Source of the DNA: Burkholderia multivorans ATCC BAA-247
Lineage (GTDB): Bacteria > Pseudomonadota > Gammaproteobacteria > Burkholderiales > Burkholderiaceae
NCBI RefSeq assembly: GCF_000959525.1
Contig: NZ_CP009832.1
Location: 1,364,001-1,428,000, forward strand
Length of the DNA: 64,000 nucleotides
Reading direction: 5' to 3'
Shown: in pieces, positions 1 to 64,000 of the stretch
How the letters are laid out: each line of letters begins with the position of its first letter
Numbering within the stretch: position 1 is the first letter of the stretch
Position numbers and translations under genes: made by a program
Notes under the pieces: model-generated
Told to the model about the DNA's origin: nothing
Database searches by the model: none
What the model saw: the letters and a program-made list of their open reading frames with translations, nothing else

Positions 1-228
1 GGCGTAGACGCGATCGAAGTCCGCTTCGTCGACGAGAAACGCGTAGTGCTGCGACGCGATCTCGCCCGGCTGCTGATAGAAATCGAGCGAGACGCCGTTG
101 TCGAGCGCGACGACGAGCATCGGGCCGAACGGCGTCGGCGGCGGCAGGTCCAGCAGTTCGGTGAGAAAGCGGCTCGACGCGTGCGCGTCGCGGCACCAGA
201 CGATGGTGTGATTCAACTGGACGTTCAT
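1..228 (-). CDS. VOC (glyoxalase/dioxygenase) family protein, 3'-truncated by window edge
   Basis: The first 76 codons of a gene that runs off the left edge are visible. The N-terminus (MNVQLNHTIVWCRD) has the first beta strand of the vicinal-oxygen-chelate fold with a His at residue 7, the usual position of a metal ligand. A second strand pattern follows (LVVALDNGVSLDFYQ) and then QHYAFLVDE. VOC proteins bind a divalent metal and act in glyoxalase, dioxygenase or resistance reactions. The substrate here cannot be told. The ATG at 226-228 is the only sensible start. The gene points the same way as the efflux operon to its right but is separated from it by a degraded region. Confidence 0.7.
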   Translation of the reverse strand, partial: MNVQLNHTIVWCRDAHASSRFLTELLDLPPPTPFGPMLVVALDNGVSLDFYQQPGEIASQHYAFLVDEADFDRVYA

Positions 229-299
229 GACGGATTCCCGGCGAGGGCCATGCACAGACGATAGCCGATCGCAGCCGGTGTGCAAGCGGCACGCGCGCG

Positions 300-602
300 A
301 TGGTCGAAGCGGGCGCGCCCGGCGGCGCGAGCGGCACGCCGCGCAACTCGGTCGCGCGAATGCTGAAAACGCTGGTTCGTCAGGGCTTTCTCGTCGTCGA
401 CGCGTATGGCCGCTATCGTCCGGGCCGGCGAGCGCGCGGATCGCGGCCGCGTATCTCGGCGCGCAACCGCCGGTCGCGCCGGCGCAGCCGGTGCTCGACG
501 GGCCATGTGCGCGCAGCGGGCTGGCCGCGCAGCTGCTCGGCCGCGACGGCGCGGAAGCCGTCGTGCTCGCGCAGGCGCTACCCGCCGATGCGCCGTGCGC
601 GC
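300..602 (+). pseudogene. relic of an IclR-type regulator (frameshifted, truncated)
   Basis: From 330 to about 420 one frame reads SVARMLKTLVRQGFLVVD followed by AYGRYRPG. This resembles the recognition helix and wing of an IclR winged helix (compare PTVSRITATLVSAGFLFQ in the intact IclR gene at 8650-9474). The similarity then moves to another forward frame, which reads PASARIAAAYLGAQ and later GLAAQLLGRDGAEAVVLAQA, matching the region after the HTH in IclR proteins. A frameshift near 420 and the lack of any downstream effector domain before mdtC (converging stop at 603) indicate a dead fragment. The assignment is by eye and moderately sure. No intact gene lies between 229 and 602. Confidence 0.45.
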
Positions 603-3600
603 TTATTCGCCCGCTACCGCCGGCCCGCCCGGATTCCCGCGGCGGTTGCGCCGCTTCTCGCCCCACACGCGCAGGCGGTCCATGTACAGATAGACGACCG
701 GCGTCGTATAGAGCGTCAGCACCTGCGACATGATCAGGCCGCCGGCGATCGCGATCCCGAGCGGCGCGCGCAGTTCGGCGCCGTCCGCGCTGCCGAACGC
801 GAGCGGCAGCGCGCCGAGCAGCGCGGCCATCGTCGTCATCATGATCGGCCGGAAACGCAGCAGGCACGCCTCGCGGATCGCGTCGAACGACGACTTGCCG
901 TGGTTGCGCGTCTGATCGATTGCGAAGTCGACCATCATGATCGCGTTCTTCTTCACGATGCCGATCAGCAGGATCACGCCGATCAGCGCGATGATGCTGA
1001 ACTCGGTCTTGAACAGCAGCAGCGCGAGCAGGGCGCCGACGCCGGCCGACGGCAGCGTCGACAGGATCGTGATCGGATGGATGTAGCTCTCGTACAGGAT
1101 CCCGAGCACGATGTAGACGGCGAGCAGCGCGGCGAGGATCAGGATCGGCTGATCGTTCATCGACTGCTGGAACGCCTGCGCGGTGCCCTGGAAGCTGCCG
1201 ACGATCGTCGGCGGCACGCCGATCTGCGCCATCGTCTGGTAGATGACCTGCGTGGCCTGCGACAGCGACACGCCGGGCGGCAGGTTGAACGAGATCGTCG
1301 TCGCGACGAACAGCCCCTGATGGTTGACCGACAGCGGCGTCGTGCTTGGCCCGAAGGTCGCGATCGCCGACAGCGGAATCATCGTCGACTTCGACGTCGA
1401 CACCGCGGCGCCTGCCGACGCGCTCGACTTGCCGCTCGACGCGATCGAGTTCAGCGCCTGGTTGCGCGCGGAATCGGACGCGATCGCGGCGGCGCTCGTG
1501 GCGGCCGTGCCGGCGCTCGACGTGCCGGCCGCCGTCGCGACGAACGTGCCGGCTGCCGCGTTGGTCGTCTGCGAGCCGCTCGCGCTGCCGCCCGACGTGC
1601 TGATCCACACCTGCTTCAGCATCTCGGGGCTCTGCCAGTATTTCGGCGCGACTTCCATCACGACGTGGTACTGGTTCAGCGGGTTGTAGATCGTCGAGAC
1701 CTGCCGCTGGCCGAACGCGTCGTACAGCGTGTTGTCGATCTGCGCGGGCTTGATGCCCAGGCGCGCGGCGGTGGCGCGGTCGATCGTCACCATCGCCTCG
1801 AGGCCGCCTTGCTGCTGGTCCGAATTCACGTCGGTCAGCTCGGGACGCTTCTGCAGCGCCTCGGTCAAAATCGGCCCCCACTTGTACAGCTCCGCGCTCG
1901 AATCGCCGAGCAGCGTGAACTGGTATTGCGCATTGCTCTGCCGGCCGCCGACGCGGATGTCCTGCGCGGCCTGCAGGAACGTGCTCGCACCCGCGACGCG
2001 CGACAGCGGTCCGCGCAGCTGCTGGATCACCTGATCGGCCGATACCTTGCGCTCGCTGCGGTCCTTCAGCGTGACGAACATGAAGCCCGAGTTGGTCTGC
2101 GTGCCGCCCGTGAAGCCTGCCGCGCTCTTCACGTTCGGGTTGCTCTGCACGATGCGCATCATCTCGGTGAACTTCTGCTTCATCGCCTGGAACGAGGTCG
2201 CCTGGTCCGCGCGGATTCCGCCGATCATCAGCCCCGTGTCCTGCTGCGGGAAGAAGCCTTTCGGCACGATCACGTACAGATAGACGTTCAGCCCGATCGT
2301 CGCGAACAGGATCAGCAGGATCAGCAGCGGCCGGCTCAGCGCCCACGACAGCGAGCGCTCGTAGCCGCGCTGCATCCGCGCGAAGCAGCGTTCGAGAAAG
2401 CGCGCGAAGCGGCCTTCTTCGCGCGCGTCGTGCCGCTCCGGCAGCAGGCGCGCGCACATCATCGGCGTGACGGTCAGCGAGACCGCGAGCGACACCGCGA
2501 TCGCGAGCGACAGCGTCAGCGCGAATTCGCGGAACAGGCGCCCGACGATGCCGCCCATCAGCAGGATCGGCAGAAACACGGCGACGAGCGAGATGCTCAT
2601 CGACAGCACCGTGAAGCCGACCTCGCGCGCGCCGTCGAACGCAGCCTGCAGCCGCGGCTTGCCGTTCTCGATGTGGCGCGCGATGTTCTCGAGCACGACG
2701 ATCGCATCGTCGACGACGAAGCCGGTCGCGACGATTAGCGCCATCAGCGACAGGTTGTCGATCGAGAAGCCGAGCAGGTACATCGCGCCGAACGTGCCGA
2801 CGATCGAGATCGGCACCGCGACGCTCGGAATCAGCGTCGCGCGCCAGTTGCGCAGGAACAGGAACACGACCATCACGACGAGGCTCACCGCGATCAGCAG
2901 CGTGTGCTCGGTGTCCTTCAGCGAGGCGCGGATGGTCGTCGAGCGGTCGAGCACGGGCGTCACCGTGATGTCGGCCGGCAGCGACGCGGTCAGCTGCGGC
3001 AGCGCGGCGCGCACGCGATCGATCGTGTCGATGATGTTCGCGCCCGGCGACCGGTACAGGATCACGAGCACCGCGCGCTTGCCGTTCGACAGCCCGAGGT
3101 TGCGCAGATCCTCGACCGAGTCGACGACCTCCGACAGATCGGACAGCCGCACGCCCGCGCCGTTGCGGTACGCGACGACGAGATCGCGATACTGCGACGC
3201 CTGCGATGCCTGATCGTTCGTGTAGAGCTGGTAGTGCTGCGGCCCGAACTCGATCGCGCCTTTCGGGCTGTTCGCGTTCGCGGACGCGAGCGCCGCGCGC
3301 ACGTCTTCGAGCCCGATGCCGTAGTGGAACAGCGCCTGCGGCTCGAGCTCGACGCGCACGGCCGGATTCGCGGAGCCGCTGACGGTGACCTGGCCGATCC
3401 CGTCGATCTGCGACAGCGACTGCTGCAGCACCGTCGACGCCGCGTCGTACAAGCGCGCCGGCGACGCGGTGTCCGACGTCAGCGACACGATCATGATCGG
3501 CGAGTCGGCCGGGTTCACCTTCCGGTAGGTCGGGTTGCTTTTCAGCGCGGCGGGCAGGTCGGCGCGTGCCGCGTTGATCGCGGCCTGCACGTCGCGCGCG

Positions 3601-3911
3601 GCGCCGTCGATGTCGCGGTTCAGCCCGAACTGCAGGATGATCCGCGCGTTGCCGACGGTGCTGGTCGACGTCATTTCGGTGACGTCGGCGATCGATCCGA
3701 GATGCCGCTCGAGCGGGCTCGTCACGCTGGTCGCGACGGTCTCGGGGCTCGCGCCCGGCAGCGACGCCTGCACGGAGATCGTCGGGAAGTCGACCTGCGG
3801 CAGCGGCGACACCGGCAGCTTGACGAACGCGAACAGCCCCGCGAGCGCGACGCCGAGCGCGAGCAGCGTGGTCGCGACGGGACGCGTGATGAAAGGGCGC
3901 GACAGGTTCAT
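603..3911 (-). CDS. mdtC: RND multidrug efflux permease, MdtC/MuxC-like
   Basis: An inner-membrane proton-antiporter subunit of 1102 residues; the usual length is about 1030. The N-terminus ([19 protein letters not shown]) is the first membrane helix. The TM4 proton-relay acids are in [19 protein letters not shown], and the TM10 lysine is in [18 protein letters not shown]. It starts 3 bp after mdtB ends, so the two are co-translated and probably form the mixed MdtB/MdtC trimer known in the family. Residues about 770-840 hold a Ser/Ala/Thr/Gly-rich stretch in the periplasmic domain that accounts for the extra length. Substrates are not deducible. No outer-membrane channel gene follows, so a TolC/OprM-type partner must be encoded elsewhere. 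Confidence 0.92.
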
Positions 3912-3914
3912 GGC

Positions 3915-6900
3915 TTACGCATCCGTGCGCGTGCCGGCCGCCGGGCCGTGGCGTTCGAACCAGCCGCGCGCGCGGCGCGCGAGCGCGTCGAAGCCGAGAT
4001 AGATGACCGGCGTCGTGAACAGCGTGAGCACCTGCGACACGATCAGGCCGCCCGCGATCGCGATCCCGAGCGGCTGACGCAGCTCGGAGCCGGCACCGGA
4101 GCCGACGATCAGCGGCACCGCGCCGAGCAGCGCGGCGAGCGTCGTCATCAGGATCGGCCGGAAACGCAGCAGGCACGCCTGATAGATCGCTTCGCGCGGC
4201 GGCTTGCCTTCGACGCGTTCGGCCTCGAGCGCGAAGTCGATCATCATGATCGCGTTCTTCTTCACGATGCCGATCAGCAGCACGATGCCGATGATGCCGA
4301 TGATGTCGAGATCGTGGCCCGTGATCATCAGCGCGAGCAGCGCGCCGACGCCGGCCGACGGCAGCGTCGACAGGATCGTGATCGGGTGGATGTAGCTCTC
4401 GTACAGCACGCCGAGCACGATGTACATCGTGACCACGGCCGCGAGGATCAGGAACAGCTGGTTCGACAGCGACGCCTGGAACGCGAGCGCCGCGCCCTGG
4501 AAGCGCGTCTGGAACGAGCCGGGCAGGCCGATCTCCTTTTCGGCGGCCTGGATCGCCTTGACGGCTTCGCCGAGCGACGCGCCCGGCGCGAGGTTGAACG
4601 AGATCGTCGTCGACGGGAACTGCGACAGATGCGAGACGAGCAGCGGCGACGGCCGCTCGTGGAAGGTCGCGATCGACGACAGCGGCACCTGGCCGCCGCC
4701 TGCCGACGGCAGATAGATGTCGTTCAGCGATTGCACGTAGTGCTGGTCCTTCGGCTCCGACTCGAGAATCACGCGGTACTGGTTCGACTGCGTGAAGATC
4801 GTCGAGACGATGCGCTGGCCGAACGCGTCGTACAGCGCGTTGTCGACCGTCGCGGGCGTGACGCCGAAGCGCGCGGCGCTCGCGCGGTCGATCTCGATAT
4901 AGACCGACTGGCCGTTGCTCTGCAGGTCGGTCGCGACGTCCGCGAGCGACGGCTCCTGCTGCAGCCGCGTGACGAGCTTCGGCACCCAGGTCGCGAACTC
5001 GTCCGCGTTCGGGCTCGTCAGCATGAACTGATACTGCGTCGGGCTCACCGTCGAATCGATCGTCAAGTCCTGCACGGACTGCATGAACAGCGAAATGCCC
5101 GTCACGTTCGCGACGCGCTGCTGCAGGTCGCGGATGATCTGCGCGGCCGTCTCCGAACGTTCGTCGCGCGGCTTCAGGTTGATCAGCATCCGGCCGCTGT
5201 TCAGCGTGATGTTCGAGCCGTCGACGCCGATGAACGACGTGAGGCTGTCGACGTTCGGGTCCTTCAGGATCTCGGTCGCGAGCGTCTGCTGCCGCTCGGC
5301 CATCGCGCCGTACGATACCGACTGCGGCGCCTGCGTGATCGCCTGGATCACGCCCGTGTCCTGCGCTGGGAAGAAGCCCTTCGGCACGAACACGTACAGC
5401 AGCGCGGTCAGCGCGAGCGTGAGCAGCGCGACGACGAGCGTCGCGCGCTGCCGGTTCAGCACCCATTCGAGCGCGACCGCATAGCGCGCGATCACCCAGT
5501 CGATCGTGCGGTGCACGCGCGCCTCGAAACGATGGCTTTCGGGCGGCGGCGAGTGACGCAGCAGCTTCGCGCACATCATCGGCACGAGCGTCAGCGACAC
5601 GATCGCCGAGATCACGATCGTCACCGCGAGCGTGATCGCGAATTCATGGAACAGGCGCCCGACCACGTCGCCCATGAACAGCAGCGGGATCAGCACGGCG
5701 ATCAGCGACACCGTCAGCGAGATGATCGTGAAGCCGATCTGCTTCGAACCCTTCAGCGCGGCCTCGAGGCCCGAATCGCCTTCCTCCACGTAGCGTGCGA
5801 TGTTCTCGATCATCACGATCGCGTCGTCGACGACGAAGCCGGTCGCGATCGTCAGCGCCATCAGCGACAGGTTGTTCAGCGAGAAGCCCGCGAGATACAT
5901 CACCGCGAGCGTGCCGATCAGCGACAGCGGCACCGACAGGCTCGGGATGATCGTCGCGTAGATGTTCGCGAGGAACAGGTACATCACCAGCACGACGAGC
6001 ACGACCGACAGCATCAGTTCGAACTGCACGTCGCGCACGGCCGCGCGGATCATCGTCGTGCGGTCGGTGACGATCTGCACGTCGAGCGCGGCCGGCAGCG
6101 TTTCCTGCAGCTTCGGCAACTGCGCCTTGATCGCGTCGACGGTCGCGATCACGTTCGCGCCCGGCTGGCGCTGCACGTTCAGGATGATCGCGGGCTCCGA
6201 ATTGACCCACGCGCCGAGCTTCGTGTTCTCCGAGCCGGCCACGACCTTCGCGACGTCGGTCAGCATCACCGGGCGGCCGTTCTTGTATGCGACGACCGCG
6301 CTGTTGTACTGATCGGCGCTCGTCAGCTGGTCGTTGGCGTTGATCGTGTAGGCGCGCGTCGGGCCGTCGAAGTTGCCCTTCGGCGTGTTCACGTTCAGGT
6401 TCGAGATCGTCGTGCGTAGATCGTCGAGGTTCATCCCGTATTGCGCGAGCGCGGTCGGGTTCGCCTGGATCCGCACGGCGGGGCGGTTGCCGCCCGACAG
6501 GCTCACGAGGCCGACGCCCGCGATCTGCGAGATCTTCATCGCGAGGCGCGTGTCGGTCAGGTCCTGTACCTGCGTGAGCGGCAGCGTCTTCGACGTGACC
6601 GCGAGCGTCAGCACCGGCGCATCGGCCGGGTTGACCTTCGCGTAGATCGGCGGGGCAGGGAGGTCGGACGGCAGCAGGTTGCCGGCCGCGTTGATCGCGG
6701 CCTGCACTTCCTGCTCGGCGATGTCGAGCGGCAGGTCGAGCGAGAACTGCAGCGTGATGACCGACGCGCCGGCCGAGCTTTGCGACGACATCTGGTTCAG
6801 CGACGGCATCTGCCCGAACTGGCGCTCGAGCGGCGCGGTGACCGACGACGTCATCACTTCCGGGCTCGCGCCCGGATAGAAGGTCTGGACCTGGATCGTC

Positions 6901-7028
6901 GGATAGTCGACTTCCGGCAGCGCCGCGAGCGGCAGGAAGCGCAGCGCGACGAGGCCGGCCAGCATGATCGCCGCCATCAGAAGGGCGGTGCCGACCGGCC
7001 GGAGAATGAAGATGCGGGACGGATTCAT
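3915..7028 (-). CDS. mdtB: RND multidrug efflux permease, MdtB/MuxB-like
   Basis: A 1037-residue HAE1-type RND permease of normal length. It begins [20 protein letters not shown] (first TM). It carries the Asp pair in [19 protein letters not shown] and the C-terminal [19 protein letters not shown], both part of the proton pathway. The large periplasmic loops between TM1/2 and TM7/8 form the drug-binding and funnel domains. It lies 15 bp after mdtA and 3 bp before mdtC, the order of mdtABC/muxABC operons. The two paralogous permeases suggest a heterotrimeric pump. Assignment to family and operon type is firm; substrate range is unknown. Confidence 0.93.
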
Positions 7029-7043
7029 CGAGCGGCCCGTGCG

Positions 7044-8405
7044 TTATTGGGCCGCTGCCTGCGACGCACCGTGCCGGCGCCCGCCGTGACGGCCGGCCGC
7101 GCCCGATGCCGCCGACGCAGCCGAAGCCGCGCTGGCGCCGTGCGCGCCCGACGCGCCTTTCGGCTGGTCGGCCGGAATCGAGATCTTCGCGCCTTCGCGC
7201 AGACGGTCGGAGCCGTCGGTGACCACGCGCTCGCCGACCGCGACGCCATCGACGATGCTCGTGCGCTCGCCGTCGACCGGACCGACCTTGACCTTGCGCA
7301 CCGTGACCGTGTTGTCCGGTTTCACGATGTAGACGAACTGGCCGATCGAGCCCGTCAGCACGGCCGAGGTCGGCACGATCGTCGCGTCGCGGATCACGTC
7401 GACGAGCAGCCGCGTGTTGACGAACTGATTCGGAAACAGCAAGCCTTCCTTGTTATCGAACGTCGCGCGCAGCTTCACGGTGCCGGTGCTCGTGTCGATC
7501 TGGTTGTCGAGCGTTTCCAGCGAGCCGGTCTCGAGCGGAATCGTGTTGTTGCGGTTGTACGCGGTGACCGACAGCTTCTGGCCCGCGTTGACCTGCTTCA
7601 GGATCTGCGGCAGGTTGTCTTCCGAGGTCGTGAAGATCACGCTCATCGGCTGCAGCTGCGTGATCACGACGATTCCGTTCGTGTCGCCGGGCGTCACGTA
7701 GTTGCCCGGATCGACCTGGCGCAGGCCGACGCGGCCCGACACCGGCGCCACGATGCGCGCGTACGTGAGGTTCAGCTTCGCCGAATCGACCGCGGCCTGA
7801 TCGGTCTTCACGGTGCCTTCGTACTGCTTGACCAGCGATGCCTGCGTGTCGACCGTCTGCGATGCGATCGAATCCTGCGACAGCAGCGTGCGGTAGCGCT
7901 TCAGGTCGAGGCGCGCGGTCGCGAGCAGCGCCTGATCGCGTGCGAGCGTGCCTTCGGCGTTCTCGAGCGCGACCTGATACGGGCGCGGGTCGATCTGCGC
8001 GAGCAGGTCGCCTTTCTTGACGATCTGGCCTTCCTTGAACGCGACCGACTGCAGGTAGCCGGACAACTGCGTCTTGACCGTCACGTTCGCGAGCGGCGTC
8101 ACGGTGCCGAGCGCGCTCAGCACGACCGGCATCTCGCCGCGCGTCGCGGCCGCGACCTGCACGGGCTGCGGCACGTTCGCCATCGCTGCGGGCCCGCCGC
8201 GGCCGCGGTGGCCGCCGCCTGCGCTGCTAGCCGCGCTGCCCGCGGCCGGTTTGCCGGCCGGCGTGCGGTTCCACGGATGCCACCACAGCAGGCCGCCGAT
8301 GACGACGACGGCCAGCGCCGCGGCGGTCAGCCTGCGGCGCGAACGTCGTGCGGCAGCGGGAGCGGGATCGTTCGAAGGGGGCGTGGGCTTTTGTTGGTTG
8401 TCCAT
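7044..8405 (-). CDS. mdtA: RND efflux periplasmic adaptor, MdtA/MuxA-like
   Basis: A membrane-fusion protein of 453 residues that bridges the MdtB/C permease and an outer-membrane channel. Residues about 26-41 form a single N-terminal membrane anchor after an Arg-rich stretch, with no lipobox. Lipoyl/barrel-sandwich halves flank an alpha-helical hairpin (about residues 90-210, including KKGDLLAQIDPRPYQ and RIVAPVSGRVGLRQVDPG). A beta-barrel domain follows (LETLDNQIDTSTGTVKLRA). The last about 35 residues are a Gly/Ala/His-rich tail of no known function. It is the first gene of the operon. No clear Shine-Dalgarno lies before the ATG, but the next in-frame Met would remove the anchor, so this start is kept. 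Confidence 0.93.
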   Translation of the reverse strand: MDNQQKPTPPSNDPAPAAARRSRRRLTAAALAVVVIGGLLWWHPWNRTPAGKPAAGSAASSAGGGHRGRGGPAAMANVPQPVQVAAATRGEMPVVLSALGTVTPLANVTVKTQLSGYLQSVAFKEGQIVKKGDLLAQIDPRPYQVALENAEGTLARDQALLATARLDLKRYRTLLSQDSIASQTVDTQASLVKQYEGTVKTDQAAVDSAKLNLTYARIVAPVSGRVGLRQVDPGNYVTPGDTNGIVVITQLQPMSVIFTTSEDNLPQILKQVNAGQKLSVTAYNRNNTIPLETGSLETLDNQIDTSTGTVKLRATFDNKEGLLFPNQFVNTRLLVDVIRDATIVPTSAVLTGSIGQFVYIVKPDNTVTVRKVKVGPVDGERTSIVDGVAVGERVVTDGSDRLREGAKISIPADQPKGASGAHGASAASAASAASGAAGRHGGRRHGASQAAAQ

Positions 8406-8649
8406 CGTGTTCTGTCAGGAAGACGGCGCGGGCGTGCCGGGGAACGCACTGCGAGGGCGGCATGCGGGCGTATCGGAGGCGGCCGGCTCGGCCCGGGCGC
8501 GTCCCGCCCGCGCGGGAAAGAGCGGCGCGCACCGACGACCGGTGCGACGATTGGGCATGATGCTACGTCCCGTCCCCGTTACAGTCCAGTGCTCTATCTT
8601 TCAACGGGTTACGGTCGTTACAGAAGACGACGAAACGATGACGGCACGC

Positions 8650-9474
8650 TTACGCGGCGACGCGCCGCGCCGGTGCGCCGCCGATCTCGCGCGTGATTTT
8701 GGCGATGCATTCCTGCAGCGCCGGCACCACGTGTTCGCGCAACCATTCCGGCGGGCACTGGTGCGATGCGCCGCCGCAGTTCACCGAATAGCGCTGGCCG
8801 GACGGCCCGACGAAACCGGCCGCGACCGCGTTGAGCCCTTCGCGCCATTCGCCGATCGCGATCGCGTGGCCGTCGCGCATCGCGTCGTCGAGCGCCGGAT
8901 TGAGCCGCGCGAACACGTGCGGCCAGTCGTCGCCGGCCGTCGCGCGCAGCGCGTCGAGCAGCGCACGCCGCTCGTCGTCCTCGAGCGCGGCGAGATACGC
9001 GCGGCCGACCGCCGTGCGCGCGATGTCCATCCGCGAGCCGATCTCGAGCCGCGTGACGAGCACCGCCGAGCGCGGGCGGATCACGTCGATCGCGACCATG
9101 TCGAGCCGGTCGCGCACCGCGAGGTGCACGGACAGCGACGTGCGCTCGGCAAGCTCGATCATGAACGGCCGCGAGCGCGCGCGAATGTCGAAGTTGCGCA
9201 GGAAACCATGGCTCAGCTCGAGCACCGACGCGGTTAGCACGAAGCGCTCGCTGTCCGGCAGCTGGAACAGGAAGCCGGCGCTGACGAGCGTCGCGGTGAT
9301 GCGCGACACGGTGGGCTTCGGAATGCCGGTCAGCTCGGTCAATTCGCGGTTGCTGACGGGCGCGTCGGCGGCCGCGATGCGGCGCAGCACCGCAAGGCCG
9401 CGCGCGAGCGCGGTGATTTCGTCCGGCGACGATTCGCGTTCTCGGGGAGCGGGAGGGATGACAGATGTCGACAC
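8650..9474 (-). CDS. IclR-family transcriptional regulator
   Basis: A 274-residue protein with an N-terminal winged helix (about residues 25-85: LARGLAVLRRIAAADAPVSN, then IPKPTVSRITATLVSAGF). The C-terminal effector domain runs from about residue 100 to 265 (ERTSLSVHLAVRDR, AVGRAYLAALEDDERRALL, LNAVAAGFVG). IclR proteins bind promoters as dimers and respond to small aromatic or aliphatic acids. The gene lies 245 bp upstream of mdtA on the same strand and may control itself, the pump or a distant pathway; the sequence does not decide. A direct repeat CTCTATTTC (9483-9491 and 9497-9505) sits just upstream of its start and could be an operator. Family assignment is firm, target unknown. Confidence 0.9.
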   Translation of the reverse strand: MSTSVIPPAPRERESSPDEITALARGLAVLRRIAAADAPVSNRELTELTGIPKPTVSRITATLVSAGFLFQLPDSERFVLTASVLELSHGFLRNFDIRARSRPFMIELAERTSLSVHLAVRDRLDMVAIDVIRPRSAVLVTRLEIGSRMDIARTAVGRAYLAALEDDERRALLDALRATAGDDWPHVFARLNPALDDAMRDGHAIAIGEWREGLNAVAAGFVGPSGQRYSVNCGGASHQCPPEWLREHVVPALQECIAKITREIGGAPARRVAA

Positions 9475-9482
9475 GAGGCGTT

Positions 9483-9505
9483 CTCTCTATTTCCGAAACT
9501 CTATT
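9483..9505 (-). promoter_or_regulatory. direct repeat upstream of the IclR gene, possible operator
   Basis: CTCTATTTC occurs twice, 14 bp apart, ending 9 bp before the IclR start codon. The location fits autoregulation, but no consensus supports it. Treat as a weak candidate. Confidence 0.25.
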
Positions 9506-9660
9506 TCAGTTTACTTAATATTGTCAGATGATTGTCAAAAGATGCATGTTCGCCGAATGAACCGTTCATGTGATGAAACTTTACGGGTTGACCCTTGGTT
9601 TATTAGGAAAACCCTCACATCGGCGCCGCTGAAAAGTGCATGAGACGGTGCAAATACCGC

Positions 9661-9689
9661 TTGACTTGTTCCGCGGAAACGGAAAGAAT
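9661..9689 (+). promoter_or_regulatory. sigma70-like promoter for an orphan transcript
   Basis: TTGACT (9661-9666) and AAGAAT (9684-9689) are separated by 17 bp, giving 5/6 and 4/6 matches to sigma70 hexamers. No open reading frame starts downstream. The transcript would begin near 9696 and run into the terminator at 9793-9823. Confidence 0.4.
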
Positions 9690-9695
9690 GTCTCA

Positions 9696-9823
9696 CGTTT
9701 TCGAAACATCGTTTCAGGAGTTTAACCGGCAACGGTGTTTCGTGCAGTCTCTCAGGTTCTAGCACGGCCCTCGGAATGGCTAGAACTTTTTTAGCGCCAC
9801 GGTCTCCGTGGCGCTTTTTTTTT
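9696..9823 (+). ncRNA. candidate small RNA ending in an intrinsic terminator
   Basis: In a 550-bp gap without a protein gene, a promoter-like element is followed by about 130 nt that end in a near-perfect terminator. The 3' half contains a perfect 8-bp inverted repeat, GTTCTAGC (9756-9763) and GCTAGAAC (9779-9786), followed by six Ts. The terminator hairpin and a second T-run come next. Stem-loop, U-rich linker, terminator is the architecture of Hfq-type trans-acting sRNAs. No coding frame with a ribosome-binding site is seen. The neighbouring phoX transcript comes from the opposite strand and has its own terminator, so this hairpin is not explained by it. Expression is not known from sequence alone. 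Confidence 0.4.
9793..9823 (+). terminator. strong rho-independent terminator
   Basis: A 10-bp perfect stem (AGCGCCACGG at 9793-9802 with CCGTGGCGCT at 9806-9815) has a 3-nt loop and is followed by Ts to 9823. The T-run is on the plus strand, so it ends a rightward transcript, probably the candidate sRNA. Confidence 0.85.
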
Positions 9824-9915
9824 GCCGGCGCGTCGGCGCCGTATTATCGCGCGTCCGGCGCGCGGGCCCGGCCGGCGCGGCCGCGCATGCTCGGCGCGGC
9901 GCGTCCGGCGCGCGC

Positions 9916-9949
9916 AAAAAAAAGCGCGACGCCCGCAAGGGCATCGCGC
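9916..9949 (-). terminator. rho-independent terminator of phoX
   Basis: Read on the minus strand, GCGCGATGCCC and GGGCGTCGCGC form an 11-bp stem with one mismatch around a TTGC loop. Eight Ts follow (9923-9916). It lies about 75 bp past the phoX stop codon. Confidence 0.85.
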
Positions 9950-10024
9950 ATGAACCGGCGTGGAGCGCCGACGAATGAAACGTGATCGGGAAGGCGGCGC
10001 GTCCCGCGCGCCGCGGGGCGGGGC

Positions 10025-11986
10025 TCAGCCCTTCGCGAGCTGGATGCTGGTCTGCTCGGCCGTCAGATAGCCGACGCTCGCGCCGAAGCGGTCCTTGTAG
10101 TTCGCGCGCACGAGCGGATCGAGCACGGGCTTGACCTTGTCGTGCAGCGGCGATTCCCAGTCGCCCGCGTGCTGGAAGTTGCTCATGATGTAGGTCCAGC
10201 CGTTGATTTCGTCGACGGCATGCAGGCCCGTGGATTCGGCACCGGCCGGGCACGACAGCACGCGCGAGAGCGTCCTCGTATCGACGTGGTAGGCCCACAG
10301 GAAGTTGTTCACGTGCATCCCCGAGTCCTCGCCGATGAACAGCGTGCGCAGCTTTTCCGAGAACTTCAGGTTGTCCGGGTTCGCGATCTTGTCCGGGTTC
10401 GCGAGGTTGCCGAGTGCGTCCGCCGTCGCGAGATCCTCGCCGACCAGTGCCGCCGGCGCGGCCATGTCGACCGGCACCCACTCGCTGTCGATCGCGGTGC
10501 CCGACGTATCGCGCTGCCCGGCCTTCAGGTTCAGCGCATAGACGGCGCCCGCGGCGATCTTCGCGTCGAGCGCGACGTCGCGCGACACCGCGTTGCCCTT
10601 GACCATCGACGTCTCGATCCGCGACATCGCCGTGTAGACGATCTTGTCCTTCGCGTTCACGGTCGTGCCTTCGAGCTTCGTGAACGCCATGCTGCCGCCG
10701 ATCAGCGCCGCGTAGCGGTGCGTTTCGAGGAACGCGGCCGCCTTTTCCATCCCGGGCTTGATGCGGATCCAGTTGAACTTGCCGCCGAAGTGGATCTTCG
10801 TGTAGCTCGCGTCGTTCGGATCGGTCGTCGCGAGATCCATGATGTCCGACGCCTTCAGCGTGTTCGCGAGCGATTCGATCTCGCTGCTCGTCGCATGGCC
10901 GATCCGGATCCACGTGAGCGTCGCGCTGCCTGCGCCGGCGGACGACGTCTGCGTCCACTTCGCGACGTAGAGCGTGCCGGCCGACAGGTCGGCCGCCTTG
11001 TCGGCGACAAACATGAACAGGCCGCCGTTGGTCGCGTCGTCGCCCATCATCACGGTACGCTGGTCGGGCATCACCTGGATCAGCTCGTGCGAAATGCGGC
11101 CAAGACAATAGTGCTTCTTCACGGTGCCGGTGCCGTCCGGGTTCACCGTGATCTCGGGCAGGTGGCCGTAGTGGTAGGGGTTCGCCTTGGTCTCGTCGCC
11201 GAACGTGTTCTTGCTGAACGCCTTGAACTGCGCGTCGGTCGCGGCCTTCGTCGCGTCCGGCTCGTATTCCTCGCTCGACAGATGCGTGCCCCACGGCGAC
11301 AGGCTCGCGCCGCACGTGATCCAGAGGCCGTGCGCGCTCGACGTGTCGACGTTGTGGTACTTGACGAGCTTCAGCGCGCCGGTTGCCGGATCCTGATCGA
11401 GCGTCAGCACCGCGATCGGCGACGGCAGCTGGCCGTACTGCGACACGCTCGCCTGATCGCGCGTCGTGTATTCGAACTGCACGACCGCGAACACCGTGTT
11501 GCCCTTCACGCCGGGCACGTTCGCATTCTTCAGCGTGAGCAGCGAGCTGCCGTCCGGGCAGTCCGAATAGAACTGGCGTTCCTTGCCGGGCACCGAGCGG
11601 TCGATGATCGGCTGATTGTTGATGTCGTAGTAGCCGCCCGCGAGGATCGTGCCGCCCTTGCCGTCCGGCACCATGTCGCCGGTCACGAAGAACGGCCGGT
11701 AGGCGAGCTTGAAGTTGCGCGACGAGCCGTCCGAGAACGACACCGACAGCGTCGAGCCGACCGTCGTCGTCGCCATCGCCGCCGCGTTGTCGAGCGTCGG
11801 GGCGGCCATCGACGAGAACGTCGCCGCCGCGTAGGCGGCCGCCGTGGGCGTCGTGGCGGGCTGATCGTCGTCGCCGCCGCAACCCGTCAGCAGCGCCGGC
11901 AGCGCGAGGCCGGAGAGCGGCAGCATCGGAGCGCCGGCAAGGATCTTCAGGGCATGGCGACGGGAAGCATTGGGCAACGCGGGCAT
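10025..11986 (-). CDS. phoX: PhoX-family (DUF839) phosphatase, Tat-exported
   Basis: A 653-residue secreted protein of the PhoX/DUF839 family. Such enzymes are calcium/iron-dependent alkaline phosphatases that release phosphate from organic esters outside the cytoplasm. The N-terminus has a twin-arginine (SRRHALKILAG), a hydrophobic segment and LLTGCGG, so a Tat-exported lipoprotein is likely. Family-type segments include ANPYHYGHLPEITVNPDGTG, GDDATNGGLFMFVADKAADL and SSEEYEPDATKAA. Paired phosphatase regulation (a Pho box) was not recognised upstream. The gene stands alone with its own terminator. The physiological substrate is inferred only from family. Confidence 0.88.
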   Translation of the reverse strand: MPALPNASRRHALKILAGAPMLPLSGLALPALLTGCGGDDDQPATTPTAAAYAAATFSSMAAPTLDNAAAMATTTVGSTLSVSFSDGSSRNFKLAYRPFFVTGDMVPDGKGGTILAGGYYDINNQPIIDRSVPGKERQFYSDCPDGSSLLTLKNANVPGVKGNTVFAVVQFEYTTRDQASVSQYGQLPSPIAVLTLDQDPATGALKLVKYHNVDTSSAHGLWITCGASLSPWGTHLSSEEYEPDATKAATDAQFKAFSKNTFGDETKANPYHYGHLPEITVNPDGTGTVKKHYCLGRISHELIQVMPDQRTVMMGDDATNGGLFMFVADKAADLSAGTLYVAKWTQTSSAGAGSATLTWIRIGHATSSEIESLANTLKASDIMDLATTDPNDASYTKIHFGGKFNWIRIKPGMEKAAAFLETHRYAALIGGSMAFTKLEGTTVNAKDKIVYTAMSRIETSMVKGNAVSRDVALDAKIAAGAVYALNLKAGQRDTSGTAIDSEWVPVDMAAPAALVGEDLATADALGNLANPDKIANPDNLKFSEKLRTLFIGEDSGMHVNNFLWAYHVDTRTLSRVLSCPAGAESTGLHAVDEINGWTYIMSNFQHAGDWESPLHDKVKPVLDPLVRANYKDRFGASVGYLTAEQTSIQLAKG

Positions 11987-12175
11987 GTCGAGTCCAGTTT
12001 CAGGTGTGGAAAGAATGGCGTTCGCGAAGCCGGCCGGGCGGCAAGCTTCGCGAAGGCAGGTTGAAAACTGGACGGAAGTGTAGGGACGCTCGATGAAAGT
12101 TTTTTGAATTGAAAACGTAATGCGTATCGAGCGTGCGCCGGCGCACCGTTGCGAACGCGTGCGGCGCGCCTGGCG

Positions 12176-13369
12176 TCAGTCGCGTTCCGGCGTCGCCGTG
12201 ATCCGATGGATCGACAGGTCCGCGCCGTCGAACTCCGCTTCGCGATCGAGCCGCAGGCCGACGGTCGCCTTCAGCGCGCCGTAGACGAGCGCACCGCCGA
12301 CACTGGCGATCGCGATGCCGCCGAGCGTGCCGATCAGCTGCGACATGAACGCGACGCCGCCGAGGCCGCCGAGCGCCGGCAGCCCGAAGATGCCGGCCGC
12401 GATGCCGCCGAGTGCGCCGCACATCCCGTGCAGAGGCCATACGCCGAGCACGTCGTCGATGCGCCACTTGTTCTGCACGCACGTGAACATCGCGACGAAC
12501 AGCGCGCCGGCGGCCGCGCCGGTCACGAGCGCACCGATCGGATGCATCACGTCCGATCCCGCGCAGACCGCGACGAGGCCGGCGAGCGGACCGTTGTACG
12601 TGAAGCCCGGATCGTTGCGTCCTGCGAGCCACGCGGCGAGCGTGCCGCCGACCATCGCCATCAGCGAGTTCACGGCGACGAGGCCGCTGATCTTGTCGAG
12701 CGTTTGGGCGCTCATCACGTTGAAGCCGAACCAGCCGACCGCGAGCACCCACGCGCCGAGCGCGAGAAACGGAATGTTCGACGGCGGATGCGCGGCGATG
12801 CGGCCGTCCTTCGCGTAGCGGCCGTGGCGCGCGCCGAGCAGCAGCACGGCCGGCAGCGCGACCCAGCCGCCGAATGCGTGCACGACGACCGAGCCCGCGA
12901 AATCGTGGAACGGTGCACCGAACGCGTGCGCGAGCCAGGCCTGCACGCCGTAGCGCTCGTTCCACGCGATGCCTTCGAAGAACGGATAGATGAAGCCGAC
13001 GATGATCAGCGTCGCGACGAGCTGCGGATTGAATTTCGCGCGCTCGGCGATGCCGCCGGAGACGATCGCGGGAATCGCGGCCGCGAAGGTCAGCAGAAAG
13101 AAGAACCGTACGAGCGCGTAGCCGCTGTGCTGCGACAGCGTCCCGATGTCGTCGAAGAATTCGACGCCGTACGCGATCGTGTAGCCGATAAAGAAATACG
13201 CGAGCGTCGACACCGAGAAGTCGACGAGGATCTTCACGAGCGCGTTCACCTGATTCTTCTTGCGCACCGTGCCGAGTTCGAGAAACGCGAAGCCCGCGTG
13301 CATCGCGAGCACCATGACGGCGCCGATCAACAGGAACAGTGTGTCGACGCCGGATTTCATACCGTCCAT
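12176..13369 (-). CDS. amtB: ammonium transporter (Amt/Mep/Rh family)
   Basis: A 397-residue channel of about 11 TM segments that conducts ammonium/ammonia across the inner membrane. The first helix is GVDTLFLLIGAVMVLAMHAG. The two pore histidines expected in the family are in GSVVVHAFGGWVALPAVLL and LGVWPLHGMCGALGGIAAG. The start was placed at 13369 (MDGMKSGVD) because AAGGAAG lies 8-10 bases upstream. The open frame extends further upstream, but that extension is Arg-rich and non-homologous. No cleavable signal sequence and no adjacent glnK are seen, unlike classic glnK-amtB pairs. Confidence 0.9.
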   Translation of the reverse strand: MDGMKSGVDTLFLLIGAVMVLAMHAGFAFLELGTVRKKNQVNALVKILVDFSVSTLAYFFIGYTIAYGVEFFDDIGTLSQHSGYALVRFFFLLTFAAAIPAIVSGGIAERAKFNPQLVATLIIVGFIYPFFEGIAWNERYGVQAWLAHAFGAPFHDFAGSVVVHAFGGWVALPAVLLLGARHGRYAKDGRIAAHPPSNIPFLALGAWVLAVGWFGFNVMSAQTLDKISGLVAVNSLMAMVGGTLAAWLAGRNDPGFTYNGPLAGLVAVCAGSDVMHPIGALVTGAAAGALFVAMFTCVQNKWRIDDVLGVWPLHGMCGALGGIAAGIFGLPALGGLGGVAFMSQLIGTLGGIAIASVGGALVYGALKATVGLRLDREAEFDGADLSIHRITATPERD

Positions 13370-13651
13370 GCGGAGGCTTCCTTGCTCAAAAAACGGGCAA
13401 CGAATGCAAGTATCGAGCCAACTTGGGGAGCGCATGCGTGGCATTGGTGCGAAGCGCCGTATGATGCCGCGCGCGCGTGCGTCGCGGGGCGCCGCCAACG
13501 TATTCGCATGCGGCGCGCGTTGCACGTACATGGTGCGACGGGCTCGTATCTGGTGCGCGACGGCGGCGATGTGGTGCGAAGCGACGCGTCGTGGTGCGCG
13601 CGGGATGCGCCGCAGCGGGGCGGCTAAAGCGGTGTGCGGCCGGCCTGTGCG

Positions 13652-13987
13652 TCAGCGGCCGGCGAACAGCCGGCGCGGCCCGCGCAGCCGCCACGCGCAC
13701 GCCGACCAATAGCCGGCGAGCGTCGCGAGCCCGAGTGCGCCGAATGCGAGCGCCGCAAAACCGGCCGGCGATGCGCCGACCGACGCGCCACCGAGCAGCG
13801 CCCGCGCGACCATCAGCGCGGACGCCCAGAAGCCGGTCACCGCCTGGGCGAGCAAACGCGCACACGCGAACCGCCGGGCGCGGCCGGCGCCCGCGGCGCC
13901 ATGCGCCCGCGACGGTCGCAGGCACAGAAACAGCGCGGCGGCGAGCAGCGCGGCGAGCGCGATCAGCCAGTTGACGAGGAAATTCAT
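13652..13987 (-). CDS. small hydrophobic membrane protein of unknown function
   Basis: A 111-residue protein starting MNFLVNWLIALAALLAAA. It has about three predicted membrane segments (residues 5-22, about 48-65 and 78-98) linked by Arg-rich loops. I do not recognise a family. Start 13987 was preferred over one 36 bases upstream because it places the first helix at the N-terminus. It stands between amtB and a divergent lipoprotein gene, with no sign of an operon. The overall composition fits a real inner-membrane protein, but confidence is moderate. Confidence 0.5.
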   Translation of the reverse strand: MNFLVNWLIALAALLAAALFLCLRPSRAHGAAGAGRARRFACARLLAQAVTGFWASALMVARALLGGASVGASPAGFAALAFGALGLATLAGYWSACAWRLRGPRRLFAGR

Positions 13988-14172
13988 GAGCGTGACGGGC
14001 GAGTAGACGATTCGACGACGCACACTTTAATTGCCGCGCATGCGCAATTAAATCGGATGAGTCTGAAATTGAAAGCCGTTTTTAATCCGGCGCCGGCTGA
14101 TGCCTGCGCACAGGCGGTATCATCGACGTCGTTTCAACCATGCAGGCCGCGCGATGCGGCTACAGATCGCCG

Positions 14173-14601
14173 ATGAAGATGAAGACTTTGCCGATGCGCC
14201 CGATGCGCGGCGCGGTGTTGACGGCCGTCGCGGCCGCTGCGGTGTTCGCGCTTGCGGGCTGCGAGAAATCGGGCGCGCCGGCCACGCAACCCGATACGGC
14301 CGCGAGCGCGGCCGCCGATGCAGCCAGCCACGCGGCGCAGGCACTCGATCAGGTCGCGAGCACCGTCAGCCAGCAGATCGATGCGGCGAAGGCCGGTATC
14401 GCGTCGGCCGCGTCGGCCGTGCCGCCGTTGTCGGCGAGCGGGCTGGCGTCCGCCGCGCAGGCGCAGATCGACGCGGCGGCGTCCGCGGTCGTCGCGCATG
14501 CGGCATCCGAAGCGGGCGCGAAGCTCGCGGAGGCCGGCAAGAAGCTTCAGCAGTGGAGTCAGCAGAATGCGGCGGGCGCCAAGCCGGCCAGCAATCCGTG
14601 A
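14173..14601 (+). CDS. Ala-rich lipoprotein of unknown function
   Basis: A 142-residue protein. The start (MKMKTLPMRPMRG) leads into a hydrophobic stretch and the lipobox LAGC at about residues 29-32. The mature part is rich in Ala, Ser and Gln with heptad-like spacing (QALDQVASTVSQQIDAAKAG, then AGKKLQQWSQQ), consistent with a helical or coiled-coil periplasmic lipoprotein. No catalytic motif is present. It ends 87 bp before the Rrf2 regulator on the same strand, but an operator-like element lies between them, so co-transcription is doubtful. Confidence 0.65.
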   Translation: MKMKTLPMRPMRGAVLTAVAAAAVFALAGCEKSGAPATQPDTAASAAADAASHAAQALDQVASTVSQQIDAAKAGIASAASAVPPLSASGLASAAQAQIDAAASAVVAHAASEAGAKLAEAGKKLQQWSQQNAAGAKPASNP

Positions 14602-14626
14602 CGCGCCGCTTGCAGAATCCATAAAG

Positions 14627-14645
14627 TGTAATTATCATGGTTACA
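14627..14645 (+). promoter_or_regulatory. TGTAA-N9-TTACA inverted repeat upstream of rrf2-type gene
   Basis: TGTAATTATCATGGTTACA has 5-bp inverted arms, 43 bp before the Rrf2 start. The same arm sequence and spacing recur at 15221-15239 before the next gene. It is a likely operator for the Rrf2 protein (autoregulation). Confidence 0.5.
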
Positions 14646-14688
14646 TATTGAGCCGCCGCGTTGCGCGACGGCGTCGAGTGAGTGTGGA

Positions 14689-15144
14689 ATGAATACCAGC
14701 AGCCGCTTCGCGTTTGCCGTTCACGTGCTCGCCTTGCTGTCGATGCAGGAAGGCGTGCCGCTGTCGTCCGACATCATCGCGGGCAGCGTGAACACGAATC
14801 CGGCGCTGATCCGCCGGCTGCTGTCGATGCTCGCGGCGGCGGGGCTCACCACGTCTCAGCTCGGCGCGGGCGGCGGCGCGCTGCTCGCGCGCGAGCCGGG
14901 CGAGATCACGCTGCTCGACGTCTATCGCGCAGTCGACGATGCGCAACTGTTCGCGCTGCACCGCGAGGCGCCGAATCCCGCGTGTCTCGTCGGGCGGCAT
15001 ATCCAGGGCGTGCTGACCGGCTATATCGGCGACGCGCAGCGTGCGATGGAAGCGTCGCTCGCATCGCGCACGCTGGCCGACGTGACGGTCGACGTGCTCG
15101 ACGCCGAACGGCGCGGCCCGCGTGCGGCCGGCGCGGGCGAGTAG
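14689..15144 (+). CDS. Rrf2-family transcriptional regulator
   Basis: A 151-residue winged-helix protein. The N-terminus SSRFAFAVHVLALLSMQEG and the HTH segment around NTNPALIRRLLSMLAAAGLT are typical of Rrf2. RELLDVYRAV-like packing is seen in EITLLDVYRAVDDAQLF. Fe-S members (IscR, NsrR, RsrR) carry three clustered Cys in the loop after the wing. Here only one Cys is visible (NPACLVG), so it is probably a cluster-free, ligand- or redox-sensing type. It is followed by a terminator and then by a reductase gene. Matching inverted repeats before both genes suggest it represses itself and that reductase. Confidence 0.88.
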   Translation: MNTSSRFAFAVHVLALLSMQEGVPLSSDIIAGSVNTNPALIRRLLSMLAAAGLTTSQLGAGGGALLAREPGEITLLDVYRAVDDAQLFALHREAPNPACLVGRHIQGVLTGYIGDAQRAMEASLASRTLADVTVDVLDAERRGPRAAGAGE

Positions 15145-15187
15145 GGCAGCGGCAATACACGACGCAGGCAGTCGGCGTCGGCAGGTG

Positions 15188-15209
15188 CGGGGCGGTCGCC
15201 CCGTTTTTT
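15188..15209 (+). terminator. rho-independent terminator after the Rrf2 gene
   Basis: The stem is CGGGGCG/CGCCCCG with a 2-nt apex, so the effective loop is larger, followed by six Ts. It separates the regulator from the downstream reductase, which therefore needs its own promoter. Confidence 0.75.
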
Positions 15210-15220
15210 GCGGTCTTATA

Positions 15221-15239
15221 TGTAATCAATTACATTACA
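15221..15239 (+). promoter_or_regulatory. TGTAA-N9-TTACA inverted repeat upstream of reductase gene
   Basis: TGTAATCAATTACATTACA shows the same 5-9-5 arrangement as at 14627-14645, plus an inner perfect TGTAAT-CA-ATTACA palindrome. It ends 19 bp before the start codon of the reductase, a repressor-type position. Confidence 0.5.
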
Positions 15240-15258
15240 TTTATTTGGGAGAATCGAC

Positions 15259-15900
15259 ATGACGCAACCGTCTTTGAATATCGCGCTGTTCGGCGCAACG
15301 GGCATGATCGGCTCGCGCATCGCGGCCGAAGCGGCGCGACGCGGGCATCGCGTGACCGCGCTGTCGCGCCGTCCGGGCGCGGCCGGCGACGGCATCACCG
15401 CGAAAGCGGCCGACCTGTTCGATCCGGCAAGCGTCGCGGCCGCGCTGCCGGGCCACGACGTCGTGGCGAGCGCGTACGGTCCGAAGCAGGACGATGCGGC
15501 GAACGTCGTCGCGGCCGTGAAGGCGCTGGTCGAGGGCGCTCGTCGCGCCGGGCTCAAACGCGTGGTCGTCGTCGGCGGCGCCGGTTCGCTCGAGGTCGCA
15601 CCCGGCAAGCAGCTCGTCGACACCGAAGGGTTTCCGGCCGAGTACAAGGCGGTCGCGCTCGCGCACCGCGACGCGCTCGATTATCTGAAGACCGTCGACG
15701 ATCTCGACTGGACGTTCTTCGCGCCGGCCGCGCTGATCGCGCCGGGCGAGCGCACCGGCACGTTCCGCACCGGCACCGGCAAGCTGATCGTCGATGCGAA
15801 CGGCGACAGCCGGATTTCTGCCGAAGACTACGCGGTCGCGTTCGTCGATGCGCTCGAGCAGCGCCGGTTCGTGCGCGAGATCGCGACGGTCGCGTACTGA
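15259..15900 (+). CDS. NAD(P)H-binding (NmrA/SDR-like) oxidoreductase
   Basis: A 213-residue atypical short-chain dehydrogenase. The dinucleotide-binding glycine motif is ALFGATGMIGSRIAAEAARR near the N-terminus. A Rossmann pattern follows through HDVVASAYGP and RVVVVGGAGSLEVAPG, and the C-terminal part is LDWTFFAPAALIAPGERTG. Proteins of this group are quinone or nucleotide-linked reductases and are often paired with Rrf2 or MarR regulators. The TGTAA-N9-TTACA element immediately upstream supports control by the neighbouring Rrf2 protein. The exact substrate is unknown. Confidence 0.85.
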   Translation: MTQPSLNIALFGATGMIGSRIAAEAARRGHRVTALSRRPGAAGDGITAKAADLFDPASVAAALPGHDVVASAYGPKQDDAANVVAAVKALVEGARRAGLKRVVVVGGAGSLEVAPGKQLVDTEGFPAEYKAVALAHRDALDYLKTVDDLDWTFFAPAALIAPGERTGTFRTGTGKLIVDANGDSRISAEDYAVAFVDALEQRRFVREIATVAY

Positions 15901-16092
15901 GCCGTGCGCCGGCCGGCGGCGTGCGGCCGCCGGCGCCGGTTCGCGGCATCGAGGCCGCGCCGATCGCGCGGATACGCGCGCGTATTCGTCCGATCGGTGT
16001 TTATCCCGGTCGACGCGGCCGACCGGATTGCATATCGTTCCCCGTCATAGACGATGCATAGAATAAATTTCTATCGGCAGGGGACTCGAGAA

Positions 16093-16563
16093 ATGGATGC
16101 AATCGACCGCAAGCTGCTGGAACTGTTGCAGACCGACGCGACGTTGCCGATTGCAGAACTCGCGCAACGCGTGAATCTGTCGCAGACGCCGTGCTGGAAG
16201 CGCGTGCAGCGGCTGAAGGAAACGGGCGCGATCCGCGCGCAGGTCGCGCTCTGCGATCCGCGCAAGCTCGGTGTCGGCACAACCGTGTTCGTCGCGATCC
16301 GCACGAACCAGCACACCGAGGAGTGGGCGCAGCGTTTCACGCAGGCGGTGCGCGACATGCCGGAGGTGGTCGAGGTGTATCGGATGAGCGGCGAGACCGA
16401 CTATCTGCTGCGCGTCGTCGTGGCCGGCATCGACGATTACGATCGCGTCTACAAACAATTGATCCGCACGGTGCCGCTCTTCGACGTGAGCTCGTCGTTC
16501 GCGATGGAGCAGATCAAGTATTCGACCGCGCTGCCGGTGCGCGATCTCGCGGAGCCTGCCTAG
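16093..16563 (+). CDS. Lrp/AsnC-family transcriptional regulator
   Basis: A 156-residue feast/famine regulator. It has the N-terminal HTH (MDAIDRKLLELLQTDATLPI, LAQRVNLSQTPCWKRVQRL) and a C-terminal RAM effector domain (VFVAIRTNQHTEEWAQRF, EVYRMSGETDYLLRVVV). Such proteins bind amino acids and form octamers. The start at 16093 gives the canonical family N-terminus; an upstream in-frame ATG at 16054 adds 13 non-homologous residues. It converges with the fbpABC genes. No target is visible next door, although it could act on the amino-acid transport genes nearby. Confidence 0.88.
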   Translation: MDAIDRKLLELLQTDATLPIAELAQRVNLSQTPCWKRVQRLKETGAIRAQVALCDPRKLGVGTTVFVAIRTNQHTEEWAQRFTQAVRDMPEVVEVYRMSGETDYLLRVVVAGIDDYDRVYKQLIRTVPLFDVSSSFAMEQIKYSTALPVRDLAEPA

Positions 16564-16616
16564 CGTCGGCGCGTATCGCCCGCCGTATCGTCCGCCGTAC
16601 GGCGCGCCGCCATGCG

Positions 16617-17390
16617 TTATCGGCCGCGTGCGAGCGCGTGGGCGCGTGCGTCGGCGAGCGCGTCGCGCCGGATGAATTCCGCGACGAACGCGCTGGCCGG
16701 ATGATGATGCAGCGCGTACGGCGTATCCCACTGCGCGAGCCGGCCGTCGTGCATCACGCCGATCCGGTCGGCGATCGCAAACGCTTCGGCCTGGTTGTGC
16801 GTGACCAGGATTGCGGTGTGGCCTGTCCGCTTCAGGATGTCGCGCAGCTCGAACGCGAGCCGTTCGCGCGTATCGACATCGAGATTCGAAAACGGCTCGT
16901 CGAGCAGCAGCAGTTCCGGCGACGGCGCGAGCGCGCGGGCAAGCGCGACGCGCTGCTGCTGACCGCCCGACAGTTCGTGCGGATACGTATTGCCCGAGTC
17001 GGCGAGACCGACGAGTGCGAGCATGTCGGCCACGCGTGCGCGCCGTGCCTGCTTGGGCAGGCGCCGCAGCCCGAACGCGACGTTGTCGGCCGCGCTCAGA
17101 TGCGGAAACAACGCATAGTCCTGGAACATCATCCCGATGCGCCGCCGCTCGGGCGGCACGTCGAACGACGGCGTCGCGACGCTCGCGCCGTCGAGCACGA
17201 TGCGCCCCGCGCGCAGCGGTTCGAACCCCGCGATCGCGCGCAGCACGGTCGTCTTTCCGCACCCCGATGCGCCGAGCAGGCAGCCGATCTCGCCGCGCGG
17301 CAGCGCGAGGCTGAGCCCGTCGACCACCGTGCGGCGGCCCTGCGGCGTGTCGTATTCGATGGACAGCGTGTCGAGTTCGAGCAGATTCAC
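16617..17390 (-). CDS. fbpC: ABC transporter ATPase, ferric-iron (FbpC-like)
   Basis: A 257-residue ATPase with Walker A GASGCGKTT, signature LSGGQQQRVALARAL, Walker B LLLLDEPFSNLD and switch His in ILVTHNQAEAFAIADR. The Q-loop lies in MMFQDYALFPHLSAADNV. It is shorter than typical FbpC (about 350 residues) because the regulatory C-terminal barrel is reduced. It starts 4 bp after the permease stop and is the last gene of fbpABC, driving Fe3+ uptake from periplasm to cytoplasm. Substrate assignment rests on the operon and the upstream Fur-box-like element. Confidence 0.88.
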   Translation of the reverse strand: MNLLELDTLSIEYDTPQGRRTVVDGLSLALPRGEIGCLLGASGCGKTTVLRAIAGFEPLRAGRIVLDGASVATPSFDVPPERRRIGMMFQDYALFPHLSAADNVAFGLRRLPKQARRARVADMLALVGLADSGNTYPHELSGGQQQRVALARALAPSPELLLLDEPFSNLDVDTRERLAFELRDILKRTGHTAILVTHNQAEAFAIADRIGVMHDGRLAQWDTPYALHHHPASAFVAEFIRRDALADARAHALARGR

Positions 17391-17394
17391 AGTG

Positions 17395-19083
17395 TCAGGC
17401 TCCGATCTTGTGACGGGTGCGTGCGAGCAGGATCACGGGCACGAGCCCGGCCAGCACGATCGCGAGCGCGGCGACCGCGCCTTCCTCGTAGGTGCCGCGC
17501 GCGGCTTCGGCATAGAGCCAGGTCGCGAGCGTGTCGAAGTTCAGCGGACGCAGCAGCAATGTGGCCGGCAGTTCCTTCATCGCGTCGACGAATACCAGCA
17601 GCGCGCTCGTCGTGAGGGCGGGCCGCAGCAGCGGCAGATGCACGCGCCGCAGCGCGCCGGCCGCCGTCTCGCCGAGCGAGCGCGCGGCTTGTTCGAGCGA
17701 CGGCGGAATGCGCGCAAGGCCCGCTTCGACGTTGCCGGCCGCGATCGCGAGAAAGCGCACCGTATAGGCGATGACGAGCGCCGCCGCCGAGCCGATCAGC
17801 CACAGTCCGTCGCGGCCGAGCATCGTGCCGAACAGCCGATCGACGGCGCCGAGCGGCGTGAGCAGACCGATCGCGAGCACGGTGCCGGGCACCGCATAGC
17901 CGAGGCTCGCGATCCGCGCGCCGAGGCGCGCGACGCCTGCGCGCATGCTGTCGCGCTGCGCGCGCGCGGCCCACGCGACGATCAATCCGCATGCGAGCGT
18001 CGCGACGGTCGCGGCGGCCGCGATCGTCAGCGTGTTCGCGAGCCCGTCGAGCAACTGCGCGGAGACGCCGCCGACCTGATGCAGCCGCTTGGCCGTCTCG
18101 ACCGCGAGATAGGCGGCCGGCGCGCCGAAACCGAGCAGCACCGGCAGCCAGCCGAGCACGGCCGCCGTGCAGCCGGCCGCGCCCGTGAGCCGGCGCGGCG
18201 CGAGCGGCCGCATCCTGCGGCCGTGCGCATAGCGCTGGCGACGGCGTCCGTAGCGTTCGAGCGCGATCATCGCGACGACGACGGCGAGCATCGCGAGCGC
18301 GATTTGCGCAGCGCCCGCGAGATCCGAGCGTGTGATCCAGGTCGTATAGACGGACACGGTGAGCGTCTGCACGCCGAGGAATTCGGATGCGCCGATGTCG
18401 TTCAGCGTCTCCAGCAGCGCGAGGCTCACGCCGACCGCGATCGCGGGCCGCGCAAGCGGCATGACGACGCGCCAGAACGTCGCGACGCGACCCGCGCCGA
18501 GCGTGCGCGCCGCTTCGAGGAGGCTCGCCGACTGCGTGACGAACATCGCGCGCGTGCTCAGATACACGTACGGATACAGCACGAAGCCGAGCACGAACAC
18601 GGCGCCCGGCAGCGAGCGCAGGTCGGGCAGCCGGAACTGTCGCGGGCTGTCGAAGCCGAGCAGCCAGCGGACCGCGCTCTGCACGGGGCCGATCGGATGC
18701 AGCAGATCGAGATACGCGAACGCGACGATGTAGGTGGGTACCGCGAGCGGCAGCAGCAGCGCCCACGTGAGCGTGCGGCGGCCGGGGAAGTCGTAGGCGG
18801 TGACGAGCCACGCGCAGCCGGTGCCGACGATCGACACGATCGTGCCGACGCCGGCAAGCAGCAACAGCGTATTGGCAAGCGCCTGCGGCAGCACGAATGC
18901 GGCGAGATGCCGCCAGTGCGCGAGATCGGCGTCGAACGCAGCCGCGACGAGCGCCGCGAGCGGCGCGGCAACCGCCGCCGCGATCGCGAGCGCAGCGAAC
19001 GTCCACACGCCGCGCGCGCGCAGCAGAAAAGGCGGCCGTCGCGACCGGCCGCGGGCCGCGACGAAGCTCCGATCAGTTGTCAA
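17395..19083 (-). CDS. fbpB: ABC transporter permease, ferric-iron (FbpB-like)
   Basis: A 562-residue fused permease with two repeated membrane halves of about six TM each, typical of FbpB/SfuB. Each half carries an EAA-type loop that contacts the ATPase: LEAARTLGAGRVATFWRVVM in the first, and LEQAARSLGETAAGALRRVH in the second. The open frame overlaps the fbpA stop by 11 bp, showing translational coupling. Membrane transport of Fe3+ together with FbpA and FbpC is the family role. Confidence 0.9.
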   Translation of the reverse strand: MTTDRSFVAARGRSRRPPFLLRARGVWTFAALAIAAAVAAPLAALVAAAFDADLAHWRHLAAFVLPQALANTLLLLAGVGTIVSIVGTGCAWLVTAYDFPGRRTLTWALLLPLAVPTYIVAFAYLDLLHPIGPVQSAVRWLLGFDSPRQFRLPDLRSLPGAVFVLGFVLYPYVYLSTRAMFVTQSASLLEAARTLGAGRVATFWRVVMPLARPAIAVGVSLALLETLNDIGASEFLGVQTLTVSVYTTWITRSDLAGAAQIALAMLAVVVAMIALERYGRRRQRYAHGRRMRPLAPRRLTGAAGCTAAVLGWLPVLLGFGAPAAYLAVETAKRLHQVGGVSAQLLDGLANTLTIAAAATVATLACGLIVAWAARAQRDSMRAGVARLGARIASLGYAVPGTVLAIGLLTPLGAVDRLFGTMLGRDGLWLIGSAAALVIAYTVRFLAIAAGNVEAGLARIPPSLEQAARSLGETAAGALRRVHLPLLRPALTTSALLVFVDAMKELPATLLLRPLNFDTLATWLYAEAARGTYEEGAVAALAIVLAGLVPVILLARTRHKIGA

Positions 19084-20116
19084 AGCCGACCTTGTCGACG
19101 AGCTGGCTTGCCTGCTTGCGGTGCTTCGCGATTTCGGTCAGCGGCAGCGGATCGACCTTCAGCTGACCGAAGCTCGCGATCACCGGATCGAGCGTCACGT
19201 TCGCGCGCACCGGGTATTCGTAGTTCGCCTGCGCATAGAGCGCCTGCGCTTGCGGCGATACCAGGTATTCGAGCAGCTTGACCGCGTTGGCCTTGTTCGG
19301 CGCATGCTTCGCGACCGTCGCGCCGCTGATGTTGACGTGCGTGCCGCCGCTCTTCGCATTCGCGAACGTCGGCCGCACGACCTTGATCGCATCGCCCCAT
19401 TTGCGCGCATCGGTGCCCGGTTCGGCGTTCTTCATGTGGCCGACGTAATAGGCGTTCGCGAGACCGACGTCGCAGATGCCGCCGAGGATGTCGCGCGCGA
19501 CGTCGCGATCGCCGCCCGTCGCCTTGCGCGCGAGATTCGCCTTCACGCCGCGCAGCCATTTTTCGGTGGCCGCCTCGCCGTCGTGCGCGATCATCGCGGC
19601 GACGAGTGCGGTGTTGTACGGATGCTGGCCCGAGCGGATGCAGACTTTGCCTTTCCATTTCGGATCGGCGAGATCCTCGTAGCGGAACGCGTCGACTTTC
19701 AGATCCTTCTCGACGTACAGCACGCGGTCGCGCAGCGACAGCGCGTACCAGTCGCCCTGCGCGCCGCGCAGGTTGGCCGGGACCGCCTCGTCGAGCGCCT
19801 TCGAGCGGATCGGCTGCGTGAGGCCGCCGTCGACGAGATCGAGCAGATTGCCGATGTCGACCGTCATCAGCACGTCGGCCGGCGATTGTGCACCTTCGGC
19901 CTTCACGCGTTCGAGCAGCCCGTCCTTCACGAACACGGTGTTCACCTTGACGCCGCTCTGCTTCGTGAACGCGTCGAGGAGCGGCTGGATCAGCTTCGGC
20001 TCGCGGGTGGTGTACAGGCTCACTTCATCGGCCGCATGGGCAAGCGGCGCGAACGCGGTCGCGGCGAAGGCGAGGGTGCCGACGAGCGGCAGCAGGCGGA
20101 AACGCGGATTCGACAT
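19073..20116 (-). CDS. fbpA: ferric-iron periplasmic binding protein (FbpA/FutA-like)
   Basis: A 347-residue extracytoplasmic solute-binding protein. A signal peptide (MSNPRFRLLPLVGTLAFAAT ending at AHA) precedes mature ADEVSLYTTREPKLIQPLL. The adjacent tyrosines in LANAYYVGHMKN are the Fe3+-ligating pair of FbpA-type proteins. The start at 20116 was chosen over 20185 because it begins directly with the signal peptide. A Fur-box-like sequence lies about 100 bp upstream. It is the first gene of the fbpABC operon, so induction under iron limitation is expected. Confidence 0.9.
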   Translation of the reverse strand: MSNPRFRLLPLVGTLAFAATAFAPLAHAADEVSLYTTREPKLIQPLLDAFTKQSGVKVNTVFVKDGLLERVKAEGAQSPADVLMTVDIGNLLDLVDGGLTQPIRSKALDEAVPANLRGAQGDWYALSLRDRVLYVEKDLKVDAFRYEDLADPKWKGKVCIRSGQHPYNTALVAAMIAHDGEAATEKWLRGVKANLARKATGGDRDVARDILGGICDVGLANAYYVGHMKNAEPGTDARKWGDAIKVVRPTFANAKSGGTHVNISGATVAKHAPNKANAVKLLEYLVSPQAQALYAQANYEYPVRANVTLDPVIASFGQLKVDPLPLTEIAKHRKQASQLVDKVGFDN

Positions 20117-20218
20117 GAAGACTCCGAAGCGGCAGAGGGACGGTGGACGTTCCGGACGCGCGTGCCGCTCGATCGCCCGAAACATTACAAAATGAAAGAC
20201 TTGGATTCTAGATCGAAA

Positions 20219-20233
20219 TGGGAATGATTATCA
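20219..20233 (-). promoter_or_regulatory. Fur-box-like operator upstream of fbpA
   Basis: On the minus strand the sequence is TGATAATCATTCCCA, which matches the 7-1-7 Fur motif TGATAATNATTATCA at all but two positions (12 and 13). It is 103 bp upstream of the fbpA start, in the gap shared with the divergent small membrane protein gene. Confidence 0.65.
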
Positions 20234-20368
20234 AATGAAAGCTTTCGGCAAGGCGGCGACGGATCGGGAGGGCGGCGTGGCTGCGAGACGGCGAACGGGC
20301 GGCGCTGCACGCCGCGCCCAAGCGCGTAGAATGCGCGCTTCGACGAATTCGACGGAGCCGCAGCGACC

Positions 20369-20530
20369 ATGAAGGATCAGCGCAAGAAGAACCCTGTCCG
20401 CAACGTGAGCATCCTGATCATCGTGGCCGTGCTGCTCGTGATCGGGACGATTCTGTACAACGCGATCTCGCAGAAGCGCGCGTACGACGACGCGCATCCG
20501 GCCGAGGCCGCGAGCGCGGCGTCGCACTGA
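20369..20530 (+). CDS. 53-residue single-pass membrane peptide
   Basis: A short gene with the start MKDQRKKNPVRNVS, one hydrophobic helix (SILIIVAVLLVIGTILYNAI, about residues 14-33) and a soluble Ala-rich tail ending AASAASH. A basic N-terminus before the helix predicts the C-terminus outside. A purine-rich GGAG lies 13-16 bases upstream of the ATG. It is divergent from fbpA and shares its intergenic region, so Fur control is possible. Function unknown; coding character is good despite its length. Confidence 0.6.
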   Translation: MKDQRKKNPVRNVSILIIVAVLLVIGTILYNAISQKRAYDDAHPAEAASAASH

Positions 20531-20669
20531 CACGGCGGCGCGCGTTCGCTGCGCGCCGCTCGTGGACGAAGGAAGAGGAGCGGCGGTGCCGCAACGCCGC
20601 TCGGCGGATGCGGCACCGCGCGGGCGGTGCGCCGGAGCCGGCGCGCCGCGTGGCGGTATCAGCGGTGCG

Positions 20670-22037
20670 TCAACGTGACGCGGCCGCGAAACGCGGACGA
20701 ATCCGCACGTAGAACACGGCTGCGAGCAACGCGAGCCAGATCGCGCCGACGTAGAGCGCCACGCGCGTCTCGTCGAACCAGCCGAGCATCACGATCACGA
20801 AGGCCATGAAGGCGATCGTCAGTGCGGGCGCGACCGGCCACAGCGGCACCTTGAACTTCAGCGCCGCGACTTCCGCGGCCGGCAGGCGACGGCGCATCGC
20901 GACCTGCGACAGCAGGATCATGAGCCAGACCCATACGGTCGCGAACGTCGCGATCGCGGCCACCATCAGAAACACGTCCTTCGGCATCAGGTAGTTCAGC
21001 AGCACGCCGATCAGCAGGGCACCGGCCATCACGAGCACCGTGACCCACGGCACGCCGTGCCGCGACGTCGTCATCAGCACGCGCGGCGCCTGGCCTTGCC
21101 GCGCCATGCCGAACATCATCCGGCCGGCGCCGAAGATGTCGCTGTTGATCGCGGAAATCGCCGCGCTGATTACGACGAGGTTGAGGATCGTCGCGGCCGA
21201 CTTCACGCCCAGCGTCGAGAAGATCTGTACGAACGGGCTGCCTTCGGCCCCGACGCCGGTCCACGGGCTGATCGACATCAGCACGACCATCGTCAGCACG
21301 TAGAACAGCAGGATCCGCGCGGGCACCGCGTTGATCGCGCGCGGGATCACGCGCTCCGGATCCTTGGCCTCGCCGGCGCTCATGCCGATCACCTCGATGC
21401 CGCCGTACGCGAAGATCACGACCGACAGCGACGCGATCAAGCCGCCGATGCCGTTCGGCAGGAAGCCGCCGTGGTTCCACAGATTCGCGAAGCTCGGCGC
21501 GTCGGCCGAATGACCGAAATGCATGCCGGCGATCAGGATCGCGACGCCGCCGCCGATCATCGCGAAGATCGCACCGACCTTGACGATCGACAGCCAGAAT
21601 TCGAGTTCGCCGAATACCTTCACGTGGCAGAGGTTCAGCCCGCAGATCACGGCCACGACGCCGAGCACCCAGATCCACTGCGGGACGCCGGGAAACCAGA
21701 AGCCCATGTAGATGCCGAACGCGGTGATGTCGGCGATCGCGACGATCACCATTTCGAGCGTGTAGGTCCAGCCGGTGACGAAGCCTGCAAACGGCCCGAG
21801 ATTCTCGGTCGCGTAGTGGCCGAACGATCCGGCGACCGGGTCGCGCACGGCCATCTCGCCGAGCGCGCGCATCACCATGTAGACGGCCGCGCCGCCGAGG
21901 ATGTACGCCAGGATCACGGCCGGGCCCGCGAGCTGGATCGCGGACGCCGAGCCGTAGAACAGACCGGTGCCGATCGCCGAGCCCAGCGCGAGAAAGCGGA
22001 TGTGCCGCGCGCTCAGGTGGCGCTGCAGATTCTTCAT
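20670..22037 (-). CDS. proY: amino-acid permease, ProY type (APC/AAT family)
   Basis: A 455-residue proton symporter with about 12 TM segments. Signature segments are [17 protein letters not shown] (TM1), [18 protein letters not shown] (TM6 region) and [16 protein letters not shown]. They resemble ProY, a cryptic proline permease in enterics; close relatives in pseudomonads carry histidine (HutT). The start at 22037 is set by homology, since the frame extends 137 codons upstream without similarity. A perfect TTGTATATACAA palindrome lies 55-70 bp upstream and matches HutC-type GntR operators, which makes histidine a plausible substrate. That substrate is an inference. Confidence 0.88.
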
Positions 22038-22090
22038 CGAGTCTCCGAAATCGTTGTCCGACCGAGCGGGCGCGATGGCTCGCCGGATCG

Positions 22091-22106
22091 AGTTGTATAT
22101 ACAACT
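22091..22106 (-). promoter_or_regulatory. 16-bp palindrome AGTTGTATATACAACT, HutC/GntR-like operator
   Basis: A perfect palindrome upstream of the proY-type gene. The 12-bp core TTGTATATACAA recurs once more at 55582-55593 before the NCS1 permease gene. The core resembles operators of the HutC subfamily of GntR regulators, which respond to urocanate. Apart from this palindrome I see nothing in the 340-bp gap 22038-22378. Confidence 0.55.
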
Positions 22107-22378
22107 TGAATGTGAACGAATGATAACAAGCGCGGACCGACAACCGGAATCGGGTATTCCCTGACCGGTGCGGCGCGGCGAACCGGTCAGGGGATGTGCG
22201 CGAACGGTGTGGTCGGTGCGTAGACGGCGGTGCGGCACGTGCGGCAGCGCGAGGCGTGTGCGGAAGGACACGTTGGCAGAGGACGCGCCGGTGCCAGGAC
22301 TCGCCCGGCAGCACGCCGCGCCGGCAGCCGATGAGCGGTAAGCGGTAAACGACGCGCGGCCGGCCGCGGCCGCACGGA

Positions 22379-24670
22379 TCATGCAGGCAGCCGGATCACG
22401 CTCGCATCCTTGCGGATCAGCAGCGACGACGCGAGCATCTGCTTGCACTGATGCGCGAGCACCTTGAGGTCGTAGGTCAGATCGGCATCGACCGCGTCGG
22501 ATTGCTCGGCGGACACGACCATCGCATCAAGGTCGCGCGTGATCTGCTTCGTCGCTTCAAGCTGGTCGGCCGGCGGCGGCTCGCCGGCTTCGGCCTTCTT
22601 CAGGTTCTCGAGCACGGCGGCGAGACCGCGCTGCAACGCGTCGTCCTGCGGGATGCTGCCGTCGGCCGCGCACGCGGCGCGGATCAGCGGCGCGGCGGCC
22701 GTGATCTGTGCGCCGAGCACATGCGTCTGCACGAGCAGGTCGTTCAGCTCGGGCACGAAGCGCTGGTGCGCCTTCGGCTCGATCATCATCCGCTGGAAGG
22801 CCTGCCCGAGATTCGCGAACGCGATATGCACGTCCTTGCGCGCGAGCCGATAGCGATAGTCGTCGTCGAGGCTCGTGGACGGCGCCTCGATCGCCGCAGC
22901 CACGCCGGGCACGACCGCCGCGCCGTCGGCCACAGGCACGGCCGGCGGTGACGCGCCGCGCCCCGCGCGCCACACGGCTTCGAAATACTTGCGCGTCGCC
23001 GTCAGCATGTCGGCGACGAGCTTGCCCATCAGCCGGTATTCCCAGTACGGGAACAGCCGGCTTGCGGCGATCGCGATCATGCAGCCGACGACGGTATCGA
23101 TGGCGCGCTCGCCGATGATGCGCATGTTGCCCGGTGCGAGCAGGTGGAACATCAGCAGCACGTAGGACGACGTGAACACGACGCTCGCCGCGTAATTGAA
23201 CAGCAGCAGGCTGTAGCTCATCACCATCGAGCCGAACATCATCGCGATCAGCAGACGCGAGTCCTTGACCGTGTAGATGAGCGCGAGGCTCGCCGCGCAG
23301 CCGATCAGCGTGCCGATGATCCGCTGTGCGTTGCGCTGCTTGGTCAGCGAGTAGCCGGGCTTCAGGATGATGATGCTCGTCATCACGATCCAGTACGCGT
23401 TCGTGAGCGGCAGCAGGCGGCCGAGCCAGAACCCGACCGCCACCGCGATCGTCACGCGCAGCGCGTGGCGAAAGCTCGGCGAGCGCATGTTCAGGTTCGA
23501 GAAGATCAGCAGCGGCGACATTCGGCGGCGCTGCAGGAAGCGCGTGAGCGCCTTGTCGATCTTCAGCTCCGTCTGCTGCGGATCGGCATGGCCGGACAGG
23601 TTGCGGCGCATGCGATCGATCAGCCGCGTCCCGCTCCAGATGCGCCGGAACGTCGCGAGCACGGCCGCGTACGCTTCCGCGTGCGTCGCCGGGAACTGCT
23701 TCTTGCGCATCAGCTCGATCTCGTATTCGATCGCGCGCAGTTCGGCCTTCACGCTGATGCGCGCGTGCGGCGCGCGGTTCTCGAGCACCGCGAGGCCGAT
23801 CTGCTCGAGATCGGCGGCCGCCTTGCGGATCAGGTCGCGGTAGAAAATGATCAGGTCCGATCCGCCGAACGTGTTGCGCATCAGCGGGTAGTCGGTATGC
23901 GCGCCGACGAACAGCTCGTGCAGGTCGACGCTGTTGATGAACAGGTTGAACATCGTCGTGCGGCCCGGATCGAGCTTGCCGCGCCGCAGCTTCGGCAGAT
24001 TGCGCAGCACGATGTCGCGCGCGGTTTCCTGCGTCTCGACCGCGGTGATCTGCTTGGCGACGAGGTTCCGGTAGCACTCGTCGAGATCGGCGTCGAGATC
24101 GTAGAACTGCGCGCGCGCGAGCAGGTAGTCCGCGCATGCGAACAGGCTCTCGGCCAGCGCCTGCTGCTCGATGCGGCGCGCCTGCCACTGCGAGACGAGC
24201 GTCGCCCAGTACGTGTACCAGAGGCCGCCCGCGAGAATCCATCCGGCATTCACGAACGCCTGCAGCGGCGTGAGCTTTTCTTCGAGCGTCATCACCATCA
24301 TGAACAGTGTCGCGAAACTGATCTGCGGCCAGCGGTTGCCGTAGACGACGATCAGCGACAGCGCGAACGTGAGCGGCACGATCGTCAGCCACAGCGCGAA
24401 GATGTTCGGCGTCGCGAGCCCCGTCGCGAGCGCCGCGAGCCCGCCGATCACGCTGCACGCGAGCATTTCGTTGTGCTTGTACTTCAGCGGGCCCGGCATG
24501 TCGACGACGCATGCGCCGAGCGCGCCCGTCGAGATCGTGAAGCCGAGCTCGCGGTTGTGAAACACGATCAGACACAGCACGGCCGGCAACGATACGCCGA
24601 CTGCGATCCGCAGGCCGCCGAAAAAGTACTGGCTGTAAAGAAACTTTCTGATTTCGACCGAATAGCGCAT
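22379..24670 (-). CDS. FUSC-family inner-membrane protein
   Basis: A 763-residue protein with the duplicated architecture of FUSC/YccS/AaeB-like proteins. Two blocks of about six TM helices occur: residues about 15-165 ([20 protein letters not shown] onward) and about 405-545 ([20 protein letters not shown] onward). Each is followed by a long helical cytoplasmic region. Family members are tied to fusaric-acid or aromatic-acid efflux. No companion membrane-fusion gene is adjacent, so an efflux role is not established. It diverges from recC across a 180-bp gap in which I see no other feature. Confidence 0.82.
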
Positions 24671-24850
24671 CGATGGGCTGAATGGCTGACGAAGACGCCC
24701 GGGGCGGCGTATTGACTGGCGACGAGTCTATCGTATTTCGCGCGCCGCAAAACCTGGCCGTCCGGCCGATGCTCGCCGCGACGGGCCTTTTGCTATCCTT
24801 GGGGAACCCGTTCGCCGGGCTTGTCCGGCCCGACGCTCCAACGTCCTTTC

Positions 24851-27800
24851 ATGCTCCAGCTCTTCTATTCGAATCGCCACGAAACGCTGGCTGACGCGCT
24901 GCTCGACGATCTCGCCGCGTTCCCGGCCCGCAACGGCCCGTGGGCGCCGCAGCAGATCATCGTGCCGAGCGCCGCGCTGCGTCGCCGTCTCGAGCTCGAC
25001 ATCGCCGCGCGTCACGGCGTGTGCGCGAATGTCGAGTTCACGTATCTCGCGCAATGGCTGTGGACGCAGATCGGCCGCGTGCTCGACGTGCCCGCGCGTT
25101 CGCCGTTCGCGCCCGACCGGCTCGTGTGGCGCTGCTACCGGTTGTTCGCGCAGGCGCCCGAGCATGCGCCGTGGCTTGCGTCGCCGCGGCTGGCCGCGTA
25201 TCTCGGCGCGTCGGACGACGCGATGCGCTACGAGCTCGCGCATCGCGTCGCCACCGTGCTCGACCATTACCTGACCTATCGTCCCGAATGGCTGGCCGCC
25301 TGGCAGGCCGGCGAATCGGTGCTCGCGGCCGACGGCGCGCCGCGCGCGATCGGCGAGGCCGCACGCGACGACGAGCGCTGGCAGGCTGCGCTGTGGCGCG
25401 CGCTGCTCGCGGAGCTGAGCGACAGCGGCGCGCCGCCTGCGCATCGTTTTCTCGTCGGCGCGCGGCAGATCGATGCCGACGCGATCTCACGAATCGACTG
25501 GCCCGAGTCGGTCAGCGTGTTCGCGCTGCCGACGATGCCGCCGCTGCACATCGCGCTGCTGCGCGAGCTGTCGCGCTGGATCGACGTGCGCGTGTACGCG
25601 CTGAATCCGTGCCGCGAATTCTGGTTCGACATCGTGACGGCCGCGCATGCAGAAGCGCTCGATGCGGCCGGCCGGCTCGACTATCAGGAAGTCGGCCATC
25701 CGCTGCTCGCGGAGTGGGGCAGGCAGACGCAGGCGCAGCTGCACATGCTGCACGAGCTGACCGAAAGCGCGGCGCTCGGCGATGCGTCGCGGTTCGTCGA
25801 GAATCCCGCGCCGACCTGGCTCGCGCGCGTACAGAACGCGATCCTCGATCTGCAGCCGGAAGCCGCGCTCGGCGAGCCGCCTGCCGAACGCGGGATCGAG
25901 GTGCACGTGTGCCACAGCCTCGCGCGTCAGCTCGAGGTGCTGCACGACCGTCTGCTCGGCTGGTTCGACGCCGATTCGAGCCTGCAGCCGTCCGACGTGC
26001 TGGTCGCGGTGGCCGATCTCGCGGCGGCCGGGCCGCTGATCGACGCGGTGTTCGGCACCGCCGGCCCCGGCGGCGCACGCATCCCGTATCGGATCACCGG
26101 GCTGCCGCCGTCGCAGGCGAACCCGGTCGCGCGCGTGCTGCTCGACTGGCTCGCGCTGCCCGAACGTCAGGTCGGCGCGCCCGAGCTCGTCGAATGGCTG
26201 CGCGTCGATGCGGTGGCCGCGCGCTACGGGATCGACGCGAGCGCGCTCGAAACGGTGCAGACCTGGCTCGCGGCTGCCGGTGCGCGGCGCGGGCTCGCGC
26301 CGGTCGCGCATGACGACGCGGCCGTGCCGACGCCGCGCCACACGTTCTCCGATGCGCTGGCGCGCCTCTTTCTCGGTTACGCGATGCCGGACGGCGCAGC
26401 GCCGGTCGGCGCGTGGCTGCCGATCGAAGCGGCAACCGGCAGCGAAGCGGAACTGCTCGGCCGGCTCGCGCGCTTCACCGACGATCTCGACGGTTTCGCG
26501 CGGCGGCTCGCCGACGCGCATACGCCGCGCGGCTGGAGCGAACTGTTCGCCGACACGCTCGCGCGCTTCTTCGATTCCGGCGCCGCGTATGCGGACGCGC
26601 TTGCCGGCGTGCGCGACGCGCTCGACGCGATGCTCGCCGCGATGACCGAAGGCGCGGCCGACGAAGCGCTGCCCGCGGCCGTCGTGCGCGCGGGGCTCGC
26701 GGCGGCGCTCGACGATCCGGCGCGCGGCGGCGTGCCGTGGGGCGGCGTCACGTTCTCGTCGCTGACGAGCCTGCGCGGCCTGCCGTATCGGATCGTCTGT
26801 CTGCTCGGCATGGACGACGGCGTGCTGCCGAGCCTCGCGCGCGCCGACGAGTTCGACCTGATGGCCGTGCTGCCGAAGCTCGGCGACCGTCAGCGCCGCG
26901 ACGACGAGCGCAATCTGTTCCTCGACCTGCTGCTCGCCGCACGCGACCGGCTGCTGATCGCATACACGGGGCGCAGCATTCGCGACAACGCGCCATTGCC
27001 GCCCGCGGCGCTCGTCGACGAATTGCTCGATCACCTCGCGCTCGTCACGGCCGGCCCGAACGCGGCGCCGGAGGCGGTCGACGCCGCGCGCCGCGCGTTC
27101 ATCGTCGAGCATCCGCTGCAACCGTTCGCGGCTGCCTATTTCCGGCCCGACAGCACGATGGCGTCGTACGATGCCGAGCGCGCGGCGCTGGCCTCGCTGC
27201 TCGCGGGCGACGCGTCGCGCGACGGGCCGCGCGAGCAGCCGTTCTTCGCGCAGCCGCTGCCGGCCGAGCCGGCGGAGCCGGTGCCGTTCGGCGAATTCGA
27301 GCGCTTCTGGCGTCATCCGGCGCGCGCGCTGCTGCGTGCGCGGCTCGGCATCGTGCTCGCCGATGCGCAGGCCGAGCTGCTCGACACCGAACCGTTCGCG
27401 CTCGACTTCGCGGGCAGCGATGCGCTCGCGGAGCGCGTGCTGCCGCTGCTGATCGAATCGGACGAAGCGGCCGCGCACGATCATGCGCTGCGTATCGCGG
27501 ACGCGAGCCCCGAACTGCCGGGCGGCGCGACCGGCGCCGTGTGGCGCGACCAGGCGCTCGGCTCGCTCGCGCAGCTCGCCTCGAGCGTGCGCCGCGCGCT
27601 TGCCGACGGCATCGAGCGGCGCCCGTTCTCGCTGGCGTTCGCGCCCGCGTGGCCGCAGGCCGAGCACGCGCTGTTCGGCGCCGACAGCGAGGCGCTCGCG
27701 CGCGACGCGACGCGCGCGCCGTTCGAGCTGCAGGGCACGCTGAACCGGCTGACGCAAGCCGGACAGATCATCTATCGCTATGCAAAGCCGAGCGCGCGCG

Positions 27801-28189
27801 ACTATCTGTCCGCGTGGCTGGCACATCTCGTCTATTGCGCCGTCGAACCCGACGGGCCGCGTCGTACGCTGTGGTTCGGCAGCGGCGGTGCATTCGAGCT
27901 GACGCCGGTCGCCGCGCCGCTCGATCGGCTGGCGCCGCTGGCCGCGCTGTTTCGCGCGGGCCGCCGGATGCCGCTGCGTTTTTTCCCGCGCAGCGCCTGG
28001 GCGCGCGTGACCGACGGCGAAGCGAAGGCCGCGAGCGTGTGGATCAACGAGCGCGTCGCGAGCGAGGCCGACGATCCGGCCATCGCGATCGCCTGGCGCG
28101 GCGCGCAGCCGTCGCTCGACGAGCCGTTCGGCACGCTGGCGCGGCTCGTGTTCGAGCCGCTCGTCGAACATTTGAAGGAGGTCGCATGA
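24851..28189 (+). CDS. recC: exodeoxyribonuclease V gamma subunit (RecC)
   Basis: A 1112-residue subunit of the RecBCD helicase-nuclease, which processes double-strand breaks and recognises Chi. The N-terminus MLQLFYSNRHETLADALLDD is the RecC family start. Conserved segments include FALPTMPPLHIALLRELSRW, GVTFSSLTSLRGLPYRIVCL and MDDGVLPSLARADEFDLM. An in-frame ATG 10 codons upstream is possible, but the family N-terminus favours 24851. No strong Shine-Dalgarno is seen. The stop overlaps the recB start (ATGA), so the subunits are made in coupled fashion. Confidence 0.95.
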   Translation: MLQLFYSNRHETLADALLDDLAAFPARNGPWAPQQIIVPSAALRRRLELDIAARHGVCANVEFTYLAQWLWTQIGRVLDVPARSPFAPDRLVWRCYRLFAQAPEHAPWLASPRLAAYLGASDDAMRYELAHRVATVLDHYLTYRPEWLAAWQAGESVLAADGAPRAIGEAARDDERWQAALWRALLAELSDSGAPPAHRFLVGARQIDADAISRIDWPESVSVFALPTMPPLHIALLRELSRWIDVRVYALNPCREFWFDIVTAAHAEALDAAGRLDYQEVGHPLLAEWGRQTQAQLHMLHELTESAALGDASRFVENPAPTWLARVQNAILDLQPEAALGEPPAERGIEVHVCHSLARQLEVLHDRLLGWFDADSSLQPSDVLVAVADLAAAGPLIDAVFGTAGPGGARIPYRITGLPPSQANPVARVLLDWLALPERQVGAPELVEWLRVDAVAARYGIDASALETVQTWLAAAGARRGLAPVAHDDAAVPTPRHTFSDALARLFLGYAMPDGAAPVGAWLPIEAATGSEAELLGRLARFTDDLDGFARRLADAHTPRGWSELFADTLARFFDSGAAYADALAGVRDALDAMLAAMTEGAADEALPAAVVRAGLAAALDDPARGGVPWGGVTFSSLTSLRGLPYRIVCLLGMDDGVLPSLARADEFDLMAVLPKLGDRQRRDDERNLFLDLLLAARDRLLIAYTGRSIRDNAPLPPAALVDELLDHLALVTAGPNAAPEAVDAARRAFIVEHPLQPFAAAYFRPDSTMASYDAERAALASLLAGDASRDGPREQPFFAQPLPAEPAEPVPFGEFERFWRHPARALLRARLGIVLADAQAELLDTEPFALDFAGSDALAERVLPLLIESDEAAAHDHALRIADASPELPGGATGAVWRDQALGSLAQLASSVRRALADGIERRPFSLAFAPAWPQAEHALFGADSEALARDATRAPFELQGTLNRLTQAGQIIYRYAKPSARDYLSAWLAHLVYCAVEPDGPRRTLWFGSGGAFELTPVAAPLDRLAPLAALFRAGRRMPLRFFPRSAWARVTDGEAKAASVWINERVASEADDPAIAIAWRGAQPSLDEPFGTLARLVFEPLVEHLKEVA

Positions 28190-31100
28190 GCGCCGCTTCG
28201 CCATCGCAGCCGGCGCTCGAACTCGACGTGTTCGCGTGTCCGCTCGACGGCGTGAACCAGATCGAGGCATCTGCCGGCACCGGCAAGACATGGAACATCT
28301 GCGCGCTGTACGTGCGGCTGCTGCTCGAGCAGGATCTCGGCGCCGACCAGATCCTCGTCGTCACGTTTACGAAGGCGGCGACCGCCGAGCTGCACGAGCG
28401 GATTCGCGGCCGGCTTGCGCAGCTCGCGCATGCGCTCGACACGGGCGACGACGGCGGCGATCCGTTCGTCGCGAAGCTGTTCGAGACGACGCTCGCCGCG
28501 GGCGGTCCGCTCGATACCGCGACGGCGGCCAAGCGTATTCGCCGCGCGCTGCGCGCGTTCGACCAGGCGGCGATCCACACGATCCACGCGTTCTGCCAGC
28601 GGGCGTTGCAGGAAGCGCCGTTCGCGGCCGCGATGCCGTTCGCGTTCGAGATGGAAGCGGACGACGCGTCGCTGCGCTTCGAGCTCGCAGCCGATTTCTG
28701 GCGCACGCGCGTCGAACCGACGGCGGCGCGCTGGCCCGGTTTCGCCGCCTGGCTCGTGCAGTCGGGCGCGGGGCCGGCCGCGCTCGATGCGCAACTCGCG
28801 CGCCGCTTGAAGAAGCCGCTCGCCGCGCTGCGCTGGGACGGCGTCGCCGAGCCCGACGACTCGGCCGACGCCGCGGCGGCAGAATGCTTCGCGGAAGCGG
28901 CGCGTCTCTGGGAAGCCGAGCGCGACGCGATCGACGCACTGCTGCGTGCCGCGCAGCCGGCGCTGAACCAGCGCTCGCACAAGCCCGACGCGATCGCCGA
29001 GGCGTTCGCCGCATGGGGTGCGCATTTCGCGCAGCGCGATGCGGCCGCCGCGTTGCCGAAGGCCGCGCTGAAGCTCACGCGCACCGCACTCGAGAAGGCG
29101 ACGAAAAAGGGCGGCGCGACGCCCGAGCATCCGTTCTTCGACGTCGCCGACGCGCTCGAAGCGGCCGTCGCAGCCGCCGACGCCGCGCAGCGCGCTCGCT
29201 GGCTCGCGCTGATCGCCGAATGGCTCGACACGGCGCCGGCCGAGCTCGCCGAGCGCAAGCGGACGCGGCGCGTCGTGTCGTTCGACGATCTGCTTGCGAA
29301 CCTGTATCACGCACTGCATGCGCATCCGTGGCTCGCCGACACGCTGCGCGCGCGCTATCCGGCCGCGCTGATCGACGAGTTCCAGGACACCGATCCCTTG
29401 CAGTTCGCGATCTTCGACCGGATCTTCGCGCCGGCAGGCCCGCTCTTTCTCGTCGGCGATCCGAAGCAGGCGATCTACAGCTTTCGCGCAGCCGATCTGC
29501 ATACCTATCTCGCCGCCCGCGCGCGTGCGAGCGCGTGCTACACGCTTGCGGTCAATCAGCGTTCGACGCCGGCGATCGTCGAGGCATGCAACCGCTTTTT
29601 CCAGTCGAATCCGCGCGCCTTCGTGTTGGACGGGCTCGACTACTACCCGGTGCGCGCGGGCACGCGCACGCGTGCGCCGTTCGCGGACGAGACCGATCCG
29701 GCGCCGTCCGGCGACTTCCGGATCTGGATGCTGCCGGGCGGCGACGGCACGCTGCTCAAGCGCGATGCGCACGCACAGGCCGCACAGGCATGCGCGGCCG
29801 AGATCGCGCGGCTGATGCGCGGCGCGCGCGAGGGCCATGTCCGGCTCGGCGAGACGCCGCTGTCGCCGGGCGACATCGCGGTGCTCGTGCAGACGCACCG
29901 TCAGGGCAGCCTCGTGAAGCGCGTGCTCGCCGCGTGGGGCATCGGCAGCGTTGAACTTGCGCAGGCGTCGGTATTCTCGACGATCGATGCGGAGCAGCTC
30001 GAGCGCGTGCTCGCGGCGATCGATGCGCCCGGCGATCTGCGGCGTCTGCGCGCGGCGCTCGCGTCCGACTGGTTCGGCCTCGACGCCGGCGCACTGTGGC
30101 GCATGGAGCAGGGCGACGCCGATGCGCAACACGATGCGGGCGCAACCGATACGGCCGACGCGATGAGCTGGGTCGAGCGGTTTTCCCGCTATCGGCTGCT
30201 GTGGCGCGAACGCGGTTTCGCGGTGATGTGGCGCACGTTCGCGCGCGAGTTGCGGATCGCCGAGCGCCTGATGGCCGGCGCGGACGGCGAGCGCCGCGTG
30301 ACCGACATCAATCATCTGGCCGAACTGACGCAGGCGCGTGCGTCCGCGCAGCCGGGCATCGCGCCGACGCTGCGCTGGCTTGCCGCGCAGCGGCTCGACG
30401 GCGGCGGCGAGGAAGCGCAATTGCGGCTCGAATCGGACCGCAATCTCGTGCAGATCGTGACCGTACACAAATCGAAGGGGCTCGAATACGCGATCGTGTT
30501 CTGTCCGTTCCTGAACGACGGCGGCTTGCGCGAGCCGCCCGCATCGGCGCTGCCCGATGCGCGCGAGTATCACGACGAAGCGGGCGACGCGGTGCTGCAT
30601 TACGGCTGCGACGACGAGGCCGCCGCGCACGCGGCGCGCCAGGCATTGCGCGAGCAGGCCGCGGAACGCGCGCGGCTCGTGTACGTGGCGCTCACGCGCG
30701 CGGTCTATCGCTGCTATCTGGTCGCCGGGCCTTACCTCTCGTCGCGCTCGACGCGCGAGGCGCGGCGCAGCGTGCTGAACTGGCTCGTCGCCGGCGCGGG
30801 CCGGTCGTTCGATGCGTGGCTCGGCGAGCCGCCGGACGATGCCGAACTCGATGCCGCATGGCGCGCGCTCGCGGGCGGCCCGGTCAGCGTCGCGCCGCTG
30901 CCGGCGCCCGCACGCCGCGAGCGGCTGCCGGCCGGCCACGATGCGTCGCAGACGCTCGCCGCGCGTCACGCGACGCGCGTGCTGCGCGATGCGTGGCGGA
31001 TGGCGAGCTTCAGCTCGTTGACTGCGTCGATCGCGCGCGAGGAGGCCGGTGTCGCACCGGTGCCGGACGACGAATTACGGCCGGACCACGACGCGCTCGC

Positions 31101-31896
31101 GGCGCTCGTGCCGGGCGCCGACATCGGTGCGGCGGCGACCGTCGCGCCGGAACCGCCCGACGACGATATTCTCGTCTTTCCGCGCGGCGCGGCGGCCGGC
31201 GAGTGCCTGCACCGGCTGTTCGAGTTGAGCCGTTTCGCGGAGCCCGCATCGTGGCCCGCCGCTGCGCTCGGCGCGTTGCACGATCGTCCCGTCGAAGCCG
31301 AGCCCGCGCTTGCCGAGCGGCTGCCGGCGATGATGGTGCGGCTCGTCGACGACGTCGTGCATACCGAGCTCGTTCCCGGGCTGCGGCTCGCCGATCTCGA
31401 TCCGTCGAAGCGGCTGAACGAAATGGGCTTCCTGTTTCCCGCGCCGTCGCTCGATCTCGGCGCGCTGCGCCGGCTGCTCGTCACGCACGGCTATCCGGAC
31501 GTCGCGCTGGACGCGGGCACGCTCGCCGGTTTCATCAAAGGTTTCATCGACATGATCGTCGAACATGACGGCCGCTTCTGGATCGTCGACTGGAAGTCGA
31601 ACCATCTCGGCACGACGCCCGATGCATACGGCCCGCAGGCACTCGACGCCGCGATGGCCGATCATGCTTATCACCTGCAGGCGCTGCTCTATACGGTCGC
31701 GCTGCATCGCTATCTGCGCACGCGGCTTGCCGGCTACGACTACGATCGGCACATCGCCGGGTATCTGTACCTGTTCGTGCGCGGCGTGCGGCCCGATTGG
31801 CGCAGCGGCGGCGCACCGGCCGGCGTGCATGCGCGGCGCCCGGCGCGCGAGCTCGTCGACGCGCTCGACCGGATGATGGAAGGGGGGGCGGCATGA
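28186..31896 (+). CDS. recB: exodeoxyribonuclease V beta subunit (RecB)
   Basis: A 1236-residue 3'-5' SF1 helicase with C-terminal nuclease. Walker A is ASAGTGKTW (residues 28-36) and motif II is [13 protein letters not shown] (about residue 395). Motif V/VI-like segments are [14 protein letters not shown] and [15 protein letters not shown]. The nuclease domain near residues 1115-1140 shows [11 protein letters not shown] and [11 protein letters not shown], giving the catalytic Asp and D-x-K pair. GGAGG lies just before the ATG, which overlaps the recC stop codon. All catalytic motifs are intact. Confidence 0.96.
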
Positions 31897-34181
31897 ACGT
31901 GTCCGACGATACGCTCGAATTCACCGGCGGCCTTGTCGCGCGGCTGCCCGAGCCGGCGGACTTCGGTATCGCGCTCGCGGAGGGCTTCGCGCGCCGGATC
32001 GGCGATCTCGCGCGGCGCGCGGGCGCACCGGCCGAGGCCGCGCGCTGGGCCGCACGCGCGGCCTTCGCGACGAGCCGCGCGACCGCGGCCGGTCACGTCT
32101 GCGTGTCGCTCGGTGCGCTCGCGCAGCGCTACGAGGCGACGCTCGACGACGTGCGCGCGGCGCTCGCGGCAAGCGGCGTCGTCGCGTTCGGCACGCTCGT
32201 GCGCGGCGACGAGCGGCCGCTGCTCGTCGACCGGCACGATCACCTGTATCTGTCGCGCTATTTCGACTACGAACGGCGTCTTGCCGATGCGCTCGTCGCG
32301 CAGGCCGGCGTCGCGCGCGCGGACGATGCGCTGTCGCCCGAGCGCCTGCGCGAGAACCTGACGCGCTATTTCGGTCCGGCGACCGGCGAAGTCGACTGGC
32401 AGCGTGTCGCGGCGATCGTCGCGCTGACGGGCCGCGTGACGATCGTCAGTGGCGGCCCCGGCACCGGGAAGACGACGACCGTCGTCGGCGTGCTGGCCTG
32501 TCTGCTCGACGCGCATCCGGCGCTGCGCGTTGCGCTCGCCGCGCCGACCGGCAAGGCCGCGCAGCGCATGCAGGAAGCGCTGCACGCGCGGGCCGGCGAC
32601 CTGCCGCCCGAGCTGGCGGCGCGGCTGCCCGACACGTCGTACACGCTGCACCGGCTGCTCGGCGGCGGCGGTGCGTCGGGCTTTCGCCATCATCGCGACA
32701 ACCCGCTGCCGTACGACCTGATCGTCGTCGACGAAGCGTCGATGATCGACGTCGCGCTGGCCGCGCATCTGCTCGATGCGCTCGCGCCGGGCGCGCGGCT
32801 CGTGCTGCTCGGCGACAAGGATCAGCTTGCGGCGGTCGAGGCGGGCGCGGTGTTCGCGGAATTGAGCGCACGGCCGACGTTTACCGCCGCCGCGCGCACG
32901 CGCATCGCGCAGGCGCTGGGGATCGACGAAGCGGCGTTCGTTGCGGCATTGCCGGTGCCGGACGATGGGGCGAGCGAGAACGGAGCGACGTCGGCAGCTT
33001 CGCCCGTGGCGTCGCCGCCGCCTACCGCTGCCGCGCGCAAAACGACACGCAAGCGAACGGTCGATGTGCGGCAAGCGTCGCTGTTCGACGACGAACCGCA
33101 GGACGATGGCGCCAGGGCGGCCGACAGCGACTCCTCGCCACGATCGTCCACCGACGCCACCAACGCCACGGAGCCGCACGACGCCGCGCCCGCGTGGATC
33201 GAAGGCGAGGAACTCGCATGGCTCGATGCTGCCGTGCTGCCGCCGCTCGACGCGAACGCGATGGCGCTCGCGTCGACGCCCGCAGCGGCGGCGTCGGCAC
33301 GCATCGAAGCGACTGCACCGTCGCCCGCCGCGTCCGCGCCCGCGCCGCTGGCCGACTGCGTCGTCTGGCTCGAACGCAATTACAGGTTCGGGCTCGATTC
33401 GCCGATCGGCCGGCTGTCGCTTGCGATCCGCCGCGGCGACGTGCAGGCCGCGCTCGATGCGTTGCCCGCCGACGACGCAGCCGCCGCGTCGTTTTACGAA
33501 GATGCAGGGGATATGCTCGCCGCGGCGACGATCGACCGGCTCGCGCGGCGGTTCGACGCCTATCTCGACGCGCTGCGCACGGCGCTGGCCGCGCCCACAC
33601 CCGATCCGCTGCCGCTGTTCGACGCACTCAACCGGTTCCGGATCCTCTGCGCGACGCGCAACGGCTCGCGTGGCGCGGAACACGTGAACGCACTCGTCGC
33701 CGCGCAGGTGCGGCGCGCCGCGCGCGTGCCGCTCGCGGTCGGTGCGCACTGGTTCACGGGGCGGCCGATCATGGTCACGCGCAACGACTACGCGCTCGGC
33801 CTCTTCAACGGCGACATCGGAATTGCGCTGCCCGATGCGAACGGCGTGCTGCGCGTGTGGTTCCGCCGCGCGGACGACACCGCGCGTGCGGTGTCGCCAG
33901 CCGCGCTGCCGCCGCACGAGACGGCGTTTGCGCTGACGGTCCACAAGTCGCAGGGCTCCGAGTTCGACGAGGCCGCGCTGGTGCTGCCGGCATCGTTCGG
34001 TCGCGTGCTGACGCGCGAACTCGTCTATACCGCCGTCACGCGCGCGCGCACGCGCGTGGAGGTGATCGGGTCGCGGCACGTGCTCGCGCAGGCAGTCGCG
34101 GCCCGCACGCAGCGCGATTCGGGCCTGTCGGCACGCGTCGACGAAGCGCTCGCGCGACGTCGCGCGGAGGCGGCGCGATGA
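31893..34181 (+). CDS. recD: exodeoxyribonuclease V alpha subunit (RecD) with long linker
   Basis: A 762-residue 5'-3' SF1 helicase. Walker A is [11 protein letters not shown] (about residues 185-195) and motif II is [12 protein letters not shown]. The C-terminal helicase part has [19 protein letters not shown] and [17 protein letters not shown]. Between about residues 340 and 485 lies a Ser/Ala/Thr/Pro-rich, low-complexity linker that compact RecD proteins lack. It contains QASLF (residues 394-398), resembling a beta-clamp-binding pentapeptide. The start overlaps the recB stop (ATGA), and the stop overlaps arfB. Confidence 0.94.
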
Positions 34182-34582
34182 TGATCCGCTACACGCTCGA
34201 TCCGGCCGACGTCGAATGGACGGCCGTGCGCGCGCAAGGCGCGGGCGGGCAGAACGTGAACAAGGTGTCGAGCGCGATTCATCTGCGCTTCGATATTCGC
34301 GTGTCGTCGTTGCCGCCGGTGCTGAAGGAGCGGCTGCTCGCGCTGTCCGACCAGCGGATCACGCGCGACGGCGTCGTGGTGATCAAGTCGCAGGAATACC
34401 GGACGCAGGACAAGAACCGCGAAGCCGCGCTCGCGCGGCTCGATGCGCTGATTCGCAGCGTCGCGTTCACGCCGCGCGCGCGGATCGCGACGCGGCCGAC
34501 CCGCGCGTCGAAGGAGCGTCGGCTCGAGCACAAGGCGCGCCGTAGCGCGGTGAAGTCGGGGCGCGGCAAGATCGTCGACTGA
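34178..34582 (+). CDS. arfB: peptidyl-tRNA hydrolase ArfB (ribosome rescue)
   Basis: A 134-residue release-factor-like protein that frees stalled ribosomes on non-stop mRNAs. The catalytic GGQ is at residues 23-25 ([19 protein letters not shown]). The basic C-terminal tail ([20 protein letters not shown] and on to the end) is the element that enters the empty mRNA channel. GCGGAGG lies upstream of the ATG. It is the fourth gene of the recCBD unit with an overlapping start, a link between break repair and ribosome rescue that may be only an expression convenience. Confidence 0.92.
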
Positions 34583-34632
34583 GCGGCGGCGCAAGCGCGC
34601 CCATCGCGCCATCGAACGCGCGCGATCCGGCG

Positions 34633-35904
34633 CTAACGCATCACCGTGCCCGCGCTGTCGAGTACGAAATCGACGCAGAAGACGACGAGCTGCCCGCGCG
34701 CATGCGTTGCCACGGCCGCCGTATAGCAGTCGCGGCCTTCGGTCAGCGAAAAATGCGGTCCCATCAGCGCGACGCGGCCGGGTGCCGCGATCGCGCGCTG
34801 GAAGTACGGCCGCCGCGACCAGTTGCTGTGGGTCTCCGGAAACAGCGGCGCGAGCCGCGTCGTGCCGGCCGGGCCCGGAGCGCCGATCGACGGCAGGAAC
34901 TGCTCGCCGATCTCGTCGGTGACGAATACGCGCCGTGCGGCCGGCACCGCGAACACGCGCTGCGCGGCATCGTGCAGATCGCCGCTCGCGGCAAACGCCG
35001 CAGCGCCCGCAAGCACGAGCCGCTCGATCGCGTCGAAGCCCGGCTGCGCAGGAGCCGGCGGCGCATGCCGGCGCGCGATGAAACGCTGCCACGCCGCATC
35101 GAGCATCGCGGGCACGGCCGCACTCGCGTGCGCGATCGACGTGTCGGGCTGGCCGAACTGAAAGCCCTGCACGAAGTCGATGTCGGCATCCATCAGCGCC
35201 TGCAGCGCGTCGTCGCTTTCGACGCCTTCGGCGAGCACCATCGCGCCGGCCTGATGCAGCATCGACACGAGATGATGCATGATCCGGCGATCGTCGGGCG
35301 ACCATGTCGAACGCTCGACGAGCGAGCGGTCGAGCTTCACGATGTCGGGCCGCGCACGCCACACGCGGTCGAAGTTCGAGAACCCGGTGCCGAAATCGTC
35401 GATCGCGATCAGGAAGTCGCGATGCTGGATCATGTCGATCGTGCGCGCGAGTGCGGCTTCGTCGCGCGCGGGCTGCTCGATGACCTCGAGCACGATGCGG
35501 TTCGGCGACAGCGAGAAGTGGCGGCACAGCGCTTCGACGAACTCGCGCTGCACGAGGCCCGAATCGAGCACGCGCGGCGTTACGTTCAGGAACAGCCAGC
35601 CGTCGCCGATGCCTTGCGCGACGAAGTTGGCCGTATGCAGGCAGCGCGCGAGCCGGTCGAGCAGCAACGAATCGGCGTCGTTGCGCGTGCGGTCGAACAG
35701 CGCGGTCGGCGAGATCAGCATGCCGTTCGCGTCGACCACGCGCAGCAGTGCCTCGTAGCCGACCACGCGCTTGTGCGTGATCGACAGCACGGGCTGGAAC
35801 GCGCTGCGCAGCGTCGTGCCGCGGTAGGTCGCGACCCAGCCGCCGGGCGTCGGTGTCAGGCGATCGAGGAGGGAGTCGAGCGAGAGATCGCGCGAGGACT
35901 TCAT
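34633..35904 (-). CDS. EAL-domain c-di-GMP phosphodiesterase with C-terminal sensor-like domain
   Basis: A 423-residue soluble protein. The EAL domain spans about residues 30-255 with its catalytic set intact: E51 (YEALLR), N107 (FLNVTP), E140 (VLEVIE), D169-D170 (IDDFGTG), K190 (VKLDRS), E226 (AEGVES) and Q246 (DFVQGFQFG). It should therefore hydrolyse c-di-GMP. Residues about 285-423 form a separate alpha/beta domain (RVFAVPAARRVFVTDEIGEQ, then FQRAIAAPGRVALMGPHFS) like the PAS/Cache-type C-terminus of YkuI, so activity may be ligand-controlled. No GGDEF domain and no TM segment are present. It converges with arfB. Confidence 0.88.
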   Translation of the reverse strand: MKSSRDLSLDSLLDRLTPTPGGWVATYRGTTLRSAFQPVLSITHKRVVGYEALLRVVDANGMLISPTALFDRTRNDADSLLLDRLARCLHTANFVAQGIGDGWLFLNVTPRVLDSGLVQREFVEALCRHFSLSPNRIVLEVIEQPARDEAALARTIDMIQHRDFLIAIDDFGTGFSNFDRVWRARPDIVKLDRSLVERSTWSPDDRRIMHHLVSMLHQAGAMVLAEGVESDDALQALMDADIDFVQGFQFGQPDTSIAHASAAVPAMLDAAWQRFIARRHAPPAPAQPGFDAIERLVLAGAAAFAASGDLHDAAQRVFAVPAARRVFVTDEIGEQFLPSIGAPGPAGTTRLAPLFPETHSNWSRRPYFQRAIAAPGRVALMGPHFSLTEGRDCYTAAVATHARGQLVVFCVDFVLDSAGTVMR

Positions 35905-36108
35905 GTCGGTAGCGCGCTGGCGCGAACGGAAGGGGCGATTTCACGCCGCCACGCAGGTGCGATCGCGCGCGAACGCGGATGCGGGAGAACGTGGGACATC
36001 GGGGCCGCCTTCTGCGGATGAGTGTTCGCAGTGTACCGGGAATGGCGCGGCGCGCGTATCAGGGTAACTCCACACGCGCCGCGCCGGCCGCGCGCCGCCG
36101 GCCGGCCC

Positions 36109-37035
36109 TCAGGCCGCTTCGCCGCCGCGCGGGCCGATGCCGGGAATGCGCTTGATCGCACCGGTCGCGAGCGCGGTGCCGACGAGCACGATCGCGCAAC
36201 CTTCGACCATCGCGAGCGACACCTGTTCGCCGAGAAACAGCGCGCCCCACAGCAGCCCGAACACCGGGATCACGAACGTCACGGTGATCGCGCGTGCGGG
36301 GCCGATATGCGAGATCAGAAAGAAGAAGATGAAATACGCGACGCCCGTGCACGCGATGCCGAGCGCGAGCACGGCGCCCCACGCGTGCGCGCTGACGGCC
36401 GCGGCCGGCCACGTCGCGATCGCGAACGGCACGAGCAGGACGGTCGAGCCGATCATGCTGCCGGTCGCGTTGATCAGCGGGTCGACGCCGCCGAGCTTGC
36501 GTTTCGTGTAGTTCGCGGCGATCCCGTAGAGCAGCGTCGCGCCGAGCGCGGCTGCCGCGGCGAGTGCCGTGGTGCCGGCGCCGGCGTCGCCGTGCGCGGT
36601 CGCGACCTGATCCCACACGAGCGTCAGCACACCGGCGAAGCCGATCACGAGCCCGAGCGCGCGCAACCACGACAGCTTGTCCTTCAACCACAGATAGGCG
36701 ACGAGTGCGCCCCACAGCGGCGTCGTCGCGTTGATCACCGACGTCACGCCGGCCGACAGCGTCAGCTCGGCGAACGCGAACAGACAGAACGGCGCGCCGG
36801 AATTGAGCACGCCGACGACGAACAGCGGCCCCGCATGGCGACGCAGCCGCGCGGCGAGATCGGCGGCGGGGAAGCGCGTGAGCGCGAACGCAGTCAGGAA
36901 CAGCGCGCCGATCCCGACGCGCAGCGCCATCAGCGGCGCGACGCCGAATTCGGCGACGCCGATCCGGATGAACAGGAACGACGCGCCCCATAGGGCGGCG
37001 AGCACGGTCAGCAACAGCGCATTTTTCGGGGACAT
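36109..37035 (-). CDS. EamA/DMT-family transporter
   Basis: A 308-residue membrane protein of ten TM helices in two EamA repeats. The first begins ALLLTVLAALWGASFLFIRI and includes VTSVINATTPLWGALVAYLW. The second begins about residue 155 (TTALAAAAALGATLLYGIAA) and includes VIPVFGLLWGALFLGEQVS. The ...WG..F.GE.V segment is diagnostic. Family members export amino acids or metabolites; the substrate is unknown. The gene stands alone, about 70 bp upstream of small non-coding sequence. Confidence 0.85.
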   Translation of the reverse strand: MSPKNALLLTVLAALWGASFLFIRIGVAEFGVAPLMALRVGIGALFLTAFALTRFPAADLAARLRRHAGPLFVVGVLNSGAPFCLFAFAELTLSAGVTSVINATTPLWGALVAYLWLKDKLSWLRALGLVIGFAGVLTLVWDQVATAHGDAGAGTTALAAAAALGATLLYGIAANYTKRKLGGVDPLINATGSMIGSTVLLVPFAIATWPAAAVSAHAWGAVLALGIACTGVAYFIFFFLISHIGPARAITVTFVIPVFGLLWGALFLGEQVSLAMVEGCAIVLVGTALATGAIKRIPGIGPRGGEAA

Positions 37036-37213
37036 CGGGCGGGCGGCAGAGGGTGGATGCGCTGAATCTTACACCGCGTTACGGCCGGTCGTTTCACGAT
37101 CGAATGAAACGACAAGAAACGGGAAGAGGGGGAAGAGCGCGCGGCGCCGCGACGGCGCAACGCGCGCCATGCGCTATGCAACCGCGACGACGCGCATGGG
37201 TTGCCTGCGGCCG

Positions 37214-37450
37214 TCAGTGATGGCGCCAGCCGCCGCGTCCGCCGCCGAAGCCGAAGTTCAGCGACAGCGACGGGCCCCAGTAGCCGCCCCAAGCCGGCGC
37301 ATAGGCGGGCGCCGGATAGTAGTAGACGGGTGCGGGATCGACATAGACGGGCGCCGGCTGAACCGGCGCGGCCGCGTAATAGCCGTACGGGTAGTAGCAG
37401 CCGGCGAGCGCCGTGCAAGCGAGCGCGGCGGCGACGAGCGTCCTGTTCAT
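37214..37450 (-). CDS. Tyr/Pro/Gly-rich small lipoprotein
   Basis: A 78-residue protein with signal MNRTLVAAALACTALAGC ending in the lipobox (ALAGC). The mature chain is almost entirely Tyr, Pro, Ala and Gly (YPYGYYAAAPVQPAPVYV) and ends in a Gly/His/Trp cluster (GGGRGGWRHH). Such proteins are often annotated as YXWGXW or outer-membrane-associated lipoproteins of unknown role. The upstream extension of the open frame is Arg-rich and unlikely to be used. I see no feature in the 313-bp gap 37451-37763 to its right. Confidence 0.65.
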   Translation of the reverse strand: MNRTLVAAALACTALAGCYYPYGYYAAAPVQPAPVYVDPAPVYYYPAPAYAPAWGGYWGPSLSLNFGFGGGRGGWRHH

Positions 37451-37763
37451 GATGTCACTCCGGCGGCCGACGAGCGGCCGATGCGTGGGTCGTGCGCGCC
37501 GTCGTGAACGGCGCGGTATCGCGCCGGCCTGCTTCGTACGCACCGTGAATCGTCATCCGAATGCGCGTGCGCGCGGGCGTTCGCGCGATTACACGCGAAG
37601 CATACGCCGCGCACCGGTGACACGCTGTACGAAACGGTAACGGATCATTTCCGCACCCGCGCGCGAGCGGCTCATGCGAAAACGGCGCTTCGCTGCCGCG
37701 CAAGCGCCGTGGGCGGACCGGAGCGACATGTCGCGCACCGCATCGCGGCGCGCGTGGTGCCGC

Positions 37764-37976
37764 TTACTTGCCGACCTGGTTGCCGATCAGGCCGCCGGCC
37801 GCTGCGCCGCCCAACGTCGACAGCGCGTTGCCGCCGATTGCCGCGCCCGCGACGCCGCCGACGCCCGCACCGATTGCCGTGTCACGCTGGCGCCTCGTCA
37901 TCGAGTCGCAGGCCGACAGGCTGGCCACCGTTGCGACGAGGAGAGCGCACACCCCAATACGCCGAATCGAGTTCAT
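37764..37976 (-). CDS. OsmB-like glycine-zipper lipoprotein
   Basis: A 70-residue protein. The signal MNSIRRIGVCALLVATVASL ends in the lipobox LSAC. The mature part is a glycine-zipper segment (AIGAGVGGVAGAAIGGNALS and GAAAGGLIGNQVGK) typical of OsmB and Rcs-family lipoproteins, which sit in the outer membrane and are stress-induced in enterics. It is the correct C-terminal piece of a much longer open frame that is otherwise antisense shadow. Monocistronic as far as can be seen. Confidence 0.75.
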   Translation of the reverse strand: MNSIRRIGVCALLVATVASLSACDSMTRRQRDTAIGAGVGGVAGAAIGGNALSTLGGAAAGGLIGNQVGK

Positions 37977-38152
37977 GATCGTTGTCCTTGTGGTAGTGAA
38001 CGGAAGGGCGCGCGGCCGGCCCGCGGCCGCGCATGAATTCAATCTACGCGCGCGCCTGCGGTGCTGCTGTAAGGACTTGTTAAGCCCCGACGCGTTTCGT
38101 AATGAATTGTTTCGCCCCCACGCACAGGCACGCGCGATGCGAGCGGGCGCGC

Positions 38153-38177
38153 AAAAAAGCCCGCGCGAAGGCGGGCT
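38153..38177 (-). terminator. rho-independent terminator of thiC
   Basis: On the minus strand AGCCCGC and GCGGGCT form a 7-bp stem with a 6-nt loop, followed by six Ts. It lies about 35 bp past the thiC stop. Confidence 0.8.
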
Positions 38178-38212
38178 CGACGAACGACGTGCGCGCCGCG
38201 GCGCGCCGTGCG

Positions 38213-40252
<2,040 letters not shown>

Positions 40253-40278
40253 TCAGAGGGATGGCGGCGAAGCCCGTA

Positions 40279-40376
40279 CGCTTCCCTGCGCTGGCATTAT
40301 CCAGATCAGGTTCAAAGGGTATTTCTCACCCACAATGCCGGCCGGTTCGACCGGGAGCATTGCAGGACCCCCGCGT
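40279..40376 (-). promoter_or_regulatory. TPP (THI-box) riboswitch of thiC
   Basis: The minus strand shows the conserved THI elements in order: GGGGTCC at the 5' side, TGAGAAATACCC, TTTGAACCTGATC, GGATAATGCCAGC and AGGGAAGC. These form the pyrimidine- and pyrophosphate-sensing helices. The aptamer ends about 135 nt before the thiC start. No T-run follows the aptamer before thiC, so translational control (masking AAGGAG at about 40150) is more likely than transcription termination. The rest of the 40145-40889 gap holds only the terminator at 40696-40729. Confidence 0.93.
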
Positions 40377-40695
40377 TAGCAAGGGCACACGATACACCGG
40401 CTTCGCGGCGGATTCAACCGGAACCGGCCGCGGCGCGACGTGCGCGCGCAGCATCGCCGGCGCCCGCCTCGCACGCACTGCGCGACGCACGCGTGTGCCG
40501 GCGGCTGCGCACTGCAGCATCGTGCCGTGCGGCGTGTGCGGAAAACTTCGGGACCGCGATCGTTTCGACGGGCGTCGCCGCTTTGCGGCGTACGACACGC
40601 GCGCCGGCCGCCGAAATGTCGCGCCGAAACGTCAGTCCTGTTCCTTTCAGCAGTGTCAGGCGATGCTTTCGAATCCTTGGTGCCATAATGCCGAG

Positions 40696-40729
40696 CGTGC
40701 GCAGCCGTTGCGGTTGCGCACGTTTTTTT
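40696..40729 (+). terminator. rho-independent terminator upstream of EamA gene
   Basis: CGTGCGCA (40696-40703) pairs with TGCGCACG (40715-40722) around an 11-nt loop, followed by seven Ts. No plus-strand gene ends here. A CATAAT -10-like hexamer sits just upstream at 40684-40689. It may belong to an unidentified short transcript or act as an attenuator for the EamA gene 160 bp downstream. Confidence 0.65.
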
Positions 40730-40889
40730 GTCCCTCTGCCGCCGCCTGCCGGTTTTCATTCGTCGCCGTTCGCACTGTCATGTCGTTCCGCACGTCCGCT
40801 TTCGCTTTCCCGGCCCTGTCAGGGCCGCTTGCCGGCGTCGCCGGCGTCTTTCGGCGGAGCACGCGGCGCGACGTGCGGGCGGTCAGGCC

Positions 40890-42323
40890 ATGACGCCGCT
40901 CGACCGTCTGCTCGATTTCCTCGCGCGCTTCCCGCTGCGGATTCGTCTGCCGCAAAGCCGCGGCGGCCGCGTTGCGCTCGCGCTCGTCTTCATCTATTTC
41001 GTCTGGGGTTCGACGTACAGCGGGCTGCATTTCGCGCTGCAGTCGTTCCCGCCGCTGCTGCTGTCGGGGCTGCGCAACCTGCTCGGCGGGATCGGCCTGT
41101 TCGTCTTCGCGCTGCGCCGCAAGCCCGAATGGCCGACGCTCGTCGAGATCCGTAATGCGGCGATCGTGGGCACGATGCTCGTCGCGCTGTCGTCCGGCAC
41201 GATCGCGCTCGGGATGCGCACGGTCAGCAGCGGTTCGGCCGCGGTGATGGTCGCGACGGTGCCGCTGTTCGCGACCGTGATCGCGGCGGTCGCCGGGCGG
41301 CGCGTGACGAAAGGCGAGTGGGCGGCCGTCGCGCTCGGGATGGTCGGGATCGTCGTGCTGAATTCGGGCGGCGCCGCCGCCGAAAACTCGGCGCTCGGCA
41401 CGATCAGCGTGCTGGCCGGCGCGCTGTTCTGGGCAGGCGGCGCGCATCTCGCGACGCGGCTCAAACTGCCGTCCGACCTGTTTCTTTCGACGTCGCTGCA
41501 GATCGGCCTCGGCGGGCTGATGTCGACGCTCGCCGCATGGCTGCTCGGCGAGCATGTCGAACACCTCGCGGTCGCGCCGGTGTTCGCGTTCGTCTATCTG
41601 ATGGTGTTCTGCACGATGGCCGCGTACGTCGCGTACGGCTATCTGATCCGGCACACGAGCCCGATCATCGCAAGCAGCTGCATGTACGTGAATCCGATCG
41701 TCGCCGTGGCGCTCGGCGCGCTGATGCTCGGCGAGCCGGTGACGATGGCGACGGTCGTCGCGACCGTCGCGATCCTCGGCAGCGTCGGGCTGTCGTTCCT
41801 GTTCGATCCGGCGCGTCGGCCGGCAGCGGCCGCGGCCGGTTCGCCGGTTGCTGCGACTGCGTCGGCGTCTGTGTCGGCGGCTGATGGCGCGTCGGCGTAC
41901 GAGCCGATCGCAGTCCCCGTGCCGACCGCGATGCCGGACGTCGCGCCCGGTATGACGGCGGCCGCCGTGTCCGCGGCGGGTGCGGTGGCGAATGCTGCGC
42001 CGGACGGCGCGGCGGCCGGTGCGGCGGCAGCGGATGCAGGCGTGGTCGATGCGGTGGTATCCGGCGCTGCGGCAGTCGATGCAGAGGTAGCCGGCGAAGC
42101 AGTCGTCGATGCAGTGGCAGTCGGTGCAGCGGTAGGGGGCGCAGCGGTCGTTGATGCAGCGGTAACCTATGCAGCGGCAGCCGGTGCTGCAGCGGTCGAC
42201 GCCGCGACGGCCGGCACAGCGGCAGTCGATGCAGCAGCACCCCACGCGGCGACGCCCGACACGTTGTCGCCACTTGCGCCGCGGCCTGCGCGCGAGTCCT
42301 CACCGCAGCGCGCGGACGCGTAA
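40890..42323 (+). CDS. EamA/DMT transporter with Ala-rich repetitive C-terminal tail
   Basis: A 477-residue protein. Residues about 30-320 are a ten-TM EamA transporter (ALALVFIYFVWGSTYSGLHF, and IIASSCMYVNPIVAVALGAL with LGEPVTMAT), as in YedA/RhaT-like exporters. The last about 155 residues are low-complexity, dominated by Ala, Val, Asp and Gly in loose repeats such as AVDAEVAGEAVVDAVAVGAA. Normal family members end soon after the tenth helix, so the tail is an accretion from short repeats in the DNA (about 42,030-42,240). ATG 40890 was chosen by homology; upstream sequence is Arg-rich. Substrate unknown. Confidence 0.85.
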   Translation: MTPLDRLLDFLARFPLRIRLPQSRGGRVALALVFIYFVWGSTYSGLHFALQSFPPLLLSGLRNLLGGIGLFVFALRRKPEWPTLVEIRNAAIVGTMLVALSSGTIALGMRTVSSGSAAVMVATVPLFATVIAAVAGRRVTKGEWAAVALGMVGIVVLNSGGAAAENSALGTISVLAGALFWAGGAHLATRLKLPSDLFLSTSLQIGLGGLMSTLAAWLLGEHVEHLAVAPVFAFVYLMVFCTMAAYVAYGYLIRHTSPIIASSCMYVNPIVAVALGALMLGEPVTMATVVATVAILGSVGLSFLFDPARRPAAAAAGSPVAATASASVSAADGASAYEPIAVPVPTAMPDVAPGMTAAAVSAAGAVANAAPDGAAAGAAAADAGVVDAVVSGAAAVDAEVAGEAVVDAVAVGAAVGGAAVVDAAVTYAAAAGAAAVDAATAGTAAVDAAAPHAATPDTLSPLAPRPARESSPQRADA

Positions 42324-42352
42324 GGCGCCCGCCCCGCGCGCGGCGGCGGCGC

Positions 42353-43552
42353 TCAGCCGCGCTTGCCGCCGACGTAGTGGAACGCGCCTGCGAGCGCGGT
42401 AAACAGCAGTCCGGCCGCGCACATGCCGAGCCAGCCGGCTGCGCGCCAGGCCATAACGCCGACCGACGAGCCGAGCGCGCCGCCGATGAAATAGCACACC
42501 ATGTAGACCGTGTTCACGCGGCTGCGCGCTTCCGGCTTCAGCGCGTAGATGCGCGACTGGTTCGAGATCTGCGCGGCCTGCACGCCGACGTCGAGCACGA
42601 TCACGCCGATCACGAGCCCGACCAGGCTCGTGCCCGACAGCGCGAAGATCACGAACGAGACGGCCAGCAGCGCGATCGCGAGCGAGATGATCGCGCGCGG
42701 CCCGCGCGTGTCGGCAAAGCGTCCCGCATACGGCGCCGCGAGTGCGCCCGCCGCGCCGACGATGCCGAACAGGCCGGCCGCCTGCGGACCGAGATGAAAC
42801 GGCGGCCCTGCAAGCAGCAGCGTCAGCACGGGCCAGAACGCGCTGAACGCCGCGAACAGCGAGGCGCCCGTCAGCGACGCTTCGCGCAGCCCGCGCAATT
42901 CGACCACGAGGTGCCACATCGAGCCGAGCAGCTTGCCGTACGACAGCGTCGAGGTCGGCGAGCTGCGCGGCAGCCGCAGCACGATGACGACTGCCAGCAC
43001 GACGAGCGCGGCCACCGATGCGCCGAACACCGCGCGCCACCCGAAGTATTCGGCGACGAAACCGGCGGCCGTGCGCGCGAGCAGGATGCCGATCAGCAGG
43101 CCGCTCATCACGGTGCCGACGGCATGGCCGCGCTCGGCCGGCGGCGCGATCTCGGCCGCGAACGGCACGGCCTGCTGCGCGATCGTCGCGAGCACGCCGA
43201 TCGCGAGGCTCGCCGCCGCGAGCACGACGAGCGACGGCGCGCTGGCGGCCGCGATCAACGCGACCGACAGGCCCGCCATCTGCAGCAGGATCAGCGTGCG
43301 GCGATCGAAGCGGTCGCCGAGCGGCGCGAGCAGGAACATGCCGGCCGCGTAGCCGAGCTGCGTCGCGGTCGGCACCGCGCCGATCCACGATGCACCTTGC
43401 GGAAACGCCGAGCGGAAGCTGTCGAGCAGCGGCTGGTTGTAATAGATGTTCGCGACCGACACGCCCGCGATCGTCGCGAGCAGCAACAGCAGGCTGCGCG
43501 AGTAGTGGGGCGAGGCGGCGTCGGTCGGACGGTCGGACGAAGCGATGGACAT
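42353..43552 (-). CDS. MFS transporter (DHA1-type exporter)
   Basis: A 399-residue, 12-TM major-facilitator protein. Early segments are IAGVSVANIYYNQPLLDSFR and the cytoplasmic-loop motif FLLAPLGDRFDRRTL. The ANIYYNQPLL segment is common in putative multidrug or metabolite exporters of the DHA1/YnfM-like group. The start MSIASSDRP at 43552 is placed by homology. Two 19-bp imperfect direct repeats lie 85-217 bp upstream and could be operators. No regulator gene is adjacent. Confidence 0.85.
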   Translation of the reverse strand: MSIASSDRPTDAASPHYSRSLLLLLATIAGVSVANIYYNQPLLDSFRSAFPQGASWIGAVPTATQLGYAAGMFLLAPLGDRFDRRTLILLQMAGLSVALIAAASAPSLVVLAAASLAIGVLATIAQQAVPFAAEIAPPAERGHAVGTVMSGLLIGILLARTAAGFVAEYFGWRAVFGASVAALVVLAVVIVLRLPRSSPTSTLSYGKLLGSMWHLVVELRGLREASLTGASLFAAFSAFWPVLTLLLAGPPFHLGPQAAGLFGIVGAAGALAAPYAGRFADTRGPRAIISLAIALLAVSFVIFALSGTSLVGLVIGVIVLDVGVQAAQISNQSRIYALKPEARSRVNTVYMVCYFIGGALGSSVGVMAWRAAGWLGMCAAGLLFTALAGAFHYVGGKRG

Positions 43553-43636
43553 GGCTGCACGGGACGAAAGGAGCGCGTCGCGGCGCGCGCGGCCCTGGCG
43601 GACGCACGCAGCCGGACGTCGATCGAGGGTGCCGAT

Positions 43637-43769
43637 CATACCGGAGCGCCGCAAATCGTGCCGGCGCGTGCCGGCGGCCCGATCGGGCGGGAGGGCGCTC
43701 TGTAAGGTGCGCCGGCTGTCGATACGGCACGGCGGTCGTCCGCTCGTCGGCATACCGGAGCGCTGCGAA
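43637..43769 (-). repeat. pair of 19-bp direct repeats upstream of the MFS gene
   Basis: CATACCGGAGCGCCGCAAA (43637-43655) and CATACCGGAGCGCTGCGAA (43751-43769) match at 17 of 19 positions, 114 bp apart. Both lie in the 320-bp upstream region of the MFS gene (43553-43872), which otherwise shows nothing. They may be regulator-binding sites. Confidence 0.4.
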
Positions 43770-43872
43770 CCATGCCCGCGGCGACATGCCGTGCGATCGC
43801 GCCCCGGCGAACCGCGATGCGCGCGCGTCGCCGATGCGCGATCGCCGCCGGCGCAGCCACGCCCCAACCGCG

Positions 43873-44697
43873 TCAGTCGACCAGTTCCCCGGACGGCTCG
43901 TAAAACGGATACGGCCCGTCGCCCTCGTCGACGTACACGTGATGCGAAACCATCCCGGTGTCCGGCGCGTACCGGTGGACCGCGAACGCCGGCGGCTCGA
44001 GCCGGAACGCGGACGGCCCGTCCGCGCGCAGGTCGAAGGCGACCTGATGGGCAGGCGCCGGCACCGCCGACGCGAGCGTTCCGCCGAAGCGCGTAAACAT
44101 CGTCCGGTGCACGTGCCCGCAGAGCACGCGCTCGACGTTCGGATAGCCGCGCAGCAGCGCATCGAGCTTCGCGGCCGCGCTCGGTGCGAGCCGCAATGCA
44201 TCCATGTGCGCGATGCCCGACACGAACGGCGGATGATGCAACGCGACGATCGTCGGCCGGTCGCGCGCGGCGTCGAGCTGCGCGGCGAGCCAGCCGAGCC
44301 GCGCATCGCACAGGTCGCCGCCGCTCGTGCGCGGCACCTGCGAATCGAGCGCGAGCACGCGCACCGCGCCGATGTCGAGCGCGTACTGCACGAATTCGCC
44401 GTGCTGCAGTTCGTGGCGATCCGCGAACGCGCGACGCAGCGCCGCGCGATCGTCGTGATTGCCGACCATCAGGTAGTACGGGATCTCGAGCGGCGCGAGC
44501 AGATCGCGCAGATGCCGGTATTCGTCGTCATGGCCGAAATCGGTCAGGTCGCCCGTGACGAGCACCGCATCGGGGCGCGGCACGAGCGCATTCAGCTTCG
44601 CGACGCAGCGCGCGAGCGCGGCCGCAGTGTCGACGCGCCGGTACGCGAGCTGGCCCGGACGCTTGATGTGGAGATCGCTGATTTGAGCAAGCAGCAT
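43873..44697 (-). CDS. gpdQ: GpdQ-like metallophosphodiesterase
   Basis: A 274-residue binuclear-metal phosphodiesterase, the same length as GpdQ of Enterobacter, which hydrolyses glycerophosphodiesters. The metal ligands line up: D8 and H10 (ISDLH), D50 (VTGDLTDFG), N80-H81 (MVGNHDD), H154/H155 (ALHHPPF), and H195 and H197 (CGHVH). It is the last gene of a five-gene minus-strand operon with an ABC importer, about 50 bp after the ATPase. The context suggests cleavage of an imported phosphodiester in the cytoplasm. No signal peptide is present. Confidence 0.87.
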   Translation of the reverse strand: MLLAQISDLHIKRPGQLAYRRVDTAAALARCVAKLNALVPRPDAVLVTGDLTDFGHDDEYRHLRDLLAPLEIPYYLMVGNHDDRAALRRAFADRHELQHGEFVQYALDIGAVRVLALDSQVPRTSGGDLCDARLGWLAAQLDAARDRPTIVALHHPPFVSGIAHMDALRLAPSAAAKLDALLRGYPNVERVLCGHVHRTMFTRFGGTLASAVPAPAHQVAFDLRADGPSAFRLEPPAFAVHRYAPDTGMVSHHVYVDEGDGPYPFYEPSGELVD

Positions 44698-44750
44698 CGT
44701 CGGTTCCTCGGAGGGATGTCGTTATCGTGGGTGCGCGCGAGGCGCGCCGC

Positions 44751-45782
44751 TCATGCGCCGAGCGCGATCAGCCCGTCGGTCGCGATCGACAGGCCGACCG
44801 CGGTGCCGCGTGCAAGCGCGATGCGGCCCGGCACGTCGATCACGAGCGCGTCGGGCGCCGCATCCTCGATCGTCAGCCGCGTGCGCTCGCCGAGGAACGC
44901 ACATGCGCCGACCGTGCCGCGCAACGGTGCATTGGCCGGATCGGCGAGCTGCGCGTCCTCGGGACGGAAGAACCATTCGTCGCCCGCATGCGGCGTCGCG
45001 ATCGCGCCGCCCGTCGTGACCAGCGCGCCGTCCCGCCATTGTCCTGCAACGCGATTCAGCGTGCCGATGAATTGCGCGACCGTGCGGTTCGCGGGGCGGT
45101 AGTAGACGTCGCGCGGCGTGCCGATCTGTTCGATGCGACCGGCGCCCATCACGACGATCCGGTCGCCGAGCTCCATCGCTTCGGCCTGGTCGTGCGTCAC
45201 GTAGACGGTCGTCACGCCGAGCGCGCGCAGCAGCGCGTTCATCTCGCGGCGCAGTGCGTCGCGCAGCTTCGCATCGAGCGCGGTCAGCGGTTCGTCGAGC
45301 AGCAGCACACGCGGGCCGACTGCGAACGCGCGTGCGAGCGCGACGCGCTGACGCTGTCCGCCGGACAGCTGATCGATCGGCTTGTCCGCATGCGCGTCGA
45401 GCCGCATCATCGCGAGCAGTTCGTCGACACGCGCGCGCAGCGCACGCGGCTCGGTGCGGCGAATCTTCAGCCCGTAGCCGACGTTGCCGCGCACGGTCAG
45501 GTTCGGAAACAGGGCGTAGTTCTGGAACACCATGCCGACCTGCCGACGCTCGATCGGCAGCGCGGTCACGTCGTCGTCGCCGAATGCGATCGTGCCGCCG
45601 GCATCCGGCGTGTCGAGGCCCGCGATCAGGCGCAGCGTCGTCGTCTTGCCACAACCGGACGGGCCGAGCAGCACGAGCGTCTCGCCCGCGCCGATCGACA
45701 GGTCGAGCGGTTCGAGCACGCGCGTGCCGCGAAACGTCTTCGCGCAGCGGGTCAGCGTAATGGGAATGGAATCGAGTTTCAT
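44751..45782 (-). CDS. ABC transporter ATPase (Fe3+/polyamine/organophosphate-type importer)
   Basis: A 343-residue ATPase with Walker A GPSGCGKTT, Q-loop MVFQNYALFPNLTV, signature LSGGQRQRVALARA, Walker B LLLDEPLTALDAK and switch His YVTHDQAEAME. A C-terminal TOBE domain is present (about residues 260-343: WFFRPEDAQLADP, FLGERTRLTIE). The arrangement matches importers of the FbpC/PotA/PhnT/UgpC superfamily. It starts 13 bp after the second permease gene. Substrate is discussed under the binding protein. Confidence 0.88.
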   Translation of the reverse strand: MKLDSIPITLTRCAKTFRGTRVLEPLDLSIGAGETLVLLGPSGCGKTTTLRLIAGLDTPDAGGTIAFGDDDVTALPIERRQVGMVFQNYALFPNLTVRGNVGYGLKIRRTEPRALRARVDELLAMMRLDAHADKPIDQLSGGQRQRVALARAFAVGPRVLLLDEPLTALDAKLRDALRREMNALLRALGVTTVYVTHDQAEAMELGDRIVVMGAGRIEQIGTPRDVYYRPANRTVAQFIGTLNRVAGQWRDGALVTTGGAIATPHAGDEWFFRPEDAQLADPANAPLRGTVGACAFLGERTRLTIEDAAPDALVIDVPGRIALARGTAVGLSIATDGLIALGA

Positions 45783-45795
45783 CGGAACGGAAAGA

Positions 45796-46692
45796 TCAGC
45801 GTGCGCGCCGCTTCGACGCGCGCGTGCCGGACGGATCGACGCCGAGCCATTGCATCGCGACGAGCAGCGGCAGCGTCATCAGCAGGAACAGGATCGTGTA
45901 GGCGCTGCCGACTTCGAGACGCAGCGACGCATAGGTATCGGCGAGACCGACCGGCAGCGTCTTCGTGTCGGGCGTATGCAGCATCCACGTGAGGTTGAAT
46001 TCGCCGATCGACAGCGTGAGCACCGCGAGCGCACCCGCGACGATGCCGGGGCGCAGGTTCGGCAGCACGATCGTCGCGAAGCGCGTGGCGAACGACGCGC
46101 CGAGGCTCGCCGCGCCTTCCTCGAGCGTGCGCAGGTCCGCGCTCGCCGCGACGGCCGCGACCGCGCGCACCATGAACGGCAGCGTGAACACGACGTGGCC
46201 GGCGACGATGAACCACAGACTCATCCGGAATGCGGTGAAGCCGCCGTAGACGATCAGCAGCGCGAGCGCCGACGCAAGGCCCGGCAGCGCGACGGGCAGC
46301 ACGAGCGCTTCCTCGATCACGCGCGCGACGCGGCTGCGGCTGCGCGCGAGCGCATAGCCGGCCGGCACGCCGACGACGAGCACGATCGCGAGCGTCGCGA
46401 ACGCGACGGCGAGCGACAGCCAGATCGAGCCGTGATACTGCTGCCACACTTGTTCGAGCCAGCGCAGCGTGAGGCCGCTCGACAGCCCGCGGAAATAGTT
46501 GACGGTCAGGCCCGCGAGCACCGACATCGCGACGGGCACGATCAGGAACGCGCAGAGCAGCAGCGTGACGCTCCATTGCAGCGCGGCGATCGCACGGCCG
46601 CCGGCCCGGCGCGGCACGCGACGCGAACGGCCGGCCGCGCGCGCCGACGATGCCGCGCGCGGCGGCGCGGAAGAATCGGAAAGCGATGGCAT
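45796..46692 (-). CDS. ABC transporter permease (second)
   Basis: A 298-residue inner-membrane permease of six TM helices after an Arg/Ala/Ser-rich N-terminal extension of about 38 residues. The EAA loop is LEEGAASLGASFATRFATIV. The start at 46692 is set by a good Shine-Dalgarno (GAGGAGG) 8 bases before ATGCCATCG. Eleven bp separate it from the first permease. It pairs with the preceding permease as a heterodimeric channel. Confidence 0.88.
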   Translation of the reverse strand: MPSLSDSSAPPRAASSARAAGRSRRVPRRAGGRAIAALQWSVTLLLCAFLIVPVAMSVLAGLTVNYFRGLSSGLTLRWLEQVWQQYHGSIWLSLAVAFATLAIVLVVGVPAGYALARSRSRVARVIEEALVLPVALPGLASALALLIVYGGFTAFRMSLWFIVAGHVVFTLPFMVRAVAAVAASADLRTLEEGAASLGASFATRFATIVLPNLRPGIVAGALAVLTLSIGEFNLTWMLHTPDTKTLPVGLADTYASLRLEVGSAYTILFLLMTLPLLVAMQWLGVDPSGTRASKRRAR

Positions 46693-46703
46693 CGAATGCC
46701 TCC

Positions 46704-47528
46704 TCAGGCCGCGGCAGCGGCGGTGTGACCGGCGAACCGGCGCGCGAGCGCGAGCACGGCCCACGTGACGATGCCGAGCACGATCGACAGTCCGGCGGCC
46801 GTCGCGATGTTCGCGTTCAGCGTGAACTCGGTATAGATCGTCATCGGCAGCACGTCGAGATCGGTCGCGAGCGTAAACGCGGTACCGAACGCACCCATCG
46901 CGGTGGCGAAGCAGATCGCACCGGCCGCGATCAGCCCCGGCGCGAGCGCGGGCAGCACGATGTCGGCGAAGATGCGCCACGGCGACGCGCCGAGCGAGCG
47001 TGCGGCTTCCTCGAGCGACGGATCGAGCTTCGCGGCTGCGGCGATCACGGTGACGATCACGCGCGGAATCGAGAAGTACAGGTAGCCGACGAACAGTCCC
47101 GCGATCGAATACGCGAACACCCACTTGTCGCCGGTCAGCTTCGCGGACAACGCGCCGATCAATCCCTGCCGTCCGGCGAGCATGATCACCATGAAGCCGA
47201 CAACGACGCCCGGGAACGCAAGCGGAAAGGTCAGCAGCGCGAGCAGCACGCGCTTGCCGGCGAATTCGCGGCGCGCGAGCAGCAGGCCGGAAATCGTCGA
47301 CAGCGCGAGCGTCGCGAGCGTAACGCCCGCGGACAGCGCGACGGTCGCGCCGAGGCTTTTCATGTAGCGCGCGTTGCCGAGCAGCGCCGCGTACCGCGCG
47401 ACGAATCCGCCGTCGGCGGAGACGTGCACGAGCGCCGCCATCGGCAGCAGCCAGAATGCGGCGAACACCGCGAGCGCCGGCGCGACGAGCGCGATGCGCC
47501 AGCGCAGCGGAAAGGTCAGATCAAGCAT
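46704..47528 (-). CDS. ABC transporter permease (first)
   Basis: A 274-residue permease with about six TM helices, beginning MLDLTFPLRWRIALVAPALA. The EAA loop is LEEAARSLGASPWRIFADIV, which contacts the ATPase. It is similar to the first permeases of 2-aminoethylphosphonate, spermidine and iron importers. It starts 6 bp after the binding-protein stop, in a tight operon. Confidence 0.88.
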   Translation of the reverse strand: MLDLTFPLRWRIALVAPALAVFAAFWLLPMAALVHVSADGGFVARYAALLGNARYMKSLGATVALSAGVTLATLALSTISGLLLARREFAGKRVLLALLTFPLAFPGVVVGFMVIMLAGRQGLIGALSAKLTGDKWVFAYSIAGLFVGYLYFSIPRVIVTVIAAAAKLDPSLEEAARSLGASPWRIFADIVLPALAPGLIAAGAICFATAMGAFGTAFTLATDLDVLPMTIYTEFTLNANIATAAGLSIVLGIVTWAVLALARRFAGHTAAAAA

Positions 47529-47534
47529 CGGCGC

Positions 47535-48563
47535 TTACTGCATCACCTGCAGATACTGCTGGCCGAACGCCTGCTGGCCGGCCGCCATCTTGCCGAAGTC
47601 GACCGGCTTCGCGCGCGCATAGTCGCTCGCGGGCAGGAACTTCGTCGCGACGTCGGCGGGCAGCGTCTGTGCGCGCACCGGGCGCAGATACGCGTTCGCC
47701 CACAGCTTCTGGCCTTCGTCGGACAGCACGAAGTCGAGCACCTTTTTGCCGTTGGCGTCGTGCGGCGCGCCCTTCACGAGACTCATCACGTAGGGCACCG
47801 CGATCGTACCTTCCTTCGGGATCACGAACTCGACGTTCGCGTTGTCCTTGTACTTCGCGCGGTATGCGTCGAAGTCGTAGTCGAGCAGAATCGGAATCTC
47901 GCCCGACAGCACGCGTGCATACGCGGTCTGCTTCGGCACGATCGGCGCGTTCGCCTTCAGCTTGCGGAACCAGTCGAGCGCCGGCTTGAAGTTGTCGAGG
48001 CTGCCGCCGAGCGCCTGGTTGACGGCGACCGCGCCCGCATAGCCGACGAACGCGCTCGACGGATCGAGATAGCCGACCATCCCCTTGTATTCGGGCTTCA
48101 GCAGATCGGCCCACGAACGCGGCACGGGCTTGCCGTCGAGCGCATCCTTGTTGACGAAGAAGCCGAGCGTGCCCGAATGGATCGCGAACCAGTAGCCCTG
48201 CGGATCTTTCAGGCTCGCGGGGATGTCGTTCCAGTGCGCGGGCTTGTACGGCGCGATCACGCCCTTGTCCTTCGCCTGGAATGCGGACGAGACGCCGAGA
48301 TAGACGACGTCGGCGACCGGGCTCTTCTGTTCGGCGATCAGCTGCGCGATCGCCTGACCCGAGTTCTTGTTGTCGAACGGCACGCGGATGCCGGTCTTCT
48401 GCTTGATCGCCGCAATCTGCGCGGCCCAGTCGGCCCATTCGGGCGGACAGTTGTAGCAGATCGCCGTTTCATCGGCGCGAGCGGCGTTCGCGCCGGCGAT
48501 GAGTGCGGCGCAGGCGAGCGGCGCAGCGAGCGCGCGCAGCAGCGAGGTCGGACGGAAAGGCAC
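47535..48563 (-). CDS. periplasmic substrate-binding protein of ABC importer
   Basis: A 342-residue extracytoplasmic binding protein (type 2 fold). The signal peptide is MPFRPTSLLRALAAPLACAA with cleavage near ARA-DE. The mature start AICYNCPPEW has two nearby cysteines (36 and 39) that may form a disulfide. Binding-fold segments are KQKTGIRVPFDNKNSGQAIA and LLDYDFDAYRAKYK. The AfuA/FbpA-like class binds iron or phosphorylated sugars. The iron-type Tyr pair is not evident and a GpdQ-like enzyme is in the operon, so an organophosphate ligand is a reasonable inference. It is not proven. Confidence 0.85.
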   Translation of the reverse strand: MPFRPTSLLRALAAPLACAALIAGANAARADETAICYNCPPEWADWAAQIAAIKQKTGIRVPFDNKNSGQAIAQLIAEQKSPVADVVYLGVSSAFQAKDKGVIAPYKPAHWNDIPASLKDPQGYWFAIHSGTLGFFVNKDALDGKPVPRSWADLLKPEYKGMVGYLDPSSAFVGYAGAVAVNQALGGSLDNFKPALDWFRKLKANAPIVPKQTAYARVLSGEIPILLDYDFDAYRAKYKDNANVEFVIPKEGTIAVPYVMSLVKGAPHDANGKKVLDFVLSDEGQKLWANAYLRPVRAQTLPADVATKFLPASDYARAKPVDFGKMAAGQQAFGQQYLQVMQ

Positions 48564-48629
48564 GATCAGGTCTCCGGACGAAGAAAGGGGACGTCGCCGC
48601 GCGCCGCATGCAGCGCGCGGCGCGCGGGT

Positions 48630-49655
48630 TTACGCGCGACGCAGTTGCACGTCGGCCGCGGGCGGTGCGACGGTCGCGCCGTCGCGCACCGCGTGCGGCA
48701 GAATTAGCGACGTGCGTTCGATCGCGGCGCCGCCGATCGCGTCGATCAATCGTCGCCACGCATGGCGGCCGATGTCGCGGTTCGGCGTCGCGACACTCGC
48801 GAGCGGCGGCGCGAGCAGCTCGCCGATGTCGATGCCGTCGAAGCCGAGTACCGACAGATCGTCCGGGATCGAGAAACCGGCGCGGCGCAGCCCGCGCATC
48901 ACGACCATCGCGAGCAGGTCGTTGCTGCAGAAGAGGGCGGTCGGGCGCGTCGCGTGCGCGGTCAGATGCGCGAGCACCGCGTCGGGCAGTTCGGGCGCGT
49001 TGAAGTCGACTTCGACGGGTGGCAGCGTCGCGACGCCGCTTTCGGCGAGCGCCTGCGCATAGCCGAGATGACGCTGGCGCGCGCGATCGGATGCGGCGAG
49101 CGAGCCCGCGAGCATCAGCACGCGACGATGGCCGCGCGCGGTGAGCAGCCGCACGCCGTCGTATGCGGCGTGCCGGTTGTCGACCGACACCGACGGCCGG
49201 CGCTGCGTGTCGTTGTGCATCAGCACGTAATGCGGTCCGTCGCGATCGAGCATGTCGAGGAGCGGATGCGTGTCGGCGTCGGCGACGGTCAGGATCAGGC
49301 CTTCGACGCGCTGCTCGCGCAGCGTCTCGATCGCGTGACGTTCGCGCGCCGCGTCGTATTCGGTCGTCATCAGGATCAGCTTGAAGCCGGCCGCGGTCGC
49401 GAGTTCGTCGATGCCGAGCAGGCAGTCGGCGAACACGGGATTCGACAGCGTCGGCACGACGACGCCGACGAGCCGCGTGCGCTCGCCGCGCAACTGCCGG
49501 CCGAGCGGACTCGGACGAAAGCGCAGCGTATCGATCGCGGTGCGGATTGCTTCGAGCGTCGCCGGGCTGACGGTGTGCGGCGCATTGATCGCGCGCGACA
49601 CGGTGGCGATCGAAAAGCCGGCGAGTGCGGCGACATCCTTGATGGTCGAGGTCAT
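48630..49655 (-). CDS. LacI-family transcriptional regulator
   Basis: A 341-residue LacI/GalR repressor. The N-terminal HTH is TIKDVAALAGFSIATVSRAI, and the hinge region is SPLGRQLRGERTRLVGVVVP. The periplasmic-binding-protein-like core runs to the end (ALFCSNDLLAMVVMRGLRRA, LSVLGFDGIDIGELLAPPL). It lies 66 bp upstream of the ABC-transporter genes on the same strand. Two palindromic LacI-type sites stand just before its start at 49655, so it probably represses itself and the transporter operon until an inducer (perhaps the transported compound) binds. Confidence 0.9.
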   Translation of the reverse strand: MTSTIKDVAALAGFSIATVSRAINAPHTVSPATLEAIRTAIDTLRFRPSPLGRQLRGERTRLVGVVVPTLSNPVFADCLLGIDELATAAGFKLILMTTEYDAARERHAIETLREQRVEGLILTVADADTHPLLDMLDRDGPHYVLMHNDTQRRPSVSVDNRHAAYDGVRLLTARGHRRVLMLAGSLAASDRARQRHLGYAQALAESGVATLPPVEVDFNAPELPDAVLAHLTAHATRPTALFCSNDLLAMVVMRGLRRAGFSIPDDLSVLGFDGIDIGELLAPPLASVATPNRDIGRHAWRRLIDAIGGAAIERTSLILPHAVRDGATVAPPAADVQLRRA

Positions 49656-49668
49656 GAGGTCACGCGAT

Positions 49669-49707
49669 GTAAACGTTTTCGGCGGGTTGATTATCGAAAA
49701 CGTTTGT
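49669..49707 (-). promoter_or_regulatory. tandem LacI-type operators (AAACGTTT cores)
   Basis: GTAAACGTTTTCG and CGAAAACGTTTGTG each hold the palindromic core AAACGTTT (49671-49678 and 49698-49705), 27 bp centre to centre, starting 14 bp before the LacI start codon. The core matches LacI/PurR-class operators. The rest of the 49656-49982 gap shows nothing further. Confidence 0.65.
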
Positions 49708-49982
49708 GACCTGTCGATGACGCGTGAAGGGGGCGTATCGCGGTGTGCGTGCGCGTCGCGCGCAAGAGGGTCGGCGCGGCGCGGAGGCAGTTCCGATTGT
49801 ATCGGCGGATGCGTCGATGCGGGGCGAAACCGCATGCGTTCGCGGGATTGGCGTCGGTTACGGCGGATTATTCCGGCGGCGCATCGCTGCGTGCGGACGC
49901 GAGAGCATGCTTCGACGGTTCGCGGCATGCCTGAATCGGGGAACGCACGCGCGACCAATGGTAGAATCGCGTCCGCCCTGTT

Positions 49983-50317
49983 GCCGGGGTGATGAAATTG
50001 GTAAACATAGCGGACTTAAACGATTGAGTGCCCGGCTGGAAACGGTCGGTGCAGAACCCTTCAAATTCGGCGAAACCCCTGATGTGCGCATCGAGGCAAC
50101 GCCGAGCCAAGCCTCGCGGGCACCGCGAGGAAGGTGTAGAGACTAGACGGGGGGCGCCTAAGGCGCACGGGTCGGCAGCACGCCCGCGCGCGACGGCGAA
50201 GGCATAGTCCAGCGCACGAACGATGTCGTTCAGACGACGTCGGCTTCGAAAGAAGCAGTGTGACGAAAATCCGCCGCCTTAACTGGCTTGCCGGTTCGAG
50301 TCCGGTCCCCGGCACCA
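49983..50317 (+). tRNA. tRNA-Leu(UAA) interrupted by a group I intron
   Basis: The exons are 49983-50017 and 50266-50317. Joined, they give an 87-nt tRNA: acceptor GCCGGGG pairs with CCCCGGC, followed by A and an encoded CCA (50315-50317). The anticodon stem GCGGA pairs perfectly with TCCGC across the intron, giving loop CUUAAAA with anticodon UAA. The D region is GAAATTGGTAAACA, a long variable arm is present as expected for Leu, and the T stem is CCGG/CCGG around TTCGAGT. The break falls between U34 and A35, the same site used by cyanobacterial tRNA-Leu introns. Mature tRNA depends on splicing. Confidence 0.93.
50018..50265 (+). ncRNA. group I self-splicing intron (IC3-like) in tRNA-Leu(UAA)
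   Basis: A 248-nt insertion. The 5' exon ends in ACUU, which pairs with the guide GAGU (50026-50029) to form P1, with the expected U-G wobble at the splice site. The intron ends in G (50265). Core elements are present in order: P-like TTCGGCGAAACCCC and Q-like AACGCCGAGCCAAGCC (P4 strands GGCG/CGCC), R AAGGTGTAGAGACTAGACGG (50131-50150) and S AAGGCATAGTCC (50199-50210). P7 forms between GACTA (50141-50145) and TAGTC (50205-50209). There is no open reading frame for a homing endonuclease, so it is likely immobile but catalytic. Confidence 0.92.
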
Positions 50318-50471
50318 CGGCCTTTCAACGTGAACTTGGCTGTCAAGTGGAACCGTGTAGAAACAACAGGTTACAGCGAGAGCCCTGTTCATCCATACAA
50401 GTATTATTCCCCTCAATTTGGGGAGAGTTGTAGAACGGATTCCCCATCTACTACGCACGACTCTCCCCACG

Positions 50472-51300
50472 ATGGCATCGATCACCCCACACAAAGACGG
50501 CTTCCGCGTGCAGGTCTACGTCGGTGGCGTGCGCGATTCGAAGGTGCTGCGCACGCGCCGCGAGGCAAACGCGTGGGGCGCTGCGCGCGAGGCTGAACTG
50601 AAACGCCTCGGCGACATGCCGGCCGCCGATAGACATACCCTTGGCGAAGCGCTTGCCGAATACTCGAAGCGTGTGTCGCCCAAGAAGGGCGGAACGAAGT
50701 GGGAGCAGAACCGCATTGCCTCTTTCATCAAGCAGTTCCCCGAGTACGCAGAGAGGCCGTTGTCGCAGGCGGATACCCCGATGTGGGCCGAATGGCGTGA
50801 TCGTCGACTATCCGGATATATCGCGCCCGATGGGAAGAAGGTGCGCGGCATCAAGCCCGGATCGGTCCTGCGCGAGATCAATCTGTATCGGAACGTCTAC
50901 ACGATTGCGCGAAGGGAATGGAAGTGGATCCAGTCCAGCCCGTTTGCGGACCTTGGTTTGCCACCAGACAGCGTGCCGCGGACGCGACGCGTTGATCCAT
51001 GGAAGGAAGTGCGCCCGATCGTGCGCTGGCTCGGGTACCGGACCGGTCAGGAGCCGACGACGAAGAATCAGGAGGTCGCGCTCGCGTGGCTTGTGGCGCT
51101 CCGTTGCGGCATGCGCGCGAAGGAATTGCGCGGGCTCGGGAAGAATACGCTGAACATGAAAACGGGCGTCGCACGGCTGCCGCACAAGATGCAGTACCTG
51201 ACAGGGAAACCGCGCGAAATTCCTTTGCCGCGCCCGGCGCTGCGCCTACTGAAGGCGGTCGCTCATCGCGAACAGTGCTTCACGGTGGAAGCTGGCTCGA
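50472..51300 (+). pseudogene. tyrosine recombinase (phage/island integrase), 3'-truncated
   Basis: The start is MASITPHKDGFRVQVYVGGV with an AP2-like arm-binding N-terminus, then a SAM-like core-binding region (TLGEALAEYSKRVSPKKGGT). The first catalytic Arg is in LVALRCGMRAKELRGLG. Integrase similarity stops after REQCFTVEAG (about residue 276). The HxxR box, the second His and the catalytic Tyr are all missing, and the frame runs on into unrelated sequence to 51488. On the other strand at 51300-51350 a short frame begins MKGKQDSVKQIWFGR with a good Shine-Dalgarno, an unidentified 5' gene fragment abutting the break. The gene begins 155 bp past the tRNA end, the usual place for a tRNA-targeting island integrase. 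Inactive. Confidence 0.8.
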
Positions 51301-51730
51301 TGGATACGGCCGAACCAGATCTGCTTCACCGAGTCTTGCTTGCCCTTCATCTCCAATCTCCCGTTCCTATCGTGAAAATCGCCTCCGAAACGCCAACGCT
51401 CGTTTGTGGCCTGGATCCCCAGAGCAGTTCACGGAAACTCCCAAGCGAAGTGCGCCGATGCGGAAATGTAGCGACGGAGCGGCCATAGCTGACCGTACTC
51501 GGGTGGGCGATATGTGGTCACAGACTCGATCGCGGGACATGTGCAGATTCGACCTCGCAATTCTGTCAGGGATTTTTGAGATGACGGCTGAGGTAATATT
51601 CGCGCCGATTGCCGAAGTCAATGCTTTCGATACGCCCGACTAACACAATGCGCTGTTTGGCTTGTCGGATTGGGATTACGGATCGGCGAACTCGTCATTA
51701 ATACAAGTGCGGAGAGTTTTCAGTTAGTTC

Positions 51731-52354
51731 GTGACTTCTCAGCAACGCTTGACATTTGTTGACGCTGCGGGTGGTACAACAAGTGACGGGAAGACGACCC
51801 TTGCGCAGATTACTGCACAGGCGAATCCGGAATTGCAGGCGTGCATTATGTCGAATGCAAGCTCGGCACCGGCTGGTGATGTGCCGAGCATTACTTATCT
51901 GCAGACCGGGAAAGGGGGAAGCTGGAACATCACGGGACCGTTCACGAAATTCGATCAATCCGATGCGAACTATGTGCGAAACACAACAGCGGAAGCGATG
52001 GGGATGATTTCGACAAATGCCGGACGTGTATCATCGAATGCGGTGGCGGGGGCAGCTGTAACGCCTTGCTCCGCGGTTTGCGACGGGATCGCATTTGCAG
52101 GGACAGTGGTAGGAATTGTCGCAAATGCAATCGGACAATTAGTTAAGCCGGATACAGGGCAGTATCTATTTAACGGATTTACGGCCATCGTTTCAAACTA
52201 TATTTCAGCGGCCAACCCCGCATTTACTCCGGCAATTAATGAGCTTGCAAGTCAAGTCAATGGTAGTGGTGTTGCTAAAGTCGGTCAAAATAAGTTGAAT
52301 CGGATTGTCGGTACTGATTCGTCAAATGGGAAAAATGAAGATCGAATTTATTGA
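51731..52354 (+). CDS. orphan toxin-like C-terminal module (probable BcpA/CdiA-CT remnant)
   Basis: A 207-residue frame starting at a GTG (MTSQQRLTFVDAAGG), with no signal peptide and a stop codon two codons upstream. Composition is richer in Asn, Ser, Thr and Ile than its neighbours, and the DNA is visibly more AT-rich. A hydrophobic central stretch (GIAFAGTVVGIVANAIGQLV) precedes a soluble tail ending GTDSSNGKNEDRIY. I do not recognise a domain. It lies directly before a small membrane protein and a TpsB transporter, the A-I-(O)-B order of Burkholderia CDI loci, so it is read as the 3' end of a large exoprotein whose 5' part is gone. That role is an inference. Confidence 0.5.
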   Translation: MTSQQRLTFVDAAGGTTSDGKTTLAQITAQANPELQACIMSNASSAPAGDVPSITYLQTGKGGSWNITGPFTKFDQSDANYVRNTTAEAMGMISTNAGRVSSNAVAGAAVTPCSAVCDGIAFAGTVVGIVANAIGQLVKPDTGQYLFNGFTAIVSNYISAANPAFTPAINELASQVNGSGVAKVGQNKLNRIVGTDSSNGKNEDRIY

Positions 52355-52604
52355 GGATGGAAATTTCACCTCGTGGTTCCGGTTCTTGCTCATCGCTGTA
52401 GGGGTAGCATTTGCTGCCATCGCTGTTGAGTGCGACATCCCCATTCTGTGGGCGCGAATTCTTTTGCTTTCTGGTTTCGCTATCGCGCTTGTCGGCGGTA
52501 TGACGAGCCGTGCTAAATTGCTTCATATCAAGCCGTTTGGCAATAGCTACAAGAAGGCCCATAAAAGCTATGAAACAAAAAGCGACGAGGACCAGAAATT
52601 GTAG
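52335..52604 (+). CDS. small membrane protein, candidate CDI immunity protein
   Basis: An 89-residue protein (MKIEFIEDGNFTSWFRFLLI). It has two hydrophobic helices (about residues 15-32 and 38-58: FLLIAVGVAFAAIAVE and ARILLLSGFAIALVGG) and a basic C-terminal tail. The start overlaps the preceding frame by 20 bp. ATG 52326 (MGKMKIEF) is an equal alternative, and a TTG at 52305 is less likely. Immunity genes sit directly after, and often overlap, the toxin end in CDI systems. A membrane immunity protein would fit a membrane-acting toxin. There is no sequence match to a known family by eye. Confidence 0.5.
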   Translation: MKIEFIEDGNFTSWFRFLLIAVGVAFAAIAVECDIPILWARILLLSGFAIALVGGMTSRAKLLHIKPFGNSYKKAHKSYETKSDEDQKL

Positions 52605-52618
52605 GGCGACGCTGGTCT

Positions 52619-54121
52619 TTGTCATGGCTCGCGCCGGAGCTTTTCCTGGGAAAGATTCGCTTTTTGGGGGGCGCGTCCACCCTCCCGATGGATCGATTTT
52701 CTTTCGCCCGCGAATGGTTGGAGCACTATGCTGGCCAGTGCGTCGGCAAGCAAGGTATCGATGTGCTGGTCAAGGGTCTATCGCAAGCCATCCTGGCGCG
52801 CGGCTACGTGACGACACGTGTGCTGCTGCCCGAACAGGACCTGTCGACTGGTGCCCTCAAGTTTTCACTGATTCCCGGCGTGATCCGCCATGTGCGCTTC
52901 GCCGACGAAAAGCTCCGCGGCACCTGGAAAACCGCCTTTCCGACTGGCGACGGCGAACTGCTGAATCTGCGCGACCTCGAACAGGGCCTCGAGCAGATGA
53001 AACGCGTGTCGAGCCAGGATGTGTCGATGCAGATCGTGCCGGCTGAGGTGCCCGGCGAAAGCGACATCGTGCTCGACGTAAAGCGCGGCAAGCCGTGGAC
53101 CATCGTCGCGTCGATCGATAACTCCGGAACGCGTGCGACCGGGAAGCTGCAGGGCAATTTGTCGCTCGGGATCGATAACCCGCTGGGCCTGAACGAGGTC
53201 TTCAATATTGGCGTCAGCCAGGATCTCGAATTTGGCGACAAGCGCCTGGGCTCGCACGGCTGGAACGGCTTCTACTCGATTCCGTGGGGCTACTGGACCG
53301 CGACGCTGTCCGCGTACACGAATACCTACTACCAGCAAATCGCCGGCGTGAACCAAACATTCGTGGCGAGCGGCAATTCGAAGACGCTCGATTTCAAGCT
53401 GGCCCGAGTGCTCGCCCGTAGTCAGAATGGCGTGCTCGGTACGTACGTTCGCCTGTCGCGTCGTTTCGGACAAAGCTTCATCGAAGACACCGAGATTTCG
53501 CAGCAGCGCCGCAATAACACGACGATCGAGCTTGGGCTGACCGATCGCCACTACTTCGGTGGCGCTCAGTTCGATGGCTCGCTTGCATATCGTCAAGGTG
53601 TCGGTGGATTGGGTGCTCAGGAAGACACGTTGGCAGCGGGTGGTGGGCCGACCTATCGCTTCAAGATGGCCGTGCTGGATGCGAACCTGTCGGTGCCGTT
53701 CGCGATCGGCAAGCAGACGTTTCGCTATGTCGGCACGCTCCACGGCCAGTACACGGGCAACACACTCTATTACATCGACGACCTGACCATCGGTAGCCGC
53801 TACACCGTGCGCGGTTTCGACGGTGAAACGATGCTCGCCGCGGCGCGCGGATTCTATTGGCGCAACGAATTGCAGGCACCGATCGGCCAGACGGGGCAGG
53901 CACTTTATGCGGGACTCGACTATGGTCGAGTTTGGGGCCCGCAACCTGTTGCCCTCGTCGGTACGCAGTTGGCTGGAGCAGTGATCGGCCTAAAGGGCAG
54001 CGTGGGCACGCGACTCGGAACCTATGCGTACGATCTCTTCGCCGGTACGCCGGTTTACAAGCCGTCAGGTTTTCCGACGGCACGTGTGACGCTCGGTTTT
54101 CAGGTGACCGCTCAGTTCTGA
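52619..54121 (+). pseudogene. TpsB/ShlB/FhaC-type outer-membrane transporter lacking its N-terminus (BcpB-like)
   Basis: A 500-codon frame covering the end of POTRA1, POTRA2 (LSTGALKFSLIPGVIRHVRF, VPGESDIVLDVKRGKPWTIV) and the 16-strand beta-barrel, ending in the canonical VTLGFQVTAQF with terminal Phe. The barrel motif SRYTVRGFDGE is the L6/VRGY-type tip. Full-length members are about 560-590 residues and begin with a signal peptide and plug helix. Here the frame opens at a TTG within SWLAPELFLGKIRFLGG, so the signal and first about 70 residues are absent. Without export it cannot reach the outer membrane. It follows the toxin/immunity-like pair. Confidence 0.8.
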
Positions 54122-54331
54122 AGACGATGACCTCAGGTACTGCTCCGACACGGAGACATCGCAAGCCCGGTGTTGCATATGCTCGTCTGGGTGAGATTGC
54201 CGCCAAACGGGCTGATGCTTCCGATGCTCGAATGGCGCGGGCTGAAATCCTAGTTTCAGTTCCGCTGTGAATCGGGCTATGACGTCACAGGCGTCCCTCG
54301 CGGGGTTTTCGTTTGTCCGCCCACACCGCCC

Positions 54332-54442
54332 TTACGGCAGCGTCCGCGCACCATCCGTGCTTGCCGTCACCTCCCGATAGAACGCATCGATCGCATTAAC
54401 CATCTGTGACAACCCCGGCTGTTCCAGCGGATAGTGGGCGCT
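54332..54442 (-). pseudogene. C-terminal fragment of an alpha/beta hydrolase
   Basis: The minus-strand frame reads SAHYPLEQPGLSQMVNAIDA then FYREVTASTDGARTLP and stops. The GHYPxxEQP...AIxAF pattern is the C-terminal catalytic-His region of alpha/beta hydrolases. Everything upstream is lost at about 54440, where an oppositely oriented AraC fragment begins. Confidence 0.55.
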
Positions 54443-54692
54443 GCTCAACACGAGCGAGCGCACGCTCAAGCGCCGGCTGCAGGAAGAGGGCGCGTGCTTT
54501 CGCGACATTTCGAATGCGGTCCGCAAGGCGCGCGCGCAGGCGCTCGTTGCCGAGGGGCGGCTGTCGATCAAGGAGATTGCGCAGGAACTGGGGTTCAGCG
54601 ACATGTCATCGTTCTCGCAGGCGTACAAGCGCTGGACGGGCGTGGCGCCGAGCATGTCGCGGCAAAGGGCGGCGGTTCGTAGCGCGGGTTTG
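54435..54692 (+). pseudogene. C-terminal HTH fragment of an AraC-family regulator
   Basis: The frame opens after a stop at 54432 and reads LLNTSERTLKRRLQEEGACF, then RLSIKEIAQELGFSDMSSFS and QAYKRWTGVAPSMSR. This is the second half of an AraC DNA-binding domain, with no start codon or effector domain. The frame has no stop before the next gene and runs in phase into its ATG at 54771, which is unusual and may reflect loss of the original stop. With the hydrolase fragment on the other strand it marks a deletion of a divergent promoter region. The small 47-codon frame at 54127-54270 in this 650-bp gap is not supported as a gene. Confidence 0.7.
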
Positions 54693-54770
54693 TGGCGGCG
54701 CGGCACGGCCGTACACTGCAGCGCTGGACATCAGCGATCAGCGCAACGTTATCCAACGGAGCGATCGAAC

Positions 54771-55400
54771 ATGAAACTGCTGCTTGTCGGCGCGACCGGT
54801 CTGGTCGGACGCCACGTCCTCGATGCGGCGCTCGCCGATCCGCGCGTCGCGCGCATCGTCGTCATCGCGCGCCGTCCGTTGTCACCGCATCCGAAGCTGC
54901 AGGCGGTGACGGTCGACTTCGAGCAGCTGCCGGCCGACGCGGATTGGCGGCGTGCCGACGCCGTGATCTGCACGCTGGGCACGACGATGCGCATCGCCGG
55001 ATCGCAAGCGGCATTCCGGCGCGTCGATCACGACTATCCGCTCGCGGTGGCCCGCCTCGCGCATCGGCACGGCACGCCGACCTACGTACTGAATTCCGCG
55101 CTCGGCGCGGATCCGGCGTCGCGCGTTTTCTACAGTCGCGTGAAGGGCGAAGTAGAGCGCTCGCTCGCGGACGTCGGTTTCGCGTCGCTGACGTACGTGC
55201 GTCCCGGGCTGATCGGCGGTAGCCGCGACGAGTTCCGGCTCGGGGAGCGCGCGTTGCAGTTCGCACTGAGGATCGCGGGCGCGCTGCTGCCGCCGAAGTG
55301 GCGCGTGAATCCCGCGCCGCGCATTGCACGCGCGCTGCTCGATGCCGCGCTCGACGCGCGGCCGGGCGTGCATGTCGTCGCGTCGGACCGGCTGATCTGA
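54771..55400 (+). CDS. NAD(P)H-binding atypical SDR protein
   Basis: A 209-residue Rossmann protein. The nucleotide-binding motif is MKLLLVGATGLVGRHVLDAA. Further segments are ADAVICTLGTTMRIAGSQAA, RHGTPTYVLNSALGADPAS and YSRVKGEVERSLADVGFASL, with the YxxxK-like YSRVKGE. Such proteins (HTATIP2/YbjT-like) are oxidoreductases or nucleotide-binding regulators of unknown substrate. AACGGAG precedes the ATG. It is the first intact gene after the accessory patch and probably belonged with the broken AraC gene before it. Confidence 0.83.
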   Translation: MKLLLVGATGLVGRHVLDAALADPRVARIVVIARRPLSPHPKLQAVTVDFEQLPADADWRRADAVICTLGTTMRIAGSQAAFRRVDHDYPLAVARLAHRHGTPTYVLNSALGADPASRVFYSRVKGEVERSLADVGFASLTYVRPGLIGGSRDEFRLGERALQFALRIAGALLPPKWRVNPAPRIARALLDAALDARPGVHVVASDRLI

Positions 55401-55579
55401 GCGGCGAACGAACGGTGGACGAACGATGAAGGGCGCCGCCGATCGTCGCCTGTCGATGACGATGCCGCCGCCTCCTTTCGGTTTCCATACGTCACCTTGC
55501 ATCACGCTGCGACTCGCGTGCCGACCCATCTACACGCCTAAAAAAGCGGCGAAAGACGGGTATTTCCGGATATCGGACA

Positions 55580-55594
55580 AGTTGTATATACAAG
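55580..55594 (+). promoter_or_regulatory. TTGTATATACAA element upstream of the NCS1 permease gene
   Basis: AGTTGTATATACAAG contains the same 12-bp palindromic core as the site before the proY-type gene at 22091-22106. It lies about 190 bp before the permease start, in an otherwise featureless 380-bp gap (55401-55781). It is a probable site of a HutC-like GntR regulator. Confidence 0.5.
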
Positions 55595-55781
55595 ATCATG
55601 CGCTGGCAATGCCTGCCCGCGTCGTGCCGCATGCGCGGCGCCGTGCTCGTCGCGCCCATCGCGCATGCATGGCGTCGCTCGGCGAGCCACGGCGCCGCGT
55701 CGAAGCGCCGCACCGACGGCTCGACACGTTCAGCGTCCCGTTCGAACCATTTGTCGTCCCGAGTCATCTGGAGATTTGCCC

Positions 55782-57212
55782 GTGTCAACGCATCCCACCG
55801 GAAACGCCGGCGGCTTGATCGAAGTCCGCTCGATCGATTTCATTCCCGACGCCGAACGTCACGGCGGTTTGCTGAGCCAGTTCACGTTGTGGCTGTCGGC
55901 GAACATGCAGATCACCGCGATCGTCACGGGCGCGCTCGCGGTCGTGCTCGGCGGCGACGTGTTCTGGTCGCTGATCGCGCTGCTGCTCGGGCAGCTGATC
56001 GGCGGCGCCGTGATGGCGCTGCACGGCGCGCAAGGTCCGCAACTCGGGCTGCCGCAAATGATCTCGAGCCGCGTCCAGTTCGGCGTGTACGGCGCGATGA
56101 TCCCGATCGTGCTCGTGTGCCTGATGTACATCGGCTTTTCCGCGAGCGGGTCCGTGCTGGCGGGGCAGGCGGTCGCGCAGTTGCTGCACGTCGACGACGC
56201 GGCCGGCATCCTGCTGTTCGCGGCGGTGATCGTCGTGCTGACGGTGTGCGGCTATCGCGCGATCCACTTCGTCGGCCGGATCGCGAGCGTGATCGGCATC
56301 GTCGCGTTCGTCTACATGTTCGCTCAGCTGTTCGCGAACCACGACATCGGCGCGCTGCTCGCGAACCGGCATTTCACGCTCGCGAGCTTCCTGCTGTCGA
56401 TGTCGCTGTCGGCATCGTGGCAGATCGCGTTCGGCCCGTACGTCGCCGACTACTCGCGCTATCTGCCGCGCTCGACGTCGTCGCTCGGCACGTTCTTCGC
56501 GGTGGGCCTCGGCTCCGTGATCGGCGCGCAGGCGGCCATGGTGTTCGGCGTGTTCGCGGCGGCGCTGGCCGGCAGCGGCTTCGCGCACCACGAAGTCGCG
56601 TACATCGTCGGCCTCGGTTCGACGGGCGCCGTGGCCGCGCTGCTGTATTTCAGCATCGCGTTCGGCAAGGTCACGGTGACGGCGCTCAACGCGTACGGCA
56701 GCTTCATGTCGATGGCGACGATCGTCAGCGGCTTTCGCGGCAAGGGCGCGGTGTCGTCGCGCAGCCGGCTGCTGTACATCTTCGGGATGATCTGCGTCTC
56801 GACGCTGATCGCGCTGGCCGGTCGCCATTCGTTCCTGAAGGAATTCACGGCCTTCATCCTGTTCCTGCTCGCGTTCTTCACGCCGTGGAGCGCGATCAAT
56901 CTCGTCGACTACTACTGCTTCACGCGTTCGCGCTACGACGTGCCGGCGCTCTCCGACCCGGACGGCCGCTACGGCCGCTGGAACGCGATGGCGATCGCGA
57001 TCTACGTGATCGGCATTCTCGTGCAGCTGCCCTTCATGTCGACGCACGTCTATACGGGCCCGCTCGTCGACGCGCTCGGCGGCACCGACATCTCGTGGAT
57101 TCTCGGCCTCGTCGTGCCGGCCGTGCTGTATTACGTCGGCGCGCGCGGGTCGCGTCGCAGCATTCCCGAACGCCTGATCTTGCCGCTCGAGCGCGGCGAA
57201 GCGCAGCCCTGA
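55782..57212 (+). CDS. NCS1-family permease (cytosine/purine/allantoin type)
   Basis: A 476-residue, 12-TM sodium- or proton-coupled permease. The start is a GTG (VSTHPTGNAGGLIEVRS), favoured because CTGGAG lies 8 bases upstream and homology begins there; the frame extends 39 codons further. Segments typical of CodB/PucI are FTLWLSANMQITAIVTGALA, SRVQFGVYGAMIPIVLVCLM and FGPYVADYSRYLPRSTS. Substrates in the family are nucleobases, hydantoins and allantoin. The downstream carbamoylase (59774) suits a hydantoin or carbamoyl compound, while the HutC-like upstream site would suit urocanate. These readings compete. Confidence 0.87.
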   Translation: MSTHPTGNAGGLIEVRSIDFIPDAERHGGLLSQFTLWLSANMQITAIVTGALAVVLGGDVFWSLIALLLGQLIGGAVMALHGAQGPQLGLPQMISSRVQFGVYGAMIPIVLVCLMYIGFSASGSVLAGQAVAQLLHVDDAAGILLFAAVIVVLTVCGYRAIHFVGRIASVIGIVAFVYMFAQLFANHDIGALLANRHFTLASFLLSMSLSASWQIAFGPYVADYSRYLPRSTSSLGTFFAVGLGSVIGAQAAMVFGVFAAALAGSGFAHHEVAYIVGLGSTGAVAALLYFSIAFGKVTVTALNAYGSFMSMATIVSGFRGKGAVSSRSRLLYIFGMICVSTLIALAGRHSFLKEFTAFILFLLAFFTPWSAINLVDYYCFTRSRYDVPALSDPDGRYGRWNAMAIAIYVIGILVQLPFMSTHVYTGPLVDALGGTDISWILGLVVPAVLYYVGARGSRRSIPERLILPLERGEAQP

Positions 57213-57278
57213 CGGCGCGCATCGGGCCGGCATGCGTCCGGCTTGGGCGCCTATAGCGCGCGCGTCGCGCCCGCGGCG

Positions 57279-58235
57279 CTATTTCCCGAGCCGCTGCGCG
57301 AGCGAATAGCGCTGCATGCAGCGCTCCATCGCCTCGAGAAACGCCAGCTCGGCCGCATTCATCTTGCGGTCGCGATGCCACAGCAGGAACACGTCGACGT
57401 CGACGAGCCCTTCGTCGGGCGGCAGCCGCCACAGCCGCTGCTGGGCGATGTCGTCGCGCACGATATGCTCGGGCAGGCAGCCGATGCCGTAGCCGGCGAA
57501 GATCAGCCGCCGCACTTCCTCGAGGCTCGGCGACGACGCGACGATGCGTCCGGTGAAGCCCTTCTGATCGCGAAATACCGTGAGGGGCGACAGGCTGTCG
57601 CCGATCTGGTCGCTCGTAAACGACACGAAGTTCTCGGCGAGCAGGTCTTCCATCCGCAACTGCGTCTGCCCGAACAGACGATGATGGCGACCGCAGTAGA
57701 TCGCATAGCGCTGGCGCAGGAAGCAGCGCATCTCGAGCTTGTCGTGCGGCGTGCGGCACAGGCCGAGCCCGGCCGTCGCGGTCTTCTGCAGCAGCGACGA
57801 CAGGATGTCCGACGAGCGCATCACTTCGATCTGCAGATCGACGCGCGGATACGCGCGATGGAAATCCGCGAGGAATTCGTCGTAGACGGGCGACTCGATG
57901 CGGCTCACGGTCAACAGCCGGATCGAGCCGGTGAGGTCGGCCGTGCTGTCGTCGAGCTCCGTTTCGAGGCGCGAGATGCCGCCGTAGATGTCGCTCGCGA
58001 TCCGGTAGACGGCTTCGCCGGCCGGCGTCGGCGCGAAGTGCGCGCCGCGCCGCTCGATCAGCCGCCGCTCGAGCGTGTCCTCGAGCCGGCGCAACGCCTG
58101 GCTCACCGCGGGCTGCGTCACGTGCAGCCGCGCGGCCGCGCGACTCACGCTGCGCTCCTGCATGATCACCAGATAGGTACGCAACAGGTTCCAGTCGAGA
58201 CGGTCGTTGAGGAAGGGAGCGAGATCGGCGCGCAT
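57279..58235 (-). CDS. LysR-type transcriptional regulator
   Basis: A 318-residue LTTR with HTH LVIMQERSVSRAAARLHVTQ followed by PAVSQALRRLEDTLERRLI. The effector domain begins near residue 105 (GSIRLLTVSRIESPVYDEF) and ends with AYGIGCLPEHIV-type folding (FAGYGIGCLPEHIVRDDIAQ). It is divergent from the MFS gene at 58432 across a 196-bp gap, the usual place for LTTR control of the adjacent genes. The inducer is unknown but probably the compound handled by the MFS, carbamoylase and amidohydrolase genes. Confidence 0.9.
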   Translation of the reverse strand: MRADLAPFLNDRLDWNLLRTYLVIMQERSVSRAAARLHVTQPAVSQALRRLEDTLERRLIERRGAHFAPTPAGEAVYRIASDIYGGISRLETELDDSTADLTGSIRLLTVSRIESPVYDEFLADFHRAYPRVDLQIEVMRSSDILSSLLQKTATAGLGLCRTPHDKLEMRCFLRQRYAIYCGRHHRLFGQTQLRMEDLLAENFVSFTSDQIGDSLSPLTVFRDQKGFTGRIVASSPSLEEVRRLIFAGYGIGCLPEHIVRDDIAQQRLWRLPPDEGLVDVDVFLLWHRDRKMNAAELAFLEAMERCMQRYSLAQRLGK

Positions 58236-58431
58236 CGGGTCTCCGGACGGCAGGTGTGCCGTGTATTAGCTGAATTTATACGCCGAATAATAACTTGAAA
58301 TTTGACTAATGAATTGCGGCGGCCGATAAAGGAGGCGTGCCGCAGCGTGCGGCCCGAGGCCGCGACAGACGGTCGCCATCACCATATTGCGTGCCGTTGC
58401 CGAGCGGCCCGGCGCGCGACAGGAGCCCCGC

Positions 58432-59742
58432 ATGACCCAGTCTCTTCCTTCCGCCCGTCAGCCGGGCCGCGCCGCGACGGCCGCGTTCATCGGCACGATG
58501 ATCGAGTGGTACGACTTCTACATCTACGCGACCGCCGCTGCACTCGTGTTCGGCGAGCTGTACTTCCCGTCGCACGACCGCTTCGTCAGCACGATGGCGT
58601 CGTTCGCGACGTTCGCGGTCGGCTTTTTCGCACGCCCGCTCGGCGGCATCGTATTCGGCCATCTGGGCGATCGCATCGGCCGCAAGAAGGCGCTGATGAC
58701 GACGCTGATGATGATGGGCGTCGCGACCGTCTGCGTCGGGTTGCTGCCCGACTACGCGACGGTCGGCATGCTCGCGCCGGTGCTGCTCGTCGTGCTGCGC
58801 ATCGTGCAGGGCATCGCGGTCGGCGGCGAGTGGGGCGGCGCGGTGCTGATGGCGGGCGAACACGCGCCGCAGGGCCGCCGCACGTTCTTCGCGTCGTTCG
58901 CGCAGCTCGGCAGCCCGGCCGGCCTGATCCTGTCGCTGCTCGCGTTTCGCGCGGTCACGTCGATGGACAAGGCCGATTTCCTCGCATGGGGCTGGCGCCT
59001 GCCGTTTCTCGCAAGCGCGGTGCTGCTGATCGTCGGCATCCTGATCCGGCTCGGCGTGAACGAATCGCCCGAGTTCGCGCGCGTGAAGGAAGCGAACCGC
59101 ACGGTGAAGCTGCCGGTGGCCGAAGTGTTCCGGTCCGCATGGGGGCTCGTGCTGCTCTGCATCGGCGCGAACACGATCGGGATCGCGGGCGTCTATTTCA
59201 CGAACACGTTCATGATCGCGTACACCACGCAGTACGTCGGCGTGTCGCGGTCGCTGATTCTCGACAGCCTGTTCGCGGTCGCGATCATCCAGTTCGTCGG
59301 CCAGCCGATTTCCGCGTGGATTGCCGAGCGTATCGGCGGCGCGCGCTTCCTGAAGCTCGCGGCCGCGCTCGCGATGCTGTCGCCGTATCCGATGTTCATG
59401 CTCGTGCAGGGCGGCACGTCGGTGTCGCTCGTGACGGGCATCGCGATCGCGGTCGTCTGCATGTCGGGCTTCTATTCGGTGATCGCGGGCTTCGTCAGCG
59501 GCGTGTTTCCCGCGCACGTGCGCTATTCGGCGATCTCGCTCGCGTACCAGATCTGCGGCGCGCTCGCGGGCGGCCTGACGCCGCTCGTCGGCACGTGGCT
59601 CGCGCACCGCTTCGCGGGCCAGTGGTGGCCGCTCGCGGTGTTCTACACGTGCCTGTCCGGCATCTCGCTGCTCTGCATCGTCGCGCTCGATGCGCGCCGC
59701 GCGGCGCAGCCGGCCGGCGCCGAAGCGCTCGGCACGCACTGA
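58432..59742 (+). CDS. MFS transporter, metabolite:H+ symporter (MHS) type
   Basis: A 436-residue, 12-TM carrier. GTMIEWYDFYIYATAAALVF in TM1 and FGHLGDRIGRKKALMTT in the first cytoplasmic loop are hallmarks of the MHS group (KgtP, ShiA, ProP). These import organic acids, betaines or similar solutes. AGGAG lies 7-11 bases before the ATG. It is the first gene of a rightward unit with the carbamoylase (31 bp gap) and amidohydrolase genes, and is likely the uptake step for their substrate. Confidence 0.88.
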   Translation: MTQSLPSARQPGRAATAAFIGTMIEWYDFYIYATAAALVFGELYFPSHDRFVSTMASFATFAVGFFARPLGGIVFGHLGDRIGRKKALMTTLMMMGVATVCVGLLPDYATVGMLAPVLLVVLRIVQGIAVGGEWGGAVLMAGEHAPQGRRTFFASFAQLGSPAGLILSLLAFRAVTSMDKADFLAWGWRLPFLASAVLLIVGILIRLGVNESPEFARVKEANRTVKLPVAEVFRSAWGLVLLCIGANTIGIAGVYFTNTFMIAYTTQYVGVSRSLILDSLFAVAIIQFVGQPISAWIAERIGGARFLKLAAALAMLSPYPMFMLVQGGTSVSLVTGIAIAVVCMSGFYSVIAGFVSGVFPAHVRYSAISLAYQICGALAGGLTPLVGTWLAHRFAGQWWPLAVFYTCLSGISLLCIVALDARRAAQPAGAEALGTH

Positions 59743-59773
59743 GCACCGATTCACGGTTTTATCCGGAGTGCAT

Positions 59774-61045
59774 ATGAAAGACCTGTTGAAAATCGACGGC
59801 GACCGCCTGTGGCGCAGCCTGACGGACATGGCGCGCATCGGCGCGACACCTCGCGGCGGCGTGCGCCGGCTTGCGCTCACCGAAGACGACCGGCGCGGGC
59901 GTGACCTGTTCGCGCAGTGGTGCCGCGACGCGGGCATGACGGTCAGCGTCGACGAAGTCGGCAACCTGTTCGCGCGGCGCGACGGCGCAGACGCGCACGC
60001 GGCGCCGGTGCTGATCGGCAGCCATCTCGACACGCAGCCCGAAGGCGGGCGCTTCGACGGCGTGTACGGCGTGCTGGCCGCGCTCGAACTCGTGCGCACG
60101 CTGAACGATGCGCGCATCGCGACGAACAAGCCGCTCGAGATCGTGTCGTGGACGAACGAGGAGGGTGCACGCTTCGCGCCGGCGATGCTCGGCTCGGCCG
60201 TGTTCACCGGCGCGCTGCCGCTTGCCGACGCGCTCGCGACGCGCGATGCCGACGGCGTGTCGCTCGGCGATGCGCTCGACGCCTGCGGCTATCGCGGCAC
60301 GCGGCGCACGGGCGGCGCGGTCGACGCCTATTTCGAAGCGCATATCGAGCAGGGGCCCGTGCTCGAGGCGAACGGCACGACGATCGGGATCGTGACCGGC
60401 GGGCAGGCGATTCGCTGGCTCGACGTGACGGTCACGGGTGTAGCCGCGCATGCGGGCACGACGCCGATGCCGTACCGTCGCGACGCCTATTTCGCGGCCG
60501 CGCAGATCGCGCTCGATCTGGAGCGGATCGTCGCCGGCTATGCGCCGCGCGGCCTCGCGACGATCGGCCAGATCGCCGTTCGCAACGCCTCGCGCAACAC
60601 GATTGCGGGCGAGCTGACCTTTACCGTCGATCTGCGTCATCACGACGATGCCGAAGTCGATGCGATGGAGCGCGCGCTGCGCGATGCAGCGGCACGCGTG
60701 GCGGCCGCGCGCGGCGTGCAGGTGGCGATCGGGACTTGCTGGCGCAGCCCGGCGACGCCGTTCGATCGCGCGTGCGTCGAACTCGTCGCGCAGGCCGCGG
60801 ACGCGTTCGGCTATCGCAGCGAGCGAATCGTCAGTGGCGCCGGACACGATGCGATCGTGCTCGCGCGCAGCGTGCCGACTGCGATGGTGTTCATTCCGTG
60901 CGTCGACGGCCTGTCGCACAACGAAGCCGAAGATGCGCTGCCGGACGACGTGACGCGCGGCACGAACGTGCTGCTTCACGCGGTGCTCACGCGGGCGGGC
61001 GTCGCGGCGCGTGTGGACACGGCAACAGCCGCGCCGCGCGTATGA
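59774..61045 (+). CDS. M20-family N-carbamoyl-L-amino-acid hydrolase / allantoate amidohydrolase-like enzyme
   Basis: A 423-residue binuclear-zinc amidohydrolase of the hydantoinase/carbamoylase group. The metal-binding segments are visible: GSHLDTQPEGGRFDGVYGVL (His and Asp), WTNEEGARF (Glu pair), EAHIEQGPVLE, and CVDGLSHNEAED near the C-terminus (His). The dimerisation lid domain lies at about residues 210-330. It hydrolyses carbamoyl or ureido groups from amino-acid-like substrates; the exact one is unknown. CCGGAG precedes the ATG. Placed between an importer and a deacetylase-like enzyme, it suggests stepwise degradation of a nitrogen compound. Confidence 0.87.
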   Translation: MKDLLKIDGDRLWRSLTDMARIGATPRGGVRRLALTEDDRRGRDLFAQWCRDAGMTVSVDEVGNLFARRDGADAHAAPVLIGSHLDTQPEGGRFDGVYGVLAALELVRTLNDARIATNKPLEIVSWTNEEGARFAPAMLGSAVFTGALPLADALATRDADGVSLGDALDACGYRGTRRTGGAVDAYFEAHIEQGPVLEANGTTIGIVTGGQAIRWLDVTVTGVAAHAGTTPMPYRRDAYFAAAQIALDLERIVAGYAPRGLATIGQIAVRNASRNTIAGELTFTVDLRHHDDAEVDAMERALRDAAARVAAARGVQVAIGTCWRSPATPFDRACVELVAQAADAFGYRSERIVSGAGHDAIVLARSVPTAMVFIPCVDGLSHNEAEDALPDDVTRGTNVLLHAVLTRAGVAARVDTATAAPRV

Positions 61046-61070
61046 CGATGCATTCCGACGAGGACGATCG

Positions 61071-62093
61071 ATGAAGACGTATTTCCATCCCGAGCAATTG
61101 CTGCACCATCCGCGCACGTATCTGTCGCGCGGGCAGATGCGGGCGCCGCAGGAAGTGCCGGAGCGCGCGGCGCGCCTGGTCGCCGCTGTGCGTGCACTCG
61201 ACTTCGACGTGCGCGAGCCGGCCGACCGCGGCACGGCGCCGATCGCGGCCGTGCACGACATGAACTACCTGCGCTTTCTCGAGGACGCGCACCGCGACTG
61301 GAAGAAGATGCCCGACGACTGGGGCGACGAAGTGATGTCGAACATCTTCGTGCGCGATCCGAATCCGCTGCGCGGCGTGCTCGCGAAAGCCGCGCGCTAT
61401 CTCGCGGACGGCAGCTGCCCGATCGGTGCGAACACGTGGCGTGCCGCCTACTGGTCCGCGCAGAGCGCGCTCGCGGCTGCGGCCGACGTGAACGACGGCG
61501 CGCGCGACGCGTATGCGCTGTGCCGGCCGCCCGGCCATCACGCGCGCCGCGATGCGGCGGGCGGCTTCTGCTATCTGAACAACGCGGCGATCGCCGCGCA
61601 GGCGCTGCTCGGCCGCCATCGGCGCGTCGCGATCCTCGACACCGACATGCATCACGGGCAGGGCGTGCAGGAAATCTTCTACGGTCGCGACGACGTGCTG
61701 TACGTGTCGATTCACGGCGATCCGACCGACTTCTATCCGGTCGTCGCCGGCTACGAAGACGAAACGGGCGCCGGCGCCGGCGCGGGCTACAACCTGAACC
61801 TGCCGATGCCGCACGGTTCGCCGGAGGCGGTGTTCTTCGAGCGCCTCGACGACGCGTTGCGCGCGCTCGCGCGCTTCGAGCCCGACGCGCTCGTGCTCGC
61901 GCTCGGCTTCGACATCTACAAGGACGATCCGCAGTCGCAGGTCGCGGTGACGACCGACGGCTTCGGCCGGCTCGGCAGCGCGATCGGCGCGCTCGGTCTG
62001 CCGACCGTGATCGTGCAGGAAGGCGGCTATCACCTCGACAGCCTCGACGCGAACGCGCGCGCGTTCTTCGGCGGCTTCGGCGCGGCGCGCTGA
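61071..62093 (+). CDS. histone-deacetylase-like (acetylpolyamine) amidohydrolase
   Basis: A 340-residue zinc amidohydrolase of the arginase/HDAC fold. Active-site segments are CRPPGHHARRDAAGGFCYLN (tandem His), ILDTDMHHGQG (metal Asp and His), LALGFDIYKDDP (metal Asp) and QEGGYHLDSL. Bacterial relatives such as acetylpolyamine amidohydrolases remove acetyl groups from N-acetylputrescine or similar amines. It starts 25 bp after the carbamoylase stop and is the third gene of the unit. Together the two hydrolases could act on acetylated or carbamoylated amines. This is a working inference. Confidence 0.87.
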   Translation: MKTYFHPEQLLHHPRTYLSRGQMRAPQEVPERAARLVAAVRALDFDVREPADRGTAPIAAVHDMNYLRFLEDAHRDWKKMPDDWGDEVMSNIFVRDPNPLRGVLAKAARYLADGSCPIGANTWRAAYWSAQSALAAAADVNDGARDAYALCRPPGHHARRDAAGGFCYLNNAAIAAQALLGRHRRVAILDTDMHHGQGVQEIFYGRDDVLYVSIHGDPTDFYPVVAGYEDETGAGAGAGYNLNLPMPHGSPEAVFFERLDDALRALARFEPDALVLALGFDIYKDDPQSQVAVTTDGFGRLGSAIGALGLPTVIVQEGGYHLDSLDANARAFFGGFGAAR

Positions 62094-62256
62094 GCGTGCC
62101 GGCGGCCGGTGCGCGAAGCAGGCGCCGGGCCGATGACGACGCGACATGGGCCGGATGACCGGCCCGTGTGCGCTGGTGCGCCTGATTGAATTCGGCACTG
62201 CGCGCGCCGCGACGCCGATGCGTACGGCTCGGCCGCGACGCTCGACGGTGCCGGCG

Positions 62257-63462
62257 TCAAGACCCCGCGGCGGCCGGCGCGCGGCGGCGCTGCATCCGCT
62301 GCAGCACGACGAGCGCGAGACCGGCCGCGGCAATCAGCCCGCCGACGAGCGGCACCGCCGCATAGCCAAACCCGGCCGAAATCGCGGCGCCGCCGGCGGC
62401 AGCGCCGAGCGCATTGCCGAGATTGAACGCGCCGATGTTGACGGCCGATGCGAGGCCGGGCGCCTCGGCGGCGGCGCGCATCACGCGCATCTGCAGCGGC
62501 GGCACGACCGCGAACGTCGCGATGCCCCACACGAGCAGCGTCGCGGCGGCGCCTGCATGCGTCGCGGCGAGCAGCGGGAACGCGGCCATCGACACGATCA
62601 ACAGCAGCAGGAAACCGATCAGGCTGCCGTCGAGCGAGCGGTCCGCGAGGCGGCCGCCCGCGACGTTGCCGATCGAGAAGCCGACGCCGATCAGCACGAG
62701 CATCGCGGTCACGAAGCCGGGTGTCGCGCCGCTCAGATGCTCGAGCGTCGGTGCGACGTACGTGTACAGCGTAAACATCGCGCCGGCGCCGAGCACCGTG
62801 GTCGCGAGCGCGCCGAGCACGACGGGACGCGTCAACACGGCCAGCTCGGCCCGCAGATCGGGCATCTTGCCGGCTTCGCCTTTCGGCAGCGCGGCGAACA
62901 GGCCCGCAATCGCGATCAGGCCGAGCGCGGCCGTCGCCGCGAACGACATCCGCCAGCCGATGATGTGGCCGAGCCACGTCGCGGCCGGCACGCCGCCGAC
63001 GTTCGCGATCGTCAGACCCATGAACATCGTCGCGACCGCGCTGGCCTGCTTGTCGCGCGGCACGAGGCTCGCGGCGACCACCGAGCCGAGCCCGAAGAAC
63101 GCGCCGTGGTTCAGGCTCGTGACGAGGCGCGCGAGCAGCAGCGTCGTGTAGTTCGGTGCGACGGCAGACAGCAGGTTGCCGATCGTGAAGATCGTCATCA
63201 GCGCGATCAGTGCCGAACGGCGCGGGCGGCGCGCGAGCAGCAGCGTCATCAGCGGCGCGCCGGCCATCACGCCGATCGCGTATGCGCTGATCAGCATGCC
63301 GGCCTGCGGAATCGACACGTGCACGCCGTCGGCGATCACGGGCAGCAAGCCCATCGGCGAGAACTCGGTCGTGCCGATGCCGAACGCGCCGGCGGCGAGC
63401 GCCAGCAGCGGCAGCGCGGCGCTGCCGCCGGGGCGGGAAGCAGGGGAAGTCGTGGCGGTCAA
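62257..63462 (-). CDS. MFS transporter (DHA1-type, AraJ/YdhP-like exporter)
   Basis: A 401-residue, 12-TM protein. LLALAAGAFGIGTTEFSPMG is the N-terminal helix signature of the arabinose/multidrug exporter group. Others are ISAYAIGVMAGAPLMTLLLA and LGHIIGWRMSFAATAALGLI. The start is a TTG at 63462, preferred because AGGAG lies 9-13 bases upstream; an in-frame TTG 7 codons earlier is possible. Substrate unknown. A terminator-bearing leader or small RNA lies 186 bp upstream on the same strand. Confidence 0.85.
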   Translation of the reverse strand: MTATTSPASRPGGSAALPLLALAAGAFGIGTTEFSPMGLLPVIADGVHVSIPQAGMLISAYAIGVMAGAPLMTLLLARRPRRSALIALMTIFTIGNLLSAVAPNYTTLLLARLVTSLNHGAFFGLGSVVAASLVPRDKQASAVATMFMGLTIANVGGVPAATWLGHIIGWRMSFAATAALGLIAIAGLFAALPKGEAGKMPDLRAELAVLTRPVVLGALATTVLGAGAMFTLYTYVAPTLEHLSGATPGFVTAMLVLIGVGFSIGNVAGGRLADRSLDGSLIGFLLLLIVSMAAFPLLAATHAGAAATLLVWGIATFAVVPPLQMRVMRAAAEAPGLASAVNIGAFNLGNALGAAAGGAAISAGFGYAAVPLVGGLIAAAGLALVVLQRMQRRRAPAAAGS

Positions 63463-63647
63463 GCGATGTACTCCTGTAAGCAATGGGCAACGGAACGGCG
63501 CCGTTGCGGACAGCCTGCATTGTGCTCGTCCGACTTTTGCGGAAAAAGCCGTATCGGGACGAAACTCTCTTGAATCGATATCAAGAATGGCGGCGCACCG
63601 CCGCTGCCGCGCGGGCGCGGGACGGGCGTCGGCGCGCCGGCGCGGAC

Positions 63648-63680
63648 AAAAAAAACCCCGGCCACAGGGGGACCGTGACC
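63648..63680 (-). terminator. rho-independent terminator upstream of MFS gene
   Basis: The minus strand has GGTCAC pairing with GTGGCC (one G-U) or CCCC pairing with GGGG, followed by eight Ts (63655-63648). It ends the short transcript described next and could attenuate the MFS gene. Confidence 0.6.
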
Positions 63681-63719
63681 AGGGAGGAAAGGCATCCTCT
63701 CTTTGGCACGAGGGTGGAT
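63648..63719 (-). ncRNA. candidate small RNA or attenuator leader with anti-SD segment
   Basis: On the minus strand a TATACT -10 hexamer (63731-63726) would start RNA near 63719. The transcript forms a hairpin GCATCC/GGATGC (63721-63716 with 63697-63692), then an unpaired CTTTCCTCCCT (63691-63681) complementary to Shine-Dalgarno sequences, then the terminator. At about 72 nt this resembles compact anti-SD sRNAs of proteobacteria. It could equally be a leader of the MFS gene. The -35 region is poor. To the right, 63732-64000 shows no gene I can support. Confidence 0.35.
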
Positions 63720-64000
63720 GCGCGCGCAGTATATTTCGCGACGTAACGATTTGAAATGTCGTTAAACGGCCGTTTTTGGTGCCAATTCGTCATCCGAATA
63801 GCGCGTGCGGCCAGCGCGCGGGCGGCGCGGCGTGCCAGCGGCGCGGGGCAGCAGCATCGCGCGGCCGTACGAGCTCACGCCGGGTCCATGGCCGCACACG
63901 GGCGCGCGCCGACGAAGCGTCCCAACGGCGAGCCGGTCCGGGCGCAATCGAATTGGGATGGGGATTGGAATTTGGATGAGCCGCGCGCCGGCGTTACGGC

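What the first reader, a model, noticed from the sequence alone, without database searches (positions are those of the whole stretch)
49983..50317. Group I intron inside tRNA-Leu(UAA) of a betaproteobacterium
The tRNA exons rebuild a perfect Leu(UAA) tRNA only if 248 nt are removed between U34 and A35. The removed piece carries the P, Q, R and S core blocks, a P7 pairing and a terminal G, and has no endonuclease gene. The same host site is used by the well-known cyanobacterial tRNA-Leu(UAA) introns, so this copy bears on vertical versus horizontal inheritance of IC3 introns.
Basis: partly seen in the sequence, partly recalled or inferred. Interest (0 to 1): 0.8.

Follow-up and report, generated by a model that had tools for sequence, protein, structure and literature searches.

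The report
Self-splicing intron in a tRNA-Leu gene
The only gene found in this bacterium for the tRNA that reads the leucine codon UUA appears to be interrupted by a small RNA that must splice itself out; it is a new member of a known kind of intron, present in each genome of its genus that was searched and far more widespread in bacteria than the best-known cyanobacterial cases suggest.

Summary
A tRNA-Leu(UAA) gene at 49983-50317 is split by 248 nt (50018-50265) between U34 and A35. ARAGORN with introns allowed gives the same boundaries. A covariance model built without betaproteobacterial rows finds the intron core at 107 bits, E 1.8e-26, its only match in the window. Core pairs covary across 38 relatives. 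Rfam RF00028 hits it only below its curated cut-off, so default annotation misses it. It is a group I intron of the IC3 tRNA type without an endonuclease. All 65 genomes of the genus searched carry it full length; in 64 of 65 a pattern for an uninterrupted tRNA-Leu(UAA) finds nothing. In the family the same gene at the same locus occurs with and without it. It is not special to betaproteobacteria and cyanobacteria: of 119 core-motif matches in a capped sample, 61 were fitted as tRNA-Leu(UAA) introns, from five phyla. The tree groups it with other beta/gamma introns, but kinship to cyanobacterial introns is not rejected. A side result shows horizontal spread by tRNA gene capture: a relative is on 1257 of 72,556 plasmids. 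Splicing is inferred, not shown.

The parts
49983..50017 (+). tRNA-Leu(UAA) exon 1 (G1 to U34)
   Evidence: sequence
50018..50265 (+). group I (IC3-type) intron, 248 nt, first base A, last base G (omega G)
50266..50317 (+). tRNA-Leu(UAA) exon 2 (A35 to encoded CCA)
50014..50029 (+). P1: 50014-50017 (exon ACUU) with 50026-50029 (GAGU); splice-site pair U34.G50026
   Evidence: U.G in 33 of 38 rows, C-G in 5
50024..50267 (+). P10: 50024-50025 (UU) with exon 2 50266-50267 (AA)
   Evidence: invariant, so no test
50032..50049 (+). P2, 7 pairs, GAAA loop
   Evidence: 7 of 7 pairs with two-sided changes, 93.2% paired
50057..50154 (+). P3: 50057-50062 with 50149-50154
   Evidence: 100% paired, one pair with two-sided changes (UG/GC/UA/CG)
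50067..50105 (+). P4: 50067-50072 with 50100-50105
   Evidence: 96.5% paired, no two-sided change
50078..50096 (+). P5 and its hairpin: 50078-50084 with 50089-50096
   Evidence: 91.3% paired, 3 of 7 pairs with two-sided changes
50112..50130 (+). P6, 8 pairs
   Evidence: 8 of 8 pairs with two-sided changes, 79.8% paired
50141..50209 (+). P7 (guanosine-binding helix, crosses P3): 50141-50145 with 50205-50209
   Evidence: 100% paired, two pairs compensated (C-G to G-C and U-A to C-G in 11 rows)
50155..50198 (+). P8: 50155-50158 with 50195-50198
   Evidence: 100% paired, one pair G-C/A-U/G-U
50214..50261 (+). P9: 50214-50217 with 50258-50261, enclosing P9a (50221-50242) and P9b (50243-50256, GAAA loop)
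   Evidence: P9 100% paired with one compensated pair; the outer part of P9a is weak (70.4% paired, 18-20 rows gapped)
48630..49721 (-). upstream neighbour: LacI-family regulator gene, the conserved side of the locus

Best explanation
This is a small group I (IC3-type) intron in the anticodon loop of tRNA-Leu(UAA). The precursor is transcribed with the intron inside. P1 pairs the 5' exon end CUU with GAG of the intron and places a U.G pair at the splice site; guanosine bound in P7 attacks after U34; the freed exon then attacks after the terminal G, guided by P10, joining U34 to A35. Shown here: boundaries, conserved core with covariation, presence in the whole genus as sampled, no other tRNA-Leu(UAA) found in the genome. 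Inferred: that it splices, that it does so without protein, and that it is essential because this tRNA would be the only reader of UUA.
For: Boundaries. Core model without beta rows: 107 bits, only match in the window. Covariation on 38 rows incl. compensated pairs in P3, P7, P8, P9. ARAGORN's own boundaries put U before and G at the end of the intron in all 23 Leu(UAA) rows of the other genera of the family that were fetched. Full-length copy in 65 of 65 genus genomes, 81-97% identical to the window. Uninterrupted-gene pattern: no match in 64 of 65; no other UAA leucine tRNA found in the own genome. A related alphaproteobacterial tRNA-Arg(CCU) group I intron was shown to splice in vivo and self-splice in vitro (PMC7717549, passages seen).
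Against: No RNA data. RF00028 score is below its gathering cut-off, so by Rfam's own rule it is not a member. The free single-strand fold (z -2.99) has no P3/P7 pseudoknot, as expected of a nested-only method, so it lends little. The structure counted was drawn from the window sequence, which favours it over slid versions. Model R1 includes the window and is no independent test.
Confidence: 0.94

Rival explanations
1. A decayed intron in a tRNA pseudogene; UUA is read by another tRNA.
For: Very few UUA codons: 4 in 16,812 codons of a rough gene set from the window. One genome of the genus (G061) does have an extra uninterrupted tRNA-Leu(UAA). One weak tRNA match of the own genome (C3:1519112-1519175) stayed without a call.
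Against: No other UAA leucine tRNA was found in the own genome. Exons rebuild a full cloverleaf. The core keeps compensated pairs.
Confidence: 0.02
2. A real group I intron that cannot splice alone and needs a host protein cofactor.
For: Precedent in fungi (PMC3984707, passages) and the presumption, quoted in PMC7717549 (passage), that group I introns need protein cofactors to some extent in vivo.
Against: Small tRNA introns with similar cores self-splice in vitro (Anabaena and Azoarcus: recalled, and reference titles; Bartonella).
Confidence: 0.15
3. A recent transfer of the cyanobacterial or plastid trnL intron into the Burkholderia lineage.
For: Same host tRNA and same site. AU test does not reject one clade of the Burkholderiaceae and cyanobacterial introns (p 0.299).
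Against: Best trees put the Burkholderiaceae introns with other beta/gamma introns (98/98; 100/95) and the cyanobacterial ones in a group of their own on a long branch. The tRNA exons are nearly those of intronless genes of the same family.
Confidence: 0.05
4. The intron is a regulatory switch: splicing rate, set by GTP or stress, limits UUA decoding and so a few UUA-bearing genes.
For: UUA is very rare, the gene appears single, and the intron is in 65 of 65 genus genomes.
Against: Many genomes of the family have an uninterrupted gene (148 of 299); small symbiont genomes also carry the intron (Ca. Vallotia); no expression data.
Confidence: 0.08

Closest known systems
Azoarcus pre-tRNA-Ile(CAU) group I intron (IC3) and its betaproteobacterial kin
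   Same: Near-identical core words by my recall of the Azoarcus sequence (not fetched); a betaproteobacterial tRNA-Ile(CAU) row (L131) aligns over the whole core
   Different: Those sit after the anticodon (36|37) of tRNA-Ile; this one at 34|35 of tRNA-Leu. The eight Ile rows are one group, 100/99; one clade with the Burkholderiaceae rows is not rejected, p 0.401
Cyanobacterial and plastid tRNA-Leu(UAA) intron
   Same: Same tRNA and same site U34|A35, similar size range (plastid introns recalled, none compared)
   Different: Core differs more; separate group on a long branch; kinship unresolved by AU test
Alphaproteobacterial tRNA-Arg(CCU) intron (Agrobacterium, Bartonella BbgpI)
   Same: Same type of core and small size in the Arg(CCU) rows found by the same motif; splicing shown for BbgpI (passages)
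   Different: Other tRNA and site (36|37)
tRNA-Leu(UAA) intron of a deep-subsurface gammaproteobacterium (Vepritskiy 2002)
   Same: Same host gene in a proteobacterium (recalled; the paper is not held)
   Different: Not compared; sequence not available here
tRNA-Ile2 group I introns in Burkholderia and Acidovorax noted by the tRNAscan-SE 2.0 paper
   Same: Group I introns in tRNA genes of the same genus, found by hand (PMC8450103, passages)
   Different: Other tRNA; the passages seen do not mention a tRNA-Leu(UAA) intron

Membership tests
Group I intron | U at the 5' splice site paired to G of the internal guide (P1) and G as last intron base | tested here: met
Group I intron | Conserved P3/P7/P8 pseudoknotted core with P4-P6 domain | tested here: met
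   two pairs of P7 and one each of P3 and P8 with two-sided changes; P4 varies on one side only
Group I intron | Match to Rfam RF00028 at the curated cut-off | tested here: not met
   38.2 bits against 50, E 2.9e-8; a relative in the same family (L062) reaches 58.5. A passage of PMC6125680 says a single alignment such as RF00028 seemed unlikely to capture group I diversity, so this lowers the Rfam label, not the structural case
Group I intron | Guanosine-initiated self-splicing | not testable with these tools
   needs RNA
Subgroup IC3 (tRNA introns) | No P5abc (PMC11835236 passage, says P5 a-d is absent from IC3); GNRA loops on P2 and P9, small size, tRNA anticodon-loop host (recalled) | tested here: met
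   P5 is one short hairpin; GAAA loops at 50039-50042 and 50248-50251; 248 nt. No subtype model was run
Cyanobacterial/plastid trnL(UAA) intron lineage | Site U34|A35 of tRNA-Leu(UAA) | tested here: met
Cyanobacterial/plastid trnL(UAA) intron lineage | Closest kinship with cyanobacterial introns | tested here: inconclusive
   best trees place it elsewhere, AU p 0.299
Mobile (homing) group I intron | Encodes a homing endonuclease | tested here: not met
   at most 82 residues fit; the three overlapping ORFs of 80 aa or more have no Pfam match better than E 0.25

The most novel reading that the evidence does not exclude
HEG-less IC3 introns at U34|A35 of tRNA-Leu(UAA) are a pan-bacterial family that spreads between lineages mainly by capture of the whole intron-bearing tRNA gene on plasmids and islands, and is then kept by vertical descent once it is the only UUA reader. 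Burkholderia shows the locked-in state (64 of 65 genomes with no uninterrupted copy found); enterobacterial resistance plasmids show the spreading state.
Probability: 0.35. Interest if true: 0.72.

Novelty: new member of a known kind. Interest (0 to 1): 0.5.

Why it matters
UUA decoding in a whole genus appears to rest on one ribozyme, and two standard tools at their defaults here (ARAGORN without introns, Rfam at gathering score) do not see it. The genus and its neighbours offer intron-bearing and intronless alleles of one gene at one locus, a natural set for testing how such introns are lost or gained. The wide spread among bacteria corrects the picture of these introns as a cyanobacterial matter with rare exceptions, and the plasmid-borne relative gives a route for horizontal spread without an endonuclease.

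Tried and rejected
A pseudogene reading was rejected because no other UAA leucine tRNA was found in the genome. ARAGORN's labels Ser, Phe and some Leu(CAA)/Leu(AAG) for intron-bearing genes were checked by re-fitting the junction to a 7-nt anticodon loop; the fit itself demands G at the intron end and favours U before it, so those two bases are no independent evidence in that step. Many labels were shifted by one to three bases and fit Leu(UAA) or fMet. Of 174 introns called, the tree used 131: 31 rows of the genus (30 loci and the duplicate of the window, L010) were left out as near-copies and 12 because they fitted no accepted host or were over 400 nt. Nine more (eight long-branch rows and L091) were left out of the careful tree, whose bootstrap had not settled; L123 and L181, also long, stayed in. 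The idea that the window's island left an exact second copy of the tRNA end was tested with its last 14 to 30 bases: none in the window. A sigma-70/terminator scan of the locus found nothing. The first extraction script had a faulty pattern and returned nothing. UUA codon counts rest on a rough choice of ORFs by third-position GC, not on annotation. The state of tRNA-Leu(UAA) in genus group g12 stayed open: of seven g12 genomes searched with model R1, two matched, one of them in a tRNA-Ile(CAU) and one without a tRNA call. No paper search was left for the plasmid-borne copy.

Full report
What is there. The window holds one tRNA-Leu(UAA) gene, 49983-50317, split into a 35-nt exon and a 52-nt exon by 248 nt. 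The intron could code for 82 residues at most; three ORFs of 80 aa or more overlap it and none has a Pfam match better than E 0.25.

Is it a group I intron? Rfam at curated cut-offs lists no intron in the window. With E-values it gives RF00028 at 38.2 bits, E 2.9e-8, over 49970-50233, the only RF00028 match in the genome at E 0.001 or better. For a test that does not depend on the window I built a model of the P3-to-P7 core from 14 introns of alphaproteobacteria, one gammaproteobacterium, cyanobacteria, Bacteroidota and Acidobacteriota. It finds 50055-50211 at 107 bits, E 1.8e-26, and nothing else in 64 kb. On an alignment of 38 introns of the family (the window and 9 of the 37 other genus loci held, and 28 of other genera) I drew P1 to P10 from the window row. 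92.9% of cells pair, against 35.8-42.7% for slid versions; 34 of 67 pairs change on both sides; no shuffle of 500 reached the covariation score. P7 has two pairs swapped in 11 rows, P3, P8 and P9 have one such pair each. P4 varies on one side only, P10 not at all, and the outer part of P9a is weak.

The only UUA reader found. The genome's 66 tRNA matches were screened by length; the 12 of 82 bases or more and one weak match were fetched and read: Ser UGA, CGA, GCU, GGA, Tyr, Leu CAG x3, CAA, UAG, GAG x2, and no call for the weak one. No UAA. In the genus 65 of 65 genomes have the full-length gene at 81-97% identity to the window. A pattern for an uninterrupted tRNA-Leu(UAA) matches 1 of 65 (G061, an extra copy beside a CAU tRNA). 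The pattern needs exact D-loop and anticodon words, so a divergent copy could escape it. UUA is rare: 4 of 16,812 codons in a rough gene set of the window.

Vertical or horizontal. In a draw of 299 genomes of the family (tabulated from the match tables, not each inspected) 97 have a match of the window's type over the whole gene or, in one case (G092), in two pieces; 20 have the second type described below (four of them beside the first); one more (G068) has an intron placed in neither count; and 148 have an uninterrupted gene. One genome has both the first type and an uninterrupted gene (G100, 70% complete), and four have the second type and an uninterrupted gene (G157, G170, G213, G225). 42 showed none of these. 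The listing was cut, so intron counts are lower bounds. Two genus groups (g20, g11) contain both states. In g20, two of the four intronless loci fetched share upstream sequence with the window and with all four intron-bearing g20 loci fetched (L266 over 1.1-2.0 kb, L267 over about 0.45 kb); a third (L268) does not and the fourth (L269) could not be parsed. In g11 one intronless and one intron-bearing locus share 2.1 kb upstream. The g10, g11 and g25 loci fetched share no upstream flank with the window, so the locus is not conserved across the family. In the genus itself 30 of 37 loci keep more than 1.2 kb of the window's upstream flank, while downstream only one of 37 (L016) shows any similarity. 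In trees the introns of the window's type form one set (100/98; 94/86 when two plasmid rows are added). Descent with repeated loss is the simplest reading; gain by recombination is not excluded.

A second type. Several genera carry a different intron in a different tRNA backbone; some of these tRNAs are Leu(UAA), five of those fetched are Leu(CAA). Two inspected genomes of group g8 (G108, G148) carry the first type (G148 inspected, G108 by match table) and the second in Leu(CAA); two more do by match table. Coordinates tie G108 and G156 to Mycetohabitans records. In the five Leu(CAA) rows the splice-site pair is C-G, not U.G, which departs from the group I rule as I know it.

How widespread. 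After fitting junctions, 61 of 119 are tRNA-Leu(UAA) introns at 34|35; others fit Arg(CCU), Ile(CAU), fMet(CAU), Thr and Asn; the rest had no call or a doubtful fit. By record title the Leu(UAA) rows come from Cyanobacteriota, Pseudomonadota (alpha, beta, gamma), Acidobacteriota, Bacteroidota and Vulcanimicrobiota; several are metagenome bins. In a draw of 398 genomes of the phylum, 41 match a core model (that model includes the window, and strict filters were used). Of the 30 loci fetched from that draw, 17 fit Leu(UAA) (the window's own among them), 4 Arg(CCU), 1 Leu(CAA), 2 odd fits and 6 had no call.

Kinship with cyanobacteria. The best trees put the window's group with other beta and gamma introns (98/98, 100/95; 92 and unstarred in the quick tree) and the 12 cyanobacterial introns in a group of their own (100/98) on a long branch. 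But the AU test rejects neither a clade of window group plus cyanobacteria (p 0.299), nor window group plus tRNA-Ile introns (p 0.401), nor one clade of all leucine introns (p 0.177). The deep order is therefore open, and one old leucine family stands beside several insertions.

A plasmid vehicle. Among named plasmid records the window's gene matches 13 over at least 80% of its length (9 Mycetohabitans, 4 Ca. Vallotia) and in all 1262, mostly enterobacterial and Acinetobacter, over part of it; no phage record matches. On plasmid pCTX-M3 the match is an intron-bearing tRNA-Leu(UAA) with both exons and, by my fit, a 213-nt intron, about 0.65 kb from the aac(3)-IId gene with one ORF between (ARAGORN mislabels it). 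The core model R2, built without it, gives it 130 bits. 1257 of 72,556 plasmid records hold at least 80% of it, as do 624 of 5426 complete E. coli genomes; in E. coli 589 places are on plasmids and 81 on chromosomes. No feature is annotated under the five rows listed in either search. Its intron pairs with that of the alphaproteobacterium Enterovirga, 94% identical, 100/96. This is transfer of an intron by passage of its whole tRNA gene. Whether it is expressed or spliced there is unknown, and print was not searched for it.

Verdict. The feature is a new member of a known kind; its interest lies in its being the sole UUA reader found in a genus, in the natural set of alleles, and in the wider distribution that the search brought out. 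All statements on splicing are inference.

Noticed in passing
L279:2995-3293 (pCTX-M3, record 61823-62121): Unannotated tRNA-Leu(UAA) with a 213-nt group I intron near aac(3)-IId; at least 80% of it is on 1257 of 72,556 plasmid records and in 624 of 5426 complete E. coli genomes; its intron groups with an alphaproteobacterial one.
   Followed up: partly
L053, L054, L069, L071, L072; also L224: Group I introns in tRNA-Leu(CAA) with C instead of U before the 5' splice site; in the five aligned rows the pair is C-G.
   Followed up: partly
L080, L084, L174, L179 (Thr UGU); L142, L143 (Asn GUU, Microbacterium and Tsukamurella); L166, L183, L195 (fMet): Group I introns at other tRNA sites, incl. a second intron in tRNA-Thr(UGU) of one genome of the window's genus (G032) and in tRNA-Arg(CCU) of another (G059). 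L142 was not fitted cleanly.
   Followed up: partly
L085 (G034), about 7 kb downstream of the tRNA: A decayed second copy of the intron's 3' end (P9b onward) plus exon 2, as if an integrated element had carried part of the ribozyme with the tRNA end.
   Followed up: partly
window 50418-54118: Directly downstream of the tRNA: an ORF with a partial phage-integrase match (profile 25-86 of 172, below Pfam's cut-off), lower GC (0.57-0.59), and a ShlB/FhaC-type two-partner secretion gene at 52619-54118: probably an island at the tRNA end.
   Followed up: partly
window 40265-40382 (-) and 9745-9822 (+): TPP riboswitch (62.2 bits) and Burkholderia sRNA ncS54 (110.5 bits).
   Followed up: no
L281 (Cupriavidus necator pBB1): A copy of the second intron type that looks broken in its 3' half; ARAGORN with introns finds no tRNA there.
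   Followed up: no
L082, L083 (G040, G038): A second group I intron in two genomes of the window's genus (98.0 and 96.5 bits with model R2); ARAGORN suggests a CAU tRNA, not fitted here.
   Followed up: no
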